Part shown: one piece after another, positions 1-64,000 of the stretch
Position numbering within the stretch: the first letter of the stretch is position 1
How the letters are laid out: each line of letters starts with the position of its first letter
Origin: Haloferax mucosum ATCC BAA-1512
GTDB lineage: Archaea > Halobacteriota > Halobacteria > Halobacteriales > Haloferacaceae
Direction of reading: 5' to 3'
Assembly: GCF_000337815.1 (NCBI RefSeq)
Contig: NZ_AOLN01000011.1
Coordinates: 186,001-250,000 of the forward strand
DNA: 64,000 nt
The notes under the pieces: generated by a model
Seen by the model: the letters and a program-made list of their open reading frames with translations, nothing else
The model's database searches: none
What the model was told of the DNA's origin: nothing
Translations under genes and position numbers: made by a program

Positions 1-1017
1 GGGATAGGTTCGATACGCCGTAAGCGAGAGACCGTCTTTAACCTCCGTCGTTGGCGTAGTCAGGGAGACACCCCTGAGCGGTCGGCGCTGGGTCTCTTTG
101 AACACTTCTCCGCTTCCGGCGTCAACGTACGCCGCCAGTTGTCCGCTATTGTAATTGATGCGCACGCGATGGCTGTTGCCAGCGCTGATGACGTTCGTCC
201 CGTTTTGAGCTGAACGGCTCGAATAGACGGCCGGGTAGTTGTCCGCGACGATACCGAGCGCGTCTTCGTACGTGACTGTGCTCCGGTCGCGGTCCCGGAG
301 GTCGGCCCGGTACGCTTCGCGGATGTACTCGCCGTCCGCGACGACGCTGAGAACGACGCCAGTGTCGCTCGTTCGGACGGAAAACCGCGTCGGGTCCGAG
401 CGCCCCGTCATGACGGCGACGGCGTGTTTTCTGACGGGACCGGTGAACGTGTCGAGTTCGCGTTCGAGCGCCGCAAGCCGAGCAGACTCGATAGAGAAAT
501 CAGGCGTCTCAGTTGCGAGGCTACGAAGCTCGATACGGCGTTCGTTGAGACCGCGTGCTTCGGCGTCGATACGGGCGAGTTCGACGAGCAGTTCGCGTGC
601 GGAGATTTGGTCGTCGTTGAACGCTTCTATGACCGACCGCTGTGTACTCTGGAGGGCGATAGCCCGCTGTTCGATGCGGTTTATTTCGTCGAGAATCAAC
701 TGCTGGCGGATGCTGTCGTCGTTCGCCGACTCGATCCGCTCGATAGATGCGCCGGTTTGTATCTGCCCTCCGGATCTGAGCGCCGCGAAGTCGAGCGATG
801 GGCCAAGGTCAACGTGTTGCGGCTCGACTGTCGCTTGCACGATAGCCGACTCGGGAATGTCGAGGACGCGAACCGTCTCGTTCGACACCTGTTGAGTCTG
901 CGTGGGCGACGTCCCGTTGAGAGCCGGGGTCTGCCCCGAGACAGCGTCGGGACCGACCGCACCGAGAACCGGCGACGCCACCAGAAGAATGGCGAGGACG
1001 AACGGAAGGGCCTTCAT
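1..1017 (-). CDS. Secreted haloarchaeal protein, C-terminus cut by window edge
   Basis: The reading frame stays open from the ATG at 1017 to the window edge, giving at least 339 residues. The N-terminus (MKALPFVLAILLVASPVLG) is a signal peptide or membrane anchor. Most of the visible part is charged and helical (about residues 90-200, rich in E, R and L), followed by a region that reads as a small beta domain. It resembles haloarchaeal exported proteins found next to membrane-anchored HTH proteins, and its divergent neighbour is exactly such a protein. Function is unknown. The true end lies outside the window. Confidence 0.75.
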   Translation of the reverse strand, partial: MKALPFVLAILLVASPVLGAVGPDAVSGQTPALNGTSPTQTQQVSNETVRVLDIPESAIVQATVEPQHVDLGPSLDFAALRSGGQIQTGASIERIESANDDSIRQQLILDEINRIEQRAIALQSTQRSVIEAFNDDQISARELLVELARIDAEARGLNERRIELRSLATETPDFSIESARLAALERELDTFTGPVRKHAVAVMTGRSDPTRFSVRTSDTGVVLSVVADGEYIREAYRADLRDRDRSTVTYEDALGIVADNYPAVYSSRSAQNGTNVISAGNSHRVRINYNSGQLAAYVDAGSGEVFKETQRRPLRGVSLTTPTTEVKDGLSLTAYRTYP

Positions 1018-1212
1018 CGACGTTGGATACACGATGGCAGTACTAAAATGACCCTCTTACGAGTTGCCAGTCCACGAAACGGGCTGTGTCGAGACGCCCG
1101 TGGGGCCGACGTTTCGACTCAGTTACAAAATGCTAACAGTAACCAATAGCGACGGAACGCGGCGTTGAGTCGATGGAAAGCGTTTTCATCGCCGGACGAA
1201 ACGGATTCACGT

Positions 1213-2343
1213 ATGCGGAGTGTCGCCCTCATCGTTGTCCTCTCCCTCATCGTCGCCGGTGTTGCGGCACCAGTCTCGACAGCCGGCGCTGTCACAACCG
1301 ACACTCATAGCGCTGACACGGCGGCTCTCGACCGGACTCCTCTCGTCGCCCAACAATCGACGCTCGAACGGACGCCGAGGACCGAGATTCTCATCGAGCT
1401 ACAGAACGACCGGTCCGCCGATTGGCGCATCGAGATGTACTACGAACTCGACACGGAAAACGAGACGACGGCGTTCGAGGAGTTCGCGCGGCGGTACGAA
1501 CGAGGATCGGCGGACGTCGGTCTGGACGCCGACCTGTTCGAGCGGGTCAGCCAGACGGCCGAAACGCAGACTCAGCGGTCGATGACGATTCAGAACACCA
1601 CGCGGAGAGGATACGTCAAAAACGGGACGGGCGTGCTCGTTTTAACGTTTACGTGGACGAACTTCTTAGAGCAGACTGACCAAGGACTGCGCCTCGGAGA
1701 CGCGTTCGCCGCGGGGAACGGTGAGACGTGGGTGACGTCGCTTCGTTCGAACCAGAATCTCACCATCCAAAGCCCGCCGGGCTACACGGTCAACAGTACC
1801 AATCTCCCGCTGGAAAACCGGGCGCTCGTCATCGAAGGGCCGACGAGAATCGACTCGCCGGACCAGCTGGCGGTGACGTACGACTCGACCAGAGAGTTAC
1901 CGGTCGGACTCATCGGAGGCGGTACCGTCGCGGCCGTCGTGTTGATTGCGGGCCTGATTGTCTACCTGCGTCGCCGTCCGTCGGGCCGCGAGCGACCACA
2001 GACGGAGCCGCAACGCGAACCCCAGAGTGAGACGAGAGACGAGCAACCGTCCGAGCCGCGAGACGAACCAGCGCCAACACTCGAATCCGAGGACGAAGAC
2101 GAAGCGAGCGAAACGCAGGATATCGACCTCGACCTGCTCTCGGACGAAGAGCGCGTCGAACTGCTCTTAGAGCAAAACGGCGGACGGATGAAACAGGCGA
2201 ATATCGTCAAGGAGACGGGCTGGTCCGACGCGAAAGTGTCGCAACTGCTGTCGGCGATGGCCGACGAAGGACGGGTCGAAAAGCTCCGTCTCGGCCGCGA
2301 AAACCTCATCTCGCTCCCTGACGAGGACGAAAACACGGCATAA
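1213..2343 (+). CDS. Membrane-anchored winged-helix regulator
   Basis: The protein has 376 residues. A signal peptide (MRSVALIVVLSLIVAGVAAP) is followed by an exterior domain of about 210 residues, one membrane helix (LIGGGTVAAVVLIAGLIVY, near residue 245), an acidic linker, and a C-terminal winged-helix domain (LLLEQNGGRMKQANIVKE, then SDAKVSQLLSAM). The order suggests that an outside signal reaches a DNA-binding domain held at the inner membrane face. I chose the ATG at 1213 because the signal peptide starts there; an upstream in-frame start would add residues before it. It diverges from the exported protein at 1-1017. The ligand and target genes are unknown. Confidence 0.8.
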   Translation: MRSVALIVVLSLIVAGVAAPVSTAGAVTTDTHSADTAALDRTPLVAQQSTLERTPRTEILIELQNDRSADWRIEMYYELDTENETTAFEEFARRYERGSADVGLDADLFERVSQTAETQTQRSMTIQNTTRRGYVKNGTGVLVLTFTWTNFLEQTDQGLRLGDAFAAGNGETWVTSLRSNQNLTIQSPPGYTVNSTNLPLENRALVIEGPTRIDSPDQLAVTYDSTRELPVGLIGGGTVAAVVLIAGLIVYLRRRPSGRERPQTEPQREPQSETRDEQPSEPRDEPAPTLESEDEDEASETQDIDLDLLSDEERVELLLEQNGGRMKQANIVKETGWSDAKVSQLLSAMADEGRVEKLRLGRENLISLPDEDENTA

Positions 2344-2372
2344 CGACCGCCCGCGCTGACGACGGCGACGGT

Positions 2373-2388
2373 GCGAAAACGTTTATTC
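2373..2388 (+). promoter_or_regulatory. BRE/TATA promoter of the etf operon
   Basis: A purine-rich BRE-like stretch (GCGAAAAC) precedes a TATA-like TTTATT at 2382-2387. The ATG of the first etf gene lies 25-30 nt downstream, so the transcript is probably leaderless. Confidence 0.55.
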
Positions 2389-2411
2389 GCCCCCGTCGGT
2401 AGGGAACGTTG

Positions 2412-3206
2412 ATGAAAGTTCTCGTAACCGTCAAAGAGGTTGCCGAGGTGGAGGAGGATTTCCAACTCGACGGCCTCCGCGTAGCAGAGCAGTACCTCGA
2501 CTACGACCTCAACGAGTGGGACGAGTACGCGGTCGAAGCGGCGGTTCAAATCGCCGAGGAGAACGACGATGTCGAAGTCGTCAGCGCGACCATCGGTCCC
2601 GAGCGCTCCGAAGAGACCATCCGCATGGCGCTCGCCAAGGGTGTTGACCGCGCGGTGCGCGTGTGGGACGACGCGCTCGACGACGTTGATCTCCTCGACG
2701 TGGGCGCGAAGACGCGACTGCTATCGGCGGTCGTCGAAGAAGAAGACCCGGACCTCGTTTTGACGGGCGTTCAGGCGAACGACGATAGCTTCGGCGCGAC
2801 CGGCGTCTCGCTCGCGTCGGCGATCGACTTCGAGTGGGCCGCCGTCGTCAACGACCTCGACCTCGACGTTGACGGTGCTGTCGCCAACGTCCGCCGCGAA
2901 CTCGAAGGTGGCGTCGAAGAACTCACCGAAGTTGATCTGCCCGCCGTGCTCACCATCCAGACCGGTATCAACGAACCGCGCTACGCGAGTCTGCGCGGAA
3001 TCCGTCAGGCTCAGTCCAAAGAAATCAAACCCATGACGCTTTCTGACCTCGGACTCGACGGGTCGGCCGTCGAATCCGACCTCGTGCTGACCGACGTGTA
3101 CGAACCGGAGACCGAATCCGACGCGACGTACTTCGAGGGCGATGCAGGAACGCAGGCCGCCGAACTTGCGACCGTCCTCCGCGAGAAGGGGGTGGGTTCC
3201 CAATGA
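2412..3206 (+). CDS. etfB: Electron transfer flavoprotein subunit beta
   Basis: The protein has 264 residues and opens MKVLVTVKEV. It has the adenine-nucleotide alpha-hydrolase fold of EtfB/FixA proteins, with the family-typical LTGVQANDDSFGATG stretch near residue 117. With EtfA it forms a heterodimer carrying FAD plus AMP or a second FAD. It takes electrons from acyl-CoA and related dehydrogenases and passes them toward the quinone pool. The next gene overlaps by 4 nt (ATGA), so the two are translationally coupled. The ATG at 2412 is preferred over the TTG three bases earlier. Confidence 0.92.
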   Translation: MKVLVTVKEVAEVEEDFQLDGLRVAEQYLDYDLNEWDEYAVEAAVQIAEENDDVEVVSATIGPERSEETIRMALAKGVDRAVRVWDDALDDVDLLDVGAKTRLLSAVVEEEDPDLVLTGVQANDDSFGATGVSLASAIDFEWAAVVNDLDLDVDGAVANVRRELEGGVEELTEVDLPAVLTIQTGINEPRYASLRGIRQAQSKEIKPMTLSDLGLDGSAVESDLVLTDVYEPETESDATYFEGDAGTQAAELATVLREKGVGSQ

Positions 3207-4156
3207 GCGACGTACTCGCCATTACGGAACACCGCCGTGGCGACCTCCGCGACGTCTCCTTCGAACTCGTCACCGCGGGTGCCGACCTCGTCGGCGATAC
3301 CGGCGGCGACCTCCACCTCGCCGTTATCGGCGGCGACGTGGACGGCTTCGCCGAAGCACTCTCGCTCGACGGCGTGGACACGATTCACACAGTCTCCGAG
3401 GGAGACGAGTTCAACCACGACGTGTACGTGCAGGCCATCACAGCGCTGTACGAGGAACTCGACCCGACCTACATCCTCGCAGGCAACACCGTCAACGGTC
3501 TCGACTACGCGCCCGCAGTCGCCGAAGCGCTCGACCTCCCGCTCGTGACCGACGCCGTCGGACTCCAGAACGACGGGACGCTCGAAGTCACCCGCGAGAT
3601 GTACGCCTCGAAGGTCGAATCGACCGTCGAAGTCGATGCCGACCGCGCCGTAGTCACTATCCGTCCGAGCGAGTGGGACGCCGCGGAAGCCGCTGGCGAA
3701 CCCGCCGTCGAAGCGTTCGACTTCACTCTCGACGAGTCTCGCGTGCGCTCGCGCGTAACTGGATTCGAAGAGGTCGGCGGCGGCGACGTCGATATCTCGG
3801 AGGCGGACGTGCTCGTCTCCGTCGGCCGCGGTATCGAAGAAGAAGAGAACATCGAACTGGTCCAGAACCTTGCCGACGCCCTCGGTGCAACCCTGTCGTC
3901 TTCGCGCCCAATCGTTGACAACGGCTGGCTCCCGAAGGACCGACAGGTCGGCCAATCCGGCAAGGTCGTGACCCCGAAGGTCTACCTCGCGGTCGGTATC
4001 TCCGGTGCAGTCCAGCACGTCGCCGGGATGAAAGGTGCCGAGACGATTATCGCTATCAACACCGACCCCGACGCACCCATCTTCGACATCGCCGACTACG
4101 GTATCGTCGGCGACCTCTTCGACGTGGTTCCGGAACTCATCGAACGGTTCGAATAA
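3203..4156 (+). CDS. etfA: Electron transfer flavoprotein subunit alpha
   Basis: The protein has 317 residues. The N-terminal half is the nucleotide-fold domain (AGNTVNGLDYAPAVAEAL). The C-terminal half is the FAD-binding domain, shown by SVGRGIEEEENIELV, SSRPIVDNGWLPKDRQVGQS and then KVYLAVGISGAVQH..GMKGAETIIAIN..PDAPIFDIADYGIVGD. These are the standard FAD contacts of EtfA. It pairs with EtfB encoded upstream. No dehydrogenase or ETF:quinone oxidoreductase lies alongside, so the electron donor cannot be named from this window. Confidence 0.93.
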   Translation: MSDVLAITEHRRGDLRDVSFELVTAGADLVGDTGGDLHLAVIGGDVDGFAEALSLDGVDTIHTVSEGDEFNHDVYVQAITALYEELDPTYILAGNTVNGLDYAPAVAEALDLPLVTDAVGLQNDGTLEVTREMYASKVESTVEVDADRAVVTIRPSEWDAAEAAGEPAVEAFDFTLDESRVRSRVTGFEEVGGGDVDISEADVLVSVGRGIEEEENIELVQNLADALGATLSSSRPIVDNGWLPKDRQVGQSGKVVTPKVYLAVGISGAVQHVAGMKGAETIIAINTDPDAPIFDIADYGIVGDLFDVVPELIERFE

Positions 4157-4164
4157 CTCACCTC

Positions 4165-4183
4165 GTTTTTGATCCATATTTTT
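4165..4183 (+). terminator. Poly-T terminator after etfA
   Basis: Two T-runs (4166-4170 and 4179-4183) follow the etfA stop within 30 nt, as expected for archaeal poly-U termination. The next gene starts 245 nt later. Confidence 0.4.
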
Positions 4184-4428
4184 GCGGCCGCGAACCCGTG
4201 AGCGGCCGGAGAAAAGGAGGTCGCACGCGGTTCCGGAAACGCATCGAGCAGTTCGGGGAATACCCAATTCGGTCGCCAGTCGTTTTTACAGGTCGAGAAC
4301 GAATGAGCCGGGGAGCAATCCCCGTAGAAGTACGCCGGGAGTGTGCGACGAAATCGGGGCCTGAACCCCGGTCGCTCGGTTTCTCGAAATCCGGTACGTA
4401 CTTCCCTACCCAACACTACGAACCGACA

Positions 4429-5271
4429 ATGGAATACCTGGAGCGCCGGGTCACGATGGTAAACGACCGCCTCGAAGAGGTCGTCTCGGCGGTCGAGCCG
4501 TCGGAACTCGCCGACCAACTCGACCACGTCGCTCTCGCGGGGGGCAAGCGCGTCCGCCCCGCCGTGACCATCCTCGCCTGCGAGGCCGTCGGTGGGTCCC
4601 CCGAAGACGCCGTCGATTTTGCCGTCGGCGTCGAACTCGTCCACAACGCCTCGCTCGTCATCGACGATATCATCGACCGGTCCGATATCCGCCGCGGCAC
4701 CCCGAGCGCGTGGGCGGCGTACGGATACGGGCCGTCTATCATCGCCTCCGACGGCCTGCTCGGCGAAGCGTTCGCGTTGCTGTCGTCCAGCGACCGCGCG
4801 ACCCGCATCGTCGCCGAGTCGATGGTCGAACTCGGCGAGGGCGAGGCGACCGAACTCGTCGCCGTGCCGTCGAACGAAACGGAGTACATGCAACTAGCAC
4901 ACAGAAAGACGGGCGCACTCTTCCGTGCCGCCGCCGAACTGGGCGCGGTCGCGGCCGGCGGCGACGCCCACGTCGTCGAAGCCTTCGGTGACTACGCCGC
5001 CCGCGTCGGCGTCGCCTTCCAGATTCGTGACGACGTGCTCGACGCGACCGCCGACGCCGAGGAGTTAGGGAAGCCGACCGGACAGGACGCCGAGATGGGC
5101 CGTCCGTCGCTCGTACAGGTGACCGACTTGACGCCCGAAGAGGCGAACCGCCGCGCGCGACAGCAGGCCGACGAAGCGCTCAATGCGCTCGACTCGTCCG
5201 GCGTTGACGACTCGGAACCGCTGGAATATCTCCGCGACCTCGCCGAGTTCGTCATCGTCCGCGAAAGCTGA
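4429..5271 (+). CDS. Polyprenyl diphosphate synthase (trans-isoprenyl type)
   Basis: The protein has 280 residues. GGKRVRPAV and the first Asp-rich motif (DDIID, in LVIDDIIDRSDIRRG) are present, as is the second (FQIRDDVLDATAD). Both bind Mg-diphosphate in class I trans-prenyltransferases. It condenses isopentenyl diphosphate with an allylic diphosphate in the cytosol to give C20 or longer chains for archaeal lipids, quinones or carotenoids; chain length cannot be read here. The ATG at 4429 gives the usual family N-terminus. The frame is open further upstream but that extension looks non-coding. Confidence 0.88.
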   Translation: MEYLERRVTMVNDRLEEVVSAVEPSELADQLDHVALAGGKRVRPAVTILACEAVGGSPEDAVDFAVGVELVHNASLVIDDIIDRSDIRRGTPSAWAAYGYGPSIIASDGLLGEAFALLSSSDRATRIVAESMVELGEGEATELVAVPSNETEYMQLAHRKTGALFRAAAELGAVAAGGDAHVVEAFGDYAARVGVAFQIRDDVLDATADAEELGKPTGQDAEMGRPSLVQVTDLTPEEANRRARQQADEALNALDSSGVDDSEPLEYLRDLAEFVIVRES

Positions 5272-5287
5272 GGCGTGATGGGCAGTC

Positions 5288-6421
5288 TTAGGCCGGTTGT
5301 TCGCCGTCGTTCTCGGCGCTCGTCGGGAAGTGGGCTTCGACCACTGCGAAGGTGAGTGTGCTCAGCACACCGAGGAGCGTGCCGACCGTGAGTGCGACGG
5401 CGAGGCCGGTGAGTTCGAACGTTTGGACGCCGTCGATTCCCGCGGGGAGGAAAAATCCGGAGAGTGCGTAGAGCACGATTGCGATGGCCGAGACGTAGAA
5501 CGGAGCGTTGAGGTAGCGCCACTTGAAGCGGTCGTGGAGGTACTCGTCCGTGACTTGCCCGAGACTGCTCGTGATACCGGCGGCCGCGAACCACTCGACC
5601 GCCCCGTGGACGAGCGCGGCGAGAATGAGACCTGGGGCAGGGTCGCCGTTGACGCTTCCGGAGACGTTCTGGAAGAGGTCGTATCCGCGGACGCCACCGA
5701 CGACGAGCAAGGCCGCGGCGGCGACATAGGTGATAATCGTGACGCGACCGGTGTAGAGGACGTTTCTGGCTCTGTTGGCGGCCTCGTCCACGGCGGATTC
5801 GAGACCGAGGCCGCGGAAGAGCGTATACAAGCCGAGAAGCGCCGAGATGAGACCGAGGACGACGGCTCCGGGAACGTCGAAGAGACTCGCAATGGTGACG
5901 AACGGGTAGATGAGAAGCAGGATGCCGAGCGGGACGAGGATGGTCCCGCGGGTTTCGGGGTCGGCGAGAACCTGTTTCATCGTGTAGTACATGGATTCGA
6001 GGTTCTGTGCCTGTCTGACAACGACCCGACGAACGCCGTCGATGGGGACGCGAGAGCGGATGACCGGAAGGACGGATTCGTCCTGTGCGCCGTCGGTGAT
6101 GACGATAGCGTGGACGGACTCGCCAGTCGAGATACTGGCGAGAACGGTGTCTATCTCCGCACCGATTTCCCGGTTGGCCTTCACGTCGCTTCCTTCCACC
6201 CCGGTAACGGCGGCGACTTCGACCTCCTCGTCTTCGTCTTCGAGGAGTTGGTCGTGAACCTGAATCCCCTGAAAGAGAACGTTCACGTCGGAGTCCTCGG
6301 GGTCGGCAGTGGCGAGTGCCACCGCGGCGTCCTCGACGTTCTGTCGGCCGACGACGGGCGTATCGAGTCCCGTCTTGCGGCCGAGGTCGTCGTCGAGATC
6401 GACACAGAGGACCAAGAGCAT
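5288..6421 (-). CDS. DUF373 family membrane protein
   Basis: The protein has 377 residues. The N-terminal soluble part (MLLVLCVDLDDDLGRKTG, GADI-like nucleotide-binding pattern, HAIVITDGAQDESVLPVI) covers about the first 160 residues. Then follow about six hydrophobic helices (TILVPLGILLLIYPFVTI through LAVALTVGTLLGVL). This matches the archaeal DUF373 family, which has no established function. It is convergent with the prenyl synthase, with 16 nt between them. Confidence 0.8.
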   Translation of the reverse strand: MLLVLCVDLDDDLGRKTGLDTPVVGRQNVEDAAVALATADPEDSDVNVLFQGIQVHDQLLEDEDEEVEVAAVTGVEGSDVKANREIGAEIDTVLASISTGESVHAIVITDGAQDESVLPVIRSRVPIDGVRRVVVRQAQNLESMYYTMKQVLADPETRGTILVPLGILLLIYPFVTIASLFDVPGAVVLGLISALLGLYTLFRGLGLESAVDEAANRARNVLYTGRVTIITYVAAAALLVVGGVRGYDLFQNVSGSVNGDPAPGLILAALVHGAVEWFAAAGITSSLGQVTDEYLHDRFKWRYLNAPFYVSAIAIVLYALSGFFLPAGIDGVQTFELTGLAVALTVGTLLGVLSTLTFAVVEAHFPTSAENDGEQPA

Positions 6422-6486
6422 CGTTGATGCCTATGCCACGGGGATATATCTGCTTTCGGGGAACCGTCCGCGGGCGGCGGGTTCGG

Positions 6487-8373
6487 TCAGTCGTCGGCGG
6501 TCACCGTCGTCGGCTCAACGCGTCGGTCGAGGAAGTCCGCGAGCAGTTCGAACGTCCGAGTCTTCTGGTCGATGTCCGACGAGGCGTGTCCTTCGTCGCC
6601 GAGTTCGTGGTACTCGTAGTCTGTTCCCTCCTCGTAGCCGTGTTCGTCGAGCGCGTCGCGGAACAGTCGCGCCTGCGAGATTGGGACGCGCCGGTCGTTG
6701 ACGCCGTGGAGGATACATAGCGGCGCATCGACGTTCTCGGCGTGCGTCGTCGGCGACCGTTCCGTGTACAGGTCGGCGTTTTCCTCGGGGTCGCCGAGAT
6801 ACAACTCCATCAGTCGCGTCTGGAAGTGCGGCATCGTGTTGTCGTACATGTCGTGGAGGTCGGAGACACCAATCCACGCGATACTGGCGGCATAAAGGTC
6901 GGGATACTGCACCGACTGCCAGTACGCCGAGTAGCCGCCGTAGGACCCGCCGAAGACGACGACGCGGTCTTCGTCCAGCCAGTTGTAGGTGTCGAGGACG
7001 TGCTCGACCGCGGTTGCGACGTCGCCCTGTTCTGCGCCGCCCCAATCGTCGAACAGTTCCTCGACGAACTCGCGTCCGCGCCCGGTCGAACCGCGGTAGT
7101 TGACCTGGAGGACAGAAAAGCCACACTGAATCAAAAACTGCGTGTAGAGACTGAAGGACTTAGAGTCTCTCGCGCGTGGCCCGCCGTGAGGGTTCACGAC
7201 GAGCGGCGATGGACGCCGACCGGAGTCGTAAAACAGCGCGCCGATTTCGAGTTCGTCGTACGGGTCGTGAGAGACGGCCTTCGCGGGTGTCTCGGGGACG
7301 CCGTCGGATTCGAAACGGATGTACTCGGCGTCGGCGAAATCGTCCGTCGAAAAGTCGCCGTGGTCGGCTTCGAGAAGCGTCTCGCGCTCGTCGGTCGAAA
7401 CGTCGTACGCGACGAGTTCGGTTCGACGCGTCGGCGTCGTGTGGCTCACCAAAACGCGGTCGTCGTTGAGGCGTCGTTCACTCCGCATGCCGAACCCGGA
7501 GACGCCGTCGGGTAGGTCGAAGACGCTGACATCGCCGGAGCGAACGTCGTAGACGACCGGCACCGTCGCGGCGTGGGACGGTCGCGTCGCCAATATCGTT
7601 CGGCCGCCGTCAACGAACGAGACGGGTACCTCCTCGTAGTCGCCGTCGCCGAACCACGTTACCTCGTCGGCCGCGAGGTCGTAGACACCACAGCGGTTCA
7701 GCCCCGGCGAGTCGTCCGAGAGTAACAAGCGTTCGCCCTCGGGACCCCAGTCGGTAGCCGCCGTTTCAGCACCGGTTTTCCCGAGGTCGAGTCTCCGTGG
7801 GTTCGAGCCGTCGATGTCGGCGATGTAAACGTCGAGGTTGGCGGTATCGGCGGCTTCGTTCGCGCCGTAGACGACGCGCTCACAGTCGGGCGAGAGGTGA
7901 GCGAACAGGACGGCTCTGTCGTAGTCGGTGAGTTTCGTCGTCTCACCGGTCGGTAGGTCGTGGCGATAGAGGTTCATCTGTCCGTCGCGCGTCGAACCGA
8001 CGAGCAACGTCTCGCCGTCGTCGCCGACGTCGTAGAGGCTGTTTTGTCCGGGGAGTTCGACGACGGGGTCGACGGTTCCACCCCGGTCGAACGCGTAGAT
8101 GTCGTTTTGCTCGTCGCCAGCCTCGTCGAGATGGAAGAACACGCGGTCGCCGTCGGCATCCCACGCGATGGGCCATCTGGCGTCTCGGGGCACTTCGCCG
8201 TCGCTCCACTGGTCGAGGTCGCCGGTCTCGGCGTCGAGAATGTGCAGTTCGTTTCGTCCGGTTCCGTCGTAGTAGAGGGCGATTTCGTCGCCGTCGGGGG
8301 AGACAGTAGGGTGGCGGACCGTCGGAAGGCTTGCCAACCGTTCCAACACGTTCGTGTCGTCAGATGTTGACAT
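6487..8373 (-). CDS. S9 family acylaminoacyl/prolyl oligopeptidase-type peptidase
   Basis: The protein has 628 residues. The first roughly 360 form a WD40-like beta-propeller (repeats such as VSPDGDEIALY and LSPDCERVVYG). The C-terminal alpha/beta-hydrolase domain has the nucleophile motif GGSYGGY, the Asp in HGVNDRRVP and the His in EGHASS. It should cleave short peptides in the cytosol; no signal peptide is seen. The ATG at 8373 is chosen because the propeller begins right after it; the frame upstream is not protein-like. Confidence 0.9.
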   Translation of the reverse strand: MSTSDDTNVLERLASLPTVRHPTVSPDGDEIALYYDGTGRNELHILDAETGDLDQWSDGEVPRDARWPIAWDADGDRVFFHLDEAGDEQNDIYAFDRGGTVDPVVELPGQNSLYDVGDDGETLLVGSTRDGQMNLYRHDLPTGETTKLTDYDRAVLFAHLSPDCERVVYGANEAADTANLDVYIADIDGSNPRRLDLGKTGAETAATDWGPEGERLLLSDDSPGLNRCGVYDLAADEVTWFGDGDYEEVPVSFVDGGRTILATRPSHAATVPVVYDVRSGDVSVFDLPDGVSGFGMRSERRLNDDRVLVSHTTPTRRTELVAYDVSTDERETLLEADHGDFSTDDFADAEYIRFESDGVPETPAKAVSHDPYDELEIGALFYDSGRRPSPLVVNPHGGPRARDSKSFSLYTQFLIQCGFSVLQVNYRGSTGRGREFVEELFDDWGGAEQGDVATAVEHVLDTYNWLDEDRVVVFGGSYGGYSAYWQSVQYPDLYAASIAWIGVSDLHDMYDNTMPHFQTRLMELYLGDPEENADLYTERSPTTHAENVDAPLCILHGVNDRRVPISQARLFRDALDEHGYEEGTDYEYHELGDEGHASSDIDQKTRTFELLADFLDRRVEPTTVTADD

Positions 8374-8493
8374 ACATACATCACGATTTTGGGGTGTATT
8401 CAGTCTATTGTCTGCGTGTGAAAAACAGACAGACGGTACGAAGCACGTTTCGCACGGTTTTTGCACGTGGGACGTATATCGTGTGTTCAACGA

Positions 8494-9489
8494 ATGATCT
8501 CGAAGGGCTGCGAACAGTGCGCCATGGGCGGAAAGATGGTGATGTTCGTCTACGGGTACTGCGACCAGCGCGATTGTTTCTACTGCCCGCTCGGCGAGAA
8601 TCGCAAGAACGTGACCGACGTGTACGCCAACGAGCGACTCGTCGAATCGGACGAAGACGTCATCGAGGAGGCAAAGCGCATGGACGCCCTCGGCTCTTCT
8701 ATCACCGGCGGCGAGCCGCAAGAGGCGCTCGACAAGACGTGTCACTACATCTCGCTTCTGAAGGACGAATTCGGCGAGGACCACCACATCCATCTCTACA
8801 CCGGCATTCCCGGCGGCCGCGAGAACATGCGTCGTCTCGCCGAGGCCGGACTGGACGAGATTCGCTTCCACCCGCCGCTCGAACTCTGGGGCGATATGCA
8901 CGGGACCGAGTGGGAGGATATTCTCTACATCGCCCGCGAAGAGGGACTCACTCCGGCGTTCGAGATTCCGGGCATCCGCGCCGAACAGGAGTTTCTCGAC
9001 TTCCTCGACGAAGGAGCCGCGGAGTTCTGTAACATCAACGAGTTCGAGATGTCCGACGGAAACTACCGCCGGATGCAGGAGAAGGGCTACGAGCTACAGG
9101 ACGGTCACATGTCGGCGGTCGATGGCTCGAAGGAAGCGATTCTCGACGCGATGGGCGACCACGAGCGCGTCTACTTCTGTACCTCCGTGTTCAAAGACGC
9201 CGCACAGCACCGCAATCGCCTCAAGCGCATGGCACAGAACCTGCGTCGGTCGTTCGACGAGGTGACAGAAGACGGGACGCTGGTCTACGGAAAGACCTAC
9301 ACGCCGGCAGAGCGCTTTATCGAACTCGGCGTTCCCGACGAGTTCTACAGCATCAAATCGAATCACGTCGAAGTCGCGTGGTGGCTCCTCGAAGAGATGA
9401 TAGAGGAAGGCGACATCGAAGACGGTGAAATCGTCGAGCAGTACCCGACCTACGACGGGACGGTCGTCGAGCGAACGCCGCTGGCCTGA
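8494..9489 (+). CDS. Radical SAM protein with a spaced Fe-S motif
   Basis: The protein has 331 residues. The Fe-S motif region reads YCDQRDCFYC, followed by GGEP (SAM-binding, ITGGEPQEALD) and then a TIM-barrel type sequence (HIHLYTGIPG, EIRFHPPLELW, TPAFEIPGI, EFCNINEFEM). It is related to the pyruvate formate-lyase activating enzyme-like group COG2108. Cysteine spacing is CX4CX2C instead of the common CX3CX2C, with an extra CX2C at the very N-terminus (CEQC). Substrate is unknown. It is divergent from the S9 peptidase. Confidence 0.85.
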   Translation: MISKGCEQCAMGGKMVMFVYGYCDQRDCFYCPLGENRKNVTDVYANERLVESDEDVIEEAKRMDALGSSITGGEPQEALDKTCHYISLLKDEFGEDHHIHLYTGIPGGRENMRRLAEAGLDEIRFHPPLELWGDMHGTEWEDILYIAREEGLTPAFEIPGIRAEQEFLDFLDEGAAEFCNINEFEMSDGNYRRMQEKGYELQDGHMSAVDGSKEAILDAMGDHERVYFCTSVFKDAAQHRNRLKRMAQNLRRSFDEVTEDGTLVYGKTYTPAERFIELGVPDEFYSIKSNHVEVAWWLLEEMIEEGDIEDGEIVEQYPTYDGTVVERTPLA

Positions 9490-9503
9490 CGGCCGCGCAG
9501 ATT

Positions 9504-10163
9504 CTACTCCTCGCGCGTAATCGCAACGAACAGACTCGGCGCAAGGATGAGCGCCGCGGCCGTCGCCGTCGTTGGCGCAAGCGGGAGGCGCATCACGATG
9601 CTGAGCCACGCGACTGCGACACCAGCGAGTACCCCGGCAACGATACTGAGACGGCGCTGGCGGTGGGTGAGTCGCAGGCCGCGAGCGTCGGCGTAGAGCG
9701 CGCCCGGGAGTCCGACTAGCAGACCGACGACAGCATTGAGAGTCCCGAAGAGCGGTGCGGAGGCGAGAAACGTCGCGCCCACGGCGGCAGTCACCGCGAG
9801 TGTCTGTCCAGGCGACAGCGGGTTGACGTCGGCACCGAAGTGCGTGGCGTAGGCGGCGGGCGGAAGCGCGACGACGAGACTGGCGACGACCCCCGAAAGG
9901 ATGTCGTCGGGACGTTCGAAAAGCGCAACGAGAAGCATCACGACGCCGAGGACGGCACCGAAGACGGTGACGAGACGGGGCGAGAGCGCCTCGGTCGGGT
10001 TGTCAGAGCGGACGACGCCAAAGGCGGCGAAAGGGTAACAGACGACCACGCCGGAGAGGAGTGAGCGAAACAACTCGCCGGTGAGGACGACGCCAGAGAC
10101 GACCGCCGAGAGGCCGAGAAACACACCGACGAGGAGGGCAAATTCGGGGACGCGCTCGGTCAC
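9504..10163 (-). CDS. Polytopic membrane protein, unknown function
   Basis: The protein has 219 residues and about six to seven hydrophobic segments, from FALLVGVFLGLSAVVSGVVL to AAALILAPSLFVAI. It contains no recognised catalytic motif. It is convergent with the radical SAM gene, with 14 nt between them. Confidence 0.7.
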   Translation of the reverse strand: MTERVPEFALLVGVFLGLSAVVSGVVLTGELFRSLLSGVVVCYPFAAFGVVRSDNPTEALSPRLVTVFGAVLGVVMLLVALFERPDDILSGVVASLVVALPPAAYATHFGADVNPLSPGQTLAVTAAVGATFLASAPLFGTLNAVVGLLVGLPGALYADARGLRLTHRQRRLSIVAGVLAGVAVAWLSIVMRLPLAPTTATAAALILAPSLFVAITREE

Positions 10164-10284
10164 GTTGTGGGGTTGGTTCGAGCGACAGAAAGAGTTTCGG
10201 GGCGAGAGACAGTCGAGAACGGAGGTCTGAGAGGGCGGCGACCTACCCGCAAGCGTTTAGAGTGACCATAGTGTACCTCCCGGC

Positions 10285-10749
10285 ATGTCGGACTGTCCAC
10301 TCGCGGACGACTGCCCGAGTTTCTCAGAGCGAATCAAAGGGATGGGGTGTCAGTATTACGGCGACCGTGGCGGTGCCGAGTGGTGTGACCACTACGACCG
10401 GCCTATATACGAACTGAAACAACAGCCCGTCAAACCGGGCGAAGAAGTCATCGTCACCGTCGAAGACATCCACGAGAGCGGTGCTGGCGTCGGTCGAACC
10501 GAAGACGGGTTCATCGTCTTCGTCGATGGACTCCTCCCGGACGCGCGAGCGGTCGTTCGAATCGACCAAGTCAAGGGAAGTCACGCCCGCGCGAAGAAGG
10601 TCGTCGAGCGACTGCCGTTCGAAGAAGACGAATCGGCCAATATCGAGACCAACACCGACGTCGAATCTGAGACCACCCACGAAGCCGACCGCGACGGACC
10701 AAAGCGACCGGAAGCACTCGGAAGTAGGGACAACTTCTGGGGCGAATAA
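10285..10749 (+). CDS. TRAM domain protein with N-terminal Cys cluster
   Basis: The protein has 154 residues. Cysteines cluster at the N-terminus (SDCPLADDCPSF, GMGCQYYG, EWCDHY). A TRAM beta-barrel follows (VTVEDIHESGAGVGRTEDGF, DGLLPDARAVVRI, KVVERLPF), then a disordered acidic tail. TRAM domains bind RNA, and small archaeal versions are thought to act as RNA chaperones. The Cys cluster may bind a metal. Confidence 0.82.
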   Translation: MSDCPLADDCPSFSERIKGMGCQYYGDRGGAEWCDHYDRPIYELKQQPVKPGEEVIVTVEDIHESGAGVGRTEDGFIVFVDGLLPDARAVVRIDQVKGSHARAKKVVERLPFEEDESANIETNTDVESETTHEADRDGPKRPEALGSRDNFWGE

Positions 10750-10825
10750 CGACAGCCCGCTTCCGACTTTCGGTGGACAGTCAGCCTGCTGTATCTTTTT
10801 CCGCACCCGCGACCGACTCCGTGGT

Positions 10826-11320
10826 ATGAGCGATGTCGGACGCGACGACGAGACAGTTCCCGACGCAGACGACCTCCTCGATGAGGCGGGGTTCGACCCC
10901 GAACGGAGCGTCCTCACCCGCCGACAGGCCGAAGTTCTCGCGCTACGCGAACGTGGGGTCCGCCAAGCGACGATTGCTGACCGCCTCGGAACCTCGCGTG
11001 CGAACGTCTCCAGCATCGAATCGAGCGCCCGAGACAACGTCGAGAAAGCCCGAGAGACCGTGGCGTTCGTCGGCGCGCTCACCGCGCCGGTTCGCGTCGA
11101 AATCCCGGCCGGAAGCGACCTCTACGACGTCCCGACGCAGGTGTACGACGCCTGCGACGACGTCGGCGTGAAAGTGAGCCACGCCGCTCCGGACCTGATG
11201 AAAGTCGTCTCCGACGCCGCCGGCGACGCGGTCGCAGGGCGCGAAGTCAGAGAACGACTGTTCGTCGGCGTCACGAACGATGGACAGGTTCGCGTCCGCC
11301 GACAGGCGAACGACCGATAA
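10826..11320 (+). CDS. Tfx-type DNA-binding regulator
   Basis: The protein has 164 residues. The helix-turn-helix (LTRRQAEVLALRERGVRQ, then IADRLGTSRANVSSIE) matches Tfx family transcription factors. The rest (APVRVEIPAGSDLYDVPTQV through FVGVTNDG) is the conserved C-terminal domain of the family. In methanogens Tfx binds downstream of the molybdenum formylmethanofuran dehydrogenase promoter. The target in this organism is unknown. Confidence 0.82.
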   Translation: MSDVGRDDETVPDADDLLDEAGFDPERSVLTRRQAEVLALRERGVRQATIADRLGTSRANVSSIESSARDNVEKARETVAFVGALTAPVRVEIPAGSDLYDVPTQVYDACDDVGVKVSHAAPDLMKVVSDAAGDAVAGREVRERLFVGVTNDGQVRVRRQANDR

Positions 11321-11407
11321 GCGGTACAACGGAGAACCGGTCGAGATGCGGTCGCCGAGACTGTCTCGATGCTGGGCGTTTTTATTCAGGGGTTCGACGC
11401 ATCACCC

Positions 11408-12193
11408 ATGGACCTCGGAATCGACGGCGACACGGTTGTCGTAACGGCAAGTTCGGCCGGTCTCGGACGTGCGAGCGCCGAGGCACTGGCCGACGAAGGT
11501 GCGAACGTCGTGATTTGTGGCCGCGACCCGGAACGCCTCGCCGACGCAGAAGCCGAACTCGCCGACCTCGCTGGGGACGTGCTCGGCGTCGAAACGGACA
11601 TCACGAGCAAGGCAGATATCGACGCGCTCGTCGAGGCCGCAGTCGAGGCGTTCGGTGGCATCGACCACGTCGTCACCTCGGCGGGAGGTGTTCCTCCGGG
11701 CGGCTTCGCCGACACGACCGAAGAAGCGTGGTACGGCGCGTTCGACATGCTCGTCATGAGTGCCGTCTGGACGGTCGAGGCGGCCCGTCCATACCTCGAA
11801 GCGAGCGACGCCGGAACCATCACCTGTATCACTTCCACGACGGTCAACGAAGTCGCCGACGACCTCATCCTCTCGAACGCGGTCCGACGCGGCGTCATCG
11901 GTCTCGTGAAGTCGCTCTCGCGGGAACTCGCTCCGAGCGTTCGCGTGAACGCCGTCCTCCCGGCCGCGCACGAGACGAGTCGGATCGAAGAATTAGTAGA
12001 GGCTAGCGTCGAGCGCGGCGACCACGACACCTACGAAGCGGGCCTGCAATCGTGGGCCGACGACATCCCGCTCGGGAGAATCGGCGGCCCGCGCGAACTC
12101 GGTGACGTGGTCGCGTTCCTCGCCAGCGACCGCGCGAGTTTCGTCACGGGTGCGTGCATCCCGGTGGACGGCGGCCGACTGCGGAGCGCCTGA
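11408..12193 (+). CDS. Short-chain dehydrogenase/reductase (SDR)
   Basis: The protein has 261 residues. It has a Rossmann fold with a glycine-rich loop (TASSAGLGRASA), an NAGG-like TSAGG, a catalytic Ser region (TCITSTTVNEV) and a C-terminal signature (ASDRASFVTGACIPVDGG). The usual YxxxK is altered: the expected Tyr position reads LSNAVRRGVIGLVKS, so the Tyr and the YxxxK Lys pair are not obvious. It may therefore be a divergent or non-canonical SDR. The substrate is not predictable. Confidence 0.8.
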   Translation: MDLGIDGDTVVVTASSAGLGRASAEALADEGANVVICGRDPERLADAEAELADLAGDVLGVETDITSKADIDALVEAAVEAFGGIDHVVTSAGGVPPGGFADTTEEAWYGAFDMLVMSAVWTVEAARPYLEASDAGTITCITSTTVNEVADDLILSNAVRRGVIGLVKSLSRELAPSVRVNAVLPAAHETSRIEELVEASVERGDHDTYEAGLQSWADDIPLGRIGGPRELGDVVAFLASDRASFVTGACIPVDGGRLRSA

Positions 12194-12205
12194 ACCCCCG
12201 ACGGC

Positions 12206-13210
12206 TTAGAATCGGCCGCGTTCTTTCAGTCGGGCGACGACGTCACGGACCCGCTGTGCTTCGGCTTTCGGCACGACGAGTACCCGGTCGCCCCACGATA
12301 CGACCGCGAGGTCAGAGACGCCGACGAGGGAGACGTTCGCGCCGTCGGTGGCGACGACGTTGTCTGCGGCATCGACGAACACCGGGTCGTCACCGAGCGC
12401 GACGTTGCCCTCCGCGTCGGCGTCGAAGATTCGTTCGAGGGCGTCCCACGAGCCTAAATCGTCCCACTCGAAGTGGACCGGAACGACCGCCGCGTCGGCG
12501 GCGCGTTCCATGACGGCGTAGTCGATACTGACCGGTTCAACGGTCTCGAACCCGCCGTCGATGTCGCCCGCGTCGAGGGCATCCACGAGCGGACCGAGCG
12601 GCGAGTCGGTGGCCGCGGAAAACAGCGCCTCGGGCGTCCACGCGAACATTCCGGCGTTCCATAGGTAGCCCTCCTCGACGTATCGGGTCGCGGTGTCGGC
12701 GTCCGGCTTCTCGTGGAAGGCGTCGAGGTCGTGGTAGTCGCCGCGGTCCAACCCCGGCTCGATGTAGCCGTAGCCGGTATCGGGTCGCGTTGGTTCGACG
12801 CCGAAGGCGACGAGACGGTCGGTGTCGGCGGCGACGCGCGCGCCCCGAACCACGGCCTCGGCGAAGCCGTCGCCGACGTGGTGGTCACTCGGAAGGACGG
12901 CAACGACTGGGTCGTCGTACAACTCGGCGATTCGGTGGGTCGCGTAGACGAGCGCCGGGCCGGTGTCTTTCGCCGCGGGTTCGACCACGACATCGGCGTC
13001 GGGAGCGTGGTCGGATATCTCGTCGGCGAACGCCGGCCGCGTGGAGACGACGACGTGGTCGGCGAAATCGGCGCGAGAGACAGTTGCTGTGAGGAGCGAC
13101 TGGTCGTCACCGAGAGGGAGGAACTGCTTTGGGCGGTCGCTTCTGCTCGCGGGATACAGGCGCGTGCCGGTGCCGCCGGCGAGGACGAGTGCGACGAGTG
13201 GGCGGTCCAT
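12206..13210 (-). CDS. Mannose-1-phosphate guanylyltransferase-type nucleotidyltransferase
   Basis: The protein has 334 residues. The pyrophosphorylase signature LAGGTGTRLYPASRSDRPKQ is at the N-terminus, with VLPSDHHV, GYGYIEPG, FHEKPD, LWNAGMFAW, and WDDLGSWDAL later in the chain. These match GDP-mannose pyrophosphorylases. It makes NDP-mannose for glycosylation or exopolysaccharide. The start MDRPLVALVLAGG at 13210 places the signature at the normal distance. Confidence 0.87.
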   Translation of the reverse strand: MDRPLVALVLAGGTGTRLYPASRSDRPKQFLPLGDDQSLLTATVSRADFADHVVVSTRPAFADEISDHAPDADVVVEPAAKDTGPALVYATHRIAELYDDPVVAVLPSDHHVGDGFAEAVVRGARVAADTDRLVAFGVEPTRPDTGYGYIEPGLDRGDYHDLDAFHEKPDADTATRYVEEGYLWNAGMFAWTPEALFSAATDSPLGPLVDALDAGDIDGGFETVEPVSIDYAVMERAADAAVVPVHFEWDDLGSWDALERIFDADAEGNVALGDDPVFVDAADNVVATDGANVSLVGVSDLAVVSWGDRVLVVPKAEAQRVRDVVARLKERGRF

Positions 13211-13276
13211 ATCGGCGGGTGGTGCTACAACCACAAAATCCTACCACGTCTCCGAACGCCGAGCAATCTCACGGGA

Positions 13277-13561
13277 TTACCACGTCTCGACGACACCCTC
13301 TCGGATATCCTCGACACAACCCTGACAGTCGGGATGGTCGGGGTCGAAACACGCCGGACGGCCCGCCGCGTCGATGGCGGCGGCGCGGCGCTCGACGTGT
13401 CTGCGACAGACGATTTTCGCTCGACCGTCGTCGTCGCGGGGGAGCGAATCGAGCGCGGCCGGTGAGTTGCGCCCGTCCCGGTAGGCGCGCTTGACCTCCT
13501 CGTAGCGCTTGCCGGCGTTTCGGGCGGCGCTTCGAATGATGCTTTCGAGGCGGTCGTCCAT
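13277..13561 (-). CDS. Small conserved haloarchaeal CxxC protein
   Basis: The protein has 94 residues. It has a basic helical N-terminus (MDDRLESIIRSAARNAGKRY) and a Cys/His set (VCRRHVER, ACFDPDHPDCQGC) that could bind zinc. It resembles a haloarchaea-only DUF family (possibly DUF7091) of unknown function. A longer start at 13591 is possible but looks non-coding. Confidence 0.72.
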   Translation of the reverse strand: MDDRLESIIRSAARNAGKRYEEVKRAYRDGRNSPAALDSLPRDDDGRAKIVCRRHVERRAAAIDAAGRPACFDPDHPDCQGCVEDIREGVVETW

Positions 13562-13634
13562 GTCCGACCATGCGTGCGCCGTGGCTATCAATTCCTCGCT
13601 CTCAGAGACTCACGCTTTACTTTCACTCCGGCTC

Positions 13635-13649
13635 AGACATTTTTATATG
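13635..13649 (+). promoter_or_regulatory. TATA promoter of the rpa3 operon
   Basis: TTTATATG at 13642-13649 is a good archaeal TATA box. Transcription would start near 13670, where an ATG begins a 15-residue ORF. Confidence 0.5.
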
Positions 13650-13669
13650 AGTACGCGGCCAACGTCCGT

Positions 13670-13717
13670 ATGCCTCCCAATGGAAACCAAGGTGGAGGCG
13701 AGGTAGACCATGACTGA
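13670..13717 (+). CDS. Putative 15-residue leader peptide upstream of rpa3
   Basis: MPPNGNQGGGEVDHD is encoded from the ATG that falls on the predicted transcription start. Its stop codon lies 8 nt inside the rpa3 gene (ATGACTGA). Translation of a leaderless message would begin here and terminate over the rpa3 start, which would couple the two. It may instead be an unused 40-nt leader, or the true upstream part of a differently annotated gene. Confidence 0.4.
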   Translation: MPPNGNQGGGEVDHD

Positions 13718-14648
13718 TTTGCGAAGCCACGCAGTGGAGATAGCCGAACAGTTCTCGGACCATTTAGACGTGTCCGCGGACGAGGTCGAAGAACGACTAG
13801 AGAGCCTCGTCAGCGAGTACCGCGTCCCCGTCGATGAAGCACGCCGGAGTGTCGTCAACAGTTACCTCGACGAAGCAGGTATCGAACGCGACGAACTCGG
13901 CGGCGGCGGTGCCGGCGGTAACGAACAGACCCTGCTCAACGATATCGACGAGGACGAACAGTGGGTTGACGTGCGCGCGAAGGTCGTCGAACTCTGGGAA
14001 CCCCGGAGCGAGGCCATCGCGCAGGTCGGCCTGCTCGGTGACGAATCCGGCCGGATGAAGTTCGTCTCGTTTACCACGTCGGAACTTCCCGAACTCGAAG
14101 AAGGCGTCTCGTACGCTCTCGGGAACGTCGTCACCGACGAGTACCAGGGCAACTTCTCCGTGAAACTCAACCGAACGACGAGCATCGCGGAACTCGACGA
14201 GGAGATCGAAGTCGGCGACGACTCGACCACCGTCGAAGGCGCCCTCGTGGACATGCAGTCCGGGAGCGGCCTCATCAAGCGGTGCCCCAAAGAGGACTGT
14301 ACGCGCGTCCTGCAAAACGGACGCTGTTCAGAACACGGCAACGTCGAAGGCGAGTTCGACCTTCGAATCAAGGCCGTCGTGGACGACGGCACCGAAGTTC
14401 ACGAAGTCATCTTCAACCGCGAGATGACCGAAGCACAGACCGGCATCGAACTGGACGAGGCGAAGCAAATGGCCATGGACGCCCTCGATACCACCATCGT
14501 CGAAGAGGAGATGCGCGGAGACCTCGTGGGGTTCTACTACCGCGTTACCGGCCCGACGCTCGGTCGGTACGTACTCGCTAACGAAGTCGAACGCCTGAGC
14601 GAACCAGCAGACGCCGAAGAACTGCTCATCAAAGCGAGGTCGATGTAA
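13710..14648 (+). CDS. rpa3: Replication protein A, RPA3-type single-stranded DNA-binding protein
   Basis: The protein has 312 residues. After an N-terminal helical region come OB folds: one near residues 75-165 (WVDVRAKVVELWEP, QVGLLGDESGRMKFVSF), a second around 180-300. A zinc finger is present (CPKEDCTRVL..GRCSEHG). Haloarchaeal RPA proteins of this size with a zinc finger are co-transcribed with a COG3390 partner, and that gene follows immediately. Role: coats single-stranded DNA in replication and repair. Confidence 0.88.
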   Translation: MTDLRSHAVEIAEQFSDHLDVSADEVEERLESLVSEYRVPVDEARRSVVNSYLDEAGIERDELGGGGAGGNEQTLLNDIDEDEQWVDVRAKVVELWEPRSEAIAQVGLLGDESGRMKFVSFTTSELPELEEGVSYALGNVVTDEYQGNFSVKLNRTTSIAELDEEIEVGDDSTTVEGALVDMQSGSGLIKRCPKEDCTRVLQNGRCSEHGNVEGEFDLRIKAVVDDGTEVHEVIFNREMTEAQTGIELDEAKQMAMDALDTTIVEEEMRGDLVGFYYRVTGPTLGRYVLANEVERLSEPADAEELLIKARSM

Positions 14649-15239
14649 ATGAGTGCTAACGATATTCCCACCCGAGAGGTCGCCCGGCGCGTCTTCGCAC
14701 AGGAGTTCAACGACGCCGGTTACACGTTCAAGGAATCCGACGACGAGCGCGCACCCGTCTACGTGCTTCTGCCGACGGGTGAGCGCGCGAATCGCATCTT
14801 CCTCGTCGGGACGCTCACCGAGAAGGAAGACGTCGGCGAAGACAACGAGTACTGGCGCGGCCGTATCGTCGATCCGACGGGGACGTTCTTCGTCTACGCC
14901 GGCCAGTACCAGCCAGAAGCCGCGAGCACGCTCCGCGACCTCGATGCCCCCGCCTACGTCGCAGTCGTCGGCAAGCCCCGGACCTACGAGACCGACGACG
15001 GCACCATCAACGTCTCCGTCCGGCCCGAATCCATCACTGAAGTCGATGCGGCGACGCGCGACCGCTGGGTGACAGAGACGGCCGAACAGACGCTCGACCG
15101 CATCGACGCCTTCGACGACGACGGCAACGAGTACGCGCGGATGGCCCGCGAGCACTACGACCTCGACACCGACGAGTACAAACGCGTCGCCATCGCCGCG
15201 CTCGAAAGCCTCGAACAGGCCGACGAGTTGAACGCGTAA
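14649..15239 (+). CDS. rpap3: RPA-associated protein (COG3390), partner of RPA3
   Basis: The protein has 196 residues. Its start codon follows the rpa3 stop with no gap. The opening NDIPTREVARRVFAQEFNDA and the following OB-like core (PVYVLLPTGERANRIFLVG, YWRGRIVDPTGTFFVYAGQY) match COG3390 RPA-associated proteins. These form complexes with their cognate RPA. The C-terminal third is helical and acidic. Confidence 0.87.
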   Translation: MSANDIPTREVARRVFAQEFNDAGYTFKESDDERAPVYVLLPTGERANRIFLVGTLTEKEDVGEDNEYWRGRIVDPTGTFFVYAGQYQPEAASTLRDLDAPAYVAVVGKPRTYETDDGTINVSVRPESITEVDAATRDRWVTETAEQTLDRIDAFDDDGNEYARMAREHYDLDTDEYKRVAIAALESLEQADELNA

Positions 15240-15343
15240 CCACGCGACACACCCTATTTTGTCGTCTTTCGTGGGAGTTTCAGAGCGGACGACCGCTCGT
15301 CTGACGAAACGTTAAGTGTCCGGAATACAGACCGACGAGTATC

Positions 15344-15763
15344 ATGGGCAACAAGAACAAAACCATCTCGTTTCGTGTCAACGAAGACGCGTTCGAGACC
15401 CTTCGGGAGATTGCTGAAGAGCGGGACATCTCCCTGTCCGCCGTCTTCCGCGACTACGTGGACACGTTAGTTGCCCACGACGGTCAGGTACAGGTCGTCC
15501 CCAAACACGAATTAGAGCAGTTGCGCGAGGGCGACGACGGAGACGAGTCGTTCCCGCCGAGTGTCGAAGTTCCGAAGAGCTTCATCCGCGAGCACGAGCG
15601 CCTCGAACTGGAAGCCGAACATCTCCGCGAACAGCTCGAAGAACACAAAGGCTACGTGAACTATCTCCGCGAGCAACTGGAAAACGACCACGACGACGTC
15701 GAAGAGGTCATCCAACTCGAAGACCTCGACGCGGGCGACGAACAGTCGTTCCGCCTCGGATAA
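15344..15763 (+). CDS. Ribbon-helix-helix protein with coiled coil
   Basis: The protein has 139 residues. An N-terminal RHH motif (KTISFRVNEDAFETLREIAE, then DISLSAVFRDYVDTLV) is followed by a long acidic heptad-type helix (ERLELEAEHLREQLEEH through YLREQLEND). It is probably a DNA-binding oligomer. A TATA-like CGTTAAG sits about 35 nt before the ATG. Targets are unknown. Confidence 0.78.
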   Translation: MGNKNKTISFRVNEDAFETLREIAEERDISLSAVFRDYVDTLVAHDGQVQVVPKHELEQLREGDDGDESFPPSVEVPKSFIREHERLELEAEHLREQLEEHKGYVNYLREQLENDHDDVEEVIQLEDLDAGDEQSFRLG

Positions 15764-15806
15764 AGCGGTCTCCGACTCGACGCGTTGGCGACTCGACTAC
15801 GCGCCG

Positions 15807-16268
15807 CTAACGGGGACCGACCAAGTCTTTCTTCGCGCGTCGAGCCGCGTCTTGCATCTCGCTGTCGCCTTCGACGTCCGCGAGTGCCTCGACCGATTCG
15901 AGCGTCCGAACCGAGTTGTCGAGAAACGAAAGCATGTCACCCGGGTAGGCGTACACCATGTACTCGTCGCTCATCACGTCCACGATGGCGTCGGGACCGA
16001 GTCCTTGTGCGCGGAGTTCGAGCAGGTATTCGATGAACTTTCGCTCGGGGTACCCGGTGTAGATGTCGTCAGAGTTCTCGCAGTCGAGGAAGTCCTGTGC
16101 GAAGTCGAGCAGTCGGTCGCGGGTGGCGTCGTCAACTTTGGCAAGTCCCTCACCGGAGTAGAGGATTTCGAGGGTCGCACCGCTGAACACGCGCTTCGGA
16201 ATGTTCGTATCCAGTTGCGAGACGATTTGACGGTGGTTTTTGAGATAGATTTTGTCCGTGATAGCCAC
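15807..16268 (-). CDS. Conserved haloarchaeal protein, unknown function
   Basis: The protein has 153 residues from a GTG at 16268 (MAITDKIYLKNHRQIVSQLD). It is acidic and mostly helical, and includes FAQDFLDCENSDDIYTGYPE and VDVMSDEYMVYAYPGDMLSF. I prefer the GTG because the 33 residues before it (from the ATG at 16367) look like untranslated sequence. I recognise no domain. Confidence 0.7.
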   Translation of the reverse strand: MAITDKIYLKNHRQIVSQLDTNIPKRVFSGATLEILYSGEGLAKVDDATRDRLLDFAQDFLDCENSDDIYTGYPERKFIEYLLELRAQGLGPDAIVDVMSDEYMVYAYPGDMLSFLDNSVRTLESVEALADVEGDSEMQDAARRAKKDLVGPR

Positions 16269-16531
16269 TGCTACCGGGCCGTAGGAGACACCGTGGCAAA
16301 AGACTCCCGCTCCCGCGGCGGCACGCTGTGAAGGTAAATGCCCACGGAGCAACCACGAACACGGCACGTGAGCGCGACGGTCGAATCACAGACGAGTCGG
16401 TCCCGTCAGGTTCACCACAGACGAGGCGGTCCGTTTTGCGGGTGTCGTCGCCGCGCACTGTGACGTTCTGTCACTCCGGGACCGTAGCGTAACGTATTTT
16501 AGTCGTAGCGGATTACAGATGGTTGCAACGT

Positions 16532-16606
16532 GTCCGGGTTGGGGTAGTGGACTATCCTTCAGCCTTGTGGAGGCTGAGACGCGGGTTCAATTCTCGCACC
16601 TGGACC
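16532..16606 (+). tRNA. tRNA-His (GTG anticodon)
   Basis: The cloverleaf folds: the acceptor stem GTCCGGGT pairs with ACCTGGAC, including the extra 5' G (G-1) that marks tRNA-His. The anticodon stem CAGCC/GGCTG carries the loop TTGTGGA with anticodon GTG. The T-loop GTTCAATTC is present. A TATA-like element (CGTATTTTAG) lies about 30-40 nt upstream. Confidence 0.93.
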
Positions 16607-16684
16607 TTCTCTCTTCATTTTAACTGGCGAGCATTGTGTAGTGTGTGCGAGCACGTTCGGGATAGCCACAGAAAGAAAGTGCAG

Positions 16685-16849
16685 TCAGACCGAGACTGCA
16701 AGCCCTCGAACGTCCGATTCGGACAGTTGGAGGTTGTGCATCGTTTCTGCGTGTTGCTGAACGAACTCGATGAGTTCGGCTTCGTCCTCGGATTGTACCG
16801 AGAAGTCGCAGTCGTGGCCCGCCTCTCGGCAGACGACTCGTTTTGGCAT
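16685..16849 (-). CDS. Small DUF1059 protein
   Basis: The protein has 54 residues. It starts MPKRVVCREAGHDCDFSV and continues with DEAELIEFVQQHAETMH. The Cys-x-Gly-His-Asp-Cys type N-terminus and the helix with a conserved His are typical of DUF1059, a short family of unknown function common in haloarchaea. It lies on the strand opposite tRNA-His. Confidence 0.75.
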   Translation of the reverse strand: MPKRVVCREAGHDCDFSVQSEDEAELIEFVQQHAETMHNLQLSESDVRGLAVSV

Positions 16850-16982
16850 CTCTCATACACCACCGAGTGCATGCTAGCATGGAACAGTGTCGGAGATAAT
16901 CGTTGTGTCCCCGTGCGTGCGGCGCACACTCAAGCGAGCGCGAGGGCGTAGGCCTTTTTCCTCAGACCCCGACCGGTACGGT

Positions 16983-17828
16983 ATGCAGGTCGCCATCCTC
17001 ACCGTCGGCAACGAACTCCTCGCGGGCGACATCGAGAACACGAACGCGACGTGGCTCGCTCGGCGACTCACCGACGTCGGAGCGACGGTGGCGCGCATCC
17101 AGACGGTTCCGGACGACCACGAGGTCATCGCCGACGTGGTCGCTGAGTGGAGCGACGCGTTCGACGCGGTCGTCGTTACCGGCGGTCTCGGCGGGACGCC
17201 GGACGACATCACCATGGCGGCGGTCGCGGCCGGTCTCGGACGGGGGGTCGCCGTCAACGACGAGGCCGCAAAACAGGTCGAAGCGACCATCACGGCCATC
17301 CTCGAACGACGCCCCGACATCGACTTCGACCTCGACGTGGCGTGGTACGCGTCGATGCCCGCGGACGCCGAGGTACTCGAAAACGACGAGGGACTCGCGC
17401 CGGGGTGTCGAGCGGGAAACGTCTACGTCCTCCCGGGCATCCCCACCGAAATGAAGCCGATGTTCGATTCGATAGCGGACCGGTTCGCCGGGGACAGAAC
17501 GTCACGAGTGTTCTACGCCGACGCGCCCGAGGGCGCGGTCGCCCGAGAACTCGGGATTGTGGCCGAGCAGTTCGGCGTCGAGGTCGGAAGCTATCCAAAC
17601 CGCGGCGGGCCGACGCGAATCAAACTCTCCGGTGCCGACGCTGTCGTCCTCGACGACGCCGTGGCGTGGGTGTGGGAGCACGCGACAGTGTCCCTCTACG
17701 GGAGTGAGGCGGCAGTCGAAGCGGCGCGGGCGGCACAAGCAGACGACGCGGCAGACCGCACCGGAGACGACGACTCGGGGGCAAACGAATACTCGGAGAC
17801 CGACGACGACCCAGAAGCAGACAAATGA
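16983..17828 (+). CDS. CinA-like / molybdopterin-binding domain protein
   Basis: The protein has 281 residues. ILTVGNELLAGDIENTNATW at the N-terminus, VVTGGLGGTPDDITMAAVA, and VLPGIPTEMKPMF match the MoaB/MogA-type domain of CinA proteins. In bacteria this domain is linked to ADP-ribose pyrophosphatase activity. The C-terminal deamidase domain of bacterial CinA is absent. It ends with a disordered acidic tail. Confidence 0.86.
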   Translation: MQVAILTVGNELLAGDIENTNATWLARRLTDVGATVARIQTVPDDHEVIADVVAEWSDAFDAVVVTGGLGGTPDDITMAAVAAGLGRGVAVNDEAAKQVEATITAILERRPDIDFDLDVAWYASMPADAEVLENDEGLAPGCRAGNVYVLPGIPTEMKPMFDSIADRFAGDRTSRVFYADAPEGAVARELGIVAEQFGVEVGSYPNRGGPTRIKLSGADAVVLDDAVAWVWEHATVSLYGSEAAVEAARAAQADDAADRTGDDDSGANEYSETDDDPEADK

Positions 17829-17843
17829 GCGGTCGGAATCTTC

Positions 17844-19031
17844 TCAGCGGAGTTGCGCGATACCGGCGTCAGTCCGTGGAAGGGAGTCGAGCGACCCGCG
17901 ACTGCGGATGATGTTGAACGCGGTCACGAGGTCGGACCGAGAGACGAGGCCGACGAGTTCTCCGGTCTCGTCAACGACCGGTAGGCGGCCGACACCGCGT
18001 TCTTGCATGAGGGCGATAGCGTCCATCGCGTCGGCGTCGGGGTCGATAGTCGTCAGTTCGTCGCTCATGATGTCGTCTACGCGGAAGGCGTCGCGTTCGA
18101 CTTCTTTGACTCCGCGGGCGTCGTCGAGCGTCACCATACCGATGAGGTCGCCGTTTCTGAGGACGGGGTAGCCCGTGTGGCGCTCGACGAACATCCGTTC
18201 GAGGAGTTCCGTGACCGACGTTCTTTCTTCGACCACGTCGAGGTTGTCGCGGGCGGTCATGATATCGCGGACGACGACATCTTGGAACGTCGCCTTGAGG
18301 ACGGTCTGTTGGGCCTCGCCCGACGCGCCCATGTAGATGAAGAAAGCGAGCGCGACGAGGAAGAGGTTGAAAAACAGCCCGAAGATTCCGAGGAGGAAGG
18401 CGAACACCTTCCCGACTTCGGCGGCCATCTGCGTCGCTTTCGCGTGTGGTCGAGTACGTGCGAGAAGCGCCCGGAGAACGCGGCCGCCGTCCATCGGGAA
18501 GCCCGGAAGCATGTTGAAGATGGCGAGCGAGACGTTCATCAACGCGAGGTAACCGAGGACGAACTGTGCGGGTCCTTGCGAGGCGGGGAGGAGCAGAAAT
18601 CCGGCGTAGGAGACGACCCCGATGGCGACGGAGACGATAGGACCGGCGACGGCGATCGTAAACTCCTGTTTCCAGTCTTCGGGAATCTCTTTGAATCGAG
18701 CGACGCCGCCGAACAGCCAGAGCGTGATGGATTCGATTTCGTAGCCGTATCGCATTGCGACGAGTGAGTGTCCAAATTCGTGGAGGAGCACGCCAGCGAA
18801 CAGGCCGATAGCGGCCGCGCCGCCGAGTATCCACTGGAGCGACCCGGTCGAGATGGCAACACCGTCGATATTCGTGCCGAAGAGTTGGTTGATGACGAGC
18901 GCGAGATTGGCGACGTCAGAGCCAATGAGCCACGCGAAAAGCGGGAGGACGATGAGGAAGGTGAGGTCCAACCTAATCGGGATGCCGAAGGCGCTACCGA
19001 TGCGGATTCCTCGCATACGCGTAGTAGCCAT
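17844..19031 (-). CDS. M50 (site-2 protease type) metallopeptidase with CBS domains
   Basis: The protein has 395 residues. The zinc motif HEFGH sits in a membrane helix (GVLLHEFGHSLVAM, about residue 85). The third ligand is in NMLPGFPMDGGRVLRALLA. About five membrane helices precede two CBS domains (VVRDIMTARDNLDVV.. and VDDIMSDELTTIDPD..). CBS domains usually bind adenine nucleotides and may control the intramembrane cleavage. The substrate is unknown. It is convergent with the CinA-like gene. Confidence 0.9.
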   Translation of the reverse strand: MATTRMRGIRIGSAFGIPIRLDLTFLIVLPLFAWLIGSDVANLALVINQLFGTNIDGVAISTGSLQWILGGAAAIGLFAGVLLHEFGHSLVAMRYGYEIESITLWLFGGVARFKEIPEDWKQEFTIAVAGPIVSVAIGVVSYAGFLLLPASQGPAQFVLGYLALMNVSLAIFNMLPGFPMDGGRVLRALLARTRPHAKATQMAAEVGKVFAFLLGIFGLFFNLFLVALAFFIYMGASGEAQQTVLKATFQDVVVRDIMTARDNLDVVEERTSVTELLERMFVERHTGYPVLRNGDLIGMVTLDDARGVKEVERDAFRVDDIMSDELTTIDPDADAMDAIALMQERGVGRLPVVDETGELVGLVSRSDLVTAFNIIRSRGSLDSLPRTDAGIAQLR

Positions 19032-19101
19032 GGGAGGGCCTTAAGCAGTCAGGCCAAAAGACAGGGGAAAGCTTACGCGGGCCGGCAATCGACGGGGAGA
19101 T

Positions 19102-19482
19102 ATGAGCGATTCCCGACCGAAGCCAGTGGTGAAGCGGAGCGCGGATGTCGAGTACGAGTCGGTGGGTGCGGCGGACGGAATGTCCAAGGGCGTCCTCATC
19201 TCCGACGACGACGGCGCGCCGAACTTCGCCATCCGGCGGTTCGTCCTCGACGCCGGCGCGTCGGTCCCGAAACACACGAACGAGGTCGAACACGAGCAGT
19301 ACGTCCTCTCGGGGCGGTACGTCGTCGGCATCGACGACGAAGAGTACGACGTCGAAGCGGGCGACTCGCTTTTGATTCCCGCCGGCGTCGTCCACTGGTA
19401 CCGAAACGAGTCCGACGAGGAAGGCTCGTTCCTCTGTGCCGTGCCGAACGGCGACGACGCAATCGAACTCACCGACGGATAG
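19102..19482 (+). CDS. Cupin domain protein
   Basis: The protein has 126 residues and a single cupin barrel. Motif 1 reads PKHTNEVEHEQYVLSGRYVV and motif 2 reads GDSLLIPAGVVHWYRN. The His and Glu ligands for a metal ion are intact. The substrate cannot be told; small stand-alone cupins can be enzymes or sensors. Confidence 0.85.
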   Translation: MSDSRPKPVVKRSADVEYESVGAADGMSKGVLISDDDGAPNFAIRRFVLDAGASVPKHTNEVEHEQYVLSGRYVVGIDDEEYDVEAGDSLLIPAGVVHWYRNESDEEGSFLCAVPNGDDAIELTDG

Positions 19483-19708
19483 GCGCTGGAACCTTCCATA
19501 TCTCGTTTTGTCACACTAAGTAGGTGACCACATACCTCGGATACTAGGTCGGGGCTAACAATCTGCAGTCAGTGTTAGTAAGTAGCAACAGTCTATCAGC
19601 AATCTTGTAACAAAGCGGCGGTGGCGCAGAGTGTCATCAAGAAGCGCAGTTAGTGCGCTTCGGGCGTCGGCAACCCGCTGTGGGAGAATCCGGCGTCACA
19701 CGAAACCC

Positions 19709-20761
19709 ATGCAACGAAGAACATATCTCAAGACACTTGCAGGAGTAGGAGCGCTCGGTGCGGTCGGTGTGGGTGCCCTCTCGGGAAACGCCGCCGCGAT
19801 GACCGTCAACATCGGTGCCGGAGACGTCAACGTGGGAACGAACGACGAAGGTGAAATCGACGCGGTCACCATCGACCCCAAATTCAGAGTCGAGTGGCGG
19901 AACTTCGACCAGACGGTCGCCAAGATATTCTACCTCGTCGAAGCCGCGGTCGAAGACGAAGACGGGCGGACACCCTACGAAGGCGGCTACCTCGGAGACG
20001 GCTTCACCCCGGTGTTCCGCGCGACTCCGTGGATAAACGCCAGTGCCCCGACGGGCGTCTCCGAGAGCGCACCGGGGACGACCGGTCACTACGAACTCAC
20101 CGTCCCGCTGTCGCAGGTCCTCGCTAACGACTCGCGCGTCTCGAACGCCGACACGTCTCGCCCCGTGCCGCGACCGTTAGACGTGTTCAACAACGCTGGT
20201 CGCCCGGATTACGAGAGTGTCGCGGACGGCGATTACCCTGCCGGGTCGCAAGCGAGCTATCTCGACGGGACCAGTATGGGCCCGGCGAGCGACGCCGAAT
20301 CGATGCTCGTGGACACGCAAGGACTCCCGCTCGTCAACAACTTCCCCGGAGCCAACGCGGGGTACTACGGCGCGGCTGGCGGCGTCTCGCAGTTCCGCGA
20401 TACGACCGAAGACGAACAGAAAAAAGAGACGAGAGTCTTCCTTCGGTACACGTTCGAACTCCAGCGGCCGAACGGCGACCCGACGACCGGCGCGTTCAGC
20501 GGCTTCGGCATCCCAGCGAGCGACTTTGACAGCGGCAACAGTCGAATCGTCTACCCGAGCGGCGGGTTGGGGAACTACGACTTCGAAGGCAACGGCTACA
20601 CCGCCTCCGGACTCTCGTATGCGACGCTCCGGAACTTCGCCGACCAACACGTCGGCATCACCGTCGCCACGACGGACTTCACCGTCAAAGTCGGCAACGA
20701 AACGTCCGAAGTCGGCGTCACCGGAACCAGCGGAACCGGTGCAGAAGCGCCGAGCACATAG
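19709..20761 (+). CDS. Tat-exported protein, unknown function
   Basis: The protein has 350 residues. The N-terminus (MQRRTYLKTLAGVGALGAVG) has a twin-arginine motif and hydrophobic core, so it should be exported folded. The mature part is acidic with many beta-strand stretches (ITVATTDFTVKVGNET near the end). I see no known catalytic motif. It stands alone, with about 225 nt of empty sequence before it. Confidence 0.78.
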   Translation: MQRRTYLKTLAGVGALGAVGVGALSGNAAAMTVNIGAGDVNVGTNDEGEIDAVTIDPKFRVEWRNFDQTVAKIFYLVEAAVEDEDGRTPYEGGYLGDGFTPVFRATPWINASAPTGVSESAPGTTGHYELTVPLSQVLANDSRVSNADTSRPVPRPLDVFNNAGRPDYESVADGDYPAGSQASYLDGTSMGPASDAESMLVDTQGLPLVNNFPGANAGYYGAAGGVSQFRDTTEDEQKKETRVFLRYTFELQRPNGDPTTGAFSGFGIPASDFDSGNSRIVYPSGGLGNYDFEGNGYTASGLSYATLRNFADQHVGITVATTDFTVKVGNETSEVGVTGTSGTGAEAPST

Positions 20762-20818
20762 TCAGTCCACTTTTTTCGAAGCGAACTGCTCAAATAACGC
20801 GAGAACACACCAACGGAT

Positions 20819-22873
20819 GTGTCTCAACAGGTCACCCGCGTCGATACGCTCTTTCTCCACCAGACGGGGGATAGCTATCTCGTCGTCGCCCGTCGGGACG
20901 GAAAGCGGGTGCTCCGCGGAAAACTCGAACTCAAAGAGACGAACGCGGGGCCGCGTCCGCTTCGCTTTCTCGTCATCCGAAAGGGCGAGGAGAAACCGCG
21001 CGACCCGAGCCAGTTCGTCGAACTCGCCCGGTCGGCCGCCCGAATCCGCATCTCACAGCAAACGTCGAAAGCCGGCCGCGAGGAACTCAAAACGATGTTC
21101 GACGGCTACCAGTTGGAGGCCGTCGCGGTGCGGACCTGTCGTCGGTGTGCCATCAACGGCCGGTATTCGCCCATCACCGACGACACGGCCATCAAAGCCG
21201 ACCACGAACACGTCTGTCGGGACTGTGCGGTCCGCGAACTCGAACAGGAACTCTCGTTCGCGGGAGGTCTCACGCAGGCGGCCCAAGAACGCCTCGAAGA
21301 ACTCCTCTACGAGACGGGCGACCTGACCAGAATCACGAACCTCTTGCAGGGCGAATTAGACCCCGACCTGACGAAGTTCGACACTATCAGCGCGACGACG
21401 GAGGACGTCGAATTGGTCGAGACGGAGACGCTCGACCTCCATCCGAATCTGCAGTCGATGCTGACAGACCGGTTCGAGACGTTGCTTCCGGTCCAGAGCC
21501 TCGCCATCGACAACGGCCTTCTCGACGGCGACGACCAACTCGTGGTGAGCGCCACGGCGACCGGGAAGACGCTCGTCGGCGAACTCGCCGGCATCAACCG
21601 GATGCTCGAAGGGAAGGGAAAGATGCTCTTTCTCGTCCCGCTCGTCGCACTCGCAAACCAGAAACACGAGGATTTTCAGGACCGCTACGGCCACCTCGGC
21701 AACGTGACGATTCGCGTCGGCGCGAGCAGAATCAACGACGACGGAAATCGCTTCGACCCGAACGCCGACATTATCGTCGGCACCTACGAGGGAATCGACC
21801 ACGCGCTCCGGACGGGCAAGGACCTCGGCGACATCGGAACCGTCGTCATCGACGAAGTGCACACGCTGAAAGAAGAAGAGCGAGGCCACCGCCTCGACGG
21901 GATGATTTCTCGGCTCAAGCACTTCTGCGAGACGCGAGCGGACCGGCGCGGCGGGTACGACGGCGCGCAGTGGATTTACCTCTCTGCGACCGTCGGGAAT
22001 CCGGCGTGGTTGGCACAGAACCTCCGAGCCAACCTCGTCGAGTACGAAGACCGACCGGTGCCCATCGAACGCCACGTCACCTTCGCCGACGGACAGGAGA
22101 AACCGCGCATCGAAAACCGCCTCGTCAGGCAGGCGTTCGACACCAAATCGTCGAAGGGCTATCGCGGCCAGACGATTATCTTCACCAACTCGCGGCGACG
22201 CTGTCACGAAATATCGCGGAAAATCGACTACAACGCCGCGCCGTACCACGCCGGACTGGACTACAAACAGCGCAAACGCGTCGAACGCCAGTTCGCCGAC
22301 CAGGACCTCGCCGCCGTCGTCACGACCGCCGCCCTCGCCGCCGGTGTCGATTTCCCGGCGTCACAGGTCATCTTCGACACGCTGGCGATGGGTATCGAGT
22401 GGCTCTCCGTACAGGAGTTCAGCCAGATGCTCGGCCGCGCCGGTCGCCCCGACTATCACGACAAAGGCGTCGTCTACCTGCTCGTCGAACCCGACACGAG
22501 CTACCACAACACGATGGAGATGACCGAAGACGAAGTCGCGTTCAAACTCCTCAAAGGCGAGATGGAGGAAGTCAGGACCGTCTACGACGAGTCCGCCGCC
22601 GTCGAGGAGACGCTGGCAAACATCGTCGTTGCCGGCAAGAAAGCGAAGGCGCTCAACAACCGAATGCTCGGGGAGATACCGACCACCCACACCGTCGGAA
22701 AACTCCTCGAATGGGACTTTATCGACGGTCTCGACCCGACACCGCTCGGTCTCGCTGTCACGAGGCAGTTCCTCTCGCCGAGCGAGGCATTCCGCATTCT
22801 CGACGGTATCAGAAATGGCTACTCGCCGTACGAAATCGTCGCCGACATCGAACTCGGCGAAGAAGGTCGATAA
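20819..22873 (+). CDS. Hel308-like DEAD/DEAH helicase with N-terminal zinc finger
   Basis: The protein has 684 residues. An N-terminal domain of about 200 residues has a CxxC...CxxC zinc finger (RTCRRCAING, HVCRDCAVREL). The helicase core follows: Walker A SATATGKTL, motif II VIDEVH, motif III YLSATVG, then QTIIFTNSRR, ALAAGVDFPA and QMLGRAGRPDY. The C-terminus is a winged-helix-like tail. The core places it in the superfamily 2 Hel308/Ski2 group, acting on branched DNA or RNA. Translation probably starts at the GTG (20819); the ATG two bases before is out of frame. Confidence 0.86.
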   Translation: MSQQVTRVDTLFLHQTGDSYLVVARRDGKRVLRGKLELKETNAGPRPLRFLVIRKGEEKPRDPSQFVELARSAARIRISQQTSKAGREELKTMFDGYQLEAVAVRTCRRCAINGRYSPITDDTAIKADHEHVCRDCAVRELEQELSFAGGLTQAAQERLEELLYETGDLTRITNLLQGELDPDLTKFDTISATTEDVELVETETLDLHPNLQSMLTDRFETLLPVQSLAIDNGLLDGDDQLVVSATATGKTLVGELAGINRMLEGKGKMLFLVPLVALANQKHEDFQDRYGHLGNVTIRVGASRINDDGNRFDPNADIIVGTYEGIDHALRTGKDLGDIGTVVIDEVHTLKEEERGHRLDGMISRLKHFCETRADRRGGYDGAQWIYLSATVGNPAWLAQNLRANLVEYEDRPVPIERHVTFADGQEKPRIENRLVRQAFDTKSSKGYRGQTIIFTNSRRRCHEISRKIDYNAAPYHAGLDYKQRKRVERQFADQDLAAVVTTAALAAGVDFPASQVIFDTLAMGIEWLSVQEFSQMLGRAGRPDYHDKGVVYLLVEPDTSYHNTMEMTEDEVAFKLLKGEMEEVRTVYDESAAVEETLANIVVAGKKAKALNNRMLGEIPTTHTVGKLLEWDFIDGLDPTPLGLAVTRQFLSPSEAFRILDGIRNGYSPYEIVADIELGEEGR

Positions 22874-22996
22874 CGACCGCTTTCGCTTCGATCGGGCGAC
22901 TGTCCGGCTCACTACTGCTACACGACCGTCACCTCGATACCGTCACTGGGTTCCGAATCCCGCACGCTTTTCGACCGTCAGTACGTCGGTTGGCGC

Positions 22997-24853
22997 GTGG
23001 TAGCGATAACGCCGGGTATCGTCGTCGTCTCCGTCATCATCCTCGCCGCATTGGTCTTCTTTGCGACCGAACCGGTCCCCGTCGATGTGACGGCAATCGG
23101 CGTGATGGTGACGTTGATGCTGGTCCAGCCGATTTCGGAGACGCTCGTCTCGGTCGGCCTCATCGGCGCACCCATCGTCCTCTTCGAGTCGTATCCGGGC
23201 GACGCGCTGTCGGGGTTCGCCAACACGGCGACGCTGACGGTCCTTGCGATGTTCATCCTGAGTGAGGGCGTCCAGCGAACCGGTATCATCCAGCTACTGG
23301 GCGCGAAGATTGCGTCGTTCACCGGCGACAGCGAACTCCGGCAACTCGGAGCGACCGTCGGCGTCGTGGGACCCATCTCCGGATTCATCAACAACACCGC
23401 CGCGGTCGCAATCTTGCTTCCGATGGTGACAGACCTCGCAGAACGCGGGAACACGTCGCCGTCGAAGCTTCTCCTTCCGCTGTCGTACGCCTCGATGTTC
23501 GGCGGCATGCTGACGCTCATCGGAACTTCGACCAACATTCTCGCCAGCGATGTCTACTCGCGTATCACGGGCGAAGCGCCCTTCTCGATGTTCGAGTTCA
23601 CCGCGCTCGGCGCGGTCGTCATGGCTGTCGGCATGGTCTATCTCCTCACCGTCGGCCGACGGCTCACACCCGAACGAATCGAACCCAGAGGCGACCTGAC
23701 CGAGGAGTTCGAGATGGCCGAGTACCTGACCGAAGTCACCGTCAGAGCGGACTCTCCGCTCGTCGGACAACAGGTCCAGCGGGCGCTCGTCGAGACGGAC
23801 TTCGACGTTGACCTCCTCCAACTGATTCGCGGGGATAGCGTCTTTCTCGAACCACTCGGACCGAAGGAGATTCAGGCGGGCGACGTATTCACGCTCAGAA
23901 CCGACCGCAACACACTCGTCGAACTGCTCGACGTAGAAGGTCTCGACCTCGTTCCGGCCACCGTCACCGAAAGCGAACTCGAACTCGCCGACGAAGGCCA
24001 GAACCTCGTCGAAGTCGTCATCGCGCCGGGGTCGTCGCTCGTCGGCGAATCTCTCGCAACTGCGAGTTTTAGACAGCGATACGACGCGACCGTGCTCGCG
24101 CTTCGCCGCGGCGGCGAGTTGATTCGACGGCGAATCGACAAACTCCCGCTTCGAGTCGGTGACACGCTTCTCGTGCAGGCGACTGCCAACAGCGTCGAAC
24201 GCCTCGACAACAACCGAAACTTCATCGTCGCCCAAGAAGTCGAGCGCCACGACTACCGCGAATCGAAGATTCCGGTCGCCGTCGGCATCGTCACCGGCGT
24301 TGTCGCTCTCGCCGCAATCGACTTTCTCCCAATCGTCGTCTCGGCGTTACTCGGGTCCCTTGCGATGGTCGCTACGGGCTGTCTTCGACCGACCGAACTG
24401 TACGATGCCGTCCAGTGGGACGTGATTTTTCTCTTGGCGGGCGTCATCCCTCTCGGCATTGCGATGGAGAACTCCGGCGCGGCGGAACTCCTCGCGGGAA
24501 TGGTCGTGATGAGCGGCAATTTCCTCCCATTGCTCGCAGTCCTCGGCGTGTTCTACTTCGTGACCGCGCTGTTGACGAACGTCATTTCGAACAACGCGAG
24601 CGTCGTGCTCATGATTCCGGTCGCTATCGAAGCCGCGGGGACACTCGGAGCCGAGGCGTTTCCGTTCGTCCTCGCCGTGATGTTCGCCGCATCGACGGCG
24701 TTCATGACGCCGGTCGGCTATCAGACGAATCTCTTCGTCTACGGCCCGGGCGGGTACAAGTTCTCGGACTACATTCGCGTTGGCGGGCCGCTCCAGTTGC
24801 TTCTCGGGGTCGTGACGACTATCGGAGTCGCGTATTTCTTCCCGCTAACCTGA
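22997..24853 (+). CDS. SLC13/DASS-type permease with two RCK-C domains
   Basis: The protein has 618 residues from a GTG. N-terminal helices include FATEPVPVDVTAIGVMVTL and the substrate-site SGFINNTAAVAILLPM..TLIGTSTN. Two TrkA-C (RCK_C) domains lie at about residues 215-310 and 315-405. The C-terminal helix bundle repeats the motif (NVISNNASVVLMIPV, TPVGYQTNLFVYGPGG). This layout is the DASS transporter fold with cytosolic regulatory domains. The substrate (sulfate, dicarboxylate or other anion) is not fixed by sequence. Confidence 0.9.
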   Translation: MVAITPGIVVVSVIILAALVFFATEPVPVDVTAIGVMVTLMLVQPISETLVSVGLIGAPIVLFESYPGDALSGFANTATLTVLAMFILSEGVQRTGIIQLLGAKIASFTGDSELRQLGATVGVVGPISGFINNTAAVAILLPMVTDLAERGNTSPSKLLLPLSYASMFGGMLTLIGTSTNILASDVYSRITGEAPFSMFEFTALGAVVMAVGMVYLLTVGRRLTPERIEPRGDLTEEFEMAEYLTEVTVRADSPLVGQQVQRALVETDFDVDLLQLIRGDSVFLEPLGPKEIQAGDVFTLRTDRNTLVELLDVEGLDLVPATVTESELELADEGQNLVEVVIAPGSSLVGESLATASFRQRYDATVLALRRGGELIRRRIDKLPLRVGDTLLVQATANSVERLDNNRNFIVAQEVERHDYRESKIPVAVGIVTGVVALAAIDFLPIVVSALLGSLAMVATGCLRPTELYDAVQWDVIFLLAGVIPLGIAMENSGAAELLAGMVVMSGNFLPLLAVLGVFYFVTALLTNVISNNASVVLMIPVAIEAAGTLGAEAFPFVLAVMFAASTAFMTPVGYQTNLFVYGPGGYKFSDYIRVGGPLQLLLGVVTTIGVAYFFPLT

Positions 24854-24901
24854 AACGAGGAACGAAACGCTTTACTCCAAGACGGGGAGAGACGTATATG
24901 C

Positions 24902-24974
24902 GGGACCGTGGGTTAGCCTGGTATACTTCGGGCCTTGGGTGCCCGTGACCCCGGTTCAAATCCGGGCGGTCCCA
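24902..24974 (+). tRNA. tRNA-Pro (TGG anticodon), integration target
   Basis: The acceptor stem GGGACCG pairs with CGGTCCC. The anticodon stem CGGGC/GCCCG carries loop CTTGGGT with anticodon TGG. The T-arm CCCCGGTTCAAATCCGGG is intact. A BRE/TATA (ACGAAACGCTTTACTCC) lies about 30 nt upstream. Its 3' end is repeated 28 kb away, so a mobile element has integrated here and restored the gene's 3' end. Confidence 0.95.
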
Positions 24975-24976
24975 TT
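24953..24976 (+). repeat. attL (3' end of tRNA-Pro)
   Basis: 24 bp identical to 53101-53124: the T-arm and acceptor 3' strand of the tRNA plus two bases. The bases diverge immediately on both sides of the repeat. Confidence 0.88.
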
Positions 24977-25010
24977 GGGTATATAAGTAAGCCGGCGTGC
25001 TTTGCCGGTT
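24977..25010 (+). promoter_or_regulatory. Promoter of the left-end operon
   Basis: GGGTATATAAGT begins immediately after the att core and is a strong TATA box. Transcription would start near 25008, before the small zinc-ribbon ORF at 25042. A 5-bp stem (CCGGC/GCCGG) follows at about 24992-25008. Confidence 0.5.
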
Positions 25011-25041
25011 GTTTTCCACCCGAAGAGACGGGGGTCTGCGC

Positions 25042-25137
25042 GTGACCCACGAGTGCCCCACGTGCGGTCATGACAGCGAAAAACTTCATCGCTGCGAGCA
25101 CTGTGGCCGGGACCTCGTCGGGAGTGATCAGCAGTGA
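25042..25137 (+). CDS. 31-residue zinc-ribbon protein
   Basis: The GTG-started ORF reads MTHECPTCGHDSEKLHR then CEHCGRDLVGSDQQ. Two CxxC knuckles 14 residues apart make a complete mini zinc ribbon. Its stop overlaps the start of the next gene (GTGA), the coupling seen throughout the element. It probably works with the replication protein encoded downstream. Confidence 0.65.
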   Translation: MTHECPTCGHDSEKLHRCEHCGRDLVGSDQQ

Positions 25138-27251
25138 GCGACGACGCTCCTGGCGAGGTCGTCGCGGAGTTCTCTGTCCTCGACGAAGCAGACATCGTCA
25201 CGTCGGACGAAGACGACACCGTCGCGTCCGCAGTTGAAGGCGAGTACACTCCAGACCACCTCGACGAAGACGTCCAGGACGAGCGCGACCGCATCGAGTT
25301 CGAGATGCCGGAGTACGTCGCGGCATGCCGCTACTGCCAGGCGACGTTCGAAACCGAAGAAGATGCACTCGCTCACGAATGGAACTGCGACCTCGAACCG
25401 ACCGGAGAGTGTCGCTTCTGTGGCGGCACACACATCCGCAAGGACGTCCGCGAGGACCACTTCTACTCGTGCGCCGAAGCCGAGCAACACGCCCGCCAAC
25501 TGAAGCGTGGGTCGCGTGCTCGGACGATGCGCGGACAAAACGCCACGCAGGGTCTCGCCGCACTCCGGCAGTTCCTACTCCCGCAAGAACACGAGTTCGC
25601 GGCGTACCTCAAGTGGGACAAGTCGCTGAAAACCTACTTCGGACTCGTCTCACTCTACAAAATGCACGATTTCGAGGAGCACGGAAACTTACGTGCTGGT
25701 CTCGAATATGGAGGCGAAGAGTGGACTATCGAGTTCGGTTACGCCGATAATCCCGGTCTCGCAGTCCCCGACGACGATACTGATCTTGGACCCTACGACT
25801 GGCGTCTCGAAGACGTCCCCGAGTTCCTCGTTCGGGTCTATCCCGCGAGCTACGACTCTTGGACGGCCGCGAAAGACGACAACCGAAAACGTGCATACTT
25901 CCGAGTCCGTCCGCGCTGGCCCGGTGTCGAGTCGAAAAGCGGGAAGTCGATTCCGAACCCGCACGGTATTCTCGGCGTGGACGTCGAGACGCGCGGGAGC
26001 TACTTCGAATTCACAGACTACCCGAGCCTACTCTACCACGCGCTTGCCGAACTGCGAGAGCGGCAAAACGCCTTTGGATGGAACTCGTTCACCGAGATCA
26101 ACGCGGAGTTGTGCCACCCCGATAGCCTTCACGCCTCGTCGAACATCACCGACGCGGAGCTGTACGTCCGCGCGAAGAAGGGCGAGACCGGCAAGGTGTT
26201 CGCTATCGACGGGACACTTCACCGGATTTCGTTACTGTTGAGCCGTGAGCGGAGCGGCTACGCGAAGAGTGTTCGAGATGATACGGGATGCGAAGGGTAC
26301 TACCACACGGCGACGATCTGCGCGATGCGCGCCGCCGAGGTCGTCGGTGGACACGAACTCCCGAAGGAGTTCAAACACTACCACGTCCGCAACCCCGATG
26401 CCGTCGAAGGAACGCCACTGGAGAACCCGAAGATTGGTGTCTCCTATCAGAACTCGCTGTACGACGATGTCCTCCGATTCAAGGACGTCGAGAGCCTTTA
26501 CAAGGAACTCGAAGAGGGATTACTGAACGTCCTGAACTGGTCCGACCTCCCGGTGACACCGGACCACCAGAAGTACGTCGCGGACGACTACTTCCGCGTC
26601 GACGGCGAGGCCCGAATGGTCAAAGTCATCGATAACCCGCTGCCGCGTATCGCCCAGCAACAGGACGACGAGGTTCGGCTGTTCGCCGCCGCGAACAACC
26701 TCTACGAGACCGACGTGTCGATTGCCGACGAGTTGGTGACCGACGGCGGCCAAATCTCGCCGGCCGACCTCGCCGAGCGGATTGGCGTCCACATCGATAC
26801 CGTCTATCGCGCGCTGAAGCGCCTCGGCGACCTCGTGATTCACGAATACGGTCACGTCGAGCTCGCTTCGAAGCACATCGCGGAGGGGATCGTCGAGCAC
26901 ATCGAGTCCGCTCGACGCTCGGTCTCCGCGACACTCGAAGAAGCGACGGAGGATATCATCCGCGCAGACACCTACGGCGATGGTGACGGTCCGTGGGAGC
27001 GCTGGCTTCGGAATTACGTCCGCGAGCGGGCAGATAACCGTGAGGACGGACGTGAACGCCTTGAGCTTGCACCGCAGGCGACGCGCCAGGAGGTCAAGCG
27101 TATCCTTCGGACGGGTGCCGCGAAGTGGGCAGAGGTGACTGGGAACGACTGGAAGCAGTTCGCCCGCGAGTTCGCTGTTGTCGGTGAGGCCTACGACACC
27201 TCCGCTCCGTTGACATACAGCTTCGGTGAACTGCGTCAGCTCGTCGGCTGA
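25134..27251 (+). CDS. Large zinc-finger/winged-helix protein, probable replication protein
   Basis: The protein has 705 residues. After an acidic N-terminus come Cys/His clusters (ACRYCQATFETEEDALAHEW at about 66, then ECRFCGGTH). The central 400 residues have no motif I recognise. A winged helix follows near residue 545 (ISPADLAERIGVHIDTVYRA, then LKRLGDLVIHEYG). Proteins with this layout are common at one end of haloarchaeal integrated elements, and I take it to be the replication initiator or its helper. That is inference from position and domains; no nuclease or helicase motif is visible. Confidence 0.6.
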   Translation: MSDDAPGEVVAEFSVLDEADIVTSDEDDTVASAVEGEYTPDHLDEDVQDERDRIEFEMPEYVAACRYCQATFETEEDALAHEWNCDLEPTGECRFCGGTHIRKDVREDHFYSCAEAEQHARQLKRGSRARTMRGQNATQGLAALRQFLLPQEHEFAAYLKWDKSLKTYFGLVSLYKMHDFEEHGNLRAGLEYGGEEWTIEFGYADNPGLAVPDDDTDLGPYDWRLEDVPEFLVRVYPASYDSWTAAKDDNRKRAYFRVRPRWPGVESKSGKSIPNPHGILGVDVETRGSYFEFTDYPSLLYHALAELRERQNAFGWNSFTEINAELCHPDSLHASSNITDAELYVRAKKGETGKVFAIDGTLHRISLLLSRERSGYAKSVRDDTGCEGYYHTATICAMRAAEVVGGHELPKEFKHYHVRNPDAVEGTPLENPKIGVSYQNSLYDDVLRFKDVESLYKELEEGLLNVLNWSDLPVTPDHQKYVADDYFRVDGEARMVKVIDNPLPRIAQQQDDEVRLFAAANNLYETDVSIADELVTDGGQISPADLAERIGVHIDTVYRALKRLGDLVIHEYGHVELASKHIAEGIVEHIESARRSVSATLEEATEDIIRADTYGDGDGPWERWLRNYVRERADNREDGRERLELAPQATRQEVKRILRTGAAKWAEVTGNDWKQFAREFAVVGEAYDTSAPLTYSFGELRQLVG

Positions 27252-27582
27252 CGTTCCGTCTACCGAGTGGCAACGCTATCTTTCCAGTGTAGATGCGGCT
27301 TCTTTTGCAGGTTTTTCACTGCCGTAGCGACTGCAATTTTCTGGACGTCGTCTCGACCGCCCAGCGACCGCGACCGCCGTCACTTCGAATCCGGGGGGTC
27401 CCCCCTGATTCTCCGTTAGATGTGTGGCTAAAGAGCCACACTCCAAGATTACCGGAGTCTGCTGCGCAGACTCCAGATGAAACAGATGAAACGAGGGTCG
27501 CCGCGCCTACTCGGCGCGGCTTGCCCGCGCGAAAATTTTTCTTTAGACTGTAGATACGTATTGGAAACACATCAAAAAGGTT
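27252..27582. other. Non-coding region with four consecutive hairpins
   Basis: Between two convergent genes lie four inverted repeats in 134 nt: 27387-27411 (GAATC, six G, one T, six C, GATTC); 27422-27441 (GTGTGGCT/AGCCACAC, 4-nt loop); 27454-27474 (GGAGTCTG/CAGACTCC, 5-nt loop); 27500-27520 (GCCGCGCC/GGCGCGGC, 5-nt loop). All arms pair perfectly apart from one C/T mismatch in the first. A T-rich run (27534-27543) follows. It could be a replication origin, a structured RNA, or a two-way terminator. Confidence 0.7.
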
Positions 27583-27792
27583 CTATTCAATAACCGACCC
27601 GACAAACCAGAATATCGTACCCAGGATTGTAAATAGAGCATAAAGGGAAGATGGTTCGACTGGTGCAATCAGAAGAATAGCTGCCAAGACATAATTATAT
27701 ATCCCGACGATTTTCGTCGCAACTCCCCACTGGAGTGTACTATTTGATTTGCCTTTTTTATGTCTCGAAATACTCGTCCGGTTTTTGCTCAT
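27583..27792 (-). CDS. Small two-helix membrane protein
   Basis: The protein has 69 residues. A basic N-terminus (MSKNRTSISRHKKGKS) precedes two hydrophobic segments (VGIYNYVLAAILLIAPV and YALFTILGTIFWFVGSVI). The gene is AT-richer than the chromosome, as is the next one. Function unknown. Confidence 0.55.
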   Translation of the reverse strand: MSKNRTSISRHKKGKSNSTLQWGVATKIVGIYNYVLAAILLIAPVEPSSLYALFTILGTIFWFVGSVIE

Positions 27793-27848
27793 ACTGAGAT
27801 ACTCACAAGAGCCAAACTTAACTGAAATGGGTGATAGACTAAACTAGA

Positions 27849-28559
27849 ATGGTTTATTCAGGAGACCAAGACGAATTAGAACGTGGACGTGGAATTTTGA
27901 GTCCAGCAGATCGAAGATACCTATTGAGCGACAAAAGTGGGTACTCCAACCAGAGCCAATACAAACGGGAGAAGGCTATCAAAGAACGCATCATCAACGC
28001 TCTTTTAGATTTCTCAATTCTCGAAAACCATCTCGACGAGGACCAACGGAAAGATATTTTCGAGTACTTCGATGCAAACAAAATATTTGAGAAAGAGCTA
28101 GAATTGCCATCCTCTAAAACCAATCATGTGGGATGTATCACAGATACTATCTCATTCATATATAGAGAGACAAAGAAGAACACTGGGTTCCACCCGCCAT
28201 TTGCCATGTCACTTGAGCATGGAATTGTTCAGGGAGAATTTGAACCCAGAACATCTTACTATGGAAATTATGAGATTGATATCTCGTTTGAAAGATTGCC
28301 TGAGTCGAAAGTGAATATGAAATCAGTGACCGAGCGCATAAAAAATGGAGACCATGACAGTTTGAATGAGGCAGAGATGAGGTCTGTCATCGAAATCTTG
28401 GCCAGGAGTGATTCTGCTGACCCCTCAAGTCTCGAAGATGAATTCAACGAATGGGTTGATGAATTTGAAGAGGAGAACGAGCGGCAACCAATGAATTTGG
28501 GGGAAATTTTCTCACAGAAAGACCACGGTGAGCCACATCGATGGATAGTCGAGGACTAA
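27849..28559 (+). CDS. Soluble helical protein of mobile elements, unknown function
   Basis: The protein has 236 residues. The opening GILSPADRRYLLSDKSGY and the following KREKAIKERIINALLDFSIL are a pattern I associate with haloarchaeal element-borne proteins. The remainder is charged and helical. Low GC compared with the flanks supports transfer. It lies divergent from the small membrane protein. No catalytic motif is seen. Confidence 0.65.
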   Translation: MVYSGDQDELERGRGILSPADRRYLLSDKSGYSNQSQYKREKAIKERIINALLDFSILENHLDEDQRKDIFEYFDANKIFEKELELPSSKTNHVGCITDTISFIYRETKKNTGFHPPFAMSLEHGIVQGEFEPRTSYYGNYEIDISFERLPESKVNMKSVTERIKNGDHDSLNEAEMRSVIEILARSDSADPSSLEDEFNEWVDEFEEENERQPMNLGEIFSQKDHGEPHRWIVED

Positions 28560-28674
28560 TCCGAACATGTTGAGATAAGTTGACTATTTTGTTTTAGGGC
28601 TCAGAGTCTTGATGAACCCTATTCCCTGTGCGAGAACGCCCCATCACGCACAGACTGGGCGAATCGGCGTGCCT

Positions 28675-29295
28675 TTACCGGAAATTGAGATGTGCCATTG
28701 CGCGTGAGGTCACGTGGTCCGGCACAGGGCCGAGGTAATTCCGCCGGAACGTCTCACGTCCAGAATCGGTCATCGCCCAGCCACCCCACGCCATCGTCAG
28801 CTCCTCGGCAATCGGAACTCCCTCGAATGCAAGTGAGTAGAACGTATCCGTCGCCCACGTTCGGCGAAGGTCGTGCATCCCGAGGTCGTGCCATCGGTCG
28901 TCGTCGAGGTCGTCGGCCAACTGCTCGCGCGCCTCGACGATCCAGTCTCGGAGCGAACGAGTCGATACGTCGATGACCGGCTCGTCGGCACGCATCCGCG
29001 CCGCGGACTTGAGGTACTTAACGCGCTCGCGTAGAGACCGCGAGACTGGCGTGTCACGTGTCCCGGTCTTCCCGTTCGGGACAGTGAGTCGCCACTTCCC
29101 CTGGTCGTCGAGGCGTTCGAAGTGTCGCGGCTCGACGTTCCGCACTTCGTCGCTACGGAGACCGTGGAGTGCGAGGTCCAGAGCGATGCGTCGACGTGGG
29201 TATTCGTCCTCGACGAGCGAGAGGAGTTTAGCCTGCTCGTCGCGGGAGAGCCATAGTCGCTTTCCTGCCTTCGACGGATATGGACGTGCCTGCAT
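28675..29295 (-). CDS. Catalytic-domain-only tyrosine recombinase
   Basis: The protein has 206 residues. The first catalytic Arg is in LALHGLRSDEVRNVEP. The HxxR box is MHDLRRTWATD. A late W/H-box position reads AWGGWAMTD, and the probable nucleophile Tyr is in FRRNYLGPVP. No N-terminal core-binding (SAM-like) domain is present, so it is about half the usual length. It may act on a separate site, or help the main integrase at 51880. Its promoter region is shared with the CRISPR leader side. Confidence 0.8.
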   Translation of the reverse strand: MQARPYPSKAGKRLWLSRDEQAKLLSLVEDEYPRRRIALDLALHGLRSDEVRNVEPRHFERLDDQGKWRLTVPNGKTGTRDTPVSRSLRERVKYLKSAARMRADEPVIDVSTRSLRDWIVEAREQLADDLDDDRWHDLGMHDLRRTWATDTFYSLAFEGVPIAEELTMAWGGWAMTDSGRETFRRNYLGPVPDHVTSRAMAHLNFR

Positions 29296-29341
29296 GGTTC
29301 CGGTCTTGGTAGCTATCTCTGTATTCCGGAACCTTAGCTAG

Positions 29342-29551
29342 TCGGGTGGGGTCGATCAAGCCGGGAATCAGGCCGATTTGGTGGCCTCGGGGTGTCGGAG
29401 GTTACGAGAATAGCCGATTCTCGGAAGTTCGTTTCGAGGATTCTACCTGAATTTCCATCGACCCCCCGGGGGTTTGGGGCTATTGGAGGTCGACAGAAAC
29501 TGTTGAGTGTGAGCAGTGCGTAGGAGGCTGTGTGCCCCTGAATTGGGCATG
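29342..29551 (+). promoter_or_regulatory. Putative CRISPR leader
   Basis: About 200 nt without a gene lie between the recombinase and the first repeat. It contains a hairpin at 29405-29423 (CGAGAAT/ATTCTCG, 5-nt loop) and a C-run/G-run palindrome near 29460. In Haloferax I-B arrays the leader is on the 5' side of repeats in this orientation, so transcription probably runs left to right. A clear TATA box is not evident. Confidence 0.45.
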
Positions 29552-30242
29552 GTTACAGACGAACCCTAGTTGGGTTGAAGCGTCTTGCTCGAACCGTCGC
29601 CGTTCGAAGACCACGGCGTTACAGACGAACCCTAGTTGGGTTGAAGCTCGGCGTACACGTTCGACGAGCCGGTAAGGTTCATCGTTACAGACGAACCCTA
29701 GTTGGGTTGAAGCTCCAATTGGATCGTCCACCGGCTCTGGCGGCGGTCGAGTTACAGACGAACCCTAGTTGGGTTGAAGCAAAGTTGCCTACCTCACCGA
29801 CCAGGGATACGAGGTGTTACAGACGAACCCTAGTTGGGTTGAAGCCGTCGTCGTGAACGCCGTGCACCAACTTAGGCGCGTAGTTACAGACGAACCCTAG
29901 TTGGGTTGAAGCGACCTCGCGCCAGTTCACTTCAGCGACGCTCGCGCGGGTTACAGACGAACCCTAGTTGGGTTGAAGCCGTTCGCACTTTACGGTGGCA
30001 GATACACGGCTAAGCGTTACAGACGAACCCTAGTTGGGTTGAAGCGCGGATGGTGGTCGCACATGCATCGGCGACGACCTCGTTACAGACGAACCCTAGT
30101 TGGGTTGAAGCCTTCGTGAACCGCGTTGAAGCGATAGGCGTACTCTGTTACAGACGAACCCTAGTTGGGTTGAAGCGTCCAGCGTATAGCCGATGATACC
30201 CTCCGACCGATAGTTACAGACGAACCCTAGTTGGGTTGAAGC
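29552..30242 (+). CRISPR. CRISPR array, 11 identical repeats and 10 spacers, no cas genes
   Basis: The 30-nt repeat begins GTTACAGACG and ends GGGTTGAAGC. Repeats start at 29552, 29618, 29684, 29751, 29816, 29883, 29950, 30016, 30082, 30147 and 30213, all identical as far as I can read. Spacers are 35-37 nt. The repeat differs only at a few positions from known Haloferax volcanii I-B repeats, so a chromosomal Cas6 and Cascade could process it. No cas gene lies in the element. The terminal repeat is not degenerate. The 220 nt after it hold nothing I recognise. Confidence 0.97.
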
Positions 30243-30462
30243 CCCGTTGAAGTCCTCGTCTCTGGAGAGGATATTCGGGTTCGCTCTTGTGTAGCACATT
30301 GTTGATGTAGAGCAGTCTTGCAATTCTGTAGTTCGGTTATCGAAATGAGAATCGAGTCGTTGGGAGCTCAATCAGATGTTCTCACGTCGACTGTGATGAT
30401 GACATCGGCAACCTCATAAACGACTTCGTAAACCCCTTCGAATTGTGCTATTCTCATTGTAA

Positions 30463-30687
30463 TCACCGCTCCAGTATCTCGACTCGCTTTTCGTAGAACT
30501 CGTGCTCGGCCTCGAGGAGATCGCGCTGCTCGTCAACGTCAGCAGGATGCTCTATCGACACCAGCAACGACACCAACCAGACTGGCAATCTCGACTTGCC
30601 CTGGAGTGACGCCATCGTGTCCTCGATATCAGACAGCCGAGACCGACAAAACCCGAGTTTGATCCGACGGCGTAAGCGACGGATCAT
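30463..30687 (-). CDS. Small helical protein coupled to the methyltransferase
   Basis: The protein has 74 residues from the ATG at 30687, which overlaps the methyltransferase stop by 4 nt (ATGA). It opens MIRRLRRRIKLGFCRSRLSD, and a C-terminal charged helix (QRDLLEAEHEFYEKRVEIL) follows. A longer start at 30747 would overlap the previous gene by 64 nt. Function unknown. Confidence 0.55.
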   Translation of the reverse strand: MIRRLRRRIKLGFCRSRLSDIEDTMASLQGKSRLPVWLVSLLVSIEHPADVDEQRDLLEAEHEFYEKRVEILER

Positions 30688-31205
30688 CGCTGGACCTCCA
30701 AGGCGACGCTCCACGAGTCGATCCCGAACAACCCGAACGTATCGCACATCCAGAGTGCGAGCCGGTCACTCGGCAATAGGCGACCCACACGCACACGAGA
30801 CACGGACCACTCCACTACCGACAGCTCTGGAAACAGCCAGTCATCGTCGAGGAACTCAACTGGATGCATCTGACGTGTGTGATCAATCCGAGCTGAGGAT
30901 GGATTGTTCGGGTACGGTGCGACGATCTCCAAACGACCGCCCGGAGCAAGCACTCGAATTGCTTCGAGAATCGCCTCGACTGGATCGACCAGGTGCTCGA
31001 GGACATTATCGAGAAGGATACGCTCTGCTGAGTCATCCGGCCACGGCCATGGCGTCTCGTTGAGATCGTGTATCTCGTCAGGCTCAACAACGTCGCCTTG
31101 AACGCCCATCTCTCCAGGACGGTAATCGACGTTGAGCCACCCCTGTTTGATGTCGTCACCACACCCGAGGTTGAGCTTTAGCGGCGATGCGACTCGATTG
31201 CTCAT
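30684..31205 (-). CDS. SAM-dependent methyltransferase (class I)
   Basis: The protein has 173 residues. The SAM-binding motif I is LKLNLGCGDDIKQGW, and motif II/III-like stretches are ILLDNVLEHLVDPVEAI and RVLAPGGRLEIVAPYP. It resembles small methyltransferases acting on sugars or metabolites. It has no target-recognition domain or DPPY-type catalytic motif, so it is unlikely to be a DNA methylase. In an element it might modify a surface glycan or virion component. Confidence 0.78.
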   Translation of the reverse strand: MSNRVASPLKLNLGCGDDIKQGWLNVDYRPGEMGVQGDVVEPDEIHDLNETPWPWPDDSAERILLDNVLEHLVDPVEAILEAIRVLAPGGRLEIVAPYPNNPSSARIDHTRQMHPVEFLDDDWLFPELSVVEWSVSRVRVGRLLPSDRLALWMCDTFGLFGIDSWSVALEVQR

Positions 31206-31367
31206 CGTACACCTCCCGAAGACCCCGCGGGTAGCGCGCTCGCCGGGCGGACACGCGAAGAAACGCCGAAGGACTGCCGAAGGCGACGACCCGACGAACC
31301 GCCACTTGCGTATCTCAATTTAATATAAACACTATAGGGGGAGGGGGTGGGGGTGTGTCCCGACGGA
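31206..31367. other. Intergenic region with a TATA-like element
   Basis: TTTATATTA read on the minus strand (about 31321-31329) is a possible promoter for the methyltransferase pair, with a 5' leader near 95 nt. A C/G-rich run lies beside it. Otherwise nothing is seen. Confidence 0.35.
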
Positions 31368-32321
31368 TTACATGACATCGAGGTCTGCCTCCCGAACGAC
31401 GTATTTCTTGATTTGTTTCGACTCGGCTTCGCTCACACCGTAATCCATCTTCAGGATGTCGCGGTCGAAGTACTCACCGCCAGAGGCTTCACTGATGTAC
31501 TCCTCAACGCAATTCTCGTCGAGGATTTCCTTCGCTACCTCCATCGGTGACAACTGCTCGGCCTCAGCCTGCTCGTTCTCAGCGCGCACCCGTTCAAGCA
31601 GGTCCTCGATCAGGTCGTCCGTGTACTCTCCCTTCGTCGCCTCGTACTCCCTCACAAGTTCGGGTGATGGGAGTTGGAACTTCATCCACTTGTGCCGTCG
31701 TAGGACACCATCGTCGCCAATCATTCGATGGTACTTCTTGTACATCTTCCCCGTCTCGTTGTTCGTCTGGATGTACTTCCAGCGGGCCTTCGAGAGACCT
31801 GCAGATTCGTCCTTTCCGACCATGATACCGAGGTGATGAAACCGGCGTTGGACGTGTGAGTCGATGAGATCGAAGTCCGGTGCGGTCATGATTGCGCCGT
31901 GGTTGCGGTGTCGCCACGTCTGCGTTAAGGCGTCAAGCACCTGATTCGCAACCGTGTACCAATTGCGGTTCCCTGCAGCGACACCTGTCTCTTCGAGCAC
32001 GAGAATTGACCCTTCGGGGAGGTCCGACGCCGCCAGTTCGAGGAACTCCTCAACGCTGTAAGTCACACGGCTAACATCGAAGTTCGGGTCGAGAGCCTCC
32101 GCGAGCCTCAGTGCCGCGTAGGACTTCCCGTCACCAGTTTCGCCAGCAAGGAAGCACATCCAGTTTTCGTTATAGACGTTCATCCGCGGCCACACTTTCC
32201 GACGGAGAATCAGGTTCTCGCGGACTCTGTCAGGCATCTCCGGGTAGTAGCTCGAGAGGTTCTGTGGAGCGGTATGGGCCGCCATCCGATCAACAATCTC
32301 CGGCTCGGCTTCCGAACTCAT
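31368..32321 (-). CDS. P-loop ATPase, possible packaging or secretion motor
   Basis: The protein has 317 residues. Walker A is AGETGDGKSYAALR (about residue 60) and Walker B is ILVLEETG, followed by GAIMTAPDFDLIDSHVQRRF, which looks like a sensor/arginine region. It resembles Zot/FtsK-like ATPases of archaeal viruses and plasmids. The C-terminal 100 residues are helical. Overlap with the next upstream gene is 4 nt. It sits divergent to the membrane operon at 33321-43481 and could energise DNA packaging or export of its products. Confidence 0.75.
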   Translation of the reverse strand: MSSEAEPEIVDRMAAHTAPQNLSSYYPEMPDRVRENLILRRKVWPRMNVYNENWMCFLAGETGDGKSYAALRLAEALDPNFDVSRVTYSVEEFLELAASDLPEGSILVLEETGVAAGNRNWYTVANQVLDALTQTWRHRNHGAIMTAPDFDLIDSHVQRRFHHLGIMVGKDESAGLSKARWKYIQTNNETGKMYKKYHRMIGDDGVLRRHKWMKFQLPSPELVREYEATKGEYTDDLIEDLLERVRAENEQAEAEQLSPMEVAKEILDENCVEEYISEASGGEYFDRDILKMDYGVSEAESKQIKKYVVREADLDVM

Positions 32322-32884
32322 ACGGTCTCACCTGCCGCATCCTGCAGTTCGATAGACGGCGCGAAGCCGAGTTTCGTCGCCGCATCGTCGAGCACTCCGG
32401 CGATGTCCACGAGAATCGGCGCGTCGAGTACCAACTGCCGAGAAACGGTCTCTTCGCGTTCCCCGCGCATGTCGCTTACCGAGACGACTTTCGACTCCGT
32501 GGCGGTCTCGACGTCTTCGAGAATACTCAGTCCACGGTACGGAATCTCGTCGGTGATTGGCTTCTCGACCTCCACTAACTCACCGTCGTCGGACTCTTCG
32601 AGTACGGTCTCAGTATCGACGACCTCCGTTCGCGTCCACGTCTCTGAGAGTACTGCGGAAGACCACCAGTCCTTGATGAGTCCCTCAGTCCGAAGCGGTC
32701 GAAGTGCGTAATAGTACGCGATAATGGCCTCCTGAAGCTCTTGTCTCCATGCTCGGGGAACACCATCGTACATCAGTCGGACGCGAGTGACTTTCGAGCG
32801 GGCTTCGTGAACCTCAACTTGGGCTTCCTCGATGAGCCGTTCGCGCATCGTCTTCTGCGGTGGTCCGTCGTCCCTAGAACTCAT
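32318..32884 (-). CDS. Unknown protein in the ATPase operon
   Basis: The protein has 188 residues, starting MSSRDDGPPQKTMRERLIEE at 32884. It is mostly helical (EEAQVEVHEARSKVTRVRLM) with a beta-rich acidic C-terminal half. It overlaps the upstream gene by 11 nt and the ATPase gene by 4 nt. A partner of the ATPase is plausible but not shown. Confidence 0.65.
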   Translation of the reverse strand: MSSRDDGPPQKTMRERLIEEAQVEVHEARSKVTRVRLMYDGVPRAWRQELQEAIIAYYYALRPLRTEGLIKDWWSSAVLSETWTRTEVVDTETVLEESDDGELVEVEKPITDEIPYRGLSILEDVETATESKVVSVSDMRGEREETVSRQLVLDAPILVDIAGVLDDAATKLGFAPSIELQDAAGETV

Positions 32885-33179
32885 CTGCGTCCTCCCGAGT
32901 GATGACGATTGCATCAGGGAACGTCCGAACACGGACGCGGTCTCCTCGTGAGAGGCCGAACCAATCGACCGCATCGACTGGTGCGTTGATGTATAGCCCG
33001 CCGTTGTTTGCGATGACACTTCGCGTTTCGGCGTTGAGTGCGCTCTCGTCGAGACTCGACACGTCGATGTGCTCTCGAATGAGCGCTTTTAGCCGGACGC
33101 TCTTTCTGTGCCCGAAGTTCACCACCGGCGACAGCCGCTCCTCTGTCTTCCCCGGATGGGTGGGTGTCTGGGATGACAT
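32874..33179 (-). CDS. Small AbrB-like protein leading the ATPase operon
   Basis: The protein has 101 residues. The C-terminal half (LYINAPVDAVDWFGLSRGD then RVRVRTFPDAIVITRED) has the alternating pattern of a swapped-hairpin AbrB/MazE-type fold, suggesting a DNA-binding regulator. It is first in the operon, close to the divergent promoters, so it may control both directions. A TATA-like element (ATATTATAC, minus strand) is near 33210-33218. Confidence 0.5.
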   Translation of the reverse strand: MSSQTPTHPGKTEERLSPVVNFGHRKSVRLKALIREHIDVSSLDESALNAETRSVIANNGGLYINAPVDAVDWFGLSRGDRVRVRTFPDAIVITREDADEF

Positions 33180-33320
33180 ACAAACAGGGAGACTAGCCTA
33201 TTGGATGTATAATATTGGGTGGCCATGTGGCCCACCATATGGTTTCTCAACCCTTCTAACCACTATTTTCATTATTAGGTAAAGTGAAATTATATACTGT
33301 AGCATCACATGGGCGAAAGT
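33180..33320. promoter_or_regulatory. Divergent promoter region, structural operon and ATPase operon
   Basis: Rightward TATATA is at 33291-33296, about 25 nt before the ATG at 33321. Leftward ATATTATAC lies near 33210. Between them is an imperfect palindrome (TGGGTGGCC ... GGCCCACCA, around 33220-33236) and CCATATGG just after it, which could be operator sites. Confidence 0.5.
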
Positions 33321-33803
33321 ATGTCTGCATGTGCAACCGCAGGCGTCGGAGGGCTGGAGCGACCGGCTTCTCAGACCGACCTCGAAGTTACACCAGTTGA
33401 CAGTACCGAGCAAACGAACGACATGTTCGACCGTGCCGCTCTCAAGCACGCCGGGACGGACATGGGAACCGCACTCGCTGCGGGGGTTGCGACGGCCGAT
33501 AAACTCGGCCTTGGCTCCCGGGAACTCTCCGACGAGACAACCATCACCGCTGAAATCGGCGGCTCGGTCATGGTCGTCGCCCGCGGTATCATCGTCGCCG
33601 TTGTCGCGCTCATCGTCCTCGGGGCGCTCTATTCCACCGACATCGTCTCCAACCCGGACAACCAGAACGCGTGGACGAACATGACGGGGACGTTCGCCGA
33701 CTATGGGACGACCGCGTTCACGCTCATCGGTGTTGGACTGATCGCCGTCGGTGCAGGCGTCGCTCTCTCCTACTTCGGTGGGATGGGCGGCGGCGGCCGG
33801 TAA
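33321..33803 (+). CDS. Membrane protein opening the structural operon
   Basis: The protein has 160 residues. Two membrane helices (MVVARGIIVAVVALIVLGAL and FTLIGVGLIAVGAGVALSYF) flank an exterior loop, and the tail is Gly-rich (GGMGGGGR). I start it at 33321, not at the ATG 12 nt upstream, because the TATA box places the transcript start near 33319. Small two-helix proteins of this sort are typical major virion membrane proteins of archaeal pleomorphic viruses, which is only a suggestion here. Confidence 0.7.
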   Translation: MSACATAGVGGLERPASQTDLEVTPVDSTEQTNDMFDRAALKHAGTDMGTALAAGVATADKLGLGSRELSDETTITAEIGGSVMVVARGIIVAVVALIVLGALYSTDIVSNPDNQNAWTNMTGTFADYGTTAFTLIGVGLIAVGAGVALSYFGGMGGGGR

Positions 33804-33850
33804 CCCAGCGCGGACGACCAACTTCCTTCCGTTTACCACCCGTCTGAGCC

Positions 33851-34279
33851 ATGAGTTCACAAATCCAAACGTTCGCCGCAATCCTCATCATCGGCGTTGT
33901 CGCCTTCGTCGGCCTCTCGGTCGCCTACGCTGAGAGTGGTGTCGTCGCCACCACGAGCGAAGACATCACGCTTTCGGACGCCGGGACCTACGTCGATGAG
34001 CGAGACGCCTTCGAGTACGGCGATAACGAAACCGTCGTCCACAACGGGACGACACTCACCGAAGGAACCGACTACCGCTGGAACACCTCGACAGGAGAAT
34101 TAACTCGACTCTCGGGGTCGAGCGTTCCCGATGGGTCCACAGTTACCATCGACTACGCGTTCGAGAAACCCAGCCAGACAACCAAAGACATCCAAACGAC
34201 AGTCTCTACCGCCAGCTTCGCTCTTCCCTACATCGTTCTCTTCCTTGCGGTTGCAGCGGTCTGGGGGTGGCTGTCGTGA
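33851..34279 (+). CDS. Exported protein with N- and C-terminal membrane helices
   Basis: The protein has 142 residues. The N-terminal helix is IQTFAAILIIGVVAFVGLSV and the C-terminal helix is FALPYIVLFLAVAAVWGWLS. Between them is an acidic extracellular beta-type domain of about 80 residues with NGT glycosylation-type sites. It could be a small spike or shaft protein. Starts 47 nt after the preceding gene. Confidence 0.7.
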   Translation: MSSQIQTFAAILIIGVVAFVGLSVAYAESGVVATTSEDITLSDAGTYVDERDAFEYGDNETVVHNGTTLTEGTDYRWNTSTGELTRLSGSSVPDGSTVTIDYAFEKPSQTTKDIQTTVSTASFALPYIVLFLAVAAVWGWLS

Positions 34280-34575
34280 GCCTCCTCGTCTCGCAGTCCC
34301 ACGCACTATTCGCGTTCGGGACGCTCTCGCTCCTCGTCACGCTCATCTTCGACCAACACCGGAACGTCGGCCTATTCGCGCTTCTTGGCGCGTTCGCGTG
34401 GGGTATCCTCGCGCTTCGGTCCGGTGCACTCGCTCATCTCTCCGAGACTGGCGAGACGACGACTATCGTCAGTCCCGAAATGCAAGTATTCGCCCTCGCG
34501 GGGGCGCTGACGTCTCTAATCGTGCTCTACGGCGCGGTTATCGCCCGAACTGACAACGCCGAGGTGACTCGATAA
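34276..34575 (+). CDS. Three-helix membrane protein
   Basis: The protein has 99 residues from GTG 34276, with a GTGA overlap. Hydrophobic segments are ALFAFGTLSLLVTLIF, LFALLGAFAWGILAL and VFALAGALTSLIVLYGAVI. The other in-frame GTG at 34267 is less likely because it would overlap more. No motif found. Confidence 0.65.
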   Translation: MSLLVSQSHALFAFGTLSLLVTLIFDQHRNVGLFALLGAFAWGILALRSGALAHLSETGETTTIVSPEMQVFALAGALTSLIVLYGAVIARTDNAEVTR

Positions 34576-35165
34576 TGCCAAACGAAGATAAACGCCACCA
34601 GCACCGCCAGCAGGAACTCCAAGAGCGCGCCGCGAACGACCTCGAGCGCACCACCGCACAACGTGCGTCGAGTGAAGGCCCGGCGATGGACGTTCTCGCC
34701 GAGATGGACGCCGACGAACTCTGGGAGAACCTCACGGGCGTCGACGTCGAATCGTCCGAGTACGAGTCCATCGTCTCGGTGCTCAAGCCCTATCTGTCGT
34801 CCAGTGAGATGCTCGCCAACCACGGCGAGGACTACTACGACGACCGGAAGCGACGCCTCCTCAACGAGAACCTCGCCGACCGGATTATCCTCGGACGGGA
34901 GTACAACGACCTCTGTACCGGGGTGTTCCGCGAGGTCGCACAAGACGTCGATGGCGACGACTTCGACGGCCAACGCCGCGACTGGTCGCCCGCTGAGAAA
35001 GAAGCGATTCGCGTTATCGTCGAGGAACTCCGAACCGACCGACAGTCCCTCGGTGACGGGACGCTCCTCCGTGCAATCATGGAGACGCACGTCTCCACGG
35101 AACGTCGCGGTGCTGAACAGCAATCGAACAGCGGCGGCCTCAGTTCTCTCCTCCCTTGGAAGTGA
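34575..35165 (+). CDS. Soluble protein of the structural operon
   Basis: The protein has 196 residues with no membrane helix. It is highly charged (MPNEDKRHQHRQQELQERAA) with a helical acidic middle (ELWENLTGVDVESSEYESIV). It overlaps the previous stop by 1-2 nt (TAATG). As the only clearly soluble protein among the early operon genes, it may be an internal scaffold. No motif is recognised. Confidence 0.68.
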   Translation: MPNEDKRHQHRQQELQERAANDLERTTAQRASSEGPAMDVLAEMDADELWENLTGVDVESSEYESIVSVLKPYLSSSEMLANHGEDYYDDRKRRLLNENLADRIILGREYNDLCTGVFREVAQDVDGDDFDGQRRDWSPAEKEAIRVIVEELRTDRQSLGDGTLLRAIMETHVSTERRGAEQQSNSGGLSSLLPWK

Positions 35166-35171
35166 CCCCTC

Positions 35172-36035
35172 ATGACTGACAACGACCCACTTGACCCAAC
35201 AGACAACCCGACCAGTACCGACGACCAGACCCGTTTCCGAGCACGGCTTGACGAGACGTTCGCTGATACAGCCGAGACTGGAAAGAAGCTCGGCGAAGGC
35301 TCCGGGAAAGTGACAGCGATGGCTCTCAAGGGCCTTCTCTCGTTGGTTGCAATTCCGCTGTACCTCGTTCTCCGTATCGTTCCGAAGAGCCACAAACTCG
35401 GTGAAGCTCTCGTTGACGCTGGCTACAAGACGATGCTCAAGACCACCGGCGCGGACACCATCGTCAACACGATCTACGGCGATGGTGTCGTCAAACCAAT
35501 CGCTGGGTCGTGGCACTCTGAAGAACACGAGTATCAGACTACCGACGGACAAGCGTACAAAGCCGACCGGTTGGGCTTTCCCTACCGTCAGAACGGCAAA
35601 TACTCGATGGTCTGGGCACTCCGTGAAGGCCGCGAGATTACCGACCCACTTGAGGCTTACATGGGTGCACAGCGGCGTCTCGGTAACTACGACGAGCATC
35701 TTCGGACCGATGGAAGTGGAAAGGACGTCGCCATCCACGCTGAGACAGACGGCTACGAGGGGCGTGCGCTCTCGTTCCGCGACGGCTGGAGACTCTTCGG
35801 TAGCAAGGTCACCCAGCAGGATATGAAGCGACAGGAGACTCGAGGGAAACTCGCCGAACTCGATTGGAGTACCCGACAGCAACTCTACTTGGTGCTCATC
35901 TTCGGTGGTGGTCTCGCACTTGGGATGTTCGGTCCCGCGCTCGCAACGTCCATCGCTGGTGGCGGTGGAGGTGGCGGTATCGGTGGTGGAATCAGTCTCC
36001 CGCTCTTCATCAACAGCCTTCCGGGGGTGTTCTAA
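35172..36035 (+). CDS. Membrane protein with two hydrophobic regions
   Basis: The protein has 287 residues. A first helix is ALKGLLSLVAIPLYLVLRIV (about 55-75) and a second LYLVLIFGGGLALGMFGPAL near 245. The soluble part between them (residues 80-235) is acidic. The C-terminal Gly-rich stretch ends in a short hydrophobic tail (ISLPLFINSLPGVF). Function unknown. Confidence 0.68.
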   Translation: MTDNDPLDPTDNPTSTDDQTRFRARLDETFADTAETGKKLGEGSGKVTAMALKGLLSLVAIPLYLVLRIVPKSHKLGEALVDAGYKTMLKTTGADTIVNTIYGDGVVKPIAGSWHSEEHEYQTTDGQAYKADRLGFPYRQNGKYSMVWALREGREITDPLEAYMGAQRRLGNYDEHLRTDGSGKDVAIHAETDGYEGRALSFRDGWRLFGSKVTQQDMKRQETRGKLAELDWSTRQQLYLVLIFGGGLALGMFGPALATSIAGGGGGGGIGGGISLPLFINSLPGVF

Positions 36036-38972
36036 ATGCCACTTCCCGGAGACGTCGGTGATTCGTCGCCCGATGATCGAGAGGCCGCCAGAGAGTACGA
36101 AGAGGACGTCCGAGACGCACGTGACGAGAGCCGTGAGAGAGCCAACGACAATGATGGTGGAAGCTCCTCGAGTGACTCTTCCTCGTCGTCCGGCTCATCA
36201 TCCAACGACTCCAGTCGGGAGGCGGACCGCGAGGCCGTCGAGCAGTACAAAGAGCAGGTCAGGGAGATAAAAGACCAGAAGGACCAGAACTCTAACGACG
36301 ACGAGTCGAAAGACAAGCAAGACTCGACGTCGTCCGCCTCGTCTCCGCAATCGAATCGTGACCGGGACCGCGAGGTGATCAACCGATACAAAGAGCAGGT
36401 CAGAGAAACAAAGAGTGAAAACGAGCGTCGCAACCGAGACAAAGACCGGGACCGGTCGTCGCCGGAAGTCATCAATCGAACGGGCGATATTTCGACCGAG
36501 AACTCACTTATCCAGCGACAGATCAACAAGTACGAGCACAGTATCGACCAGCAGTACGGCGACCGTCTCGGAAACGACGATTACCAGTACGTCGTAAAAG
36601 ACTCCGGGCAGGTCGAAGTCAGGCTGACCGACTCGGGGAGAGATAGGCTTCAGGACAGCCGAGAACTCGAGGCTGTCGAACAGCGCGCTCGGAGTAGTGT
36701 CGATGGGGGTGTCAAGCGAATCGAGATTAACGAAACGTTCGAAGACGGTTATACTGCCACCGTCTACACTGCAGACGGCCGTGAAATCGAACAGCGGTAT
36801 TCCTTCTCTGAGGACGCGTCAGAGAAGTTCGCAGAACGTGCCCGGGAACGACGGCCGACAAATCATACGGGGTCGTTCATCGACACTAACCGACAGGGAG
36901 AAGGAGTCGTGCGGACGGTCAGTTCGGAACAACTTGAGCGCCAGCGCGATGCGCTGGAAGGGATTGGAAGCAGTGAACGTGAGCAAGCGCGGGACCGCAT
37001 CGCCAAGAAGCACGGTGTCGATCCTGAACAGCTGGGCAACGTTCGGCTCAATGATGAGGGCCGGTGGGTCGCAACTGTCGAACGCGAGCAGAAGCCGTCC
37101 GAACGGCCTGACGAGGAGTTCGGTGACCTCCCAATTAAGCTTGGTAACGGCAAGCGCGTCGAAGACTATCTTCGCGCTGGATCCGCCACCTACGACGACT
37201 TGGTCAAGGGTGCTGTTGATTTCAATTCGTATAATCCCATCATGATTTACAATCGGAAAGTTTTCGAGGCTGTCACACCACACGCACCAGATTGGTTCAA
37301 CAACCTCAGTATTAACCCCGAAACCGGCCGGCCGCGTGGCGAAGAATTTGTGCGTGGCGGTATCTCCGGTGCTGGACAGATTCTGAATGTTCCTTCGGTT
37401 GTCCTCGGACTCAAAGAAACCGGTGAGTTCATCGGCTACGCCGCCGCTGAAACCGTGAAAGGACAAGGCGAAGAGTTCGTGGGTGACGTCGATGAAGCGG
37501 TTGGTGCAGCAAGAACAGAGCTCGACAAAGCACTAAATGAGAGACCTGGTCGTTTGTCTGGGGAAGTTGTGGGATCGCTCGTTGGGTCTGTCGGAGCAAT
37601 GGGTACTGCGGCAAGATACTCGGGACGTGCAGGCCGCGTTGCTCGGTACGCTATCCAACCTAGCGAAGAGATACTCAGCGACACCGCAACCGCAGTGCTT
37701 TCGCGGTCTGCACGCGGCCAGCGCGTCCTCAACAAGATTCCCGGCGGCCGCCTCGACAACGAAGAGATTGCCTACGCCATCTACAAGCGTAGTGTGAAGC
37801 CCAGGGCTTCGAAGCTTTCGCGGCGTATCCGACGCACTAAGAACAACTTCGTCCACGAGTTCGCACATCAAGAGGCCTCCAAGATCAACAAGTTCGTCCG
37901 TGATTCTGGACGCGGTCAACTCGACCTCGCCGGACCTCGTGGCCGCGATGCTGATGCGTCAAACAAAGTAGAGGCAGATGACATTGCTGAGCCAATCGAC
38001 GAGCGGAGAGAGCTTGCACGGCAAGCCCAAAAACAAGTCGAATACGAAACAGCACAGCGCTATGGCGATGTGGTTACTGACCGTGTCCCAGAGTACGAAG
38101 AGCGGCAGACGTTCGACCCCGGTCCTGGTGCTGATTCGAACGATATTAGCTCATGGGTGCGTCCGTTAGGTCTGAAATCATCATCTGAACCGGCCACACG
38201 TAATGGTTGGCGGTCTCACACACGTAGCGAGGTCGAAGAATGGGATTATCCATATGGACGGACCGTCGCTGAAAACTTTCGAAACAGTCAGCGAAGGAAA
38301 AGTGTACCAGAAATCGACCTACGAGTCGCGGATTTCGTGGATGTTGTGGATGCCGTGGATGTGCAGATCAAACGTCAGCGACAAGCCCTCGATCAAAGTC
38401 TTCGTGGACCACAAAAGCGTCGTAAGCAAGCGACAGAACCGAGTGTCAAACCCGAAACGGAGTCCATCGCACGCCAGCCCACTGGCGCGGAGATTGATAC
38501 GCCTGACCCAGTTGAGAAAGAACGCGAGCGTCTCGACGCCGCAGGTCGAACTGCAGTACGTCCATTTGAGACGGACCTGACGACAGACCTCGAACGCGAA
38601 CTTGACGGCGAGACGACGGTCGAACTCGAACCGGAATTCGAGACCGAACCTGTCTATGAGATCGAACCGGAACCCGAACTCGAACCGGAATTCGAGACCG
38701 AACCTGTCTATGAGATCGAACCGGAACCCGAACTCGAACCGGAATTCGAGACCGAACCTGTCTACGAGGTGGAGCGTGAGATCGAACCGGAACCCGAACT
38801 CGAATCGGAATTCGAGTCCGAATACGAGCGCGAACGTGAGCGCTGGCCCAAGGACGCGACAGACAACGTCTTCGATGAAGATACAGGCGGGTTCGGTGTC
38901 GATGAGGATGTCTGGCGGTCGTCCATCGCCGACGCTGACGACCTGCTCCGTGATCTTTGGAGTGATTTCTGA
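36036..38972 (+). CDS. Large repeat protein, likely scaffold or tail-like protein
   Basis: The protein has 978 residues. The N-terminus has three related charged repeats (EYEEDVRDARDESRER, QYKEQVREIKDQK, RYKEQVRETKSEN) joined by Ser-rich linkers. The middle holds a folded domain and a Gly/Ala-rich hydrophobic patch (LSGEVVGSLVGSVGAMG), which could insert in a membrane. The C-terminus has three tandem acidic repeats. Size, repeats and position match a structural or tape-measure role. A catalytic motif is not seen. Confidence 0.75.
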   Translation: MPLPGDVGDSSPDDREAAREYEEDVRDARDESRERANDNDGGSSSSDSSSSSGSSSNDSSREADREAVEQYKEQVREIKDQKDQNSNDDESKDKQDSTSSASSPQSNRDRDREVINRYKEQVRETKSENERRNRDKDRDRSSPEVINRTGDISTENSLIQRQINKYEHSIDQQYGDRLGNDDYQYVVKDSGQVEVRLTDSGRDRLQDSRELEAVEQRARSSVDGGVKRIEINETFEDGYTATVYTADGREIEQRYSFSEDASEKFAERARERRPTNHTGSFIDTNRQGEGVVRTVSSEQLERQRDALEGIGSSEREQARDRIAKKHGVDPEQLGNVRLNDEGRWVATVEREQKPSERPDEEFGDLPIKLGNGKRVEDYLRAGSATYDDLVKGAVDFNSYNPIMIYNRKVFEAVTPHAPDWFNNLSINPETGRPRGEEFVRGGISGAGQILNVPSVVLGLKETGEFIGYAAAETVKGQGEEFVGDVDEAVGAARTELDKALNERPGRLSGEVVGSLVGSVGAMGTAARYSGRAGRVARYAIQPSEEILSDTATAVLSRSARGQRVLNKIPGGRLDNEEIAYAIYKRSVKPRASKLSRRIRRTKNNFVHEFAHQEASKINKFVRDSGRGQLDLAGPRGRDADASNKVEADDIAEPIDERRELARQAQKQVEYETAQRYGDVVTDRVPEYEERQTFDPGPGADSNDISSWVRPLGLKSSSEPATRNGWRSHTRSEVEEWDYPYGRTVAENFRNSQRRKSVPEIDLRVADFVDVVDAVDVQIKRQRQALDQSLRGPQKRRKQATEPSVKPETESIARQPTGAEIDTPDPVEKERERLDAAGRTAVRPFETDLTTDLERELDGETTVELEPEFETEPVYEIEPEPELEPEFETEPVYEIEPEPELEPEFETEPVYEVEREIEPEPELESEFESEYERERERWPKDATDNVFDEDTGGFGVDEDVWRSSIADADDLLRDLWSDF
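38622..38829 (+). repeat. Tandem 54-nt repeat inside the large protein gene
   Basis: Two units of 54 nt (38622-38675 and 38676-38729) are nearly identical; a third carries a 12-nt insertion and a fourth is partial. They encode 18-residue units such as ELEPEFETEPVYEIEPEP. They keep frame and could vary in copy number. Confidence 0.85.
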
Positions 38973-39226
38973 TGCCGACGCTCTCGACGTATCTCCAACT
39001 CGCCATCACGTTCCTCGTCTCGATTCCAGTCAAGGACGTTCTCGGTGCTATCGTTGGTCCGTTCCTTGACGTTGGGTGCTCCGCTGACACGCCAGTCGTC
39101 GTCGAGGGGGCACAGAACTGCCTCTACATGCAACAGGCGATGACCTGGTTCCTCGGGTTCGTTCTCGTCGGCATGTTCGTCACTGGCGTCTCTCGTGGTG
39201 TGATTTACGGAGGGATTCGTGCATGA
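38972..39226 (+). CDS. Two-helix membrane protein
   Basis: The protein has 84 residues, overlapping the previous stop (TGATG). Helices: LSTYLQLAITFLVSIPV and MTWFLGFVLVGMFVTGVSRG. Two Cys (DVGCSA, AQNCLY) in the loop could form a disulfide outside the cell. Confidence 0.65.
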   Translation: MPTLSTYLQLAITFLVSIPVKDVLGAIVGPFLDVGCSADTPVVVEGAQNCLYMQQAMTWFLGFVLVGMFVTGVSRGVIYGGIRA

Positions 39227-39498
39227 GAGTCCGCACGCTCATCTTCGTCGCATTCGGCCTTGCGCAGGTCGCTGCGTTCGTTATGTTTCTCAACACTGCC
39301 GTCGCCGAACTGGTCCTGGTTGCCGAGTCGCTACCCTACGTTACTGAAACGTGGGTAGCGACGCCGCTCCAGCGTATCAAGAGCGCCGCGTACCTTCTAG
39401 TAGTCCCGATCTTCCTCCTCAACATCATCCTCTACGCGATCTACTCAGGTCATCAAGAGGAGAAACAGCAGGAGCGTCTGTACCGGGGTGGATACTGA
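39223..39498 (+). CDS. Two-helix membrane protein
   Basis: The protein has 91 residues with an ATGA overlap. Helices: LIFVAFGLAQVAAFVMFLN and AAYLLVVPIFLLNIILYAIY. The C-terminus is charged (HQEEKQQERLYRGG). Together with its neighbour it may form a membrane subcomplex. Confidence 0.65.
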   Translation: MRVRTLIFVAFGLAQVAAFVMFLNTAVAELVLVAESLPYVTETWVATPLQRIKSAAYLLVVPIFLLNIILYAIYSGHQEEKQQERLYRGGY

Positions 39499-39499
39499 T

Positions 39500-42226
39500 A
39501 TGCGGCGGCTTAGTATCGTTCTGTTCGCGCTGATTGCCTCCGTTCTCGCGGTGACCGCGACACCTGCGGCCGCAGCGAACACTGCTGTTGGGTCTGATCA
39601 CGACACCTACAGCGATCTGCAAGCAGGGACGTTAGAAAGGGTTTCTGTCCAAGGGTCAGGGAGTGCCGCTGAGGTCGTTTACACTGGCGGCCAACAAGTC
39701 GCCGAGGATGTCGAGGACAGTGATATGTCCGAGTACTCAGGTGACAAGGGCAGTATTAAGCCTGAGACGGATGCCGCTCTTTCTGAAATCTACGGTCTCG
39801 GACACTTCTCTGACCAGAATTCTAAAGACGTCTTCTCGACCTCTGGACTTCCAGCATATCCGGAACAAGGAGACACGTTTAGATACTCGATATATTTCAA
39901 CCAGGTAGACTCGTACTACCACAAATTCTATTTCGCCGTCCAGTCTGACACGAGCAAACGATATACGATTCGAACAGATCTCACTAATCAAGAGGTCCGA
40001 TTTTCGGTTGACGGAGGTACTGAGAAGACGGTCCCTGCGAATATCCCGAATAACACCCGTCTGAATGTACAGGGTGAGTGGGCAACAGACGGAACACTAC
40101 AGGTTACGCTCACAAACGACGAGACAGGAAGCGAGATAACTTCTTTCTCGGTTACTCCGAGTACCATCTACTCATCGGGTGGTATTGGATGGGGGCACAA
40201 CGACGTCAGCCCGTTCGGTGAGGGACCCACTTCTGGTATAGACGTATTCACCGATGAGTTGGTAATCGGAACAAGCACTAATGGCTCGTATATCGGGTCG
40301 TCGCACGATGTTGATGATACAACAGAAGGTGTCGTTGAGCTTTCTGAAGTCGCTGATACTGAGATTACGGTGACATGGCAAGAATATCTCTCTGGGTCCT
40401 GGTCGAATGTGACGGCCACGACATACACGACAGCCGGAACGAAGACAGCTGATCTCTCAGCTTCCAGTTCGTCGAAAGTCCGTGTCCGCGTGGATTTCGT
40501 AAAGGCAGGCTCGAATCCCAGCGCAAATGTGGACCGTGAGTTCGTCCGGTTCACTAACCACGCACCAACTGTCTTGAACGATTCTCCGAGTGGTGGAGAG
40601 GTATCCCGAACGTCGGATATGACACTCTCTGTGGATGTCTTAGATACTGAGTTCAACACCACCCAAGGGGACTCAGTGACTGCAGAGTTCTTTGTTGACG
40701 GCACTAAGATTGGTGAGACAACAACCTCGGATGCTGGAACAGTCTCAGCCACCGCGACTGGACTCGCAGATGGTAACCACACGTGGTACGTCAAACTCAC
40801 CGACGCCTACGGTGGCTCAATAACAAGTTCGACGAGGAATTTCGAGGTTGCTCACTTCGACCCAGTCATCAACGCTTCGTCGCTGTCGCCAGAAGATGGG
40901 TCGCAACTGACGTCACAAACAGCCAACCTATCAGCGGACGTCTCTGACGGCGATTTCCAATTCGATGGCGATTCGATCACTGCCGAGTTCGTTGTCGATG
41001 GGAGTGTTGTCGGTACAGAGTCGCTCACTAGCAACGGAACCGTCTCACACACGTACAATCCTGGGACCGGTTCGTTCGATTGGCACATCCGAGTCAGCGA
41101 CCAGTACGGGAGTGGGACTGATACGACGTCTCCGACACAGTCAGTCAGTTCTCCCTCGACAGTTTACATCCGAAACGTCTCGTCGGGTGCGCTCATCACT
41201 GAGACTGCGTCCGTCGAAGCACGACTCTTCACCGGCAAGGAAGTCTTCGAGAAGACTGCTACCGACGGTACAATCGACTTGACTGGTGTCCCCCCAGGAC
41301 AAGGGTACGTCCTTCAGCTCCGTGTCGATGACTACGTCCTCCGAACAATTGCGATTCGATCAATCTACGAGCAACAGACTGCATACCTCCTCCCGGAGAA
41401 CGAATCGAACGTCTACAACGAGTTCCGACTCGTCGATAACACCAACGAGTTCGATACCAGCGAGACAGTCCTCTACGTCGAGCGACCTATCGAGAAGAAC
41501 GGTACGCTCCGATGGCGAACTGTCACGGGCGACTACTTCGGCAGTGACGGTATCTTCAAAACCACGCTCGCCAAGGACCAGCGCTACCGGCTGACCATCG
41601 AGAGTAACGATGGTGACCGGCGCGAACTTGGGAGTTACATCGCGGCCGCAAACACCTCTGCGACGCTCACAGTCGGCGAAATCGTCTGGAAAAGTCCAAG
41701 TGGAGACACCTTCCAGTGGGACGCCTACATCGATCAACAAGACGACCCTCACGTCCTCAAATTCGTCTATTCAGACCCAAAAGATCAGACGACTGCGCTC
41801 AATATGACTGTCTTCGAGCGTGGGAACCGGAGTAACGTCCTCTACCAGACGAACCAGACCGGCTCTATCTCGTCGTACCAGCGGACGGAGCCGCTCTCGG
41901 CGGGCGAGACCAACACACAGTGGGTCGTCAACTTCACTGCAGTCAGAAACGGGTCCGAACGGACAGTTCAAGAGCCAATCTCCGGCGTTGCAGGCATTAA
42001 TCCTCCCGTTGACCAGCGATGGCTCACACTCGGGGGCTATCTCCTGGTCATCGGAGTCGGCGCACTCTTCCCCTCGACGATGTCTCGCGTCGGAGCCGTT
42101 ACGACGGTCGCTGTCGCTACCGGAGTCTCGTGGCTCGGAATCGTTCCGATTCCTATCGAGGTTATCGGTCTCGGTGGTGCAATCGCATTGCTCGGCGTCG
42201 TGGCCGAGTTCAACAGCAGGTACTAA
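39500..42226 (+). CDS. Large exported multi-domain surface protein, spike or adhesin
   Basis: The protein has 908 residues. It has a signal peptide (MRRLSIVLFALIASVLAV) and an N-terminal LamG-like jelly roll (about 85-245). At least two Ig-like repeats follow (HAPTVLNDSPSGG, FDPVINASSLSPEDGS), then beta-rich domains. Three C-terminal helices end the chain (LGGYLLVIGVGALF, VGAVTTVAVATGVSW, IEVIGLGGAIALLGVV). Many NxS/T sites suggest glycosylation. It resembles a surface adhesin more than a pleolipovirus spike, which has a single C-terminal anchor. The ATG at 39500 follows the previous stop by 1 nt. Confidence 0.75.
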   Translation: MRRLSIVLFALIASVLAVTATPAAAANTAVGSDHDTYSDLQAGTLERVSVQGSGSAAEVVYTGGQQVAEDVEDSDMSEYSGDKGSIKPETDAALSEIYGLGHFSDQNSKDVFSTSGLPAYPEQGDTFRYSIYFNQVDSYYHKFYFAVQSDTSKRYTIRTDLTNQEVRFSVDGGTEKTVPANIPNNTRLNVQGEWATDGTLQVTLTNDETGSEITSFSVTPSTIYSSGGIGWGHNDVSPFGEGPTSGIDVFTDELVIGTSTNGSYIGSSHDVDDTTEGVVELSEVADTEITVTWQEYLSGSWSNVTATTYTTAGTKTADLSASSSSKVRVRVDFVKAGSNPSANVDREFVRFTNHAPTVLNDSPSGGEVSRTSDMTLSVDVLDTEFNTTQGDSVTAEFFVDGTKIGETTTSDAGTVSATATGLADGNHTWYVKLTDAYGGSITSSTRNFEVAHFDPVINASSLSPEDGSQLTSQTANLSADVSDGDFQFDGDSITAEFVVDGSVVGTESLTSNGTVSHTYNPGTGSFDWHIRVSDQYGSGTDTTSPTQSVSSPSTVYIRNVSSGALITETASVEARLFTGKEVFEKTATDGTIDLTGVPPGQGYVLQLRVDDYVLRTIAIRSIYEQQTAYLLPENESNVYNEFRLVDNTNEFDTSETVLYVERPIEKNGTLRWRTVTGDYFGSDGIFKTTLAKDQRYRLTIESNDGDRRELGSYIAAANTSATLTVGEIVWKSPSGDTFQWDAYIDQQDDPHVLKFVYSDPKDQTTALNMTVFERGNRSNVLYQTNQTGSISSYQRTEPLSAGETNTQWVVNFTAVRNGSERTVQEPISGVAGINPPVDQRWLTLGGYLLVIGVGALFPSTMSRVGAVTTVAVATGVSWLGIVPIPIEVIGLGGAIALLGVVAEFNSRY

Positions 42227-42227
42227 G

Positions 42228-42599
42228 ATGAGAGTCACTGTTCCCATGCTCATCGTCATCTCGTGTGCGGTTGCTGGAGCCATCATGGAAGGCTCTGGGT
42301 TCAACACCGCCGTCGGTATCGGGAAAGCGACTGGGCTACAAGACGACGCTGCACAGTTCGATGACAATACCTCGGAGTTCCGCGCTGAACGTGCTGGCGG
42401 CGGTGCCGGGTCCTACCTCGGACTCACCGCCGACTCCACACGTGCATTCGTCGGGTTACTCAAATGGAGTCTCATGCTCCCCGTAGCCCTCCAGAATATC
42501 GGCTTCCCCGGGTGGTTTGTCGTTCCGCTTGGCATGCCAGTTCAGTTCATCAACTACGTCGGTATCTGGCAGATAATCCGGGGGATGCGAGTCTCATGA
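42228..42599 (+). CDS. Membrane protein of the structural operon
   Basis: The protein has 123 residues. It has a signal-type helix (VPMLIVISCAVAGAIMEG), a loop of about 50 residues, then two hydrophobic stretches (FVGLLKWSLMLPVALQNI and GWFVVPLGMPVQFINYVGIW). No motif is recognised. Confidence 0.65.
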   Translation: MRVTVPMLIVISCAVAGAIMEGSGFNTAVGIGKATGLQDDAAQFDDNTSEFRAERAGGGAGSYLGLTADSTRAFVGLLKWSLMLPVALQNIGFPGWFVVPLGMPVQFINYVGIWQIIRGMRVS

Positions 42600-42889
42600 G
42601 CCTCGAATGTTGGTTCCAGAACGACGCTCACACCTGCGTTTTCGGCGAACCCGGATGGTCGGGATTCATCGCCGAACCCACGCTTGCGATGTTCATTGTC
42701 GCTATCGTCGTCATCCCAGTCTACAACAAGACCGGGGACTTCGTCCTTCCAGCGGTACTGCTTGCTCTCATCTCCGGCATGGCGATCCCACTTCTCCCGG
42801 GGACCATTGCGAGTATCGCGTGGACAGTGCTGTTCGTCTCAGTTGCCGGCGCACTCTTCGTTCTCCTCTTCCGGATGGTGATCGAATGA
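42596..42889 (+). CDS. Membrane protein of the structural operon
   Basis: The protein has 97 residues with an ATGA overlap. Three helices: LAMFIVAIVVIPVYN, FVLPAVLLALISGMAIPLL and IASIAWTVLFVSVAGALFVL. The N-terminus has Cys-rich ECWFQNDAHTCVF, possibly exposed outside. Confidence 0.65.
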   Translation: MSLECWFQNDAHTCVFGEPGWSGFIAEPTLAMFIVAIVVIPVYNKTGDFVLPAVLLALISGMAIPLLPGTIASIAWTVLFVSVAGALFVLLFRMVIE

Positions 42890-43131
42890 TCCAGCAGTTC
42901 TCGACAACCTGGGAGAAGCTCGTCCAGGTCGAAGACTCTCTCGGAGGTCGTGAACGCGCGCTTCTCGACCTCGTCTTCGTCGATTGGATACTGGTCGCAC
43001 TCATGATCGCACCGACCTCAACCCACGTTTCATTCCCACCGCTCGTCAGTGTGGTTGTCTTCTACCTCGCCATCGGCATGGTGACGACGACCGTTGCACT
43101 GCCCCTTATCTCGGAGGTCATCGACCAATGA
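42886..43131 (+). CDS. Small membrane protein of the structural operon
   Basis: The protein has 81 residues with an ATGA overlap. The N-terminal half is amphipathic; helices are FVDWILVALMIAPTSTHV and LVSVVVFYLAIGMVTTTVAL. No motif is recognised. Confidence 0.62.
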   Translation: MIQQFSTTWEKLVQVEDSLGGRERALLDLVFVDWILVALMIAPTSTHVSFPPLVSVVVFYLAIGMVTTTVALPLISEVIDQ

Positions 43132-43481
43132 GTCTCCTCTGGCACCTGCTGACACCGTCTGTTCCCCTCCACGAACTCACCCACGCACTCGCAGCGCTCC
43201 CATGGGCTTCCGACATCGACGCCAGCCTCCTCCGCGATGACGCGCACGTTGACGTGACGCTTCCCGACGGCACGCCAGTGTGGGCCGTCTATCTCATCTC
43301 ACTCGCACCGACGCTCGTCGGACTCGGCTTGCTGTTCGTCTTCATCGCCCTCTTCGGCGTTCCGTCGGTCTCAACACTATCTGGGCTTGCTATCCACGAA
43401 CTCGGCCTTCTCGTTATTCTCGCACTCAACTGGGCAATCTTCACCTACCCGTCACGGGGAGACCGACGTCCGCTCGGTTAG
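43128..43481 (+). CDS. Small membrane protein with HExxH motif
   Basis: The protein has 117 residues, ATGA overlap, last gene of the operon. It opens MSLLWHLLTPSVPLHELTHA, which places an HELTH zinc-protease motif in a hydrophobic N-terminal helix, as in M50-type intramembrane proteases. Two more helices follow. At 117 residues it is far shorter than a standard M50 protease and no second-half DG ligand motif is seen. It may process operon proteins or be inactive. Confidence 0.6.
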   Translation: MSLLWHLLTPSVPLHELTHALAALPWASDIDASLLRDDAHVDVTLPDGTPVWAVYLISLAPTLVGLGLLFVFIALFGVPSVSTLSGLAIHELGLLVILALNWAIFTYPSRGDRRPLG

Positions 43482-43576
43482 TTCGGTGACCGAATCTTTC
43501 TCAATTCTTCCTGCGTTCGACTACTTTCACTGTGGTTTGCAATTATTGAAATCCCGGTATTGCGAAGGGTTTGGGC

Positions 43577-44581
43577 ATGATACGCGACGCCCGGGCACTT
43601 CGGGACAACTTCGTCCCTGCAGATCTAGAACATCGAAATGCCGAAATCGGTCATCTCTCGTCTTATCTCGCTCCGATTGAAGACGACGAATCTGGTGAAG
43701 ATATCCTGATTACCGGACCGTCGGGTGCTGGCAAAACAACACTCGCCAAATTCGTCACGGCTGAACTCGAACGTGCGACACTCGGAGCGAGGTCTGCCTA
43801 CGCCAACTGCCTCTCGAACTCCACGAATGCTGGTGTCCTACACTCTCTGATGCGTGATGCGAACCTCGGCATCGAATTCGACCGTGGAAGCACTCCCGTC
43901 GGCGAGTATCTCGACAAAATTCGGGACCTCGACGAACAGTTTGTTGTCATTCTCGATGAGGTGGACGTCCTCGAAGACCCGTCGCTGGTTGCGATGCTCT
44001 ACGATGTCCCGAACGTGACGACGTTGATGGTTTGCGTCTCTGAGGACGCGTTTCTCACTGGACTGGATATGCGCGTCTCCTCGCGGGCACGTGCCGCGGC
44101 GTCAGTAAAACTGGAGAAGTATCGTGACCGGGAGATTGCAGATATCATTCGCGCTCGCGTCGAGTACGGTCTCGATCCGGGTGCGGTCGATGAGGCGACT
44201 ATCCAGCACATGGCATCACTCGCGGCCGGTGATGCTCGCCTCGCTATCACGAATCTCCGACGTGCTGCGGAGCGTGCCGATCAAGATGATCTCAGTGCGC
44301 TTAGTCCCGGTCTCGTGGACGAGGTCGCCGACGGCGCGGCTGGCGAAGTCCACGAGCGGAACGTTGAGCGTCTCTCGACACACAAGCGACTCCTCTATGA
44401 TATCGTCCACGAGCACGGTGAACTCCCTTCGTCGGAACTCCACGCTGAGTACGAGCGGCGAATCGGCTCTGCAAAATCGAAGGTGACGCGCCGACGCTAT
44501 CTCGGTGCGCTGGAACGCTATCGACTCATCGAGAAGGAGGGTGCGACGAGAGGAACCCGGTATCGGCTTGTCGAACCTTAA
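43577..44581 (+). CDS. Orc1/Cdc6 family replication initiator
   Basis: The protein has 334 residues. Walker A is TGPSGAGKTTLA, Walker B VVILDEVDVLE, and sensor 1/2 regions are LMVCVSEDAFL and LAAGDARLAITNLRRAAE. A C-terminal winged-helix domain ends the chain (KSKVTRRRYLGALERYRLIE). It lacks the longer N-terminus of chromosomal Orc1 copies. It probably replicates the excised element. I see no ORB-type origin repeats next to it, so the origin may be elsewhere, possibly near 27387-27520. Confidence 0.88.
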   Translation: MIRDARALRDNFVPADLEHRNAEIGHLSSYLAPIEDDESGEDILITGPSGAGKTTLAKFVTAELERATLGARSAYANCLSNSTNAGVLHSLMRDANLGIEFDRGSTPVGEYLDKIRDLDEQFVVILDEVDVLEDPSLVAMLYDVPNVTTLMVCVSEDAFLTGLDMRVSSRARAAASVKLEKYRDREIADIIRARVEYGLDPGAVDEATIQHMASLAAGDARLAITNLRRAAERADQDDLSALSPGLVDEVADGAAGEVHERNVERLSTHKRLLYDIVHEHGELPSSELHAEYERRIGSAKSKVTRRRYLGALERYRLIEKEGATRGTRYRLVEP

Positions 44582-44684
44582 TCACCTCATTTCGGTGAGT
44601 TCACTGTCCCGGACGAAGACAGTGGGGGAATATAGGCTCGGCAAAATTCATATAATGTATGAAAACCATGTATTGAGTGAAGGC

Positions 44685-45011
44685 ATGTCCCGAACCACCG
44701 CAACCATTCCAAACGATCTCACCGACCTCATGAAAGGGGCTGTCAAAGCGGGTATCTTCGAAAACAAGAGCGATGCCATTCGCCACGTCTTACGGGCATA
44801 TTTCGAAGAAAACGAGAACGCGCGGATTGCCGCCGCGGTATCGCTTTACGACGACGGGGAGATTACCTTGGGAACTGCTGCCCGCCTCGCTGGTGTCAAC
44901 CGATTCGAGATGAGAGGCATACTACGAGAAGAGGGAATCGAGCTACGATTCGGCCCCGAAGATATGGCTGCCGCGAGAGACGAAATAGAAACCGCTCGTA
45001 ACCTCGAATGA
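44685..45011 (+). CDS. UPF0175-type antitoxin
   Basis: The protein has 108 residues. It has an RHH-like N-terminus (TTATIPNDLTDLMKGAVKAG, then FENKSDAIRHVLRAYFEE) and a C-terminal helical part (AARLAGVNRFEMRGILREEG) typical of UPF0175. It overlaps the following PIN-like gene (ATGA). A TATA element (TCATATAATG) lies at 44649-44658. Start 44685 is favoured by that TATA; an in-frame ATG lies 30 nt upstream. Confidence 0.78.
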   Translation: MSRTTATIPNDLTDLMKGAVKAGIFENKSDAIRHVLRAYFEENENARIAAAVSLYDDGEITLGTAARLAGVNRFEMRGILREEGIELRFGPEDMAAARDEIETARNLE

Positions 45012-45514
45012 CGGAAGTACCGAAGAACGCGACAGTACTCAACACTACTGTCCTCTCGAATTTTGCTCAGGTGAACCACGTTGAGTTGTTATTGGACTTA
45101 CCGCGACTCGTGACCGTGGATGCTGTCCAAGAAGAGCTCGAAGAAGGAACTGAGTCCCACCTGTATCTTGAACATGCATTAGCCGTACTGGAAGAAGGAA
45201 TCCCCGTAGTCACTCCGTCTTCCTCAGCAGAGAGATTAGAAGAGAAGCTTTTGGAAACGTTGGACCCTGGAGAAGCGCAGGCTATAGCCGTTGCAGAGGC
45301 CGCCGATGGAATCGTCATCACTGACGATGGGGATGCGCGTGCTACTTCGAAGCAACGTGGCGTGGGCTTGACCGGGTCAATTGGACTCTTGGTGCGTTTC
45401 GTCGAAGACGGTGAAATCTCGGCAGAGACTGCTGATGAGTACCTCAAACGCTGGATCGATGAAGCTGGATTTCGTTCTCCCGCTCGTGACTTCGCCGTCT
45501 TTCTTGAAGAGTGA
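45008..45514 (+). CDS. PIN-like (DUF3368-type) putative toxin
   Basis: The protein has 168 residues. Conserved PIN positions are visible: N-terminal NTTVLSNFAQVN, mid LDPGEAQAIAVAEA, and ITDDGDARATSKQ. These carry the acidic residues of a PIN nuclease-like site, with Asn/Thr at the usual first Asp position. It pairs with the upstream UPF0175 protein as a toxin-antitoxin-like unit, and may be an RNase. Confidence 0.78.
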   Translation: MTEVPKNATVLNTTVLSNFAQVNHVELLLDLPRLVTVDAVQEELEEGTESHLYLEHALAVLEEGIPVVTPSSSAERLEEKLLETLDPGEAQAIAVAEAADGIVITDDGDARATSKQRGVGLTGSIGLLVRFVEDGEISAETADEYLKRWIDEAGFRSPARDFAVFLEE

Positions 45515-45533
45515 GTTCTGTAAACTTCACAGG

Positions 45534-45938
45534 CTACGGTGCTTCTGCACCGACGTTGTTGTTCGAATTATCGAACGGAAGATGGATTTCGAGACCATCG
45601 TAGGGTAACACTGGCTTCTTGGGTAGCCCCGGCTCACCACATTCGAACTCGATGATACCGATGTCTTCCAGTTCGGTCAGGTTCCGGTGAACCTGCTTGT
45701 AGTCACGATTCACTAACTCTGTGGCTTCGTGGATACTCTGAGGTGAGTCCGTAGCGATTGCTTCCAGCAATCTGAGGTTCTTCGGGCTGAACAGTCTGCT
45801 GAGTTCAGCATACGACTCGAAGTTGAGGATTGGATGTGCATCCTCGATTCCTTCGTCTTCCTGTGTGGCCTTGATCCGTTGGCGTGTGCACTCGTCGAGG
45901 GTACTCCACTTACCAACTATCACTTTGAGTTTCGTCAT
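45534..45938 (-). CDS. Winged-helix protein (HVO_A0114-like)
   Basis: The protein has 134 residues. The HTH core is SRLFSPKNLRLLEAIATDSP, followed by SIHEATELVNRDYKQVHRNLTEL and a wing IIEFECGEPG. It matches the HVO_A0114-like putative DNA-binding family. Members are often next to a RelE-like toxin, which is not seen here, so the partner may be lost. Confidence 0.78.
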   Translation of the reverse strand: MTKLKVIVGKWSTLDECTRQRIKATQEDEGIEDAHPILNFESYAELSRLFSPKNLRLLEAIATDSPQSIHEATELVNRDYKQVHRNLTELEDIGIIEFECGEPGLPKKPVLPYDGLEIHLPFDNSNNNVGAEAP

Positions 45939-45986
45939 CTATTAGATACCAAACATAGTGTTGGACCTCGATAACCCATTCCCATG

Positions 45987-46004
45987 TGTACGTGTATGTG
46001 TACA
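45987..46004 (+). promoter_or_regulatory. Possible vapBC operator
   Basis: An inverted repeat TGTAC/GTACA with an 8-nt centre lies right at the vapB start codon. VapB-type antitoxins often repress their own operon at such sites. Short arms make this weak. Confidence 0.3.
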
Positions 46005-46231
46005 TGGTGACAACGAAAACAATCACTGTGACCGAGGAAGTGTACGAGCGACTTCGTGCGATGAAGCGCGGTGACGAGAGCTTCACTGACGTTCTCCTTC
46101 GAGTCACTGGAGGAGAGGAAGACGTAATGAAGGGCTTCGGTTCGTGGAAAGAGTCGGGGCTTCGTGAGGCAGTGGAGGATGCTCGTGAGGAGTTTGACGA
46201 AGACTTCGAGAATCGGCAGGCATCACTGTGA
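46004..46231 (+). CDS. VapB-type antitoxin
   Basis: The protein has 75 residues. The N-terminal strand-helix unit (VTTKTITVTEEVYERLRAMK) and the C-terminal tail of acidic residues match small archaeal VapB/DUF7557 antitoxins. It starts at 46004; an upstream ATG would add a repetitive MYVYVY. It overlaps the toxin by 4 nt. Confidence 0.78.
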   Translation: MVTTKTITVTEEVYERLRAMKRGDESFTDVLLRVTGGEEDVMKGFGSWKESGLREAVEDAREEFDEDFENRQASL

Positions 46232-46614
46232 ACAGCCTCGACACGAACGCTCTCATTGACTACTTGGAGGGAGAGCAAGCTATCGCGGAGTTCCTCGAAG
46301 AAAGCCAGCAACCATACTTCGCTCCGACGGTCGCGCTGTACAAAGTATTTGTTGGAGGGGCGAGACTACGCGGATCGGACGGTGTCGAAAGTACGCGGGA
46401 CGGGTTGGACTGGTTAGAGTCAATCCCACTTACCATCGATGGCGCTGCAGAAGCGGCGAAGATCGACGCAGAACTCCATGCTAACGGAACACCTATCGGC
46501 GCACTGGATACGCTCATCGCGGGTGTCGTTCGTGAGGCGGGAGGAACGCTCGTCACTCCAGACAACCATTTCGACCACGTCGATGGACTAGTGACGATTA
46601 ATTACCGAGAGTAG
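46228..46614 (+). CDS. VapC-type PIN domain toxin
   Basis: The protein has 128 residues from a GTG. Acidic PIN residues are present: first Asp in SLDTNALIDYLEG, later GALDTLIAGVV and VTPDNHFDHV. VapC toxins are usually RNases that cut tRNA or rRNA. The coupled antitoxin precedes it. Confidence 0.82.
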   Translation: MNSLDTNALIDYLEGEQAIAEFLEESQQPYFAPTVALYKVFVGGARLRGSDGVESTRDGLDWLESIPLTIDGAAEAAKIDAELHANGTPIGALDTLIAGVVREAGGTLVTPDNHFDHVDGLVTINYRE

Positions 46615-46715
46615 TCTTCTACACTGCTGATTTCGCTGACGAAGCCAGCCTCACCAGCCCAAACAATACAAGCGAGATTGCCGTTGAGACGGCTCACCAG
46701 ACTCCGTCTGTCAAT

Positions 46716-47105
46716 TCATATGATGAGATTCATCAGAGCAATAAGAATGTCTGCGAGGGACTCACCAACAGCATCGAGTGGAGTAGCGATAGCCGTTGGA
46801 AGAACCTGACTGGCAGAAACTGGAGCGAGGCCCACGAGCGTTAGCGAAACAACAACAAACAACAGTAAGTCGGATGTCACTCGGTATAACCGTCCCAAAG
46901 GAGAGAACGCGGTCACGAGTCCGACGAGTAATGTAATCCGCGTTATTGCGCTGAGAACAGTGTGGGGGTATAGAAGAATGCCTGCAACGAGTTCTGACGC
47001 TCCAGAGGTGTTCCTAATCGTAGTTCCACCTAAGAGCCGGGTAAATTCATATTTAAGAGCCTCACTGAACTCCGACTTAGTTGTACCAATAGGCTTCTGG
47101 CTCAT
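46716..47105 (-). CDS. Membrane protein, unknown function
   Basis: The protein has 129 residues. Hydrophobic segments are VLSAITRITLLVGLVTAF, VTSDLLLFVVVSLTLVGLA and a C-terminal LADILIALMNLII. It overlaps the upstream exported protein by 4 nt, so the two should work together. Confidence 0.6.
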   Translation of the reverse strand: MSQKPIGTTKSEFSEALKYEFTRLLGGTTIRNTSGASELVAGILLYPHTVLSAITRITLLVGLVTAFSPLGRLYRVTSDLLLFVVVSLTLVGLAPVSASQVLPTAIATPLDAVGESLADILIALMNLII

Positions 47106-47623
47106 ACTATATCTCCTTGTTCGATAGCCTCGTTCCTCTCTTCATCGACGTGGAAAACATAGTCTAAACTATCCCTAAGAGTGTTGCGCGAGTCGCTAGG
47201 TGGCAAGTCCCGATCTATCGTGATTATCGCATCATAGATAATAGTGAAGTTTTCCGTCCCTTCGACAAATGCACAACTAGCCGTAGGCCGTCTACTCACA
47301 CAATTGATCTCTTCGGTGTATTCAATAACAAGGTCAGCACTTGTGCTGGAATTAACCCGGTCGAATTCGACTTCTCGGTCGGTTGTATTAGCGAACCGAG
47401 CTAGTTCTGCTACTGCGCGTTCCTCGTTATGTTCCTCTGTCGCATTGATATACACCTCAATAGTTGGCTCTTCCCACGGATTATCCGCTGTTTGGAATAT
47501 TTCTCCCAATCCCAAGTTGGTTGCATCATCCCCAGATGTATCAGCAGCTATAAAACCAGCTGACCCGAGTGCAATCAGAACTCCAACCGCGGTGAGCATT
47601 CTGATGGTGTCCATTACTGACAT
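47102..47623 (-). CDS. Membrane-anchored exterior protein, unknown function
   Basis: The protein has 173 residues. The N-terminal helix (MLTAVGVLIALGSAGFIAAD) anchors it. The exterior part is acidic, with strands such as PTIEVYINAT and DLVIEYTEEI, two Cys (EINCVSR, ASCAFVEG) that could pair, and NFT/NSS sites. It reads like a protease-like or lytic exterior domain, but no catalytic motif is seen. Confidence 0.6.
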   Translation of the reverse strand: MSVMDTIRMLTAVGVLIALGSAGFIAADTSGDDATNLGLGEIFQTADNPWEEPTIEVYINATEEHNEERAVAELARFANTTDREVEFDRVNSSTSADLVIEYTEEINCVSRRPTASCAFVEGTENFTIIYDAIITIDRDLPPSDSRNTLRDSLDYVFHVDEERNEAIEQGDIV

Positions 47624-47936
47624 ACCAGAGTGATATTGAATTAGACAATAAAATTATCGGGATAGATATTTGTATATGTGGAGAAATCTCGCGGTAGATG
47701 GTTGTCTAACGACTTGATGAAATTTGAAAATCACTATCGATACCATCAATGGTCGTCTCCGGATTCGTTCATCGTGCTAATCGCCAGACTGCGCGGTGAT
47801 TCGTTCATTCGTTCATTTTCACTCATTCAGTGATAGAGCCAATTTCACACGAGAATTCGGCGTTTTAGGTCCTCAAATCGGCTGATTCGTTCATCGCCCG
47901 TCAAGTCGTATATACCAGATTGTCATCGGACTCACC
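47624..47936. other. Intergenic region with repeated GATTCGTTCAT elements
   Basis: GATTCGTTCATCG is at 47762-47774 and 47884-47896, and a variant GATTCGTTCATT with a second CGTTCATT at 47798-47817. The last copy lies just upstream of a TATA box (47908-47915), with the ATG at 47937. They could be operator or replication iterons. Confidence 0.5.
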
Positions 47937-48212
47937 ATGTCCACGACAATCGGTGATAGGCCGTCCACCGGAACCAGTCGGACGCTCCGGTTGCTGAACG
48001 GCCTACAGGTTCGTCTCGAAATTACCTCAGACGCTGACTATGCCGCTCGCCTTGACGTTCATCACGGCGCTCGGCGCTGGGTCTACGGAATTGATAGCAA
48101 CGAGATTGTGACGCTCATCGATGGGTTCGACGATGACGGTCGTGTTGACGACCCCAACGAACCTGACTGGATGCACGAGGTCTTCGTGCAGTTGGGGGTC
48201 GATTGGGTGTGA
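47937..48212 (+). CDS. Small protein, unknown function
   Basis: The protein has 91 residues. It has beta-type segments (TLRLLNGLQVRLEITSDA) and an acidic tail. A TATA box (GTATATAC, 47908-47915) predicts a leaderless transcript. No motif is recognised. It lies convergent with the repressor at 48215. Confidence 0.6.
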   Translation: MSTTIGDRPSTGTSRTLRLLNGLQVRLEITSDADYAARLDVHHGARRWVYGIDSNEIVTLIDGFDDDGRVDDPNEPDWMHEVFVQLGVDWV

Positions 48213-48214
48213 AA

Positions 48215-48568
48215 TTACTCGGTATAAAAATCGTATTTCGAAGGGTCTTGCTGGGCACGGATGACCGCACTCCCCTCATCTGTGATCCGATAGAAGGGGC
48301 CACCATCAACCTTCTCCACGAGGCCACCTTCCAGCAGCATTTTCAGCGCTCGATTGACCGTCGAGCGGGATGGTGGCCGTTGCATTTGTTGTTCGAGATT
48401 GTGCACAATCGCTTTTGGATTCAGATCAAGACCAGATTGATCCAAGAGAGACAAGGTCGGCTCAATCGCGTCGTTCCTCCACGGACTCATATCTGGACCG
48501 TAAAGGGGCCATGCCGTAAAATTACGCAAACAGTCTTCCTGAATCATATCTGTTTCATTAGATTCCAT
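48215..48568 (-). CDS. Winged-helix repressor-like protein (switch copy 1)
   Basis: The protein has 117 residues. The HTH/wing region is LLDQSGLDLNPKAIVHNLEQ, then SRSTVNRALKMLLEGGLVEK and PFYRITDEG, similar to PhiH1-repressor-like haloarchaeal regulators. It sits divergent to a conserved leader sequence, with a palindrome operator between. It probably represses that promoter and itself. Confidence 0.72.
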   Translation of the reverse strand: MESNETDMIQEDCLRNFTAWPLYGPDMSPWRNDAIEPTLSLLDQSGLDLNPKAIVHNLEQQMQRPPSRSTVNRALKMLLEGGLVEKVDGGPFYRITDEGSAVIRAQQDPSKYDFYTE

Positions 48569-48579
48569 TCTGTGTCATA

Positions 48580-48597
48580 TGATACAGAACTGTATCA
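48580..48597. promoter_or_regulatory. Operator 1, perfect palindrome
   Basis: TGATACAG-AA-CTGTATCA is an 8-bp perfect inverted repeat 12 nt from the repressor start and just before the rightward TATA-like element (TTTATGTA, 48601-48608). It is different from operator 2 at 49773-49803. Confidence 0.6.
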
Positions 48598-48627
48598 AGC
48601 TTTATGTAGGGGTGGCGTTATGTGGAT

Positions 48628-48782
48628 ATTGACGACTCTCACCGGATACTACAGGTCCAAAAGTCCCGGACCCCTGCTGGAACAGGAATCCGGTCGAGGG
48701 TCGTCGGCCATGATGACGACCGCTGAAACCCTCTCGGGGGCGAATGATAAATCCCCCGACACGACCTTCGAACAGTCTGCAA
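48628..48782 (+). repeat. Leader repeat copy 1 with truncated ORF start
   Basis: 155 bp closely matches 49840-49997. It begins where transcription should start and includes a hairpin (GGTCC at 48654-48658, GGACC at 48668-48672). It encodes the first residues of a small protein from the ATG at 48710 (MMTTAETLSGANDK...). After 48782 the frame runs on without homology (IEVPSKKFAAEV), so the ORF is cut off from its normal continuation. Confidence 0.85.
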
Positions 48783-48837
48783 TCGAAGTTCCCAGCAAGA
48801 AATTCGCGGCCGAAGTCCGTGAGTCTGTAGAGACTAC

Positions 48838-49134
48838 TCAGTCGTCACGCCACGAACCCCAGACTTCACGATACTTCCCGAGTTCGCGGTACTCTTTCTT
48901 GCGCTCGAATACGTCGATGGCGTATAGAATCTGTTCGCCTTTATCCCAGTCGACAAGTACTCGGAAGTCACCGACTCGAAGCTTGTACCCGGGATGGTTC
49001 TTCAGACGGTCGAGAAAGTGTTCGGGGAAGTCCTCAATGTCTTCGAGTTTGTTGAGGATTCGCTTCGCGTCCTGCTTTTCGAGTTGTTCGAGCGACGCTA
49101 CCAGCGTCTCGGTGAGTTCGATGTTGTGGCCCAT
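48838..49134 (-). CDS. RelE/ParE-type toxin
   Basis: The protein has 98 residues. It is a compact RelE fold: basic residues with FPEHFLDRLKNHPGYKLRVG, then DFRVLVDWDKGEQILYAIDV and FERKKEYREL. RelE-family proteins cut mRNA on the ribosome or inhibit gyrase. It is preceded in the operon by a ribbon-helix-helix antitoxin. Confidence 0.82.
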   Translation of the reverse strand: MGHNIELTETLVASLEQLEKQDAKRILNKLEDIEDFPEHFLDRLKNHPGYKLRVGDFRVLVDWDKGEQILYAIDVFERKKEYRELGKYREVWGSWRDD

Positions 49135-49144
49135 TCGTCAACAG

Positions 49145-49414
49145 TCACTCGTCGGAGAGTCCGAGTCGATCTCTCGCATCAGACATCGACATCGTCCGTC
49201 CAGCGGCAACATCGCTGTATCCTTCAGCGACACCTTCCTGCGCGCCGGGCGTCAGGATTGGCTCGGTCGTATCGCGGAGGACCTCACGGACGAACTCCGA
49301 ACGGTTCGTGTAGTTCAACTCTTTCGAGAGTTCGTCAATCTCTTCGAGAAGCCGCCTCGGGACCTTCACGTTGAGTTTCACCATGTCATCATTCTCGCCA
49401 GTGTCAGTACTCAT
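49145..49414 (-). CDS. Ribbon-helix-helix antitoxin
   Basis: The protein has 89 residues. KLNVKVPRRLLEEIDELSKE and NYTNRSEFVREVLRD form the RHH domain; the C-terminal GRTMSMSDARDRLGL tail would bind the toxin. I place the start at 49414 because the 14 residues before it are not conserved-looking. It lies 10 nt before the RelE gene. Confidence 0.8.
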   Translation of the reverse strand: MSTDTGENDDMVKLNVKVPRRLLEEIDELSKELNYTNRSEFVREVLRDTTEPILTPGAQEGVAEGYSDVAAGRTMSMSDARDRLGLSDE

Positions 49415-49456
49415 GTTGCGTGGTACGTGGGTGGTACAGAAAGCCCTGACGGTCAC

Positions 49457-49735
49457 TCAGGGTTCGGGCAGTTCGTCTTCGGAAACGTTGCCCGCGAGGA
49501 ACTCACGGCCGAAGTCGGTCAAAGAGTAGATTCCGTCGGTATTCGAAAACAGACCAGCGTTTTCCAAGACACGCATCCGCTTGTTGACGTACTGGCGGTG
49601 GTAGTCGATGTTTGCTGCAATCGATTTCGCAGTGACCGCTATATCGTGCTGCTCGTAGAATATCATTATCTCGTAGTCAACTGGCGAAAACCACGAGATT
49701 CTATTGACCATCTCTCTCAGGAAATCGTCAGACAT
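49457..49735 (-). CDS. Winged-helix repressor-like protein (switch copy 2)
   Basis: The protein has 92 residues. The region SPVDYEIMIFYEQHDIAVTA, then KSIAANIDYHRQYVNKRMRV, LENAGLF and GIYSLTDFGREFL is a winged helix of the same PhiH1-repressor-like kind as at 48215, but with different sequence. It is divergent from leader copy 2, with its own operator. It probably keeps the integrase operon off. Confidence 0.75.
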   Translation of the reverse strand: MSDDFLREMVNRISWFSPVDYEIMIFYEQHDIAVTAKSIAANIDYHRQYVNKRMRVLENAGLFSNTDGIYSLTDFGREFLAGNVSEDELPEP

Positions 49736-49772
49736 AGTTCAAAAATTACAGCTATAGTAGTTAAACCTACCC

Positions 49773-49803
49773 ACGATAGTCGAAAATGTCTATCCACTAT
49801 CGT
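49773..49803. promoter_or_regulatory. Operator 2 and promoter of the right-end operon
   Basis: ACGATAGT and ACTATCGT are perfect inverted arms with 15 nt between. A further TATC-GTA-GATA sits at 49798-49808. A TATA box (TTTATAT, 49812-49818) follows, giving a transcript start near 49840. Confidence 0.6.
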
Positions 49804-49839
49804 AGATAAGATTTATATCGGATGGGTATCATTGTCGCT

Positions 49840-49997
49840 ATTGACGACTCTCACTGGATGCTACAGGTCCGAGCAAAAGTCCGGACCCCTGCTGCCACAG
49901 GAGCCCGGTCGAGGGTCGTCGGCCATGATGACGACCGCTGAAACCCTCTCGGGGGCGAATGATAAATCCCCCGACACGACCTTCGAACAGTCTGCAA
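49840..49997 (+). repeat. Leader repeat copy 2, intact promoter-proximal leader
   Basis: 158 bp matches 48628-48782, with a small indel. The first 85 nt would be untranslated RNA. It includes a hairpin GGTCCG/CGGACC (49866-49871 and 49882-49887, 10-nt loop). The rest encodes the start of the zinc protein at 49925. An 85-nt structured leader is unusual in haloarchaea, where most messages lack one. Confidence 0.85.
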
Positions 49998-50125
49998 ACT
50001 GCCTCGCGTGTGGGAGTCTCATCGAAGGCTTCGCCGCGAACAGTCCCGGCCGTCACACTGTTGAGCCGTGTGGCTGCGAACTTGGATTCGTCCGCGCGAG
50101 CGATATCGCGCAGGAGATGTTTTGA
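49925..50125 (+). CDS. Small zinc-ribbon protein, first gene of the integrase operon
   Basis: The protein has 66 residues (MMTTAETLSGANDKSPDT...). Cys pairs CLACG and CGCELG suggest a zinc site. The N-terminal third is also encoded by leader copy 1. It leads the right-end operon. Function unknown. Confidence 0.65.
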   Translation: MMTTAETLSGANDKSPDTTFEQSANCLACGSLIEGFAANSPGRHTVEPCGCELGFVRASDIAQEMF

Positions 50126-50128
50126 ACC

Positions 50129-50884
50129 ATGAGCTACGACTCTGAGAATCTCGATTGTATCGTCACGCACCTTCGCGCGAAAATCGCACCCGGTAATTGG
50201 ATGGTCTACACGGCGCGCCGGATTGCGACTGAGACTGGCCTCAGTAGCCACGAGGTCGGCTATTGGCTCGGTCATATCAACGGCTCTCACGACGGCGTCG
50301 AACCGACGGACGTGCCGGGCCTCAAGTTCACGAAGTGGAATCCCGGCGCGTCGAGTCCGCTCCGCTGGAAGATTGAGCGTGTTGCTGAGGATTCTTCTGA
50401 GCGTGCTGTCGCCGATGGCGGCGTCCGCTGGATCGATCTGAGTGAGTTTCAGCAACAACTCGTGAAGGCTATCGTTGAACTCGAGAACGATGGCGACGTC
50501 CCATACGGTCTCGCTATCAAGGAGGTCCTCAACGAACGCTACGGTAAGGAAGTCGGTCATGGTCAACTCTACCCGAATCTCGATGATCTCGTGGAGGTGG
50601 GCGTCGTTGAGAAGGGCGCACTTGACCGGCGGACGAACTCCTACGAATCGACGACGATTGCTCGCCAGATAGTTGCTGGAGAGGCCGAGCACATGGCTCA
50701 CCTCGCTGGCCTCGAAGTCACTGAGGCGGTTGCTGATGGAGGCGAGTTCCAACTCCCAGAAGAGACGACTGCCAAGAATCTGAGTGAGTGTCCCGACTGC
50801 GGCTCAGGCGATGCGGTTGTTGCAGACGGTGAAATGTACTGTTGGGACTGCGGCCACGGTCATCAGGATGGTGCAGAACAGTGA
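50129..50884 (+). CDS. PadR-like winged-helix protein with zinc ribbon
   Basis: The protein has 251 residues. Its N-terminal domain reads IVTHLRAKIAPGNWMVYTAR and RIATETGLSSHEVGYWLGHI. A middle PadR-like winged helix follows (LSEFQQQLVKAIVELENDGD, LAIKEVLNERYGKEVGHGQL, YPNLDDLVEVGVVEKG). A C-terminal zinc ribbon (CPDCGSGDAVV..YCWDCGHGHQ) ends the chain. It may regulate the switch between integration and replication. The gap to the previous gene is 3 nt. Confidence 0.75.
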   Translation: MSYDSENLDCIVTHLRAKIAPGNWMVYTARRIATETGLSSHEVGYWLGHINGSHDGVEPTDVPGLKFTKWNPGASSPLRWKIERVAEDSSERAVADGGVRWIDLSEFQQQLVKAIVELENDGDVPYGLAIKEVLNERYGKEVGHGQLYPNLDDLVEVGVVEKGALDRRTNSYESTTIARQIVAGEAEHMAHLAGLEVTEAVADGGEFQLPEETTAKNLSECPDCGSGDAVVADGEMYCWDCGHGHQDGAEQ

Positions 50885-50997
50885 GTTGCAAGCGTTGTGG
50901 CTCGCCGTGTAAGGATGCGTCCGAGCGCGATGTCGCTGGTCTCCTGGAGGACATCCGCGCAGAGGTCTCCCAACTCACTGGGGGTGACCTGCGATGA
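50881..50997 (+). CDS. 38-residue zinc-knuckle protein
   Basis: GTG start overlapping the previous stop (GTGA). It begins MSCKRCGSPCKDASERDV and ends SQLTGGDLR. Three Cys in CxxC..C spacing could bind metal. It overlaps the next ORF by 4 nt (ATGA), so it is part of the same coupled operon. Confidence 0.55.
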   Translation: MSCKRCGSPCKDASERDVAGLLEDIRAEVSQLTGGDLR

Positions 50998-51246
50998 GAG
51001 AGACCGGACATCAGACACCCATCGACCTGAGCGAACCTCTCGGTGACGCCAGCGAGGTTTATGACCGCGAGATAGTTCCCGCAACGTCGTTCCGACTGGG
51101 CAGCAGTCGGGCTGTTCACGGGAGACGACGAAGAGGGCGGCGTATCTGCCGGAACGCTGAGCCAACTGTCGCCGAACGAGGCGAGAGAGCTTGCGAACAT
51201 CCTGCTTCGTGCAGCCGACTACGCGGAGGTCCAGCGCGATGAGTGA
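50994..51246 (+). pseudogene. Frameshifted small gene, one extra base
   Basis: Reading from ATG 50994 the protein opens MRETGHQTPIDLSEPLGDAS. At about 51092-51093 (TTCCGAC) the frame becomes nonsense-like, but dropping one C gives SF-DWAAVGLFTGDDEEGG and continues to the stop at 51244-51246 with good coding character (LSPNEARELANILLRAADYA). The restored protein would have 83 residues and overlap the next ATG by 8 nt. It is either a real frameshift or a sequencing error. Confidence 0.72.
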
Positions 51247-51589
51247 CGGACTCGACCCGCTCACGCCCGAGCAACGGCAGGAGAAACGCGAGTCGCTACT
51301 GAGACACGACTACGCTGAGGAGTGTCCTGACTGCGGAGCAGTCGTCTTCGAATGGCAAGACGAGTGTGACGACTGCGGGTCTGGCGACGGTGTCGAGGAG
51401 ACCACCGAGCAACAGACGCTTCTCACCGACGGCGGTACATCCGCATCCGCTATTAAGAGTGAAGACGACGCGATTCACGTCGCTCGTGCCATCTTGATTC
51501 GGTCGAATAAAGTCGAAGACGAGAAGCCAGAGAGAGCCAGCAAACTCCGAGAGATAGCACAACGAATCAACGAGAAATACAACCTATGA
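51239..51589 (+). CDS. Zinc-ribbon protein with C-terminal helix
   Basis: The protein has 116 residues. The central zinc ribbon (EECPDCGAVVFEWQDECDDCGSG) shows CxxC..CxxC. The C-terminal part is helical (AIHVARAILIRSNKVEDE). It overlaps the frameshifted ORF upstream and the next ORF by 4 nt. Function unknown. Confidence 0.65.
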   Translation: MSDGLDPLTPEQRQEKRESLLRHDYAEECPDCGAVVFEWQDECDDCGSGDGVEETTEQQTLLTDGGTSASAIKSEDDAIHVARAILIRSNKVEDEKPERASKLREIAQRINEKYNL

Positions 51590-51762
51590 GCGAACCAGAA
51601 TACCACCGAATCGGTGGCGGAGACATATCGAGCGAGTTTCTGAAAACAACTGTTCGGTGCCCGGAGTGCCGCGAAGGGACGAAAATCGAACTCCCTGCGA
51701 GTGACTGTCAGAACTGTGGTGCACATCTTTCGCTGTATGTCGGGGTGAAAACCCGTGACTGA
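51586..51762 (+). CDS. 58-residue zinc-ribbon protein
   Basis: ATGA overlap with the gene before. It opens MSEPEYHRIGGGDISSEFLK, and the pairs CPECREG and CQNCGAH form a two-knuckle ribbon. It is one of a run of tiny zinc proteins in this operon. Confidence 0.6.
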   Translation: MSEPEYHRIGGGDISSEFLKTTVRCPECREGTKIELPASDCQNCGAHLSLYVGVKTRD

Positions 51763-51883
51763 TGTGTACGTTGAGGAGTGCCCAGTGTGCGGGACGAAGT
51801 GCGTCGGAATGACTGCGGAGGATTTTCGGGACGTGCAGGTTGTTGATGGTGAAGTTGTCCACCGAGCGAGGTGGTTGCTGTGA
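51755..51883 (+). CDS. 42-residue zinc-knuckle protein
   Basis: GTG start 8 nt inside the previous gene's end. It begins MTDVYVEECPVCGTKCVGMT, then AEDFRDVQVVDGEVVHRARW. CxxC...C spacing is retained. Its stop overlaps the integrase start (GTGA). Confidence 0.6.
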   Translation: MTDVYVEECPVCGTKCVGMTAEDFRDVQVVDGEVVHRARWLL

Positions 51884-52905
51884 GTGGTCCGCGTGACCTG
51901 TCGCCTCGTGACGCTTGGAAGCGGTACATCGACAGACGGCGGACCGAACTCACCGATGGGTCGGCCGATTCCTACCACTACCGCCTCAAGCTCTTCGGCG
52001 CGTGGTGCGAGGAGCGCGGTATCGAGACCGTGTCCGAACTCAACGGCTGGCTTCTCGACGAGTTTCGCGCTTACCGTGCCGGTGAGGGGATCGCCCCGAC
52101 CACGCTCCACAACGAGATGGAGACGCTACGCGGGCTTGTCGAGTACCTCGAAAACATCGGTGCCGTCGAGGACGGTCTCGCAGAAAAGGTCGATGTTCCT
52201 CGAGTCTCCGAAGACGACCAATCACGCGAGACCAAACTGACCACCGACGACGCACTCGAACTCATCCAGTTCCACCGGTCGAACGATGAGACCTACGGCT
52301 CGCTTTTCCATGCGTTTCTTGAAGTCGCGTGGCACACCGGCGCTCGACTCGGTGCGCTTCGCGGCCTTGATCTGCGTGATTTTAACAGCGATGTGGGCTA
52401 CGTCGAGTTTGTCCACCGACCCGAGACCGATACTCCGCTGAAAAACAAGCGGAAGGGCGAGCGCATGGTCAAACTGCTTCCTGAGGTCGTCGATGTTCTC
52501 CAGGAGTACATTGCGAATGACCGTTGGTCGAACCACGATGACCACGGTCGGCAGCCACTTTTTACCTCAACTCGTGGCCGTCCTGGTCGAAATACCGTTC
52601 GTGTCTGGTCTTATCGCGCGACGATGCCGTGCGTTCATGGCCCGTGTCCTCACGGTCACGACCCGCCAGATTGCGAGTTCCGTTCGCACTCTCACGCGAG
52701 TAAGTGTCCGTCGTCGAGGGCACCGCACCACATCCGTACCGGGTCGATCACTTGGCACCGTGACCGTGGCATCCCGAAGGAGGTCACCGCTGAGCGCGTG
52801 AACGCCTCGCAACGTGTGATCGACCGCCACTACGACACCGCCACGAAGCTCGAAGAAATGGAACTGCGGAGAGGCCCGCATCTCGATAAATTGAGCCTTA
52901 ATTAA
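51880..52905 (+). CDS. Tyrosine integrase of the element
   Basis: The protein has 341 residues. An N-terminal core-binding domain (YIDRRRTELTDGSADSYHYR) is followed by the catalytic domain: first Arg in HTGARLGALRGL, then HHIRTGSITWHRDRGIPKEV (HxxR box), and the nucleophile Tyr in VIDRHYDTATK. A Cys/His-rich segment (PCVHGPCPHGHDPPDCEF) lies before the HxxR box; similar insertions occur in haloarchaeal integrases. It should recombine the att site 195 nt downstream with its partner. A GTG start at 51880 overlaps the gene before. Confidence 0.88.
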   Translation: MSGPRDLSPRDAWKRYIDRRRTELTDGSADSYHYRLKLFGAWCEERGIETVSELNGWLLDEFRAYRAGEGIAPTTLHNEMETLRGLVEYLENIGAVEDGLAEKVDVPRVSEDDQSRETKLTTDDALELIQFHRSNDETYGSLFHAFLEVAWHTGARLGALRGLDLRDFNSDVGYVEFVHRPETDTPLKNKRKGERMVKLLPEVVDVLQEYIANDRWSNHDDHGRQPLFTSTRGRPGRNTVRVWSYRATMPCVHGPCPHGHDPPDCEFRSHSHASKCPSSRAPHHIRTGSITWHRDRGIPKEVTAERVNASQRVIDRHYDTATKLEEMELRRGPHLDKLSLN

Positions 52906-52993
52906 ACCTGTAACAATGTCCACGTTTGCCACCTCGAACAGAGTAGAGTCTCGCCAACGGTTTGGCGATGCTCAGGGGTCCGTTTTCGCTGAC

Positions 52994-53258
52994 GGTTCGA
53001 AACCGGGCGGTCCCACTCTTTGTGCGAAGAACAACGTGATGAGCCAAAGAGTGACAACCGTCCGGGTTTGAACCAGCGAGCGAACGCAGTGAGCGAGTGA
53101 GGTTCAAATCCGGGCGGTCCCATTTTGACTCAAACTTGACATTCGAGCACCGCGTAGCGTGTGCGAGGGACACCGGGTTCGTGGGAGATGGACAAAGACG
53201 GCTTTGAACCAACGAGCAACTCGTTGCGAGCGAGATTCCAAATCCGGGCGGTCTTATT
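52994..53258 (+). repeat. attR and flanking att-like remnants
   Basis: attR is 53101-53124, identical to attL. Two degenerate copies flank it: 52994-53015 (ends CCGGGCGGTCCCA) and 53234-53258 (ends CGGGCGGTCTTATT). An inverted repeat (53061-53074 versus 53101-53114, 12 of 14 matching) surrounds attR. The stretch from about 53067 to 53131 has a diverged second copy near 53213-53265. These suggest repeated integration or excision at this tRNA. Confidence 0.75.
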
Positions 53259-53713
53259 TTGACGCGAATTTACCCACCTTCGACGCACCGGAGGTTACGA
53301 AAATAGTCGTTCCTCGAAGCTGGTCAAAATCGGACGATAACGACAGTGATTCGAGCTACTCCTCTTCGCTCTCAATTATCTCCAATATCTTCTCGGTTTC
53401 CGATTGAATAGACCCAACATCTGCGGATTCAAAAACCACTCTCAATTCCTGCCACTGGGACTGTCTAGTTGATGACTACCCCCGACCGACGTTCGTCCGT
53501 CGAGCAATTGCTGTAGTCTCTGGAAAATTATCGTATTACGCAAGTTGTATGAACCACTCACAGACGCTTCTGTGACTACCCACCCACGAATTATGGACTC
53601 CTCGCCGTGTTCGCACGTCTTGAAACTCGCAGTGGATGACGACAGCCTCGAAGTGTGATATCTAGAGAAGCCACCGAACGAGCGCTAAATCCGCAGAGTC
53701 GAGTTATCGAGCC
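53125..53713. other. Gene-poor stretch after the element
   Basis: No convincing gene is seen. A 33-nt segment (about 53290-53322) resembles 29397-29431 beside the CRISPR leader. On the minus strand near 53360-53466 an acidic coding-like tail ends in a stop without a start, so it may be the decayed end of a lost gene. Confidence 0.45.
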
Positions 53714-54127
53714 TTACTCAAGCATCTGCGCCGGCTCGCGTTCGTCTTGGCCCAGCGATTCACTTTCGAGGAGGTTGTCGAGTTGTCGTTGGAACGCGTC
53801 GTCGCTGAGTTCGCCTTCGGCGTACCGGCGGCGGAGTGTCTCGATTGGGGTTTCGGTCGATGATTCGGATACAGCATCAGCTCGCGGCTCGGTGAGTGGA
53901 ACTGTGTTGGGTGCCTCGTTCGCCTGCCGAACGACACCGAGCGTCAAACACCAGGCGACGGCGAGGAGAGCGAGACCGGCCAAGAGAAACAGAAGCGTGT
54001 GTAAATTGCTACCAGAACCCATTATTGCAAGTATGAGTGATGGAACGCCAACGAGGGAAGAAACGACTGCGACGGCAGTCCTCCCGCCGGGACTCTCTGG
54101 GGCGTAGCGGTGGACCAAATTATACAT
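53714..54127 (-). CDS. Two-helix membrane protein with SHOCT motif
   Basis: The protein has 137 residues. Hydrophobic segments are AVAVVSSLVGVPSLILAIMG and LHTLLFLLAGLALLAVAWCL. The C-terminal cytoplasmic tail has a SHOCT motif (PIETLRRRYAEGELSDDAFQ). SHOCT motifs mediate oligomerisation. The function is unknown. Confidence 0.75.
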   Translation of the reverse strand: MYNLVHRYAPESPGGRTAVAVVSSLVGVPSLILAIMGSGSNLHTLLFLLAGLALLAVAWCLTLGVVRQANEAPNTVPLTEPRADAVSESSTETPIETLRRRYAEGELSDDAFQRQLDNLLESESLGQDEREPAQMLE

Positions 54128-54267
54128 TGGCTAAATCCTATCACTCCACCCACAAAAGTCAACGGGATGAACTGTGGCGGTGGAATAGCCGTGAAGCGTA
54201 CTCACTCAAATCCGCGAACTTCGAAGGTTGAGACCGCACTCCTCGTTGACTGCGCTCCCGAGATCAC

Positions 54268-54372
54268 TCACGGAAGATACGTAGTGAGGAAGTTCAGCAC
54301 TCGGTCGAGTAGTTCGTTCTTCTGTGCTTCGGTATCGTCGTCTTCCAGCGTCGCTTCCGATTGGGAACCCAT
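54268..54372 (-). CDS. Possible 34-residue acidic ORF
   Basis: The ORF opens MGSQSEATLEDDDTEAQKNE and ends LLDRVLNFLTTYLP. It has a haloarchaeal acidic composition and an amphipathic C-terminal helix, but no homology or partner is visible, so it may be chance. Confidence 0.3.
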   Translation of the reverse strand: MGSQSEATLEDDDTEAQKNELLDRVLNFLTTYLP

Positions 54373-54465
54373 ACGAGCACATGGCGAGAGTGAAATATTA
54401 TAGCTATTGACTGGGTGAAAGTAGCTCCCGAGACACTCCGAAGATGGGTCCTCTCGCGGCGAGCG

Positions 54466-54651
54466 TCAGTTCTTGAGTGCGGTTTTGAACATACGCGGTC
54501 CCGCGACGGCGGCGGTTCCGAGGACCATGAGCGTCGCACCGGTTCCGAGACGCTGGCTTGCGACGACGGACGGTGTAAACAGTCCAACGACCAGCAGTAG
54601 TCCCGCCAGAAACATGACGCCACCGAGGACATCGAGCGGTTGGAGCGGCAT
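54466..54651 (-). CDS. Small two-helix membrane protein
   Basis: The protein has 61 residues. The first helix is PLDVLGGVMFLAGLLLVVGL and the second GTGATLMVLGTAAVAG. It starts at 54651; a longer frame is available but adds no hydrophobic sequence. Confidence 0.6.
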   Translation of the reverse strand: MPLQPLDVLGGVMFLAGLLLVVGLFTPSVVASQRLGTGATLMVLGTAAVAGPRMFKTALKN

Positions 54652-54792
54652 TATAGTCGGACTGTCGAGCGCTCGTGTCAAATGTCTTATTGCCCGCGTG
54701 GGTGCTGATGGTCGAGACAGTCGGATGCGACGTCGAGTTCTGCGACCGAGTGCGAAGTACCGGTTCCGAGTACATCATCCGGGAGTAGACAT

Positions 54793-54981
54793 ATGACGGG
54801 AGACCAACAACCGTCTCGCATGCTCCACCGGGATTTTGCGATTACCGTGTTGTTCGTCTTCCTCGGTGCCACGCTCTGGTTGGTTTCGGGGTACTACACC
54901 GCAGAATCGTGGATTCGCTGGGCGCTTCTCATCGGGGTCGGCGTCATCGTCCCAACGATACTCACGTCAAGGGAGATGTGA
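54793..54981 (+). CDS. Small two-helix membrane protein
   Basis: The protein has 62 residues. Helices: FAITVLFVFLGATLWLVSGY and IRWALLIGVGVIVPTILT. It is divergent from the one at 54466. Function unknown. Confidence 0.6.
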   Translation: MTGDQQPSRMLHRDFAITVLFVFLGATLWLVSGYYTAESWIRWALLIGVGVIVPTILTSREM

Positions 54982-55009
54982 GTCTCGGGCGTTCTGACGG
55001 AATCCGAAT

Positions 55010-56623
55010 CTATCGAAGTGCGACGGCGTTCTGTGCGGCCGCGTTGCGCGCAGTTGCGTTCCGGTCGGTCTCCGTTCGGTTCGTCTCGTTCGTCTGCTGG
55101 ATGACGTAGCGCTGGCCGACCATCGGGTCCAAGAGGCTATCCACCGGCGCGCGGTCGTCGCGCAGCACCGGCACGTCGTCGGTCGGCGTCGAATTTCGGT
55201 ACGACGCGAGTTCGGCCGCGAGGTCGATACCGATGTCACGGCGCTGGTTCCGCGTCTGTAACTCCGAACGGGTGACGTGCGTGTCGTTTTTCGTCGCTAC
55301 GACCTCGATATTCTGGACGACGACGCTCCCCACGGTGGGGAAACTGTAGACCTGCGGGTACACCTCGCGCATCGTCTTGTACTCCGCGCGGTAGAACTTC
55401 GAGGCGGGACCGCTGGGGGCGGAGATGACGTTCGCAAAGAGGATTCCGTCGTCGTCGAGGCGGTCCGACGTGAGTTCCATGAACTCGACGGTCGTCAACT
55501 CGAACGGGACCTTGTCTTTCCGGTAGGCGTCGAGGACGATGAGGTCGTAGGTCGTGTTCGTCTCCCGAAGGTACTGCCGTCCGTCCATCGTGTAGATGTT
55601 GAGACGGTCGGACGTTTCGACGCCGAAGTACTCTTTCGAGACGGCGACGACTTCAGGATCGATTTCGACGACATCGACGGTCACGTTCGGATACGTCTCC
55701 AGAAACACCCGGGGACCGGTGAAGCCGCCGCCGCCGACGAACAACACGCGGTCGATGTCGTCCGAAAGGAGAAACGGGACGTGGAAATACGACGTGTAGT
55801 CGAAGACGTGTCGCGTCGGGTCATCGAGGTCCATCGCACTGTGCGGTTGGCCGTCGAGGTAGAGCGTGCGGACGCCACCAGCGTCGGAGACGCGGAGTTC
55901 TTGATACGCGGTTTGGGTGTGGTAGACGGTGTTCCCGCGGGAGTCGAGTCCGATACCGCCGGTCGTCGCGGCGACGAGAAGAACGACGGCGATGCCGACG
56001 CTCCAGACCGCCGCTTCCCGGTCGATATCGGGGCGAGCGAGCGCGAGCGCCGTCCCAACCGACAAGAGACCGAACACCAGTCCGATGTCGGCGACGCTCA
56101 AGGACGGAATGAGCAGATAGGTGGTTGCGAACGCGCCGATGATGCTCCCGACGGTGCCGACAGCGTAGACGTGTCCCGACGCGGCACCGACCTTCGACCG
56201 CCCGGAGAGTTCCGCCGCGTACGGGCTGACGTACCCGAGAAGGTAGGTCGGCGGGCCGAAAAGGAGCGTCACCGCCGGAAGCGACGCGAACCGACTCGGA
56301 AGCGGAAGCCCGGCCGTGGACTGTAAAAAGAGGTCGCCGAAGAGAATGACGCCCGCGATGTAGGCCGCGGTTGCGACGAACACGCGGACGAGTGTCCCGT
56401 TGGACGCGCGCTCGGCCTGTTTGCCGCCGCGGTAGTAACCGAGGCTCAGCGCCGCGAGAAAGACGCCGATGATGCTCCCCCACGTGTAGATACTGCTCCC
56501 GAACTCTGGAGCGACCATCCGCCCGGCGAGGATTTCAAGCCCCATGCTGGTGACGCCGGAGACGAACACCGCGAGTTCGGGGCGTGAGACCCGAAGCGAC
56601 GAAAACGTGGGCGACGAACCCAT
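55010..56623 (-). CDS. Fused membrane/spermidine synthase-like protein
   Basis: The protein has 537 residues. The first roughly 230 form about seven to eight membrane helices (LAVFVSGVTSMGLEILAGRM, VGTVGSIIGAFATTYLLI). The C-terminal domain is spermidine synthase-like: VLFVGGGGFTGPRVFLETYP (SAM-type motif), DVVEIDPEVVAV, TMDGRQYLRE, YDLIVLDAYRKD. This fusion is a known haloarchaeal and bacterial type, usually annotated as MFS/spermidine synthase. Whether it makes a polyamine is unproven. Confidence 0.86.
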   Translation of the reverse strand: MGSSPTFSSLRVSRPELAVFVSGVTSMGLEILAGRMVAPEFGSSIYTWGSIIGVFLAALSLGYYRGGKQAERASNGTLVRVFVATAAYIAGVILFGDLFLQSTAGLPLPSRFASLPAVTLLFGPPTYLLGYVSPYAAELSGRSKVGAASGHVYAVGTVGSIIGAFATTYLLIPSLSVADIGLVFGLLSVGTALALARPDIDREAAVWSVGIAVVLLVAATTGGIGLDSRGNTVYHTQTAYQELRVSDAGGVRTLYLDGQPHSAMDLDDPTRHVFDYTSYFHVPFLLSDDIDRVLFVGGGGFTGPRVFLETYPNVTVDVVEIDPEVVAVSKEYFGVETSDRLNIYTMDGRQYLRETNTTYDLIVLDAYRKDKVPFELTTVEFMELTSDRLDDDGILFANVISAPSGPASKFYRAEYKTMREVYPQVYSFPTVGSVVVQNIEVVATKNDTHVTRSELQTRNQRRDIGIDLAAELASYRNSTPTDDVPVLRDDRAPVDSLLDPMVGQRYVIQQTNETNRTETDRNATARNAAAQNAVALR

Positions 56624-56755
56624 GGCAGAACGATTAGTGTCACAGACGTATTAATTGACGCCCGCGTCAGCGGGTGGAAAACCGAGGTTCAGACACCCGC
56701 ACACCGTAGTGGTCGGGCGAGTAGCTATTTATCCGAAAGCGACGCCAGACCCGCC

Positions 56756-57418
56756 ATGTCGTCGCCCGTCGCCGCGTCTGACCTCGCTCGCGCCGCTTAC
56801 TGTCCGCGACAACTCTACTACGCCCGCAACGACGATACTCGCGGGCCGCCGCCGGGAGTCGAGGAGATTCGTGCGCTCGCCTTCGAGTATCCGTCGCTCC
56901 TCGGCACCGACGAGAGCGCGCTCGCCACCTATCCGATCGCCGTCTCGCCGAAGACGTACCGCGAGAACCTTCGGCGACTCCGAGAGCGGGACGACTGGGA
57001 CGAACTCACCGCACCCGCCGGCCGCGACGTCCTTCTCACCGGAAAAGACTGCCGCGGCGTCGCGCACAAACTCGTCGGCGACCCTGCCGTACCGTCTCTC
57101 GTTTCACCGGGCGAGCCACCGGAACGAGGGGTGTGGGAACCACAGCGAGTTCGGGCCGTCGCACTTGCGAAGGCGCTCTCGTGGGAACACGAAACGTCGG
57201 TATCGCGGGCGCTCGTCGAATATCCAGCCGTCGGCGTCGTCAGGACCGTCCGACTCACGACAGGAAACAAAGCCGCATATCGGCGGGCGTTGCGGGTCGC
57301 CCGCGACCTCGATTTCGTTCCGCCGCGACTGCGGCGCTCCTCGAAGTGTGACGAGTGCGCCTATCGGGAAGCGTGCGGCGTGAAAACCCGTTCGTTGCGG
57401 TCGTTGCTCGGCTTTTGA
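56756..57418 (+). CDS. Cas4-like Fe-S protein, nuclease residues not evident
   Basis: The protein has 220 residues. The N-terminal AAYCPRQLYYARND carries the first Cys of the Cas4 signature. The C-terminal SSKCDECAYREACG holds the other three (CX2CX5C), forming the expected four-Cys Fe-S site. Between them the usual Cas4 G-x-x-D and E-x-K nuclease positions are not clear. It stands alone, away from any cas locus or the CRISPR array. It may be an inactive Cas4-like protein or have an altered nuclease site. Confidence 0.72.
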   Translation: MSSPVAASDLARAAYCPRQLYYARNDDTRGPPPGVEEIRALAFEYPSLLGTDESALATYPIAVSPKTYRENLRRLRERDDWDELTAPAGRDVLLTGKDCRGVAHKLVGDPAVPSLVSPGEPPERGVWEPQRVRAVALAKALSWEHETSVSRALVEYPAVGVVRTVRLTTGNKAAYRRALRVARDLDFVPPRLRRSSKCDECAYREACGVKTRSLRSLLGF

Positions 57419-57423
57419 GTAGC

Positions 57424-58032
57424 TTACGCGTCGGGTTCGGAGTCGGCGTGCTCTGCGAGCCACGTCTCGATGTCGTCGGCCATCGCCCCGCGGCGATGGA
57501 TGATTCCACGGCCGGGGTCAACGACGGTGCTTTCGGTTCCAGGCGTCGTCCCCCCATCGAGGACGACCGCAACGGCTTCGCGGACGTCGTCGGAGAGTTG
57601 CGACGGGTTGGTGATACTACCTGTGCCGGAGCGATTCGCGCTGGTCGCGGTCACCGGCGTGTCGGCCCGCTCGAAGAAGTCGCACGCGAGGTCGTGGTCG
57701 GGGACGCGGACGCCCACGCGGTCGCGGCCGGCGACGAGTACGTCCGGAAGTGCGTCACGGCGTTCGACGACGACGGTCACCGGGCCGGGAAGGAACCGCC
57801 GCATGAACGCTACTTCGAGGTCGGTTGTGACGACGTATTCGAGCGCGGCATCGACGCTCGGAAAACCGGCTGAAAGCGGTTTGTCTCGGTCGCGTCCCTT
57901 GGTGTCGAAGACGCGTTCGACGGCATCCGGGTTCGTCGCGTCCGCGCCCATTCCGTAGACCGTCTCGGTCGGATAGACAACCACCTCGCCGTGACGAACG
58001 GCGTCGGCGGCGGCTGTTACGTCGTCGCTCAT
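57424..58032 (-). CDS. L-threonylcarbamoyladenylate synthase (Sua5/YrdC)
   Basis: The protein has 202 residues. It has the YrdC fold with PTETVYGMGADA near the N-terminus, RDRDKPLSA, FMRRFLPGPVTVV, GVRVPDHDLA and TATSANRSG. These match Sua5/YrdC. It makes threonylcarbamoyl-AMP for t6A modification of tRNA decoding ANN codons. The C-terminal Sua5 domain is absent, so it is the short form. It is convergent with the Cas4-like gene. Confidence 0.9.
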   Translation of the reverse strand: MSDDVTAAADAVRHGEVVVYPTETVYGMGADATNPDAVERVFDTKGRDRDKPLSAGFPSVDAALEYVVTTDLEVAFMRRFLPGPVTVVVERRDALPDVLVAGRDRVGVRVPDHDLACDFFERADTPVTATSANRSGTGSITNPSQLSDDVREAVAVVLDGGTTPGTESTVVDPGRGIIHRRGAMADDIETWLAEHADSEPDA

Positions 58033-58072
58033 GGCTGAACGAACGCGAGAGCGGCGAAAAAGCGTGACGAAA

Positions 58073-58144
58073 GTGGATGCGGGAGGTTGGATGGTGAGTG
58101 GATGCGGGAGGTTGGATGGTGAGTGGATGGAGGCTGGTTGGTGA
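58073..58144 (-). repeat. 25-bp tandem repeat, about three units
   Basis: Units at 58073-58097 and 58098-58122 are identical; 58123-58144 is a shorter degenerate copy. The unit begins GTGGATGCGGGAGG. It lies in the gap upstream of the Sua5 gene and downstream of the redoxin. Confidence 0.8.
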
Positions 58145-58236
58145 GTGAGTAGACGACTGGCGAGTGGCTGAATAGACGATGAGCGACGGGTGATTCCCGG
58201 CGACGGAATCGAGTCGCGCGCCAGTGCTGACGCCGA

Positions 58237-58743
58237 TTACAGGTCCGCGACGGCGTCTGCGAGTTCGTCGTAGTCGGGGAAAGCAGGCCATTTGTCGGCG
58301 ACCCACACGTACTGGACCGTGCGCGCGTCGTCGAGGAGGAAGACGGCAGGCCGGTGTTCGGTGATTCCGGCCATGCCGTCGAGGTCGTTTTCGATGCCGT
58401 AGTCGGCGGCGACGCCGGCCCCCGGGTCAGCGAACAACCGGGCGTCAACCTCGCGTTCTCGGAGGAACGACTTGTGCTCGTAGGGCGACGAGATTGAGAC
58501 GCCGACAGCTTGAACCGCTTCCGGAACACCGCGGTCGCGGAGGTTGTTCCAGATGTACGTCGCCGGGAACGCGCCGTCCATCGTGTGGAAGACGAGAAGA
58601 ACCGGGCCGTCGTCCGTCAGGTCCGACAGCGACGCGTTCTCCCAGAACTCGTGGTTGACGAGTGGGCGTGTGAAATCCGGAGCGGTGTCACCCACGCCCG
58701 GCGCGTCGTGGTCGGGGAGTTCGACGACGTCGAAGGCAACCAT
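58237..58743 (-). CDS. Redoxin (peroxiredoxin fold) without cysteine
   Basis: The protein has 168 residues. The thioredoxin-like AhpC/TSA fold is clear: GDTAPDFTRPL, then VLLVFHTMDGAFPATYIWNN, then VQAVGVSISSPYEHKSFLRE and FLLDDARTVQYVWV. The position of the peroxidatic Cys is occupied by other residues and the whole chain has no Cys. It therefore cannot use normal thiol chemistry. Its coupled neighbour does have CPFC. Confidence 0.8.
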   Translation of the reverse strand: MVAFDVVELPDHDAPGVGDTAPDFTRPLVNHEFWENASLSDLTDDGPVLLVFHTMDGAFPATYIWNNLRDRGVPEAVQAVGVSISSPYEHKSFLREREVDARLFADPGAGVAADYGIENDLDGMAGITEHRPAVFLLDDARTVQYVWVADKWPAFPDYDELADAVADL

Positions 58744-59006
58744 TATGCGGCCTCCCCGTAGGTCTGTTCGAGATACTCGACGATGTTTTCGGACTCGGAC
58801 ATCGTGACGCCGGTGTTCTCGTCAACGATGGCCGGAACGGTTCGCTTCCCCGAGATTCGCTTGACGACGTTGCGGTCGGCGTGCATCGGTTCGACGAACC
58901 GCGACCGGTAGTCGAGACCTCGTTCGTCGAGAACACGGACGACGCGCTCGCAGAAGGGACACGCTTGGAGCCGATACAGCGTAATCGCCGGTTGGTCGCC
59001 GGACAT
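58743..59006 (-). CDS. Glutaredoxin/GST N-terminal-like protein
   Basis: The protein has 87 residues. The active site is LQACPFCERVVRVLDERGL, and cis-Pro region TVPAIVDENTGVTMSESENI; the C-terminus is VEYLEQTYG. It is a glutaredoxin or GST N-terminal domain. It overlaps the redoxin gene by 1 nt, indicating an operon. It likely reduces disulfides in the cytosol. Confidence 0.86.
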   Translation of the reverse strand: MSGDQPAITLYRLQACPFCERVVRVLDERGLDYRSRFVEPMHADRNVVKRISGKRTVPAIVDENTGVTMSESENIVEYLEQTYGEAA

Positions 59007-59214
59007 GGATGGCCGTTAGGAAGACCCTCGCCTAAGCCCTTCGCTCGCGGGTATCACCGCCGCAATGCCGAACTAGCGGAGTTCTCTGTCATCCAACCGT
59101 GTGGTCCTGTGAGAATGTTGATATGGGGCTGACGGGGCACACCAACCTAATACCGACGGACGAGAACCCGAGGGTAACTCTTAATTCCAGTGCCACGCAA
59201 GACTGTGTAGTTAC

Positions 59215-60612
59215 ATGGGCTTGCCGCCGCTACTATCACTTCCAGCCACGTTATTCGCGGTCGCACAGGTCTCGGACCTTCCCGCTGGCGACAATACGAT
59301 CACCGCCCTCGGGGTGGCTGCGATTATCGTACTCATCGGACTCTCGGCGTTCTTTTCCTCCTCCGAGATTGCGATGTTCTCACTGGCGAAACACCGCGTC
59401 GACTCGATGGTCGAAGACGGAGTCCCCGGCGCAGAGCGGGTGAAAGCGCTCAAGGACGACCCTCACCGCCTCCTCGTGACCATCCTAGTCGGGAACAACA
59501 TCGCCAACATCGCGATGTCCTCCATCTCGACCGGACTGCTCGTCTTTGTCGGGTTCCAACAGGGAGAGGCCGTTGCCATCGCGACATTCGGTATTACAGC
59601 AATCGTCCTGTTGTTCGGCGAGAGTGCTCCGAAATCCTACGCGGTCGAGAACACCGAGTCCTGGTCTCTCCGCATTGCACGCCCGCTGAAGTACGCAGAG
59701 CTACTGTTGCTCCCGCTCGTCGTCCTCTTCGACTACCTGACTCGGGTTGTCAACAAAATAACAGGTGGGCAGACGGCAATTGAGACGACGTACGTCACGC
59801 GCGACGAGATTCAGAACCTCATCGAGACGGGTGAACGCGAGGGCGTCATCGAAGAGGAAGAACGCGAGATGCTCGACCGCATCTTCCGTTTCAACTCGAC
59901 GATTGCAAAAGAGGTCATGACGCCGCGGCTCGACATGACCGCCGTCTCTAAAGACGCGACCATCGACGAAGCCATCGAGACCTGCGTGCAGGCCGACCAC
60001 GAGCGCGTCCCCGTCTACGACGGCAACCTCGACAACGTCATCGGCATCGTCAACATCCGGAATCTCGTCCGCGAGAAGTACTACGGCGAGCGCGGCGTGA
60101 CCATCGCGGATATCGTCTCGCCGACACTCCACGTCCCCGAATCGAAGAACGTCGACGAACTCATGGCCGAGATGCAAGAGACCCGGATGCAGATGGTCAT
60201 CGTCATCGACGAGTTCGGGACCACCGAGGGGCTCATCACGCTCGAAGACATGGTCGAAGAGATCGTCGGCGACATCCTCGAAGGCGACGAAGAAGAGCCG
60301 TTCGAGGAGGTTGACGAAGATACGTACCTCGTCCGCGGCGAGGTCAACATCGACGAGGTAAACGAGATTCTGGGCATCGAACTCCCCGAGGGCGAAGAGT
60401 TCGAGACGCTCGCCGGCTTCATCTTCAACCGCGCCGGTCGCCTCGTCGAAGAGGGCGAGGAGATAACCTACGGCGACATCGTCATCCGCATCGAACAGGT
60501 TGACAACACGCGCATCATGAAAGCGCGCATCCGAACGCACGCCGACGTGTCGGAAACCGACGCTGACGACGACGGTATCGACGAAGAAGCCGAAGTCGAA
60601 CCCGACACGTAG
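59215..60612 (+). CDS. CNNM/CorC-type membrane protein (DUF21, CBS, CorC domains)
   Basis: The protein has 465 residues. The DUF21 membrane domain covers the first roughly 200 residues (SSSEIAMFSLAKHRVDSMVE, VGNNIANIAMSSI, ATFGITAIVLLFGESAPKSY). Two CBS domains follow (EVMTPRLDMTAVSKDA, then ADIVSPTLHVPESKNVDELM) and the C-terminal CorC_HlyC domain. These proteins export Mg or Co ions or regulate other ion channels. The acidic tail is typical of haloarchaea. Confidence 0.88.
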   Translation: MGLPPLLSLPATLFAVAQVSDLPAGDNTITALGVAAIIVLIGLSAFFSSSEIAMFSLAKHRVDSMVEDGVPGAERVKALKDDPHRLLVTILVGNNIANIAMSSISTGLLVFVGFQQGEAVAIATFGITAIVLLFGESAPKSYAVENTESWSLRIARPLKYAELLLLPLVVLFDYLTRVVNKITGGQTAIETTYVTRDEIQNLIETGEREGVIEEEEREMLDRIFRFNSTIAKEVMTPRLDMTAVSKDATIDEAIETCVQADHERVPVYDGNLDNVIGIVNIRNLVREKYYGERGVTIADIVSPTLHVPESKNVDELMAEMQETRMQMVIVIDEFGTTEGLITLEDMVEEIVGDILEGDEEEPFEEVDEDTYLVRGEVNIDEVNEILGIELPEGEEFETLAGFIFNRAGRLVEEGEEITYGDIVIRIEQVDNTRIMKARIRTHADVSETDADDDGIDEEAEVEPDT

Positions 60613-60643
60613 GCGGTACGAACGGCGGTACTACGTTTTTGTG

Positions 60644-60919
60644 TTATCCGAAGAGCGTAAACGAGAGCAACACCAGTGCCAGCGACACCAAGGTGAGGCC
60701 GACGAGTTCGGCCGTTGTTTCGGTGCCGTCTTTGAGCCGTCGAGAGCGGTCTCGAAACCGAATCGACAGCGCGAACCCGCCGAGTCCGACGGTCCCGAAG
60801 GCGAATCCCTGAATCGAGAGTCCGGTGACGACCGCCATCGCAACGTGGTAGATACCGAACACCGCCCAGAGACCGGCGACCAGCGCGGCGAGGACGACGC
60901 GGAAGCGACGAACGTTCAC
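60644..60919 (-). CDS. Small membrane protein coupled to PiT
   Basis: The protein has 91 residues from a GTG overlapping the transporter stop (GTGA). Three helices: VVLAALVAGLWAVFGIYHVA, AFGTVGLGGFALSI and LVGLTLVSLALVLLSFTL. It is probably an accessory or unrelated membrane protein; no motif is recognised. Confidence 0.6.
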   Translation of the reverse strand: MNVRRFRVVLAALVAGLWAVFGIYHVAMAVVTGLSIQGFAFGTVGLGGFALSIRFRDRSRRLKDGTETTAELVGLTLVSLALVLLSFTLFG

Positions 60920-62115
60920 ACCGAGAATGCGGTCGAAACGACCGTAAAGACACCGTAGCCGAGACCGAACGCGAGGACCAACGAGCCGACCCACGCGAGA
61001 ACGGTGTAGAGCATCTTCCGCCCCGAGACGCCTGAGCCACCGGCGGCGTAGCCGGAACCGATGATGGCACTGACGATGATTTCGTTGAACGAGACGGGAA
61101 CGCCGAGTGCGACCGCCGTCTGCGCGATGGCGAACGAGGGAATCATCGCGGCGATAGAGCGACGCGGGCCGAGCGAAGAGTAGTCCTGCGCGAGCGCCTT
61201 AATCATGCGCGGTGCGCCGGTCCACGACCCCGCGAGGAGACCGACACCGCCGCCGACGAGGAGCGCCGGGAGCGGAACGGTCACCGCGTCGAGAAGCGGA
61301 ACCAGCGGTCCGATGGCAAGTCCGACCTGACTCCCGCCAGCCGAGAAGGCGACGAGGCCGCCGAGAACGAGCAGGAAGCGTCGCTGACCGCGGGTCTGGT
61401 CCGTAGCCATCCAGCGACCGACGATTGCGACCGCGATGAGACCAACGAACAGCGAGGCGGCGACGAACCAGACCGTCTCGCCGATGCCGACGACGCCGGT
61501 CAGTTCGAGCGCGGCGGCGCGGGCGACGGACGCAGACGACCCGTTCGAACCGAGACTCGCAAACTCCATGTTGGCGACCAGCAGGCCGACGATTCCAGCG
61601 AGAATGGGAACCGTGACTCGTTCGGACGTGCCGTTGGAGCGGAGCGTTCGGGCGGTCGCGTACGACGCGCCGCCGCCGACGAACGGCGTGAGAATCCACA
61701 GGGAGAGGATTTGTTGATATTTCGCCCACGCTGGAACGCCGCCCATGGCGAGACCGACGCCGACGACGGCCCCGGTGACGGTAAAGGCGGTGGCGATGGG
61801 GTAACCGGTGAAGACGCCAAGCGCGACGAGGACCGCCGCGGTGAGAAGCGCAACGACCGCGGCGACCGCGGTCAGCGTAACGCCGCCGATGAGTTCGGTT
61901 CCGACGGCGTTCGTGACGTTCGCACCCTGCAGGAAGGCCCCGGCGAAGCCGAGCAGGCCGACGATAAATCCGGCCCGCATCACCGAGATGGCGTTGGCAC
62001 CGACAGCAGGTGCAAACGGCGTCGAACCCGACGACCCGGCACCGATAGCCCACGCCATGAACAGACTCGCAAGGGCGGCGACGGCGAAGGTGGCGAGCGT
62101 ACCGATAGCTACCAC
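60916..62115 (-). CDS. Inorganic phosphate transporter (PiT family)
   Basis: The protein has 399 residues and about ten membrane helices. The N-terminal half has AIGAGSSGSTPFAPAVGANA and ISVMRAGFIVGLLGFAGAFL. The C-terminal half has AFSAGGSQVGLAIGPLVPLL and VPVSFNEIIVSAIIGSGYAA. The duplicated signature matches PiT (PF01384). It uses an ion gradient to import phosphate. Translation starts at the GTG of 62115. Confidence 0.88.
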   Translation of the reverse strand: MVAIGTLATFAVAALASLFMAWAIGAGSSGSTPFAPAVGANAISVMRAGFIVGLLGFAGAFLQGANVTNAVGTELIGGVTLTAVAAVVALLTAAVLVALGVFTGYPIATAFTVTGAVVGVGLAMGGVPAWAKYQQILSLWILTPFVGGGASYATARTLRSNGTSERVTVPILAGIVGLLVANMEFASLGSNGSSASVARAAALELTGVVGIGETVWFVAASLFVGLIAVAIVGRWMATDQTRGQRRFLLVLGGLVAFSAGGSQVGLAIGPLVPLLDAVTVPLPALLVGGGVGLLAGSWTGAPRMIKALAQDYSSLGPRRSIAAMIPSFAIAQTAVALGVPVSFNEIIVSAIIGSGYAAGGSGVSGRKMLYTVLAWVGSLVLAFGLGYGVFTVVSTAFSV

Positions 62116-62157
62116 GACAGGACACCTCGGGAATGAGTGGAGTGCGCGGTGACCATT

Positions 62158-62325
62158 CTACCGGCGACGCACCTCGTCGTATCCCTCGCTCAAGCCGAGC
62201 AGGGTCCGGCGGACGAGGAGATACGCGAAGAAGACGAAGAGCAACATCACGATGAGCAAGCCCGTGAATATGGGGTCACCAACGAGAAAATCGACGATGC
62301 CGTCTACGACCAAAGGGTCGGTCAT
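62158..62325 (-). CDS. Small single-helix membrane protein
   Basis: The protein has 55 residues starting MTDPLVVDGIVDFLVGDPIF. One long hydrophobic helix (FTGLLIVMLLFVFFAYLLV) ends in a charged tail. It lies 42 nt before the PiT gene on the same strand, so it may be a small partner of the transporter. Confidence 0.6.
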   Translation of the reverse strand: MTDPLVVDGIVDFLVGDPIFTGLLIVMLLFVFFAYLLVRRTLLGLSEGYDEVRRR

Positions 62326-62421
62326 GTGCGAGGATTCCGCGGGCACGGGGTATAGCAATTTCGGCGTCAGGACGTGACGGGATACAAACACTCATACCGA
62401 AAACGCGAGTAGCGCGAACAG

Positions 62422-63348
62422 ATGGCCGACCTCCTCCCCTCCGACGCCGGGGACACCGGGAACGCCGACGACGACCCGGACGACAGAGACCCGCGCGTCG
62501 TCGGTCTCGACAGCGACGAAGCCGACGACTTACTCGCCGCCATCTCCTCGTCTACCGCCCGGTCGGTCCTCGCGTCCCTCCACGAATCGCCCGCGACTCC
62601 GTCGGAACTCGCAACCGAGGTCGAAACGTCGCTTCAGAACGTTCAGTACCATCTCGGCAATCTCGCCGAGGCGGACCTCATCGACGTGACCGACACGCGG
62701 TACTCCGAGAAGGGCCGCGAGATGAACGTCTACGCGCCCGCCGACCGCGCGCTGGTCGTCGTCGCCGGTGACGACGACGAGACTGAAGGACTCAAAGGAG
62801 CGCTCACGCGCCTTATCGGCGGTATCGGTGTTCTCGGTATCGGCTCGGTCGTCGTGAACCGACTCGCCCGACCGGAGTCGTTCGTCCCGTTCGGACTCGG
62901 GAGCGCGGGCGAAAGTGCGGGCGGGAACGGCGGAAGCGTCGATGTCGCAACGAACGCGAACACCTCCGATGGGTCCGGGTCGGACTCGAACGTGGTCTAC
63001 GAAGCAGACGAAACGACGACCGTCGCGGACGGCGGCGATGCGACCGCGGCGGATGCGGCGACGACGGCTTCGGACGCCGGAGCCACGACCGTCGAGGAAA
63101 CCGTGACCGAAGCGGCGACTCGAACCGCGGAGACGGCGACGCCAGCGCCGACCGCGACGCCGACACCGGCGGCGAACACGACGACGATTGCACAACAGGC
63201 GACGGAGACGGCGGAGACAGCAACGCAACTGGCTGGAGGGTCCGGCATCGCCGAATCGTTCGGGTCGCTCTCGCCGGGGATATTGTTCTTTTTCGGCGGT
63301 TTGACGGTCCTTATCGCATGGATTGCAATCAGCGTACTCCGTGACTAA
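62422..63348 (+). CDS. Membrane-anchored winged-helix (ArsR-type) protein
   Basis: The protein has 308 residues. The N-terminal HTH (STARSVLASLHESPATPSEL, then ATEVETSLQNVQYHLGNLAE and DTRYSEKGREM) is an ArsR-type winged helix. A hydrophobic helix follows (LIGGIGVLGIGSVVVNRL), then a Thr/Ala-rich low-complexity stretch, and a second helix at the C-terminus (ILFFFGGLTVLIAWIAISVL). It is cytosolic DNA-binding but membrane-tethered. Its target is unknown. Confidence 0.82.
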   Translation: MADLLPSDAGDTGNADDDPDDRDPRVVGLDSDEADDLLAAISSSTARSVLASLHESPATPSELATEVETSLQNVQYHLGNLAEADLIDVTDTRYSEKGREMNVYAPADRALVVVAGDDDETEGLKGALTRLIGGIGVLGIGSVVVNRLARPESFVPFGLGSAGESAGGNGGSVDVATNANTSDGSGSDSNVVYEADETTTVADGGDATAADAATTASDAGATTVEETVTEAATRTAETATPAPTATPTPAANTTTIAQQATETAETATQLAGGSGIAESFGSLSPGILFFFGGLTVLIAWIAISVLRD

Positions 63349-63577
63349 AAGGACCCTTTGAGCCTACGGTGTGTATTTGACCGCCGAACGCATACGACAA
63401 ACTGCGAGGTCGCGTTCGCCCCCCACGACGGTCGGGACACGCCATCTTCGGTGCCCCTGCCCCCGTCCTGCCGTCGCCTCCCCCCGCGGCCTCGGTCCGC
63501 CTGTCATGGAACGCACGAAGCCCCTCCGCTCCAACCCTCCATTCGCGTTCCCGCTGTTCTTTCGGCCCTCCTTCGAC

Positions 63578-64000
63578 TTATCGGCGTCCGCTGGGACCGA
63601 TTCGGAACGTCTCGAACTCCTCGCCATCGACAGTGACCAGCCGGCCGCGTACGCCGCCGCCCGGCAGTTCCTCCAGTTCCGCGTGCGCCCGTTGGTTTCC
63701 GCGGGGTTGTGCGTGGCTCCCCGGATTGAGAAGCGGAATCGCACCGGTCGCGTCGAACGTCGGTCGGTGACTGTGACCGAAAATAACCGCGTCAGCGCCG
63801 CGCTCACGGCCGAACAGTGTGAGCGCGGTGCCGCCGCCGCGCCGCGTGTGCGTCAGTGCGAACTCCACGCCGCCGTAGGTGAAGTTCCGCGCCTTGGGAA
63901 TCCGGTCTCGAATCGCCGCATCGTCGTTGTTGCCGAAGACGGCGAGAAACGACTCGGACTCGTCGATGAAGGCGTCGAGGACGGACTCGCGCATAAAGTC
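63578..64000 (-). CDS. Metallophosphoesterase (YfcE/MJ0936 type), N-terminus cut by window edge
   Basis: At least 140 residues. The frame runs off the window on its 5' side, so the ATG at 63994 is probably internal. Visible motifs: FLAVFGNNDD, FALTHT, FGHSHRPTF and LLNPGSHAQPRG, which match the metal-binding part of YfcE-like phosphodiesterases. The N-terminal DxH motif lies outside. The 229 nt downstream (63349-63577) hold nothing I recognise. Confidence 0.82.
   Translation of the reverse strand, partial: DFMRESVLDAFIDESESFLAVFGNNDDAAIRDRIPKARNFTYGGVEFALTHTRRGGGTALTLFGRERGADAVIFGHSHRPTFDATGAIPLLNPGSHAQPRGNQRAHAELEELPGGGVRGRLVTVDGEEFETFRIGPSGRR

Follow-up and report, generated by a model that had tools for sequence, protein, structure and literature searches.

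Viral CRISPR arrays devoid of cas genes are already known. In the Sulfolobales portogloboviruses SPV1 and SPV2, mini-CRISPR arrays, which by definition hold one or two spacers, combine host-type repeats with a leader and are presumed to employ the host Cas proteins in trans, and their spacers match related viruses (PMC6858448). The cyanophage N-1 carries a leader of about 120 bp followed by five repeats and four spacers, the repeats being similar to those of the host and the spacers having no database matches, and transcription of this array was shown (PMC4916379). In addition, a provirus of Haloferax lucentense, reported to share synteny with other proviruses of the genus, carries arrays together with its own interference genes, cas3, 5, 6, 7 and 8, but no adaptation genes, and relies on host functions (PMC12596717); this provirus is probably of the type represented by the lemon-shaped virus LSV-48N.

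The array reported here lies at positions 29552-30242 (+ strand) of the window, the 64,000 nucleotides of Haloferax mucosum ATCC BAA-1512 that were analysed. It consists of 11 perfect copies of the 30-nt repeat GTTACAGACGAACCCTAGTTGGGTTGAAGC, starting at 29552, 29618, 29684, 29751, 29816, 29883, 29950, 30016, 30082, 30147 and 30213, and of ten spacers of 35-37 nt, all unique; 11 identical 30-mers at a spacing of 65-67 nt cannot have arisen by chance. An earlier note on this DNA had placed the array exactly, including its end at 30242, between a small recombinase and a methyltransferase, and these neighbors were confirmed as a 206-aa tyrosine recombinase (28675-29295, - strand; PHROG integrase, 94% identity with CDS25 of LSV-48N) and a small SAM-dependent methyltransferase (30684-31205, - strand; Pfam Methyltransf_11, PHROG methyltransferase). 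A 128-bp leader (29424-29551, + strand), absent from the feature list of the note, is also part of the locus. As in SPV1 and SPV2, a set of host-type repeats with a leader resides in an archaeal virus without cas genes, but with ten spacers the array falls outside the strict mini-CRISPR class (PMC6858448), it is carried by an integrated provirus, and its spacers found no match in the collections searched. It likewise resembles the array of cyanophage N-1 in being viral and cas-less, in the length of its leader, in its host-related repeats and in the lack of database matches, with the differences that the repeats are here identical to those of the host and number 11 rather than five. In contrast to the H. 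lucentense provirus, and as the earlier note had claimed, the element showed no cas genes among its main ORFs in scans with Pfam, PHROGs and PADLOC, and Cas7 was found in this genome on another contig, C14, alone; this puts the array outside the adaptation-deficient I-B class as well. Its leader, moreover, is close to that of the host. What is new, accordingly, is a viral locus with ten spacers, a complete host-type leader and host-identical repeats but no cas genes, and no earlier report of this array was found in the literature searched.

The claim that the array sits within an integrated element of 28 kb was borne out, and the bounds of the element, 24975-53015 (28.0 kb), are given by an LSV-48N-type att site, by the ends of homology and by relatives that are free of the element. 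On its left the element adjoins a tRNA-Pro gene (TGG; 24902-24974, + strand, predicted by ARAGORN), which serves as integration site and whose 3' end (24957-24974) contains the attL core, and on its right attR (52998-53015) carries the LSV-48N attP core GGTTCGAAACCGGGCGGTCCCA. The left arm that follows the tRNA corresponds to the opposite side of the LSV attP, and in two relatives (G027 and G028) the sequence that the window shows from position 53123 onwards comes immediately after the tRNA. Homologues of 25 of the 37 LSV-48N proteins are present in the window, in matching order, among them a DUF7845 protein assigned by PHROG as a transcriptional regulator (25134-27251, + strand; 74% identity with CDS26), a 317-aa ATPase (31368-32321, - strand; 88% identity with CDS23), an Orc1/Cdc6-type AAA ATPase (43571-44581, + strand; 79% identity with CDS06) and a full-size tyrosine integrase of 344 aa (51871-52905, + strand; 90% identity with CDS30). 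The 317-aa ATPase has one relative among phage records, that of the cultured LSV-48N from Haloferax sp. Atlit 48N (PP151251.1; PMC12714723), and a search for the LSV ATPase in IMG/VR and PLSDB returned no match. Judged by its colinear gene set, its blocks of DNA homology and its tRNA-Pro-type att core, the element is a provirus of the LSV-48N family.

Several further features of the element and its surroundings may be mentioned. Two more att-like copies, at 53105 and 53239, lie in the short stretch beyond attR (53016-53260), and relatives carry other DNA at the tRNA-Pro gene, which is a site of repeated integration. A gene for a virion-type protein of 978 aa (36036-38972) contains 18-bp tandem repeats (38567-38848), and a 117-bp direct repeat of 97% identity (48666-48782 and 49881-49997, 1.2 kb apart) is found near the homologues of LSV CDS01 and CDS37. 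A PIN-like protein (45008-45514) that matches the PADLOC candidate PDC-S70 is encoded behind a small, likely antitoxin ORF, and the two are probably toxin-antitoxin cargo.

Within the provirus, the array occupies a slot whose content varies among relatives. Homology with LSV-48N, with Halogeometricum limi and with a third relative (G040) ends at 29426-29428 and restarts at 31199-31210, so that LSV-48N-homologous DNA is found on both sides of the array, well inside the att-bounded element. The slot, delimited by the small recombinase and, as its right border, by the 317-aa ATPase, is filled in the provirus by the leader, the array, an ORF of 94 aa without family match or assigned function (30463-30747, - strand) and the methyltransferase. 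Its content is unrelated in the other genomes, with about 0.5 kb and a small ORF in LSV-48N, which belongs to the same virus family as the provirus, with its genes in the same order and the same att core, but has no CRISPR repeat, 2.9 kb in H. limi and 7 kb in G040. Neither LSV-48N nor the stretches retrieved from nine other relatives showed a CRISPR array; some of the stretches are short contigs, and some of the relatives are distant (ATPase identity of 32-43%).

The origin of the cassette is indicated by its leader. Together with the first repeat, the leader of the provirus displays 94% identity with that of an array on contig C7 of the same genome, and the leaders of contig C8 and of one array on contig C14 (C14b) are 91% identical to it, while others in the genus reach 78-86% or less. 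The block common to the provirus, C7 and C8 begins at one point, some 128 bp upstream of the first repeat, within otherwise unrelated surroundings, and in the provirus LSV homology stops at 29428, close to this sharp left boundary. Such a common start points to the capture of a leader-array cassette from the host lineage, and the distal end, which has no degenerate last repeat, unlike several other arrays of the genome, fits a capture that was truncated. One position of the leader stands apart. At 29495 the provirus has an A where 22 of 22 other aligned Haloferax leaders have a G, the conserved block GGTCGACGGAA thereby reading GGTCGACAGAA, and this change could weaken adaptation or transcription. 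A scan of the window for bacterial promoters and terminators was disregarded, as it is not applicable to archaea. A second array to have this 128-bp type of leader, on contig C7 (1-2825), adjoins a tyrosine integrase of 355 aa, and another mobile element may therefore also carry an array.

The host offers the machinery that the provirus does not encode. Contig C14 holds a type I-B operon, cas6-8b-7-5-3-4-1, whose genes matched above the NCBIfam cut-offs in a search that did not include cas2, and this operon is located between two outward-facing arrays with a repeat identical to that of the provirus. The earlier note, which looked to a cas locus with a matching repeat elsewhere in the genome, had considered the viral repeat close to the Haloferax I-B repeats; the match holds but "close" was too weak a word, the repeat being identical to that of the arrays beside the cas operon and occurring 78 times in the genome. 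From six leaders and six distal ends we estimate about six arrays; the published H. mucosum genome (3,371,699 bases) was listed with 16 CRISPR clusters and 7 cas genes (PMC3404096). Two other loci of the genome may be noted. Contig C9 (49.7 kb) has pieces of an array at both ends, on the same strand, with a likely Orc1/Cdc6 gene, recognised by eye, beside the leader, which suggests that this contig is a circular plasmid bearing an array. The second spacers of arrays L038 and L039 are near-identical (TACCAGCGAGGAATTGCAGTGC...), with few differences, suggesting that variants of a single invader were sampled more than once.

In the I-B system of Haloferax, a fitting repeat and transcription are all that an array requires in order to use the endogenous proteins. 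In H. mediterranei, in fact, crRNAs supplied on a plasmid function together with the Cas proteins of the cell, and each of the six native arrays undergoes processing (PMC8387396); for H. volcanii, both the PAMs and the seed have been established (PMC4390866). The identical repeat at the host operon and the matching leader thus lead us to expect that the host Cas proteins, as the earlier note proposed, should process the viral array and would probably also extend it. We hypothesize, with reasonable though not strong confidence, that a temperate LSV-48N-family virus captured a host-derived I-B leader and array, which are used in trans through the I-B proteins of the host. According to this hypothesis, a host-type leader and array entered the variable slot between the small recombinase and the ATPase; transcription would be driven by the leader now carried by the virus, host Cas6 would cleave the pre-crRNA, Cascade (Cas5-7-8b) and Cas3 of the host would turn the ten crRNAs against incoming DNA, and Cas1-Cas2-Cas4 could insert new spacers adjacent to the leader on the virus. 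What would probably be gained is the exclusion of competing viruses and plasmids, the host being protected as well and the protection travelling with the virus to new cells. Superinfection exclusion has been proposed for SPV1 and SPV2 (PMC6858448) and, by analogy, is a likely advantage here. The presence of both recombinases and most LSV genes in the provirus, and the position of the cassette exactly in the slot that varies among relatives, are in agreement with the capture. On the other hand, LSV-48N has been reported to repress, in its own host, the cas genes and the acquisition of spacers (PMC12714723); such repression would counteract any borrowing of host Cas and would set a built-in tension between such a virus and the very genes that its array would need, and the spacers themselves could predate the capture.

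The spacers were proposed in the earlier note to be directed against rival elements or viruses, a proposal that found no match in the collections searched. The ten spacers, concatenated, matched nothing in PLSDB and INPHARED, and no match was obtained in 170 haloarchaeal genomes of the family and 392 of the order, or in the LSV relatives, for which shuffled controls were included. Exact patterns from five of the spacers revealed no target in IMG/VR, where the four matches of spacer 10 could not be extended (20-24 of 36 positions) and the exact repeat was also missing, and neither a self-target of the viral spacers nor a host spacer against the provirus was detected. The search itself was able to find targets, as published anti-LSV spacers recovered LSV-48N in a positive control. 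Among about 66 host spacers, around half of which were tested against plasmids, a single credible match to phages or plasmids was obtained, namely to the pHK2 integrase (33/35, PAM TTC). Since about one in 66 host spacers matches anything and the databases barely cover the enemies of this host, the negative result for the viral spacers weighs little, and the pHK2 match shows that the arrays carrying this repeat take up pieces of mobile elements next to the PAM that is usual in Haloferax.

Spacer 3 (29714-29750, + strand) gives a further indication, as its last 25 nt are the first 25 nt of a terminal spacer on contig C9, on the same strand, from which it follows that two arrays of the cell sampled the same target sequence. 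If the C9 spacer, which is flush with the contig end, is complete at 36 nt, the bases that precede the overlap in spacer 3 are ATC where TTC is usual, and spacer 3 may then record an invader that escaped the older C9 spacer by a change of PAM. A simple copy of another array of the genome was rejected, because no whole spacer is common to the arrays. Likewise, none of 302 spacers of other Haloferax was shared with the provirus.

Part of a host array might instead have been picked up by recombination and be maintained as a passive passenger, perhaps transcribed, which is of use to the host alone or to neither and from which the virus gains nothing. We regard this as unlikely, although it would account for the missing viral and plasmid targets, for the distal end without a degenerate last repeat, as in a truncated array, for the unique leader change at 29495, and for the occurrence of the array in one provirus only, nine relatives having none. 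Decay, however, should give degenerate repeats, and here both the leader and the first repeat have been retained, with no defect in any of the 11 repeats; moreover, the overlap of spacer 3 with a target sampled by another array of the cell also speaks against a mere passenger. The identity of the repeats is of no use as a clock. New CRISPR repeats are copies of existing ones, and nearly all repeats of the other arrays of the host are identical too, hence the recent spread read from this identity in the earlier note does not follow. It is considerably less probable that viral repeat RNAs occupy host Cas6 and Cascade and thereby dampen immunity. LSV-48N does suppress the host CRISPR system, though by lowering cas transcription (PMC12714723), and viral repeat units are known as RNA anti-CRISPRs (PMC10651486), but the known Racr decoys are solitary or degenerate repeat units that have no functional spacers, a class outside of which 11 perfect repeats, ten unique full-length spacers and a leader fall, being far beyond what a decoy needs. 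Finally, a wrong joining of an array from elsewhere in the genome to proviral DNA is hardly credible, for even though contig breaks coincide with most other arrays in this draft assembly, the present one is assembled completely, from its leader to the sequence past its distal end, within a contig of 562 kb, with unique spacers and with LSV homologues in the right order on both sides.

Capture and use in trans, the reading that we prefer, would have consequences for this family of viruses. The occurrence of a leader and array of host type in the cargo slot of a virus implies that immune memory itself can be mobile. A bolder extension, which we put forward as a doubtful idea, is that the provirus acts as a vehicle of transmissible and updatable immune memory, written by the Cas1-Cas2-Cas4 proteins of the host and carried by virions to new hosts. 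In what appears to be a single group of archaeal viruses, one published provirus has interference genes without adaptation genes and the one described here has the guides only. Viruses that rent the CRISPR machinery of their host would, in this group, be directly amenable to testing, given the genetically tractable Haloferax and the cultured relative LSV-48N.
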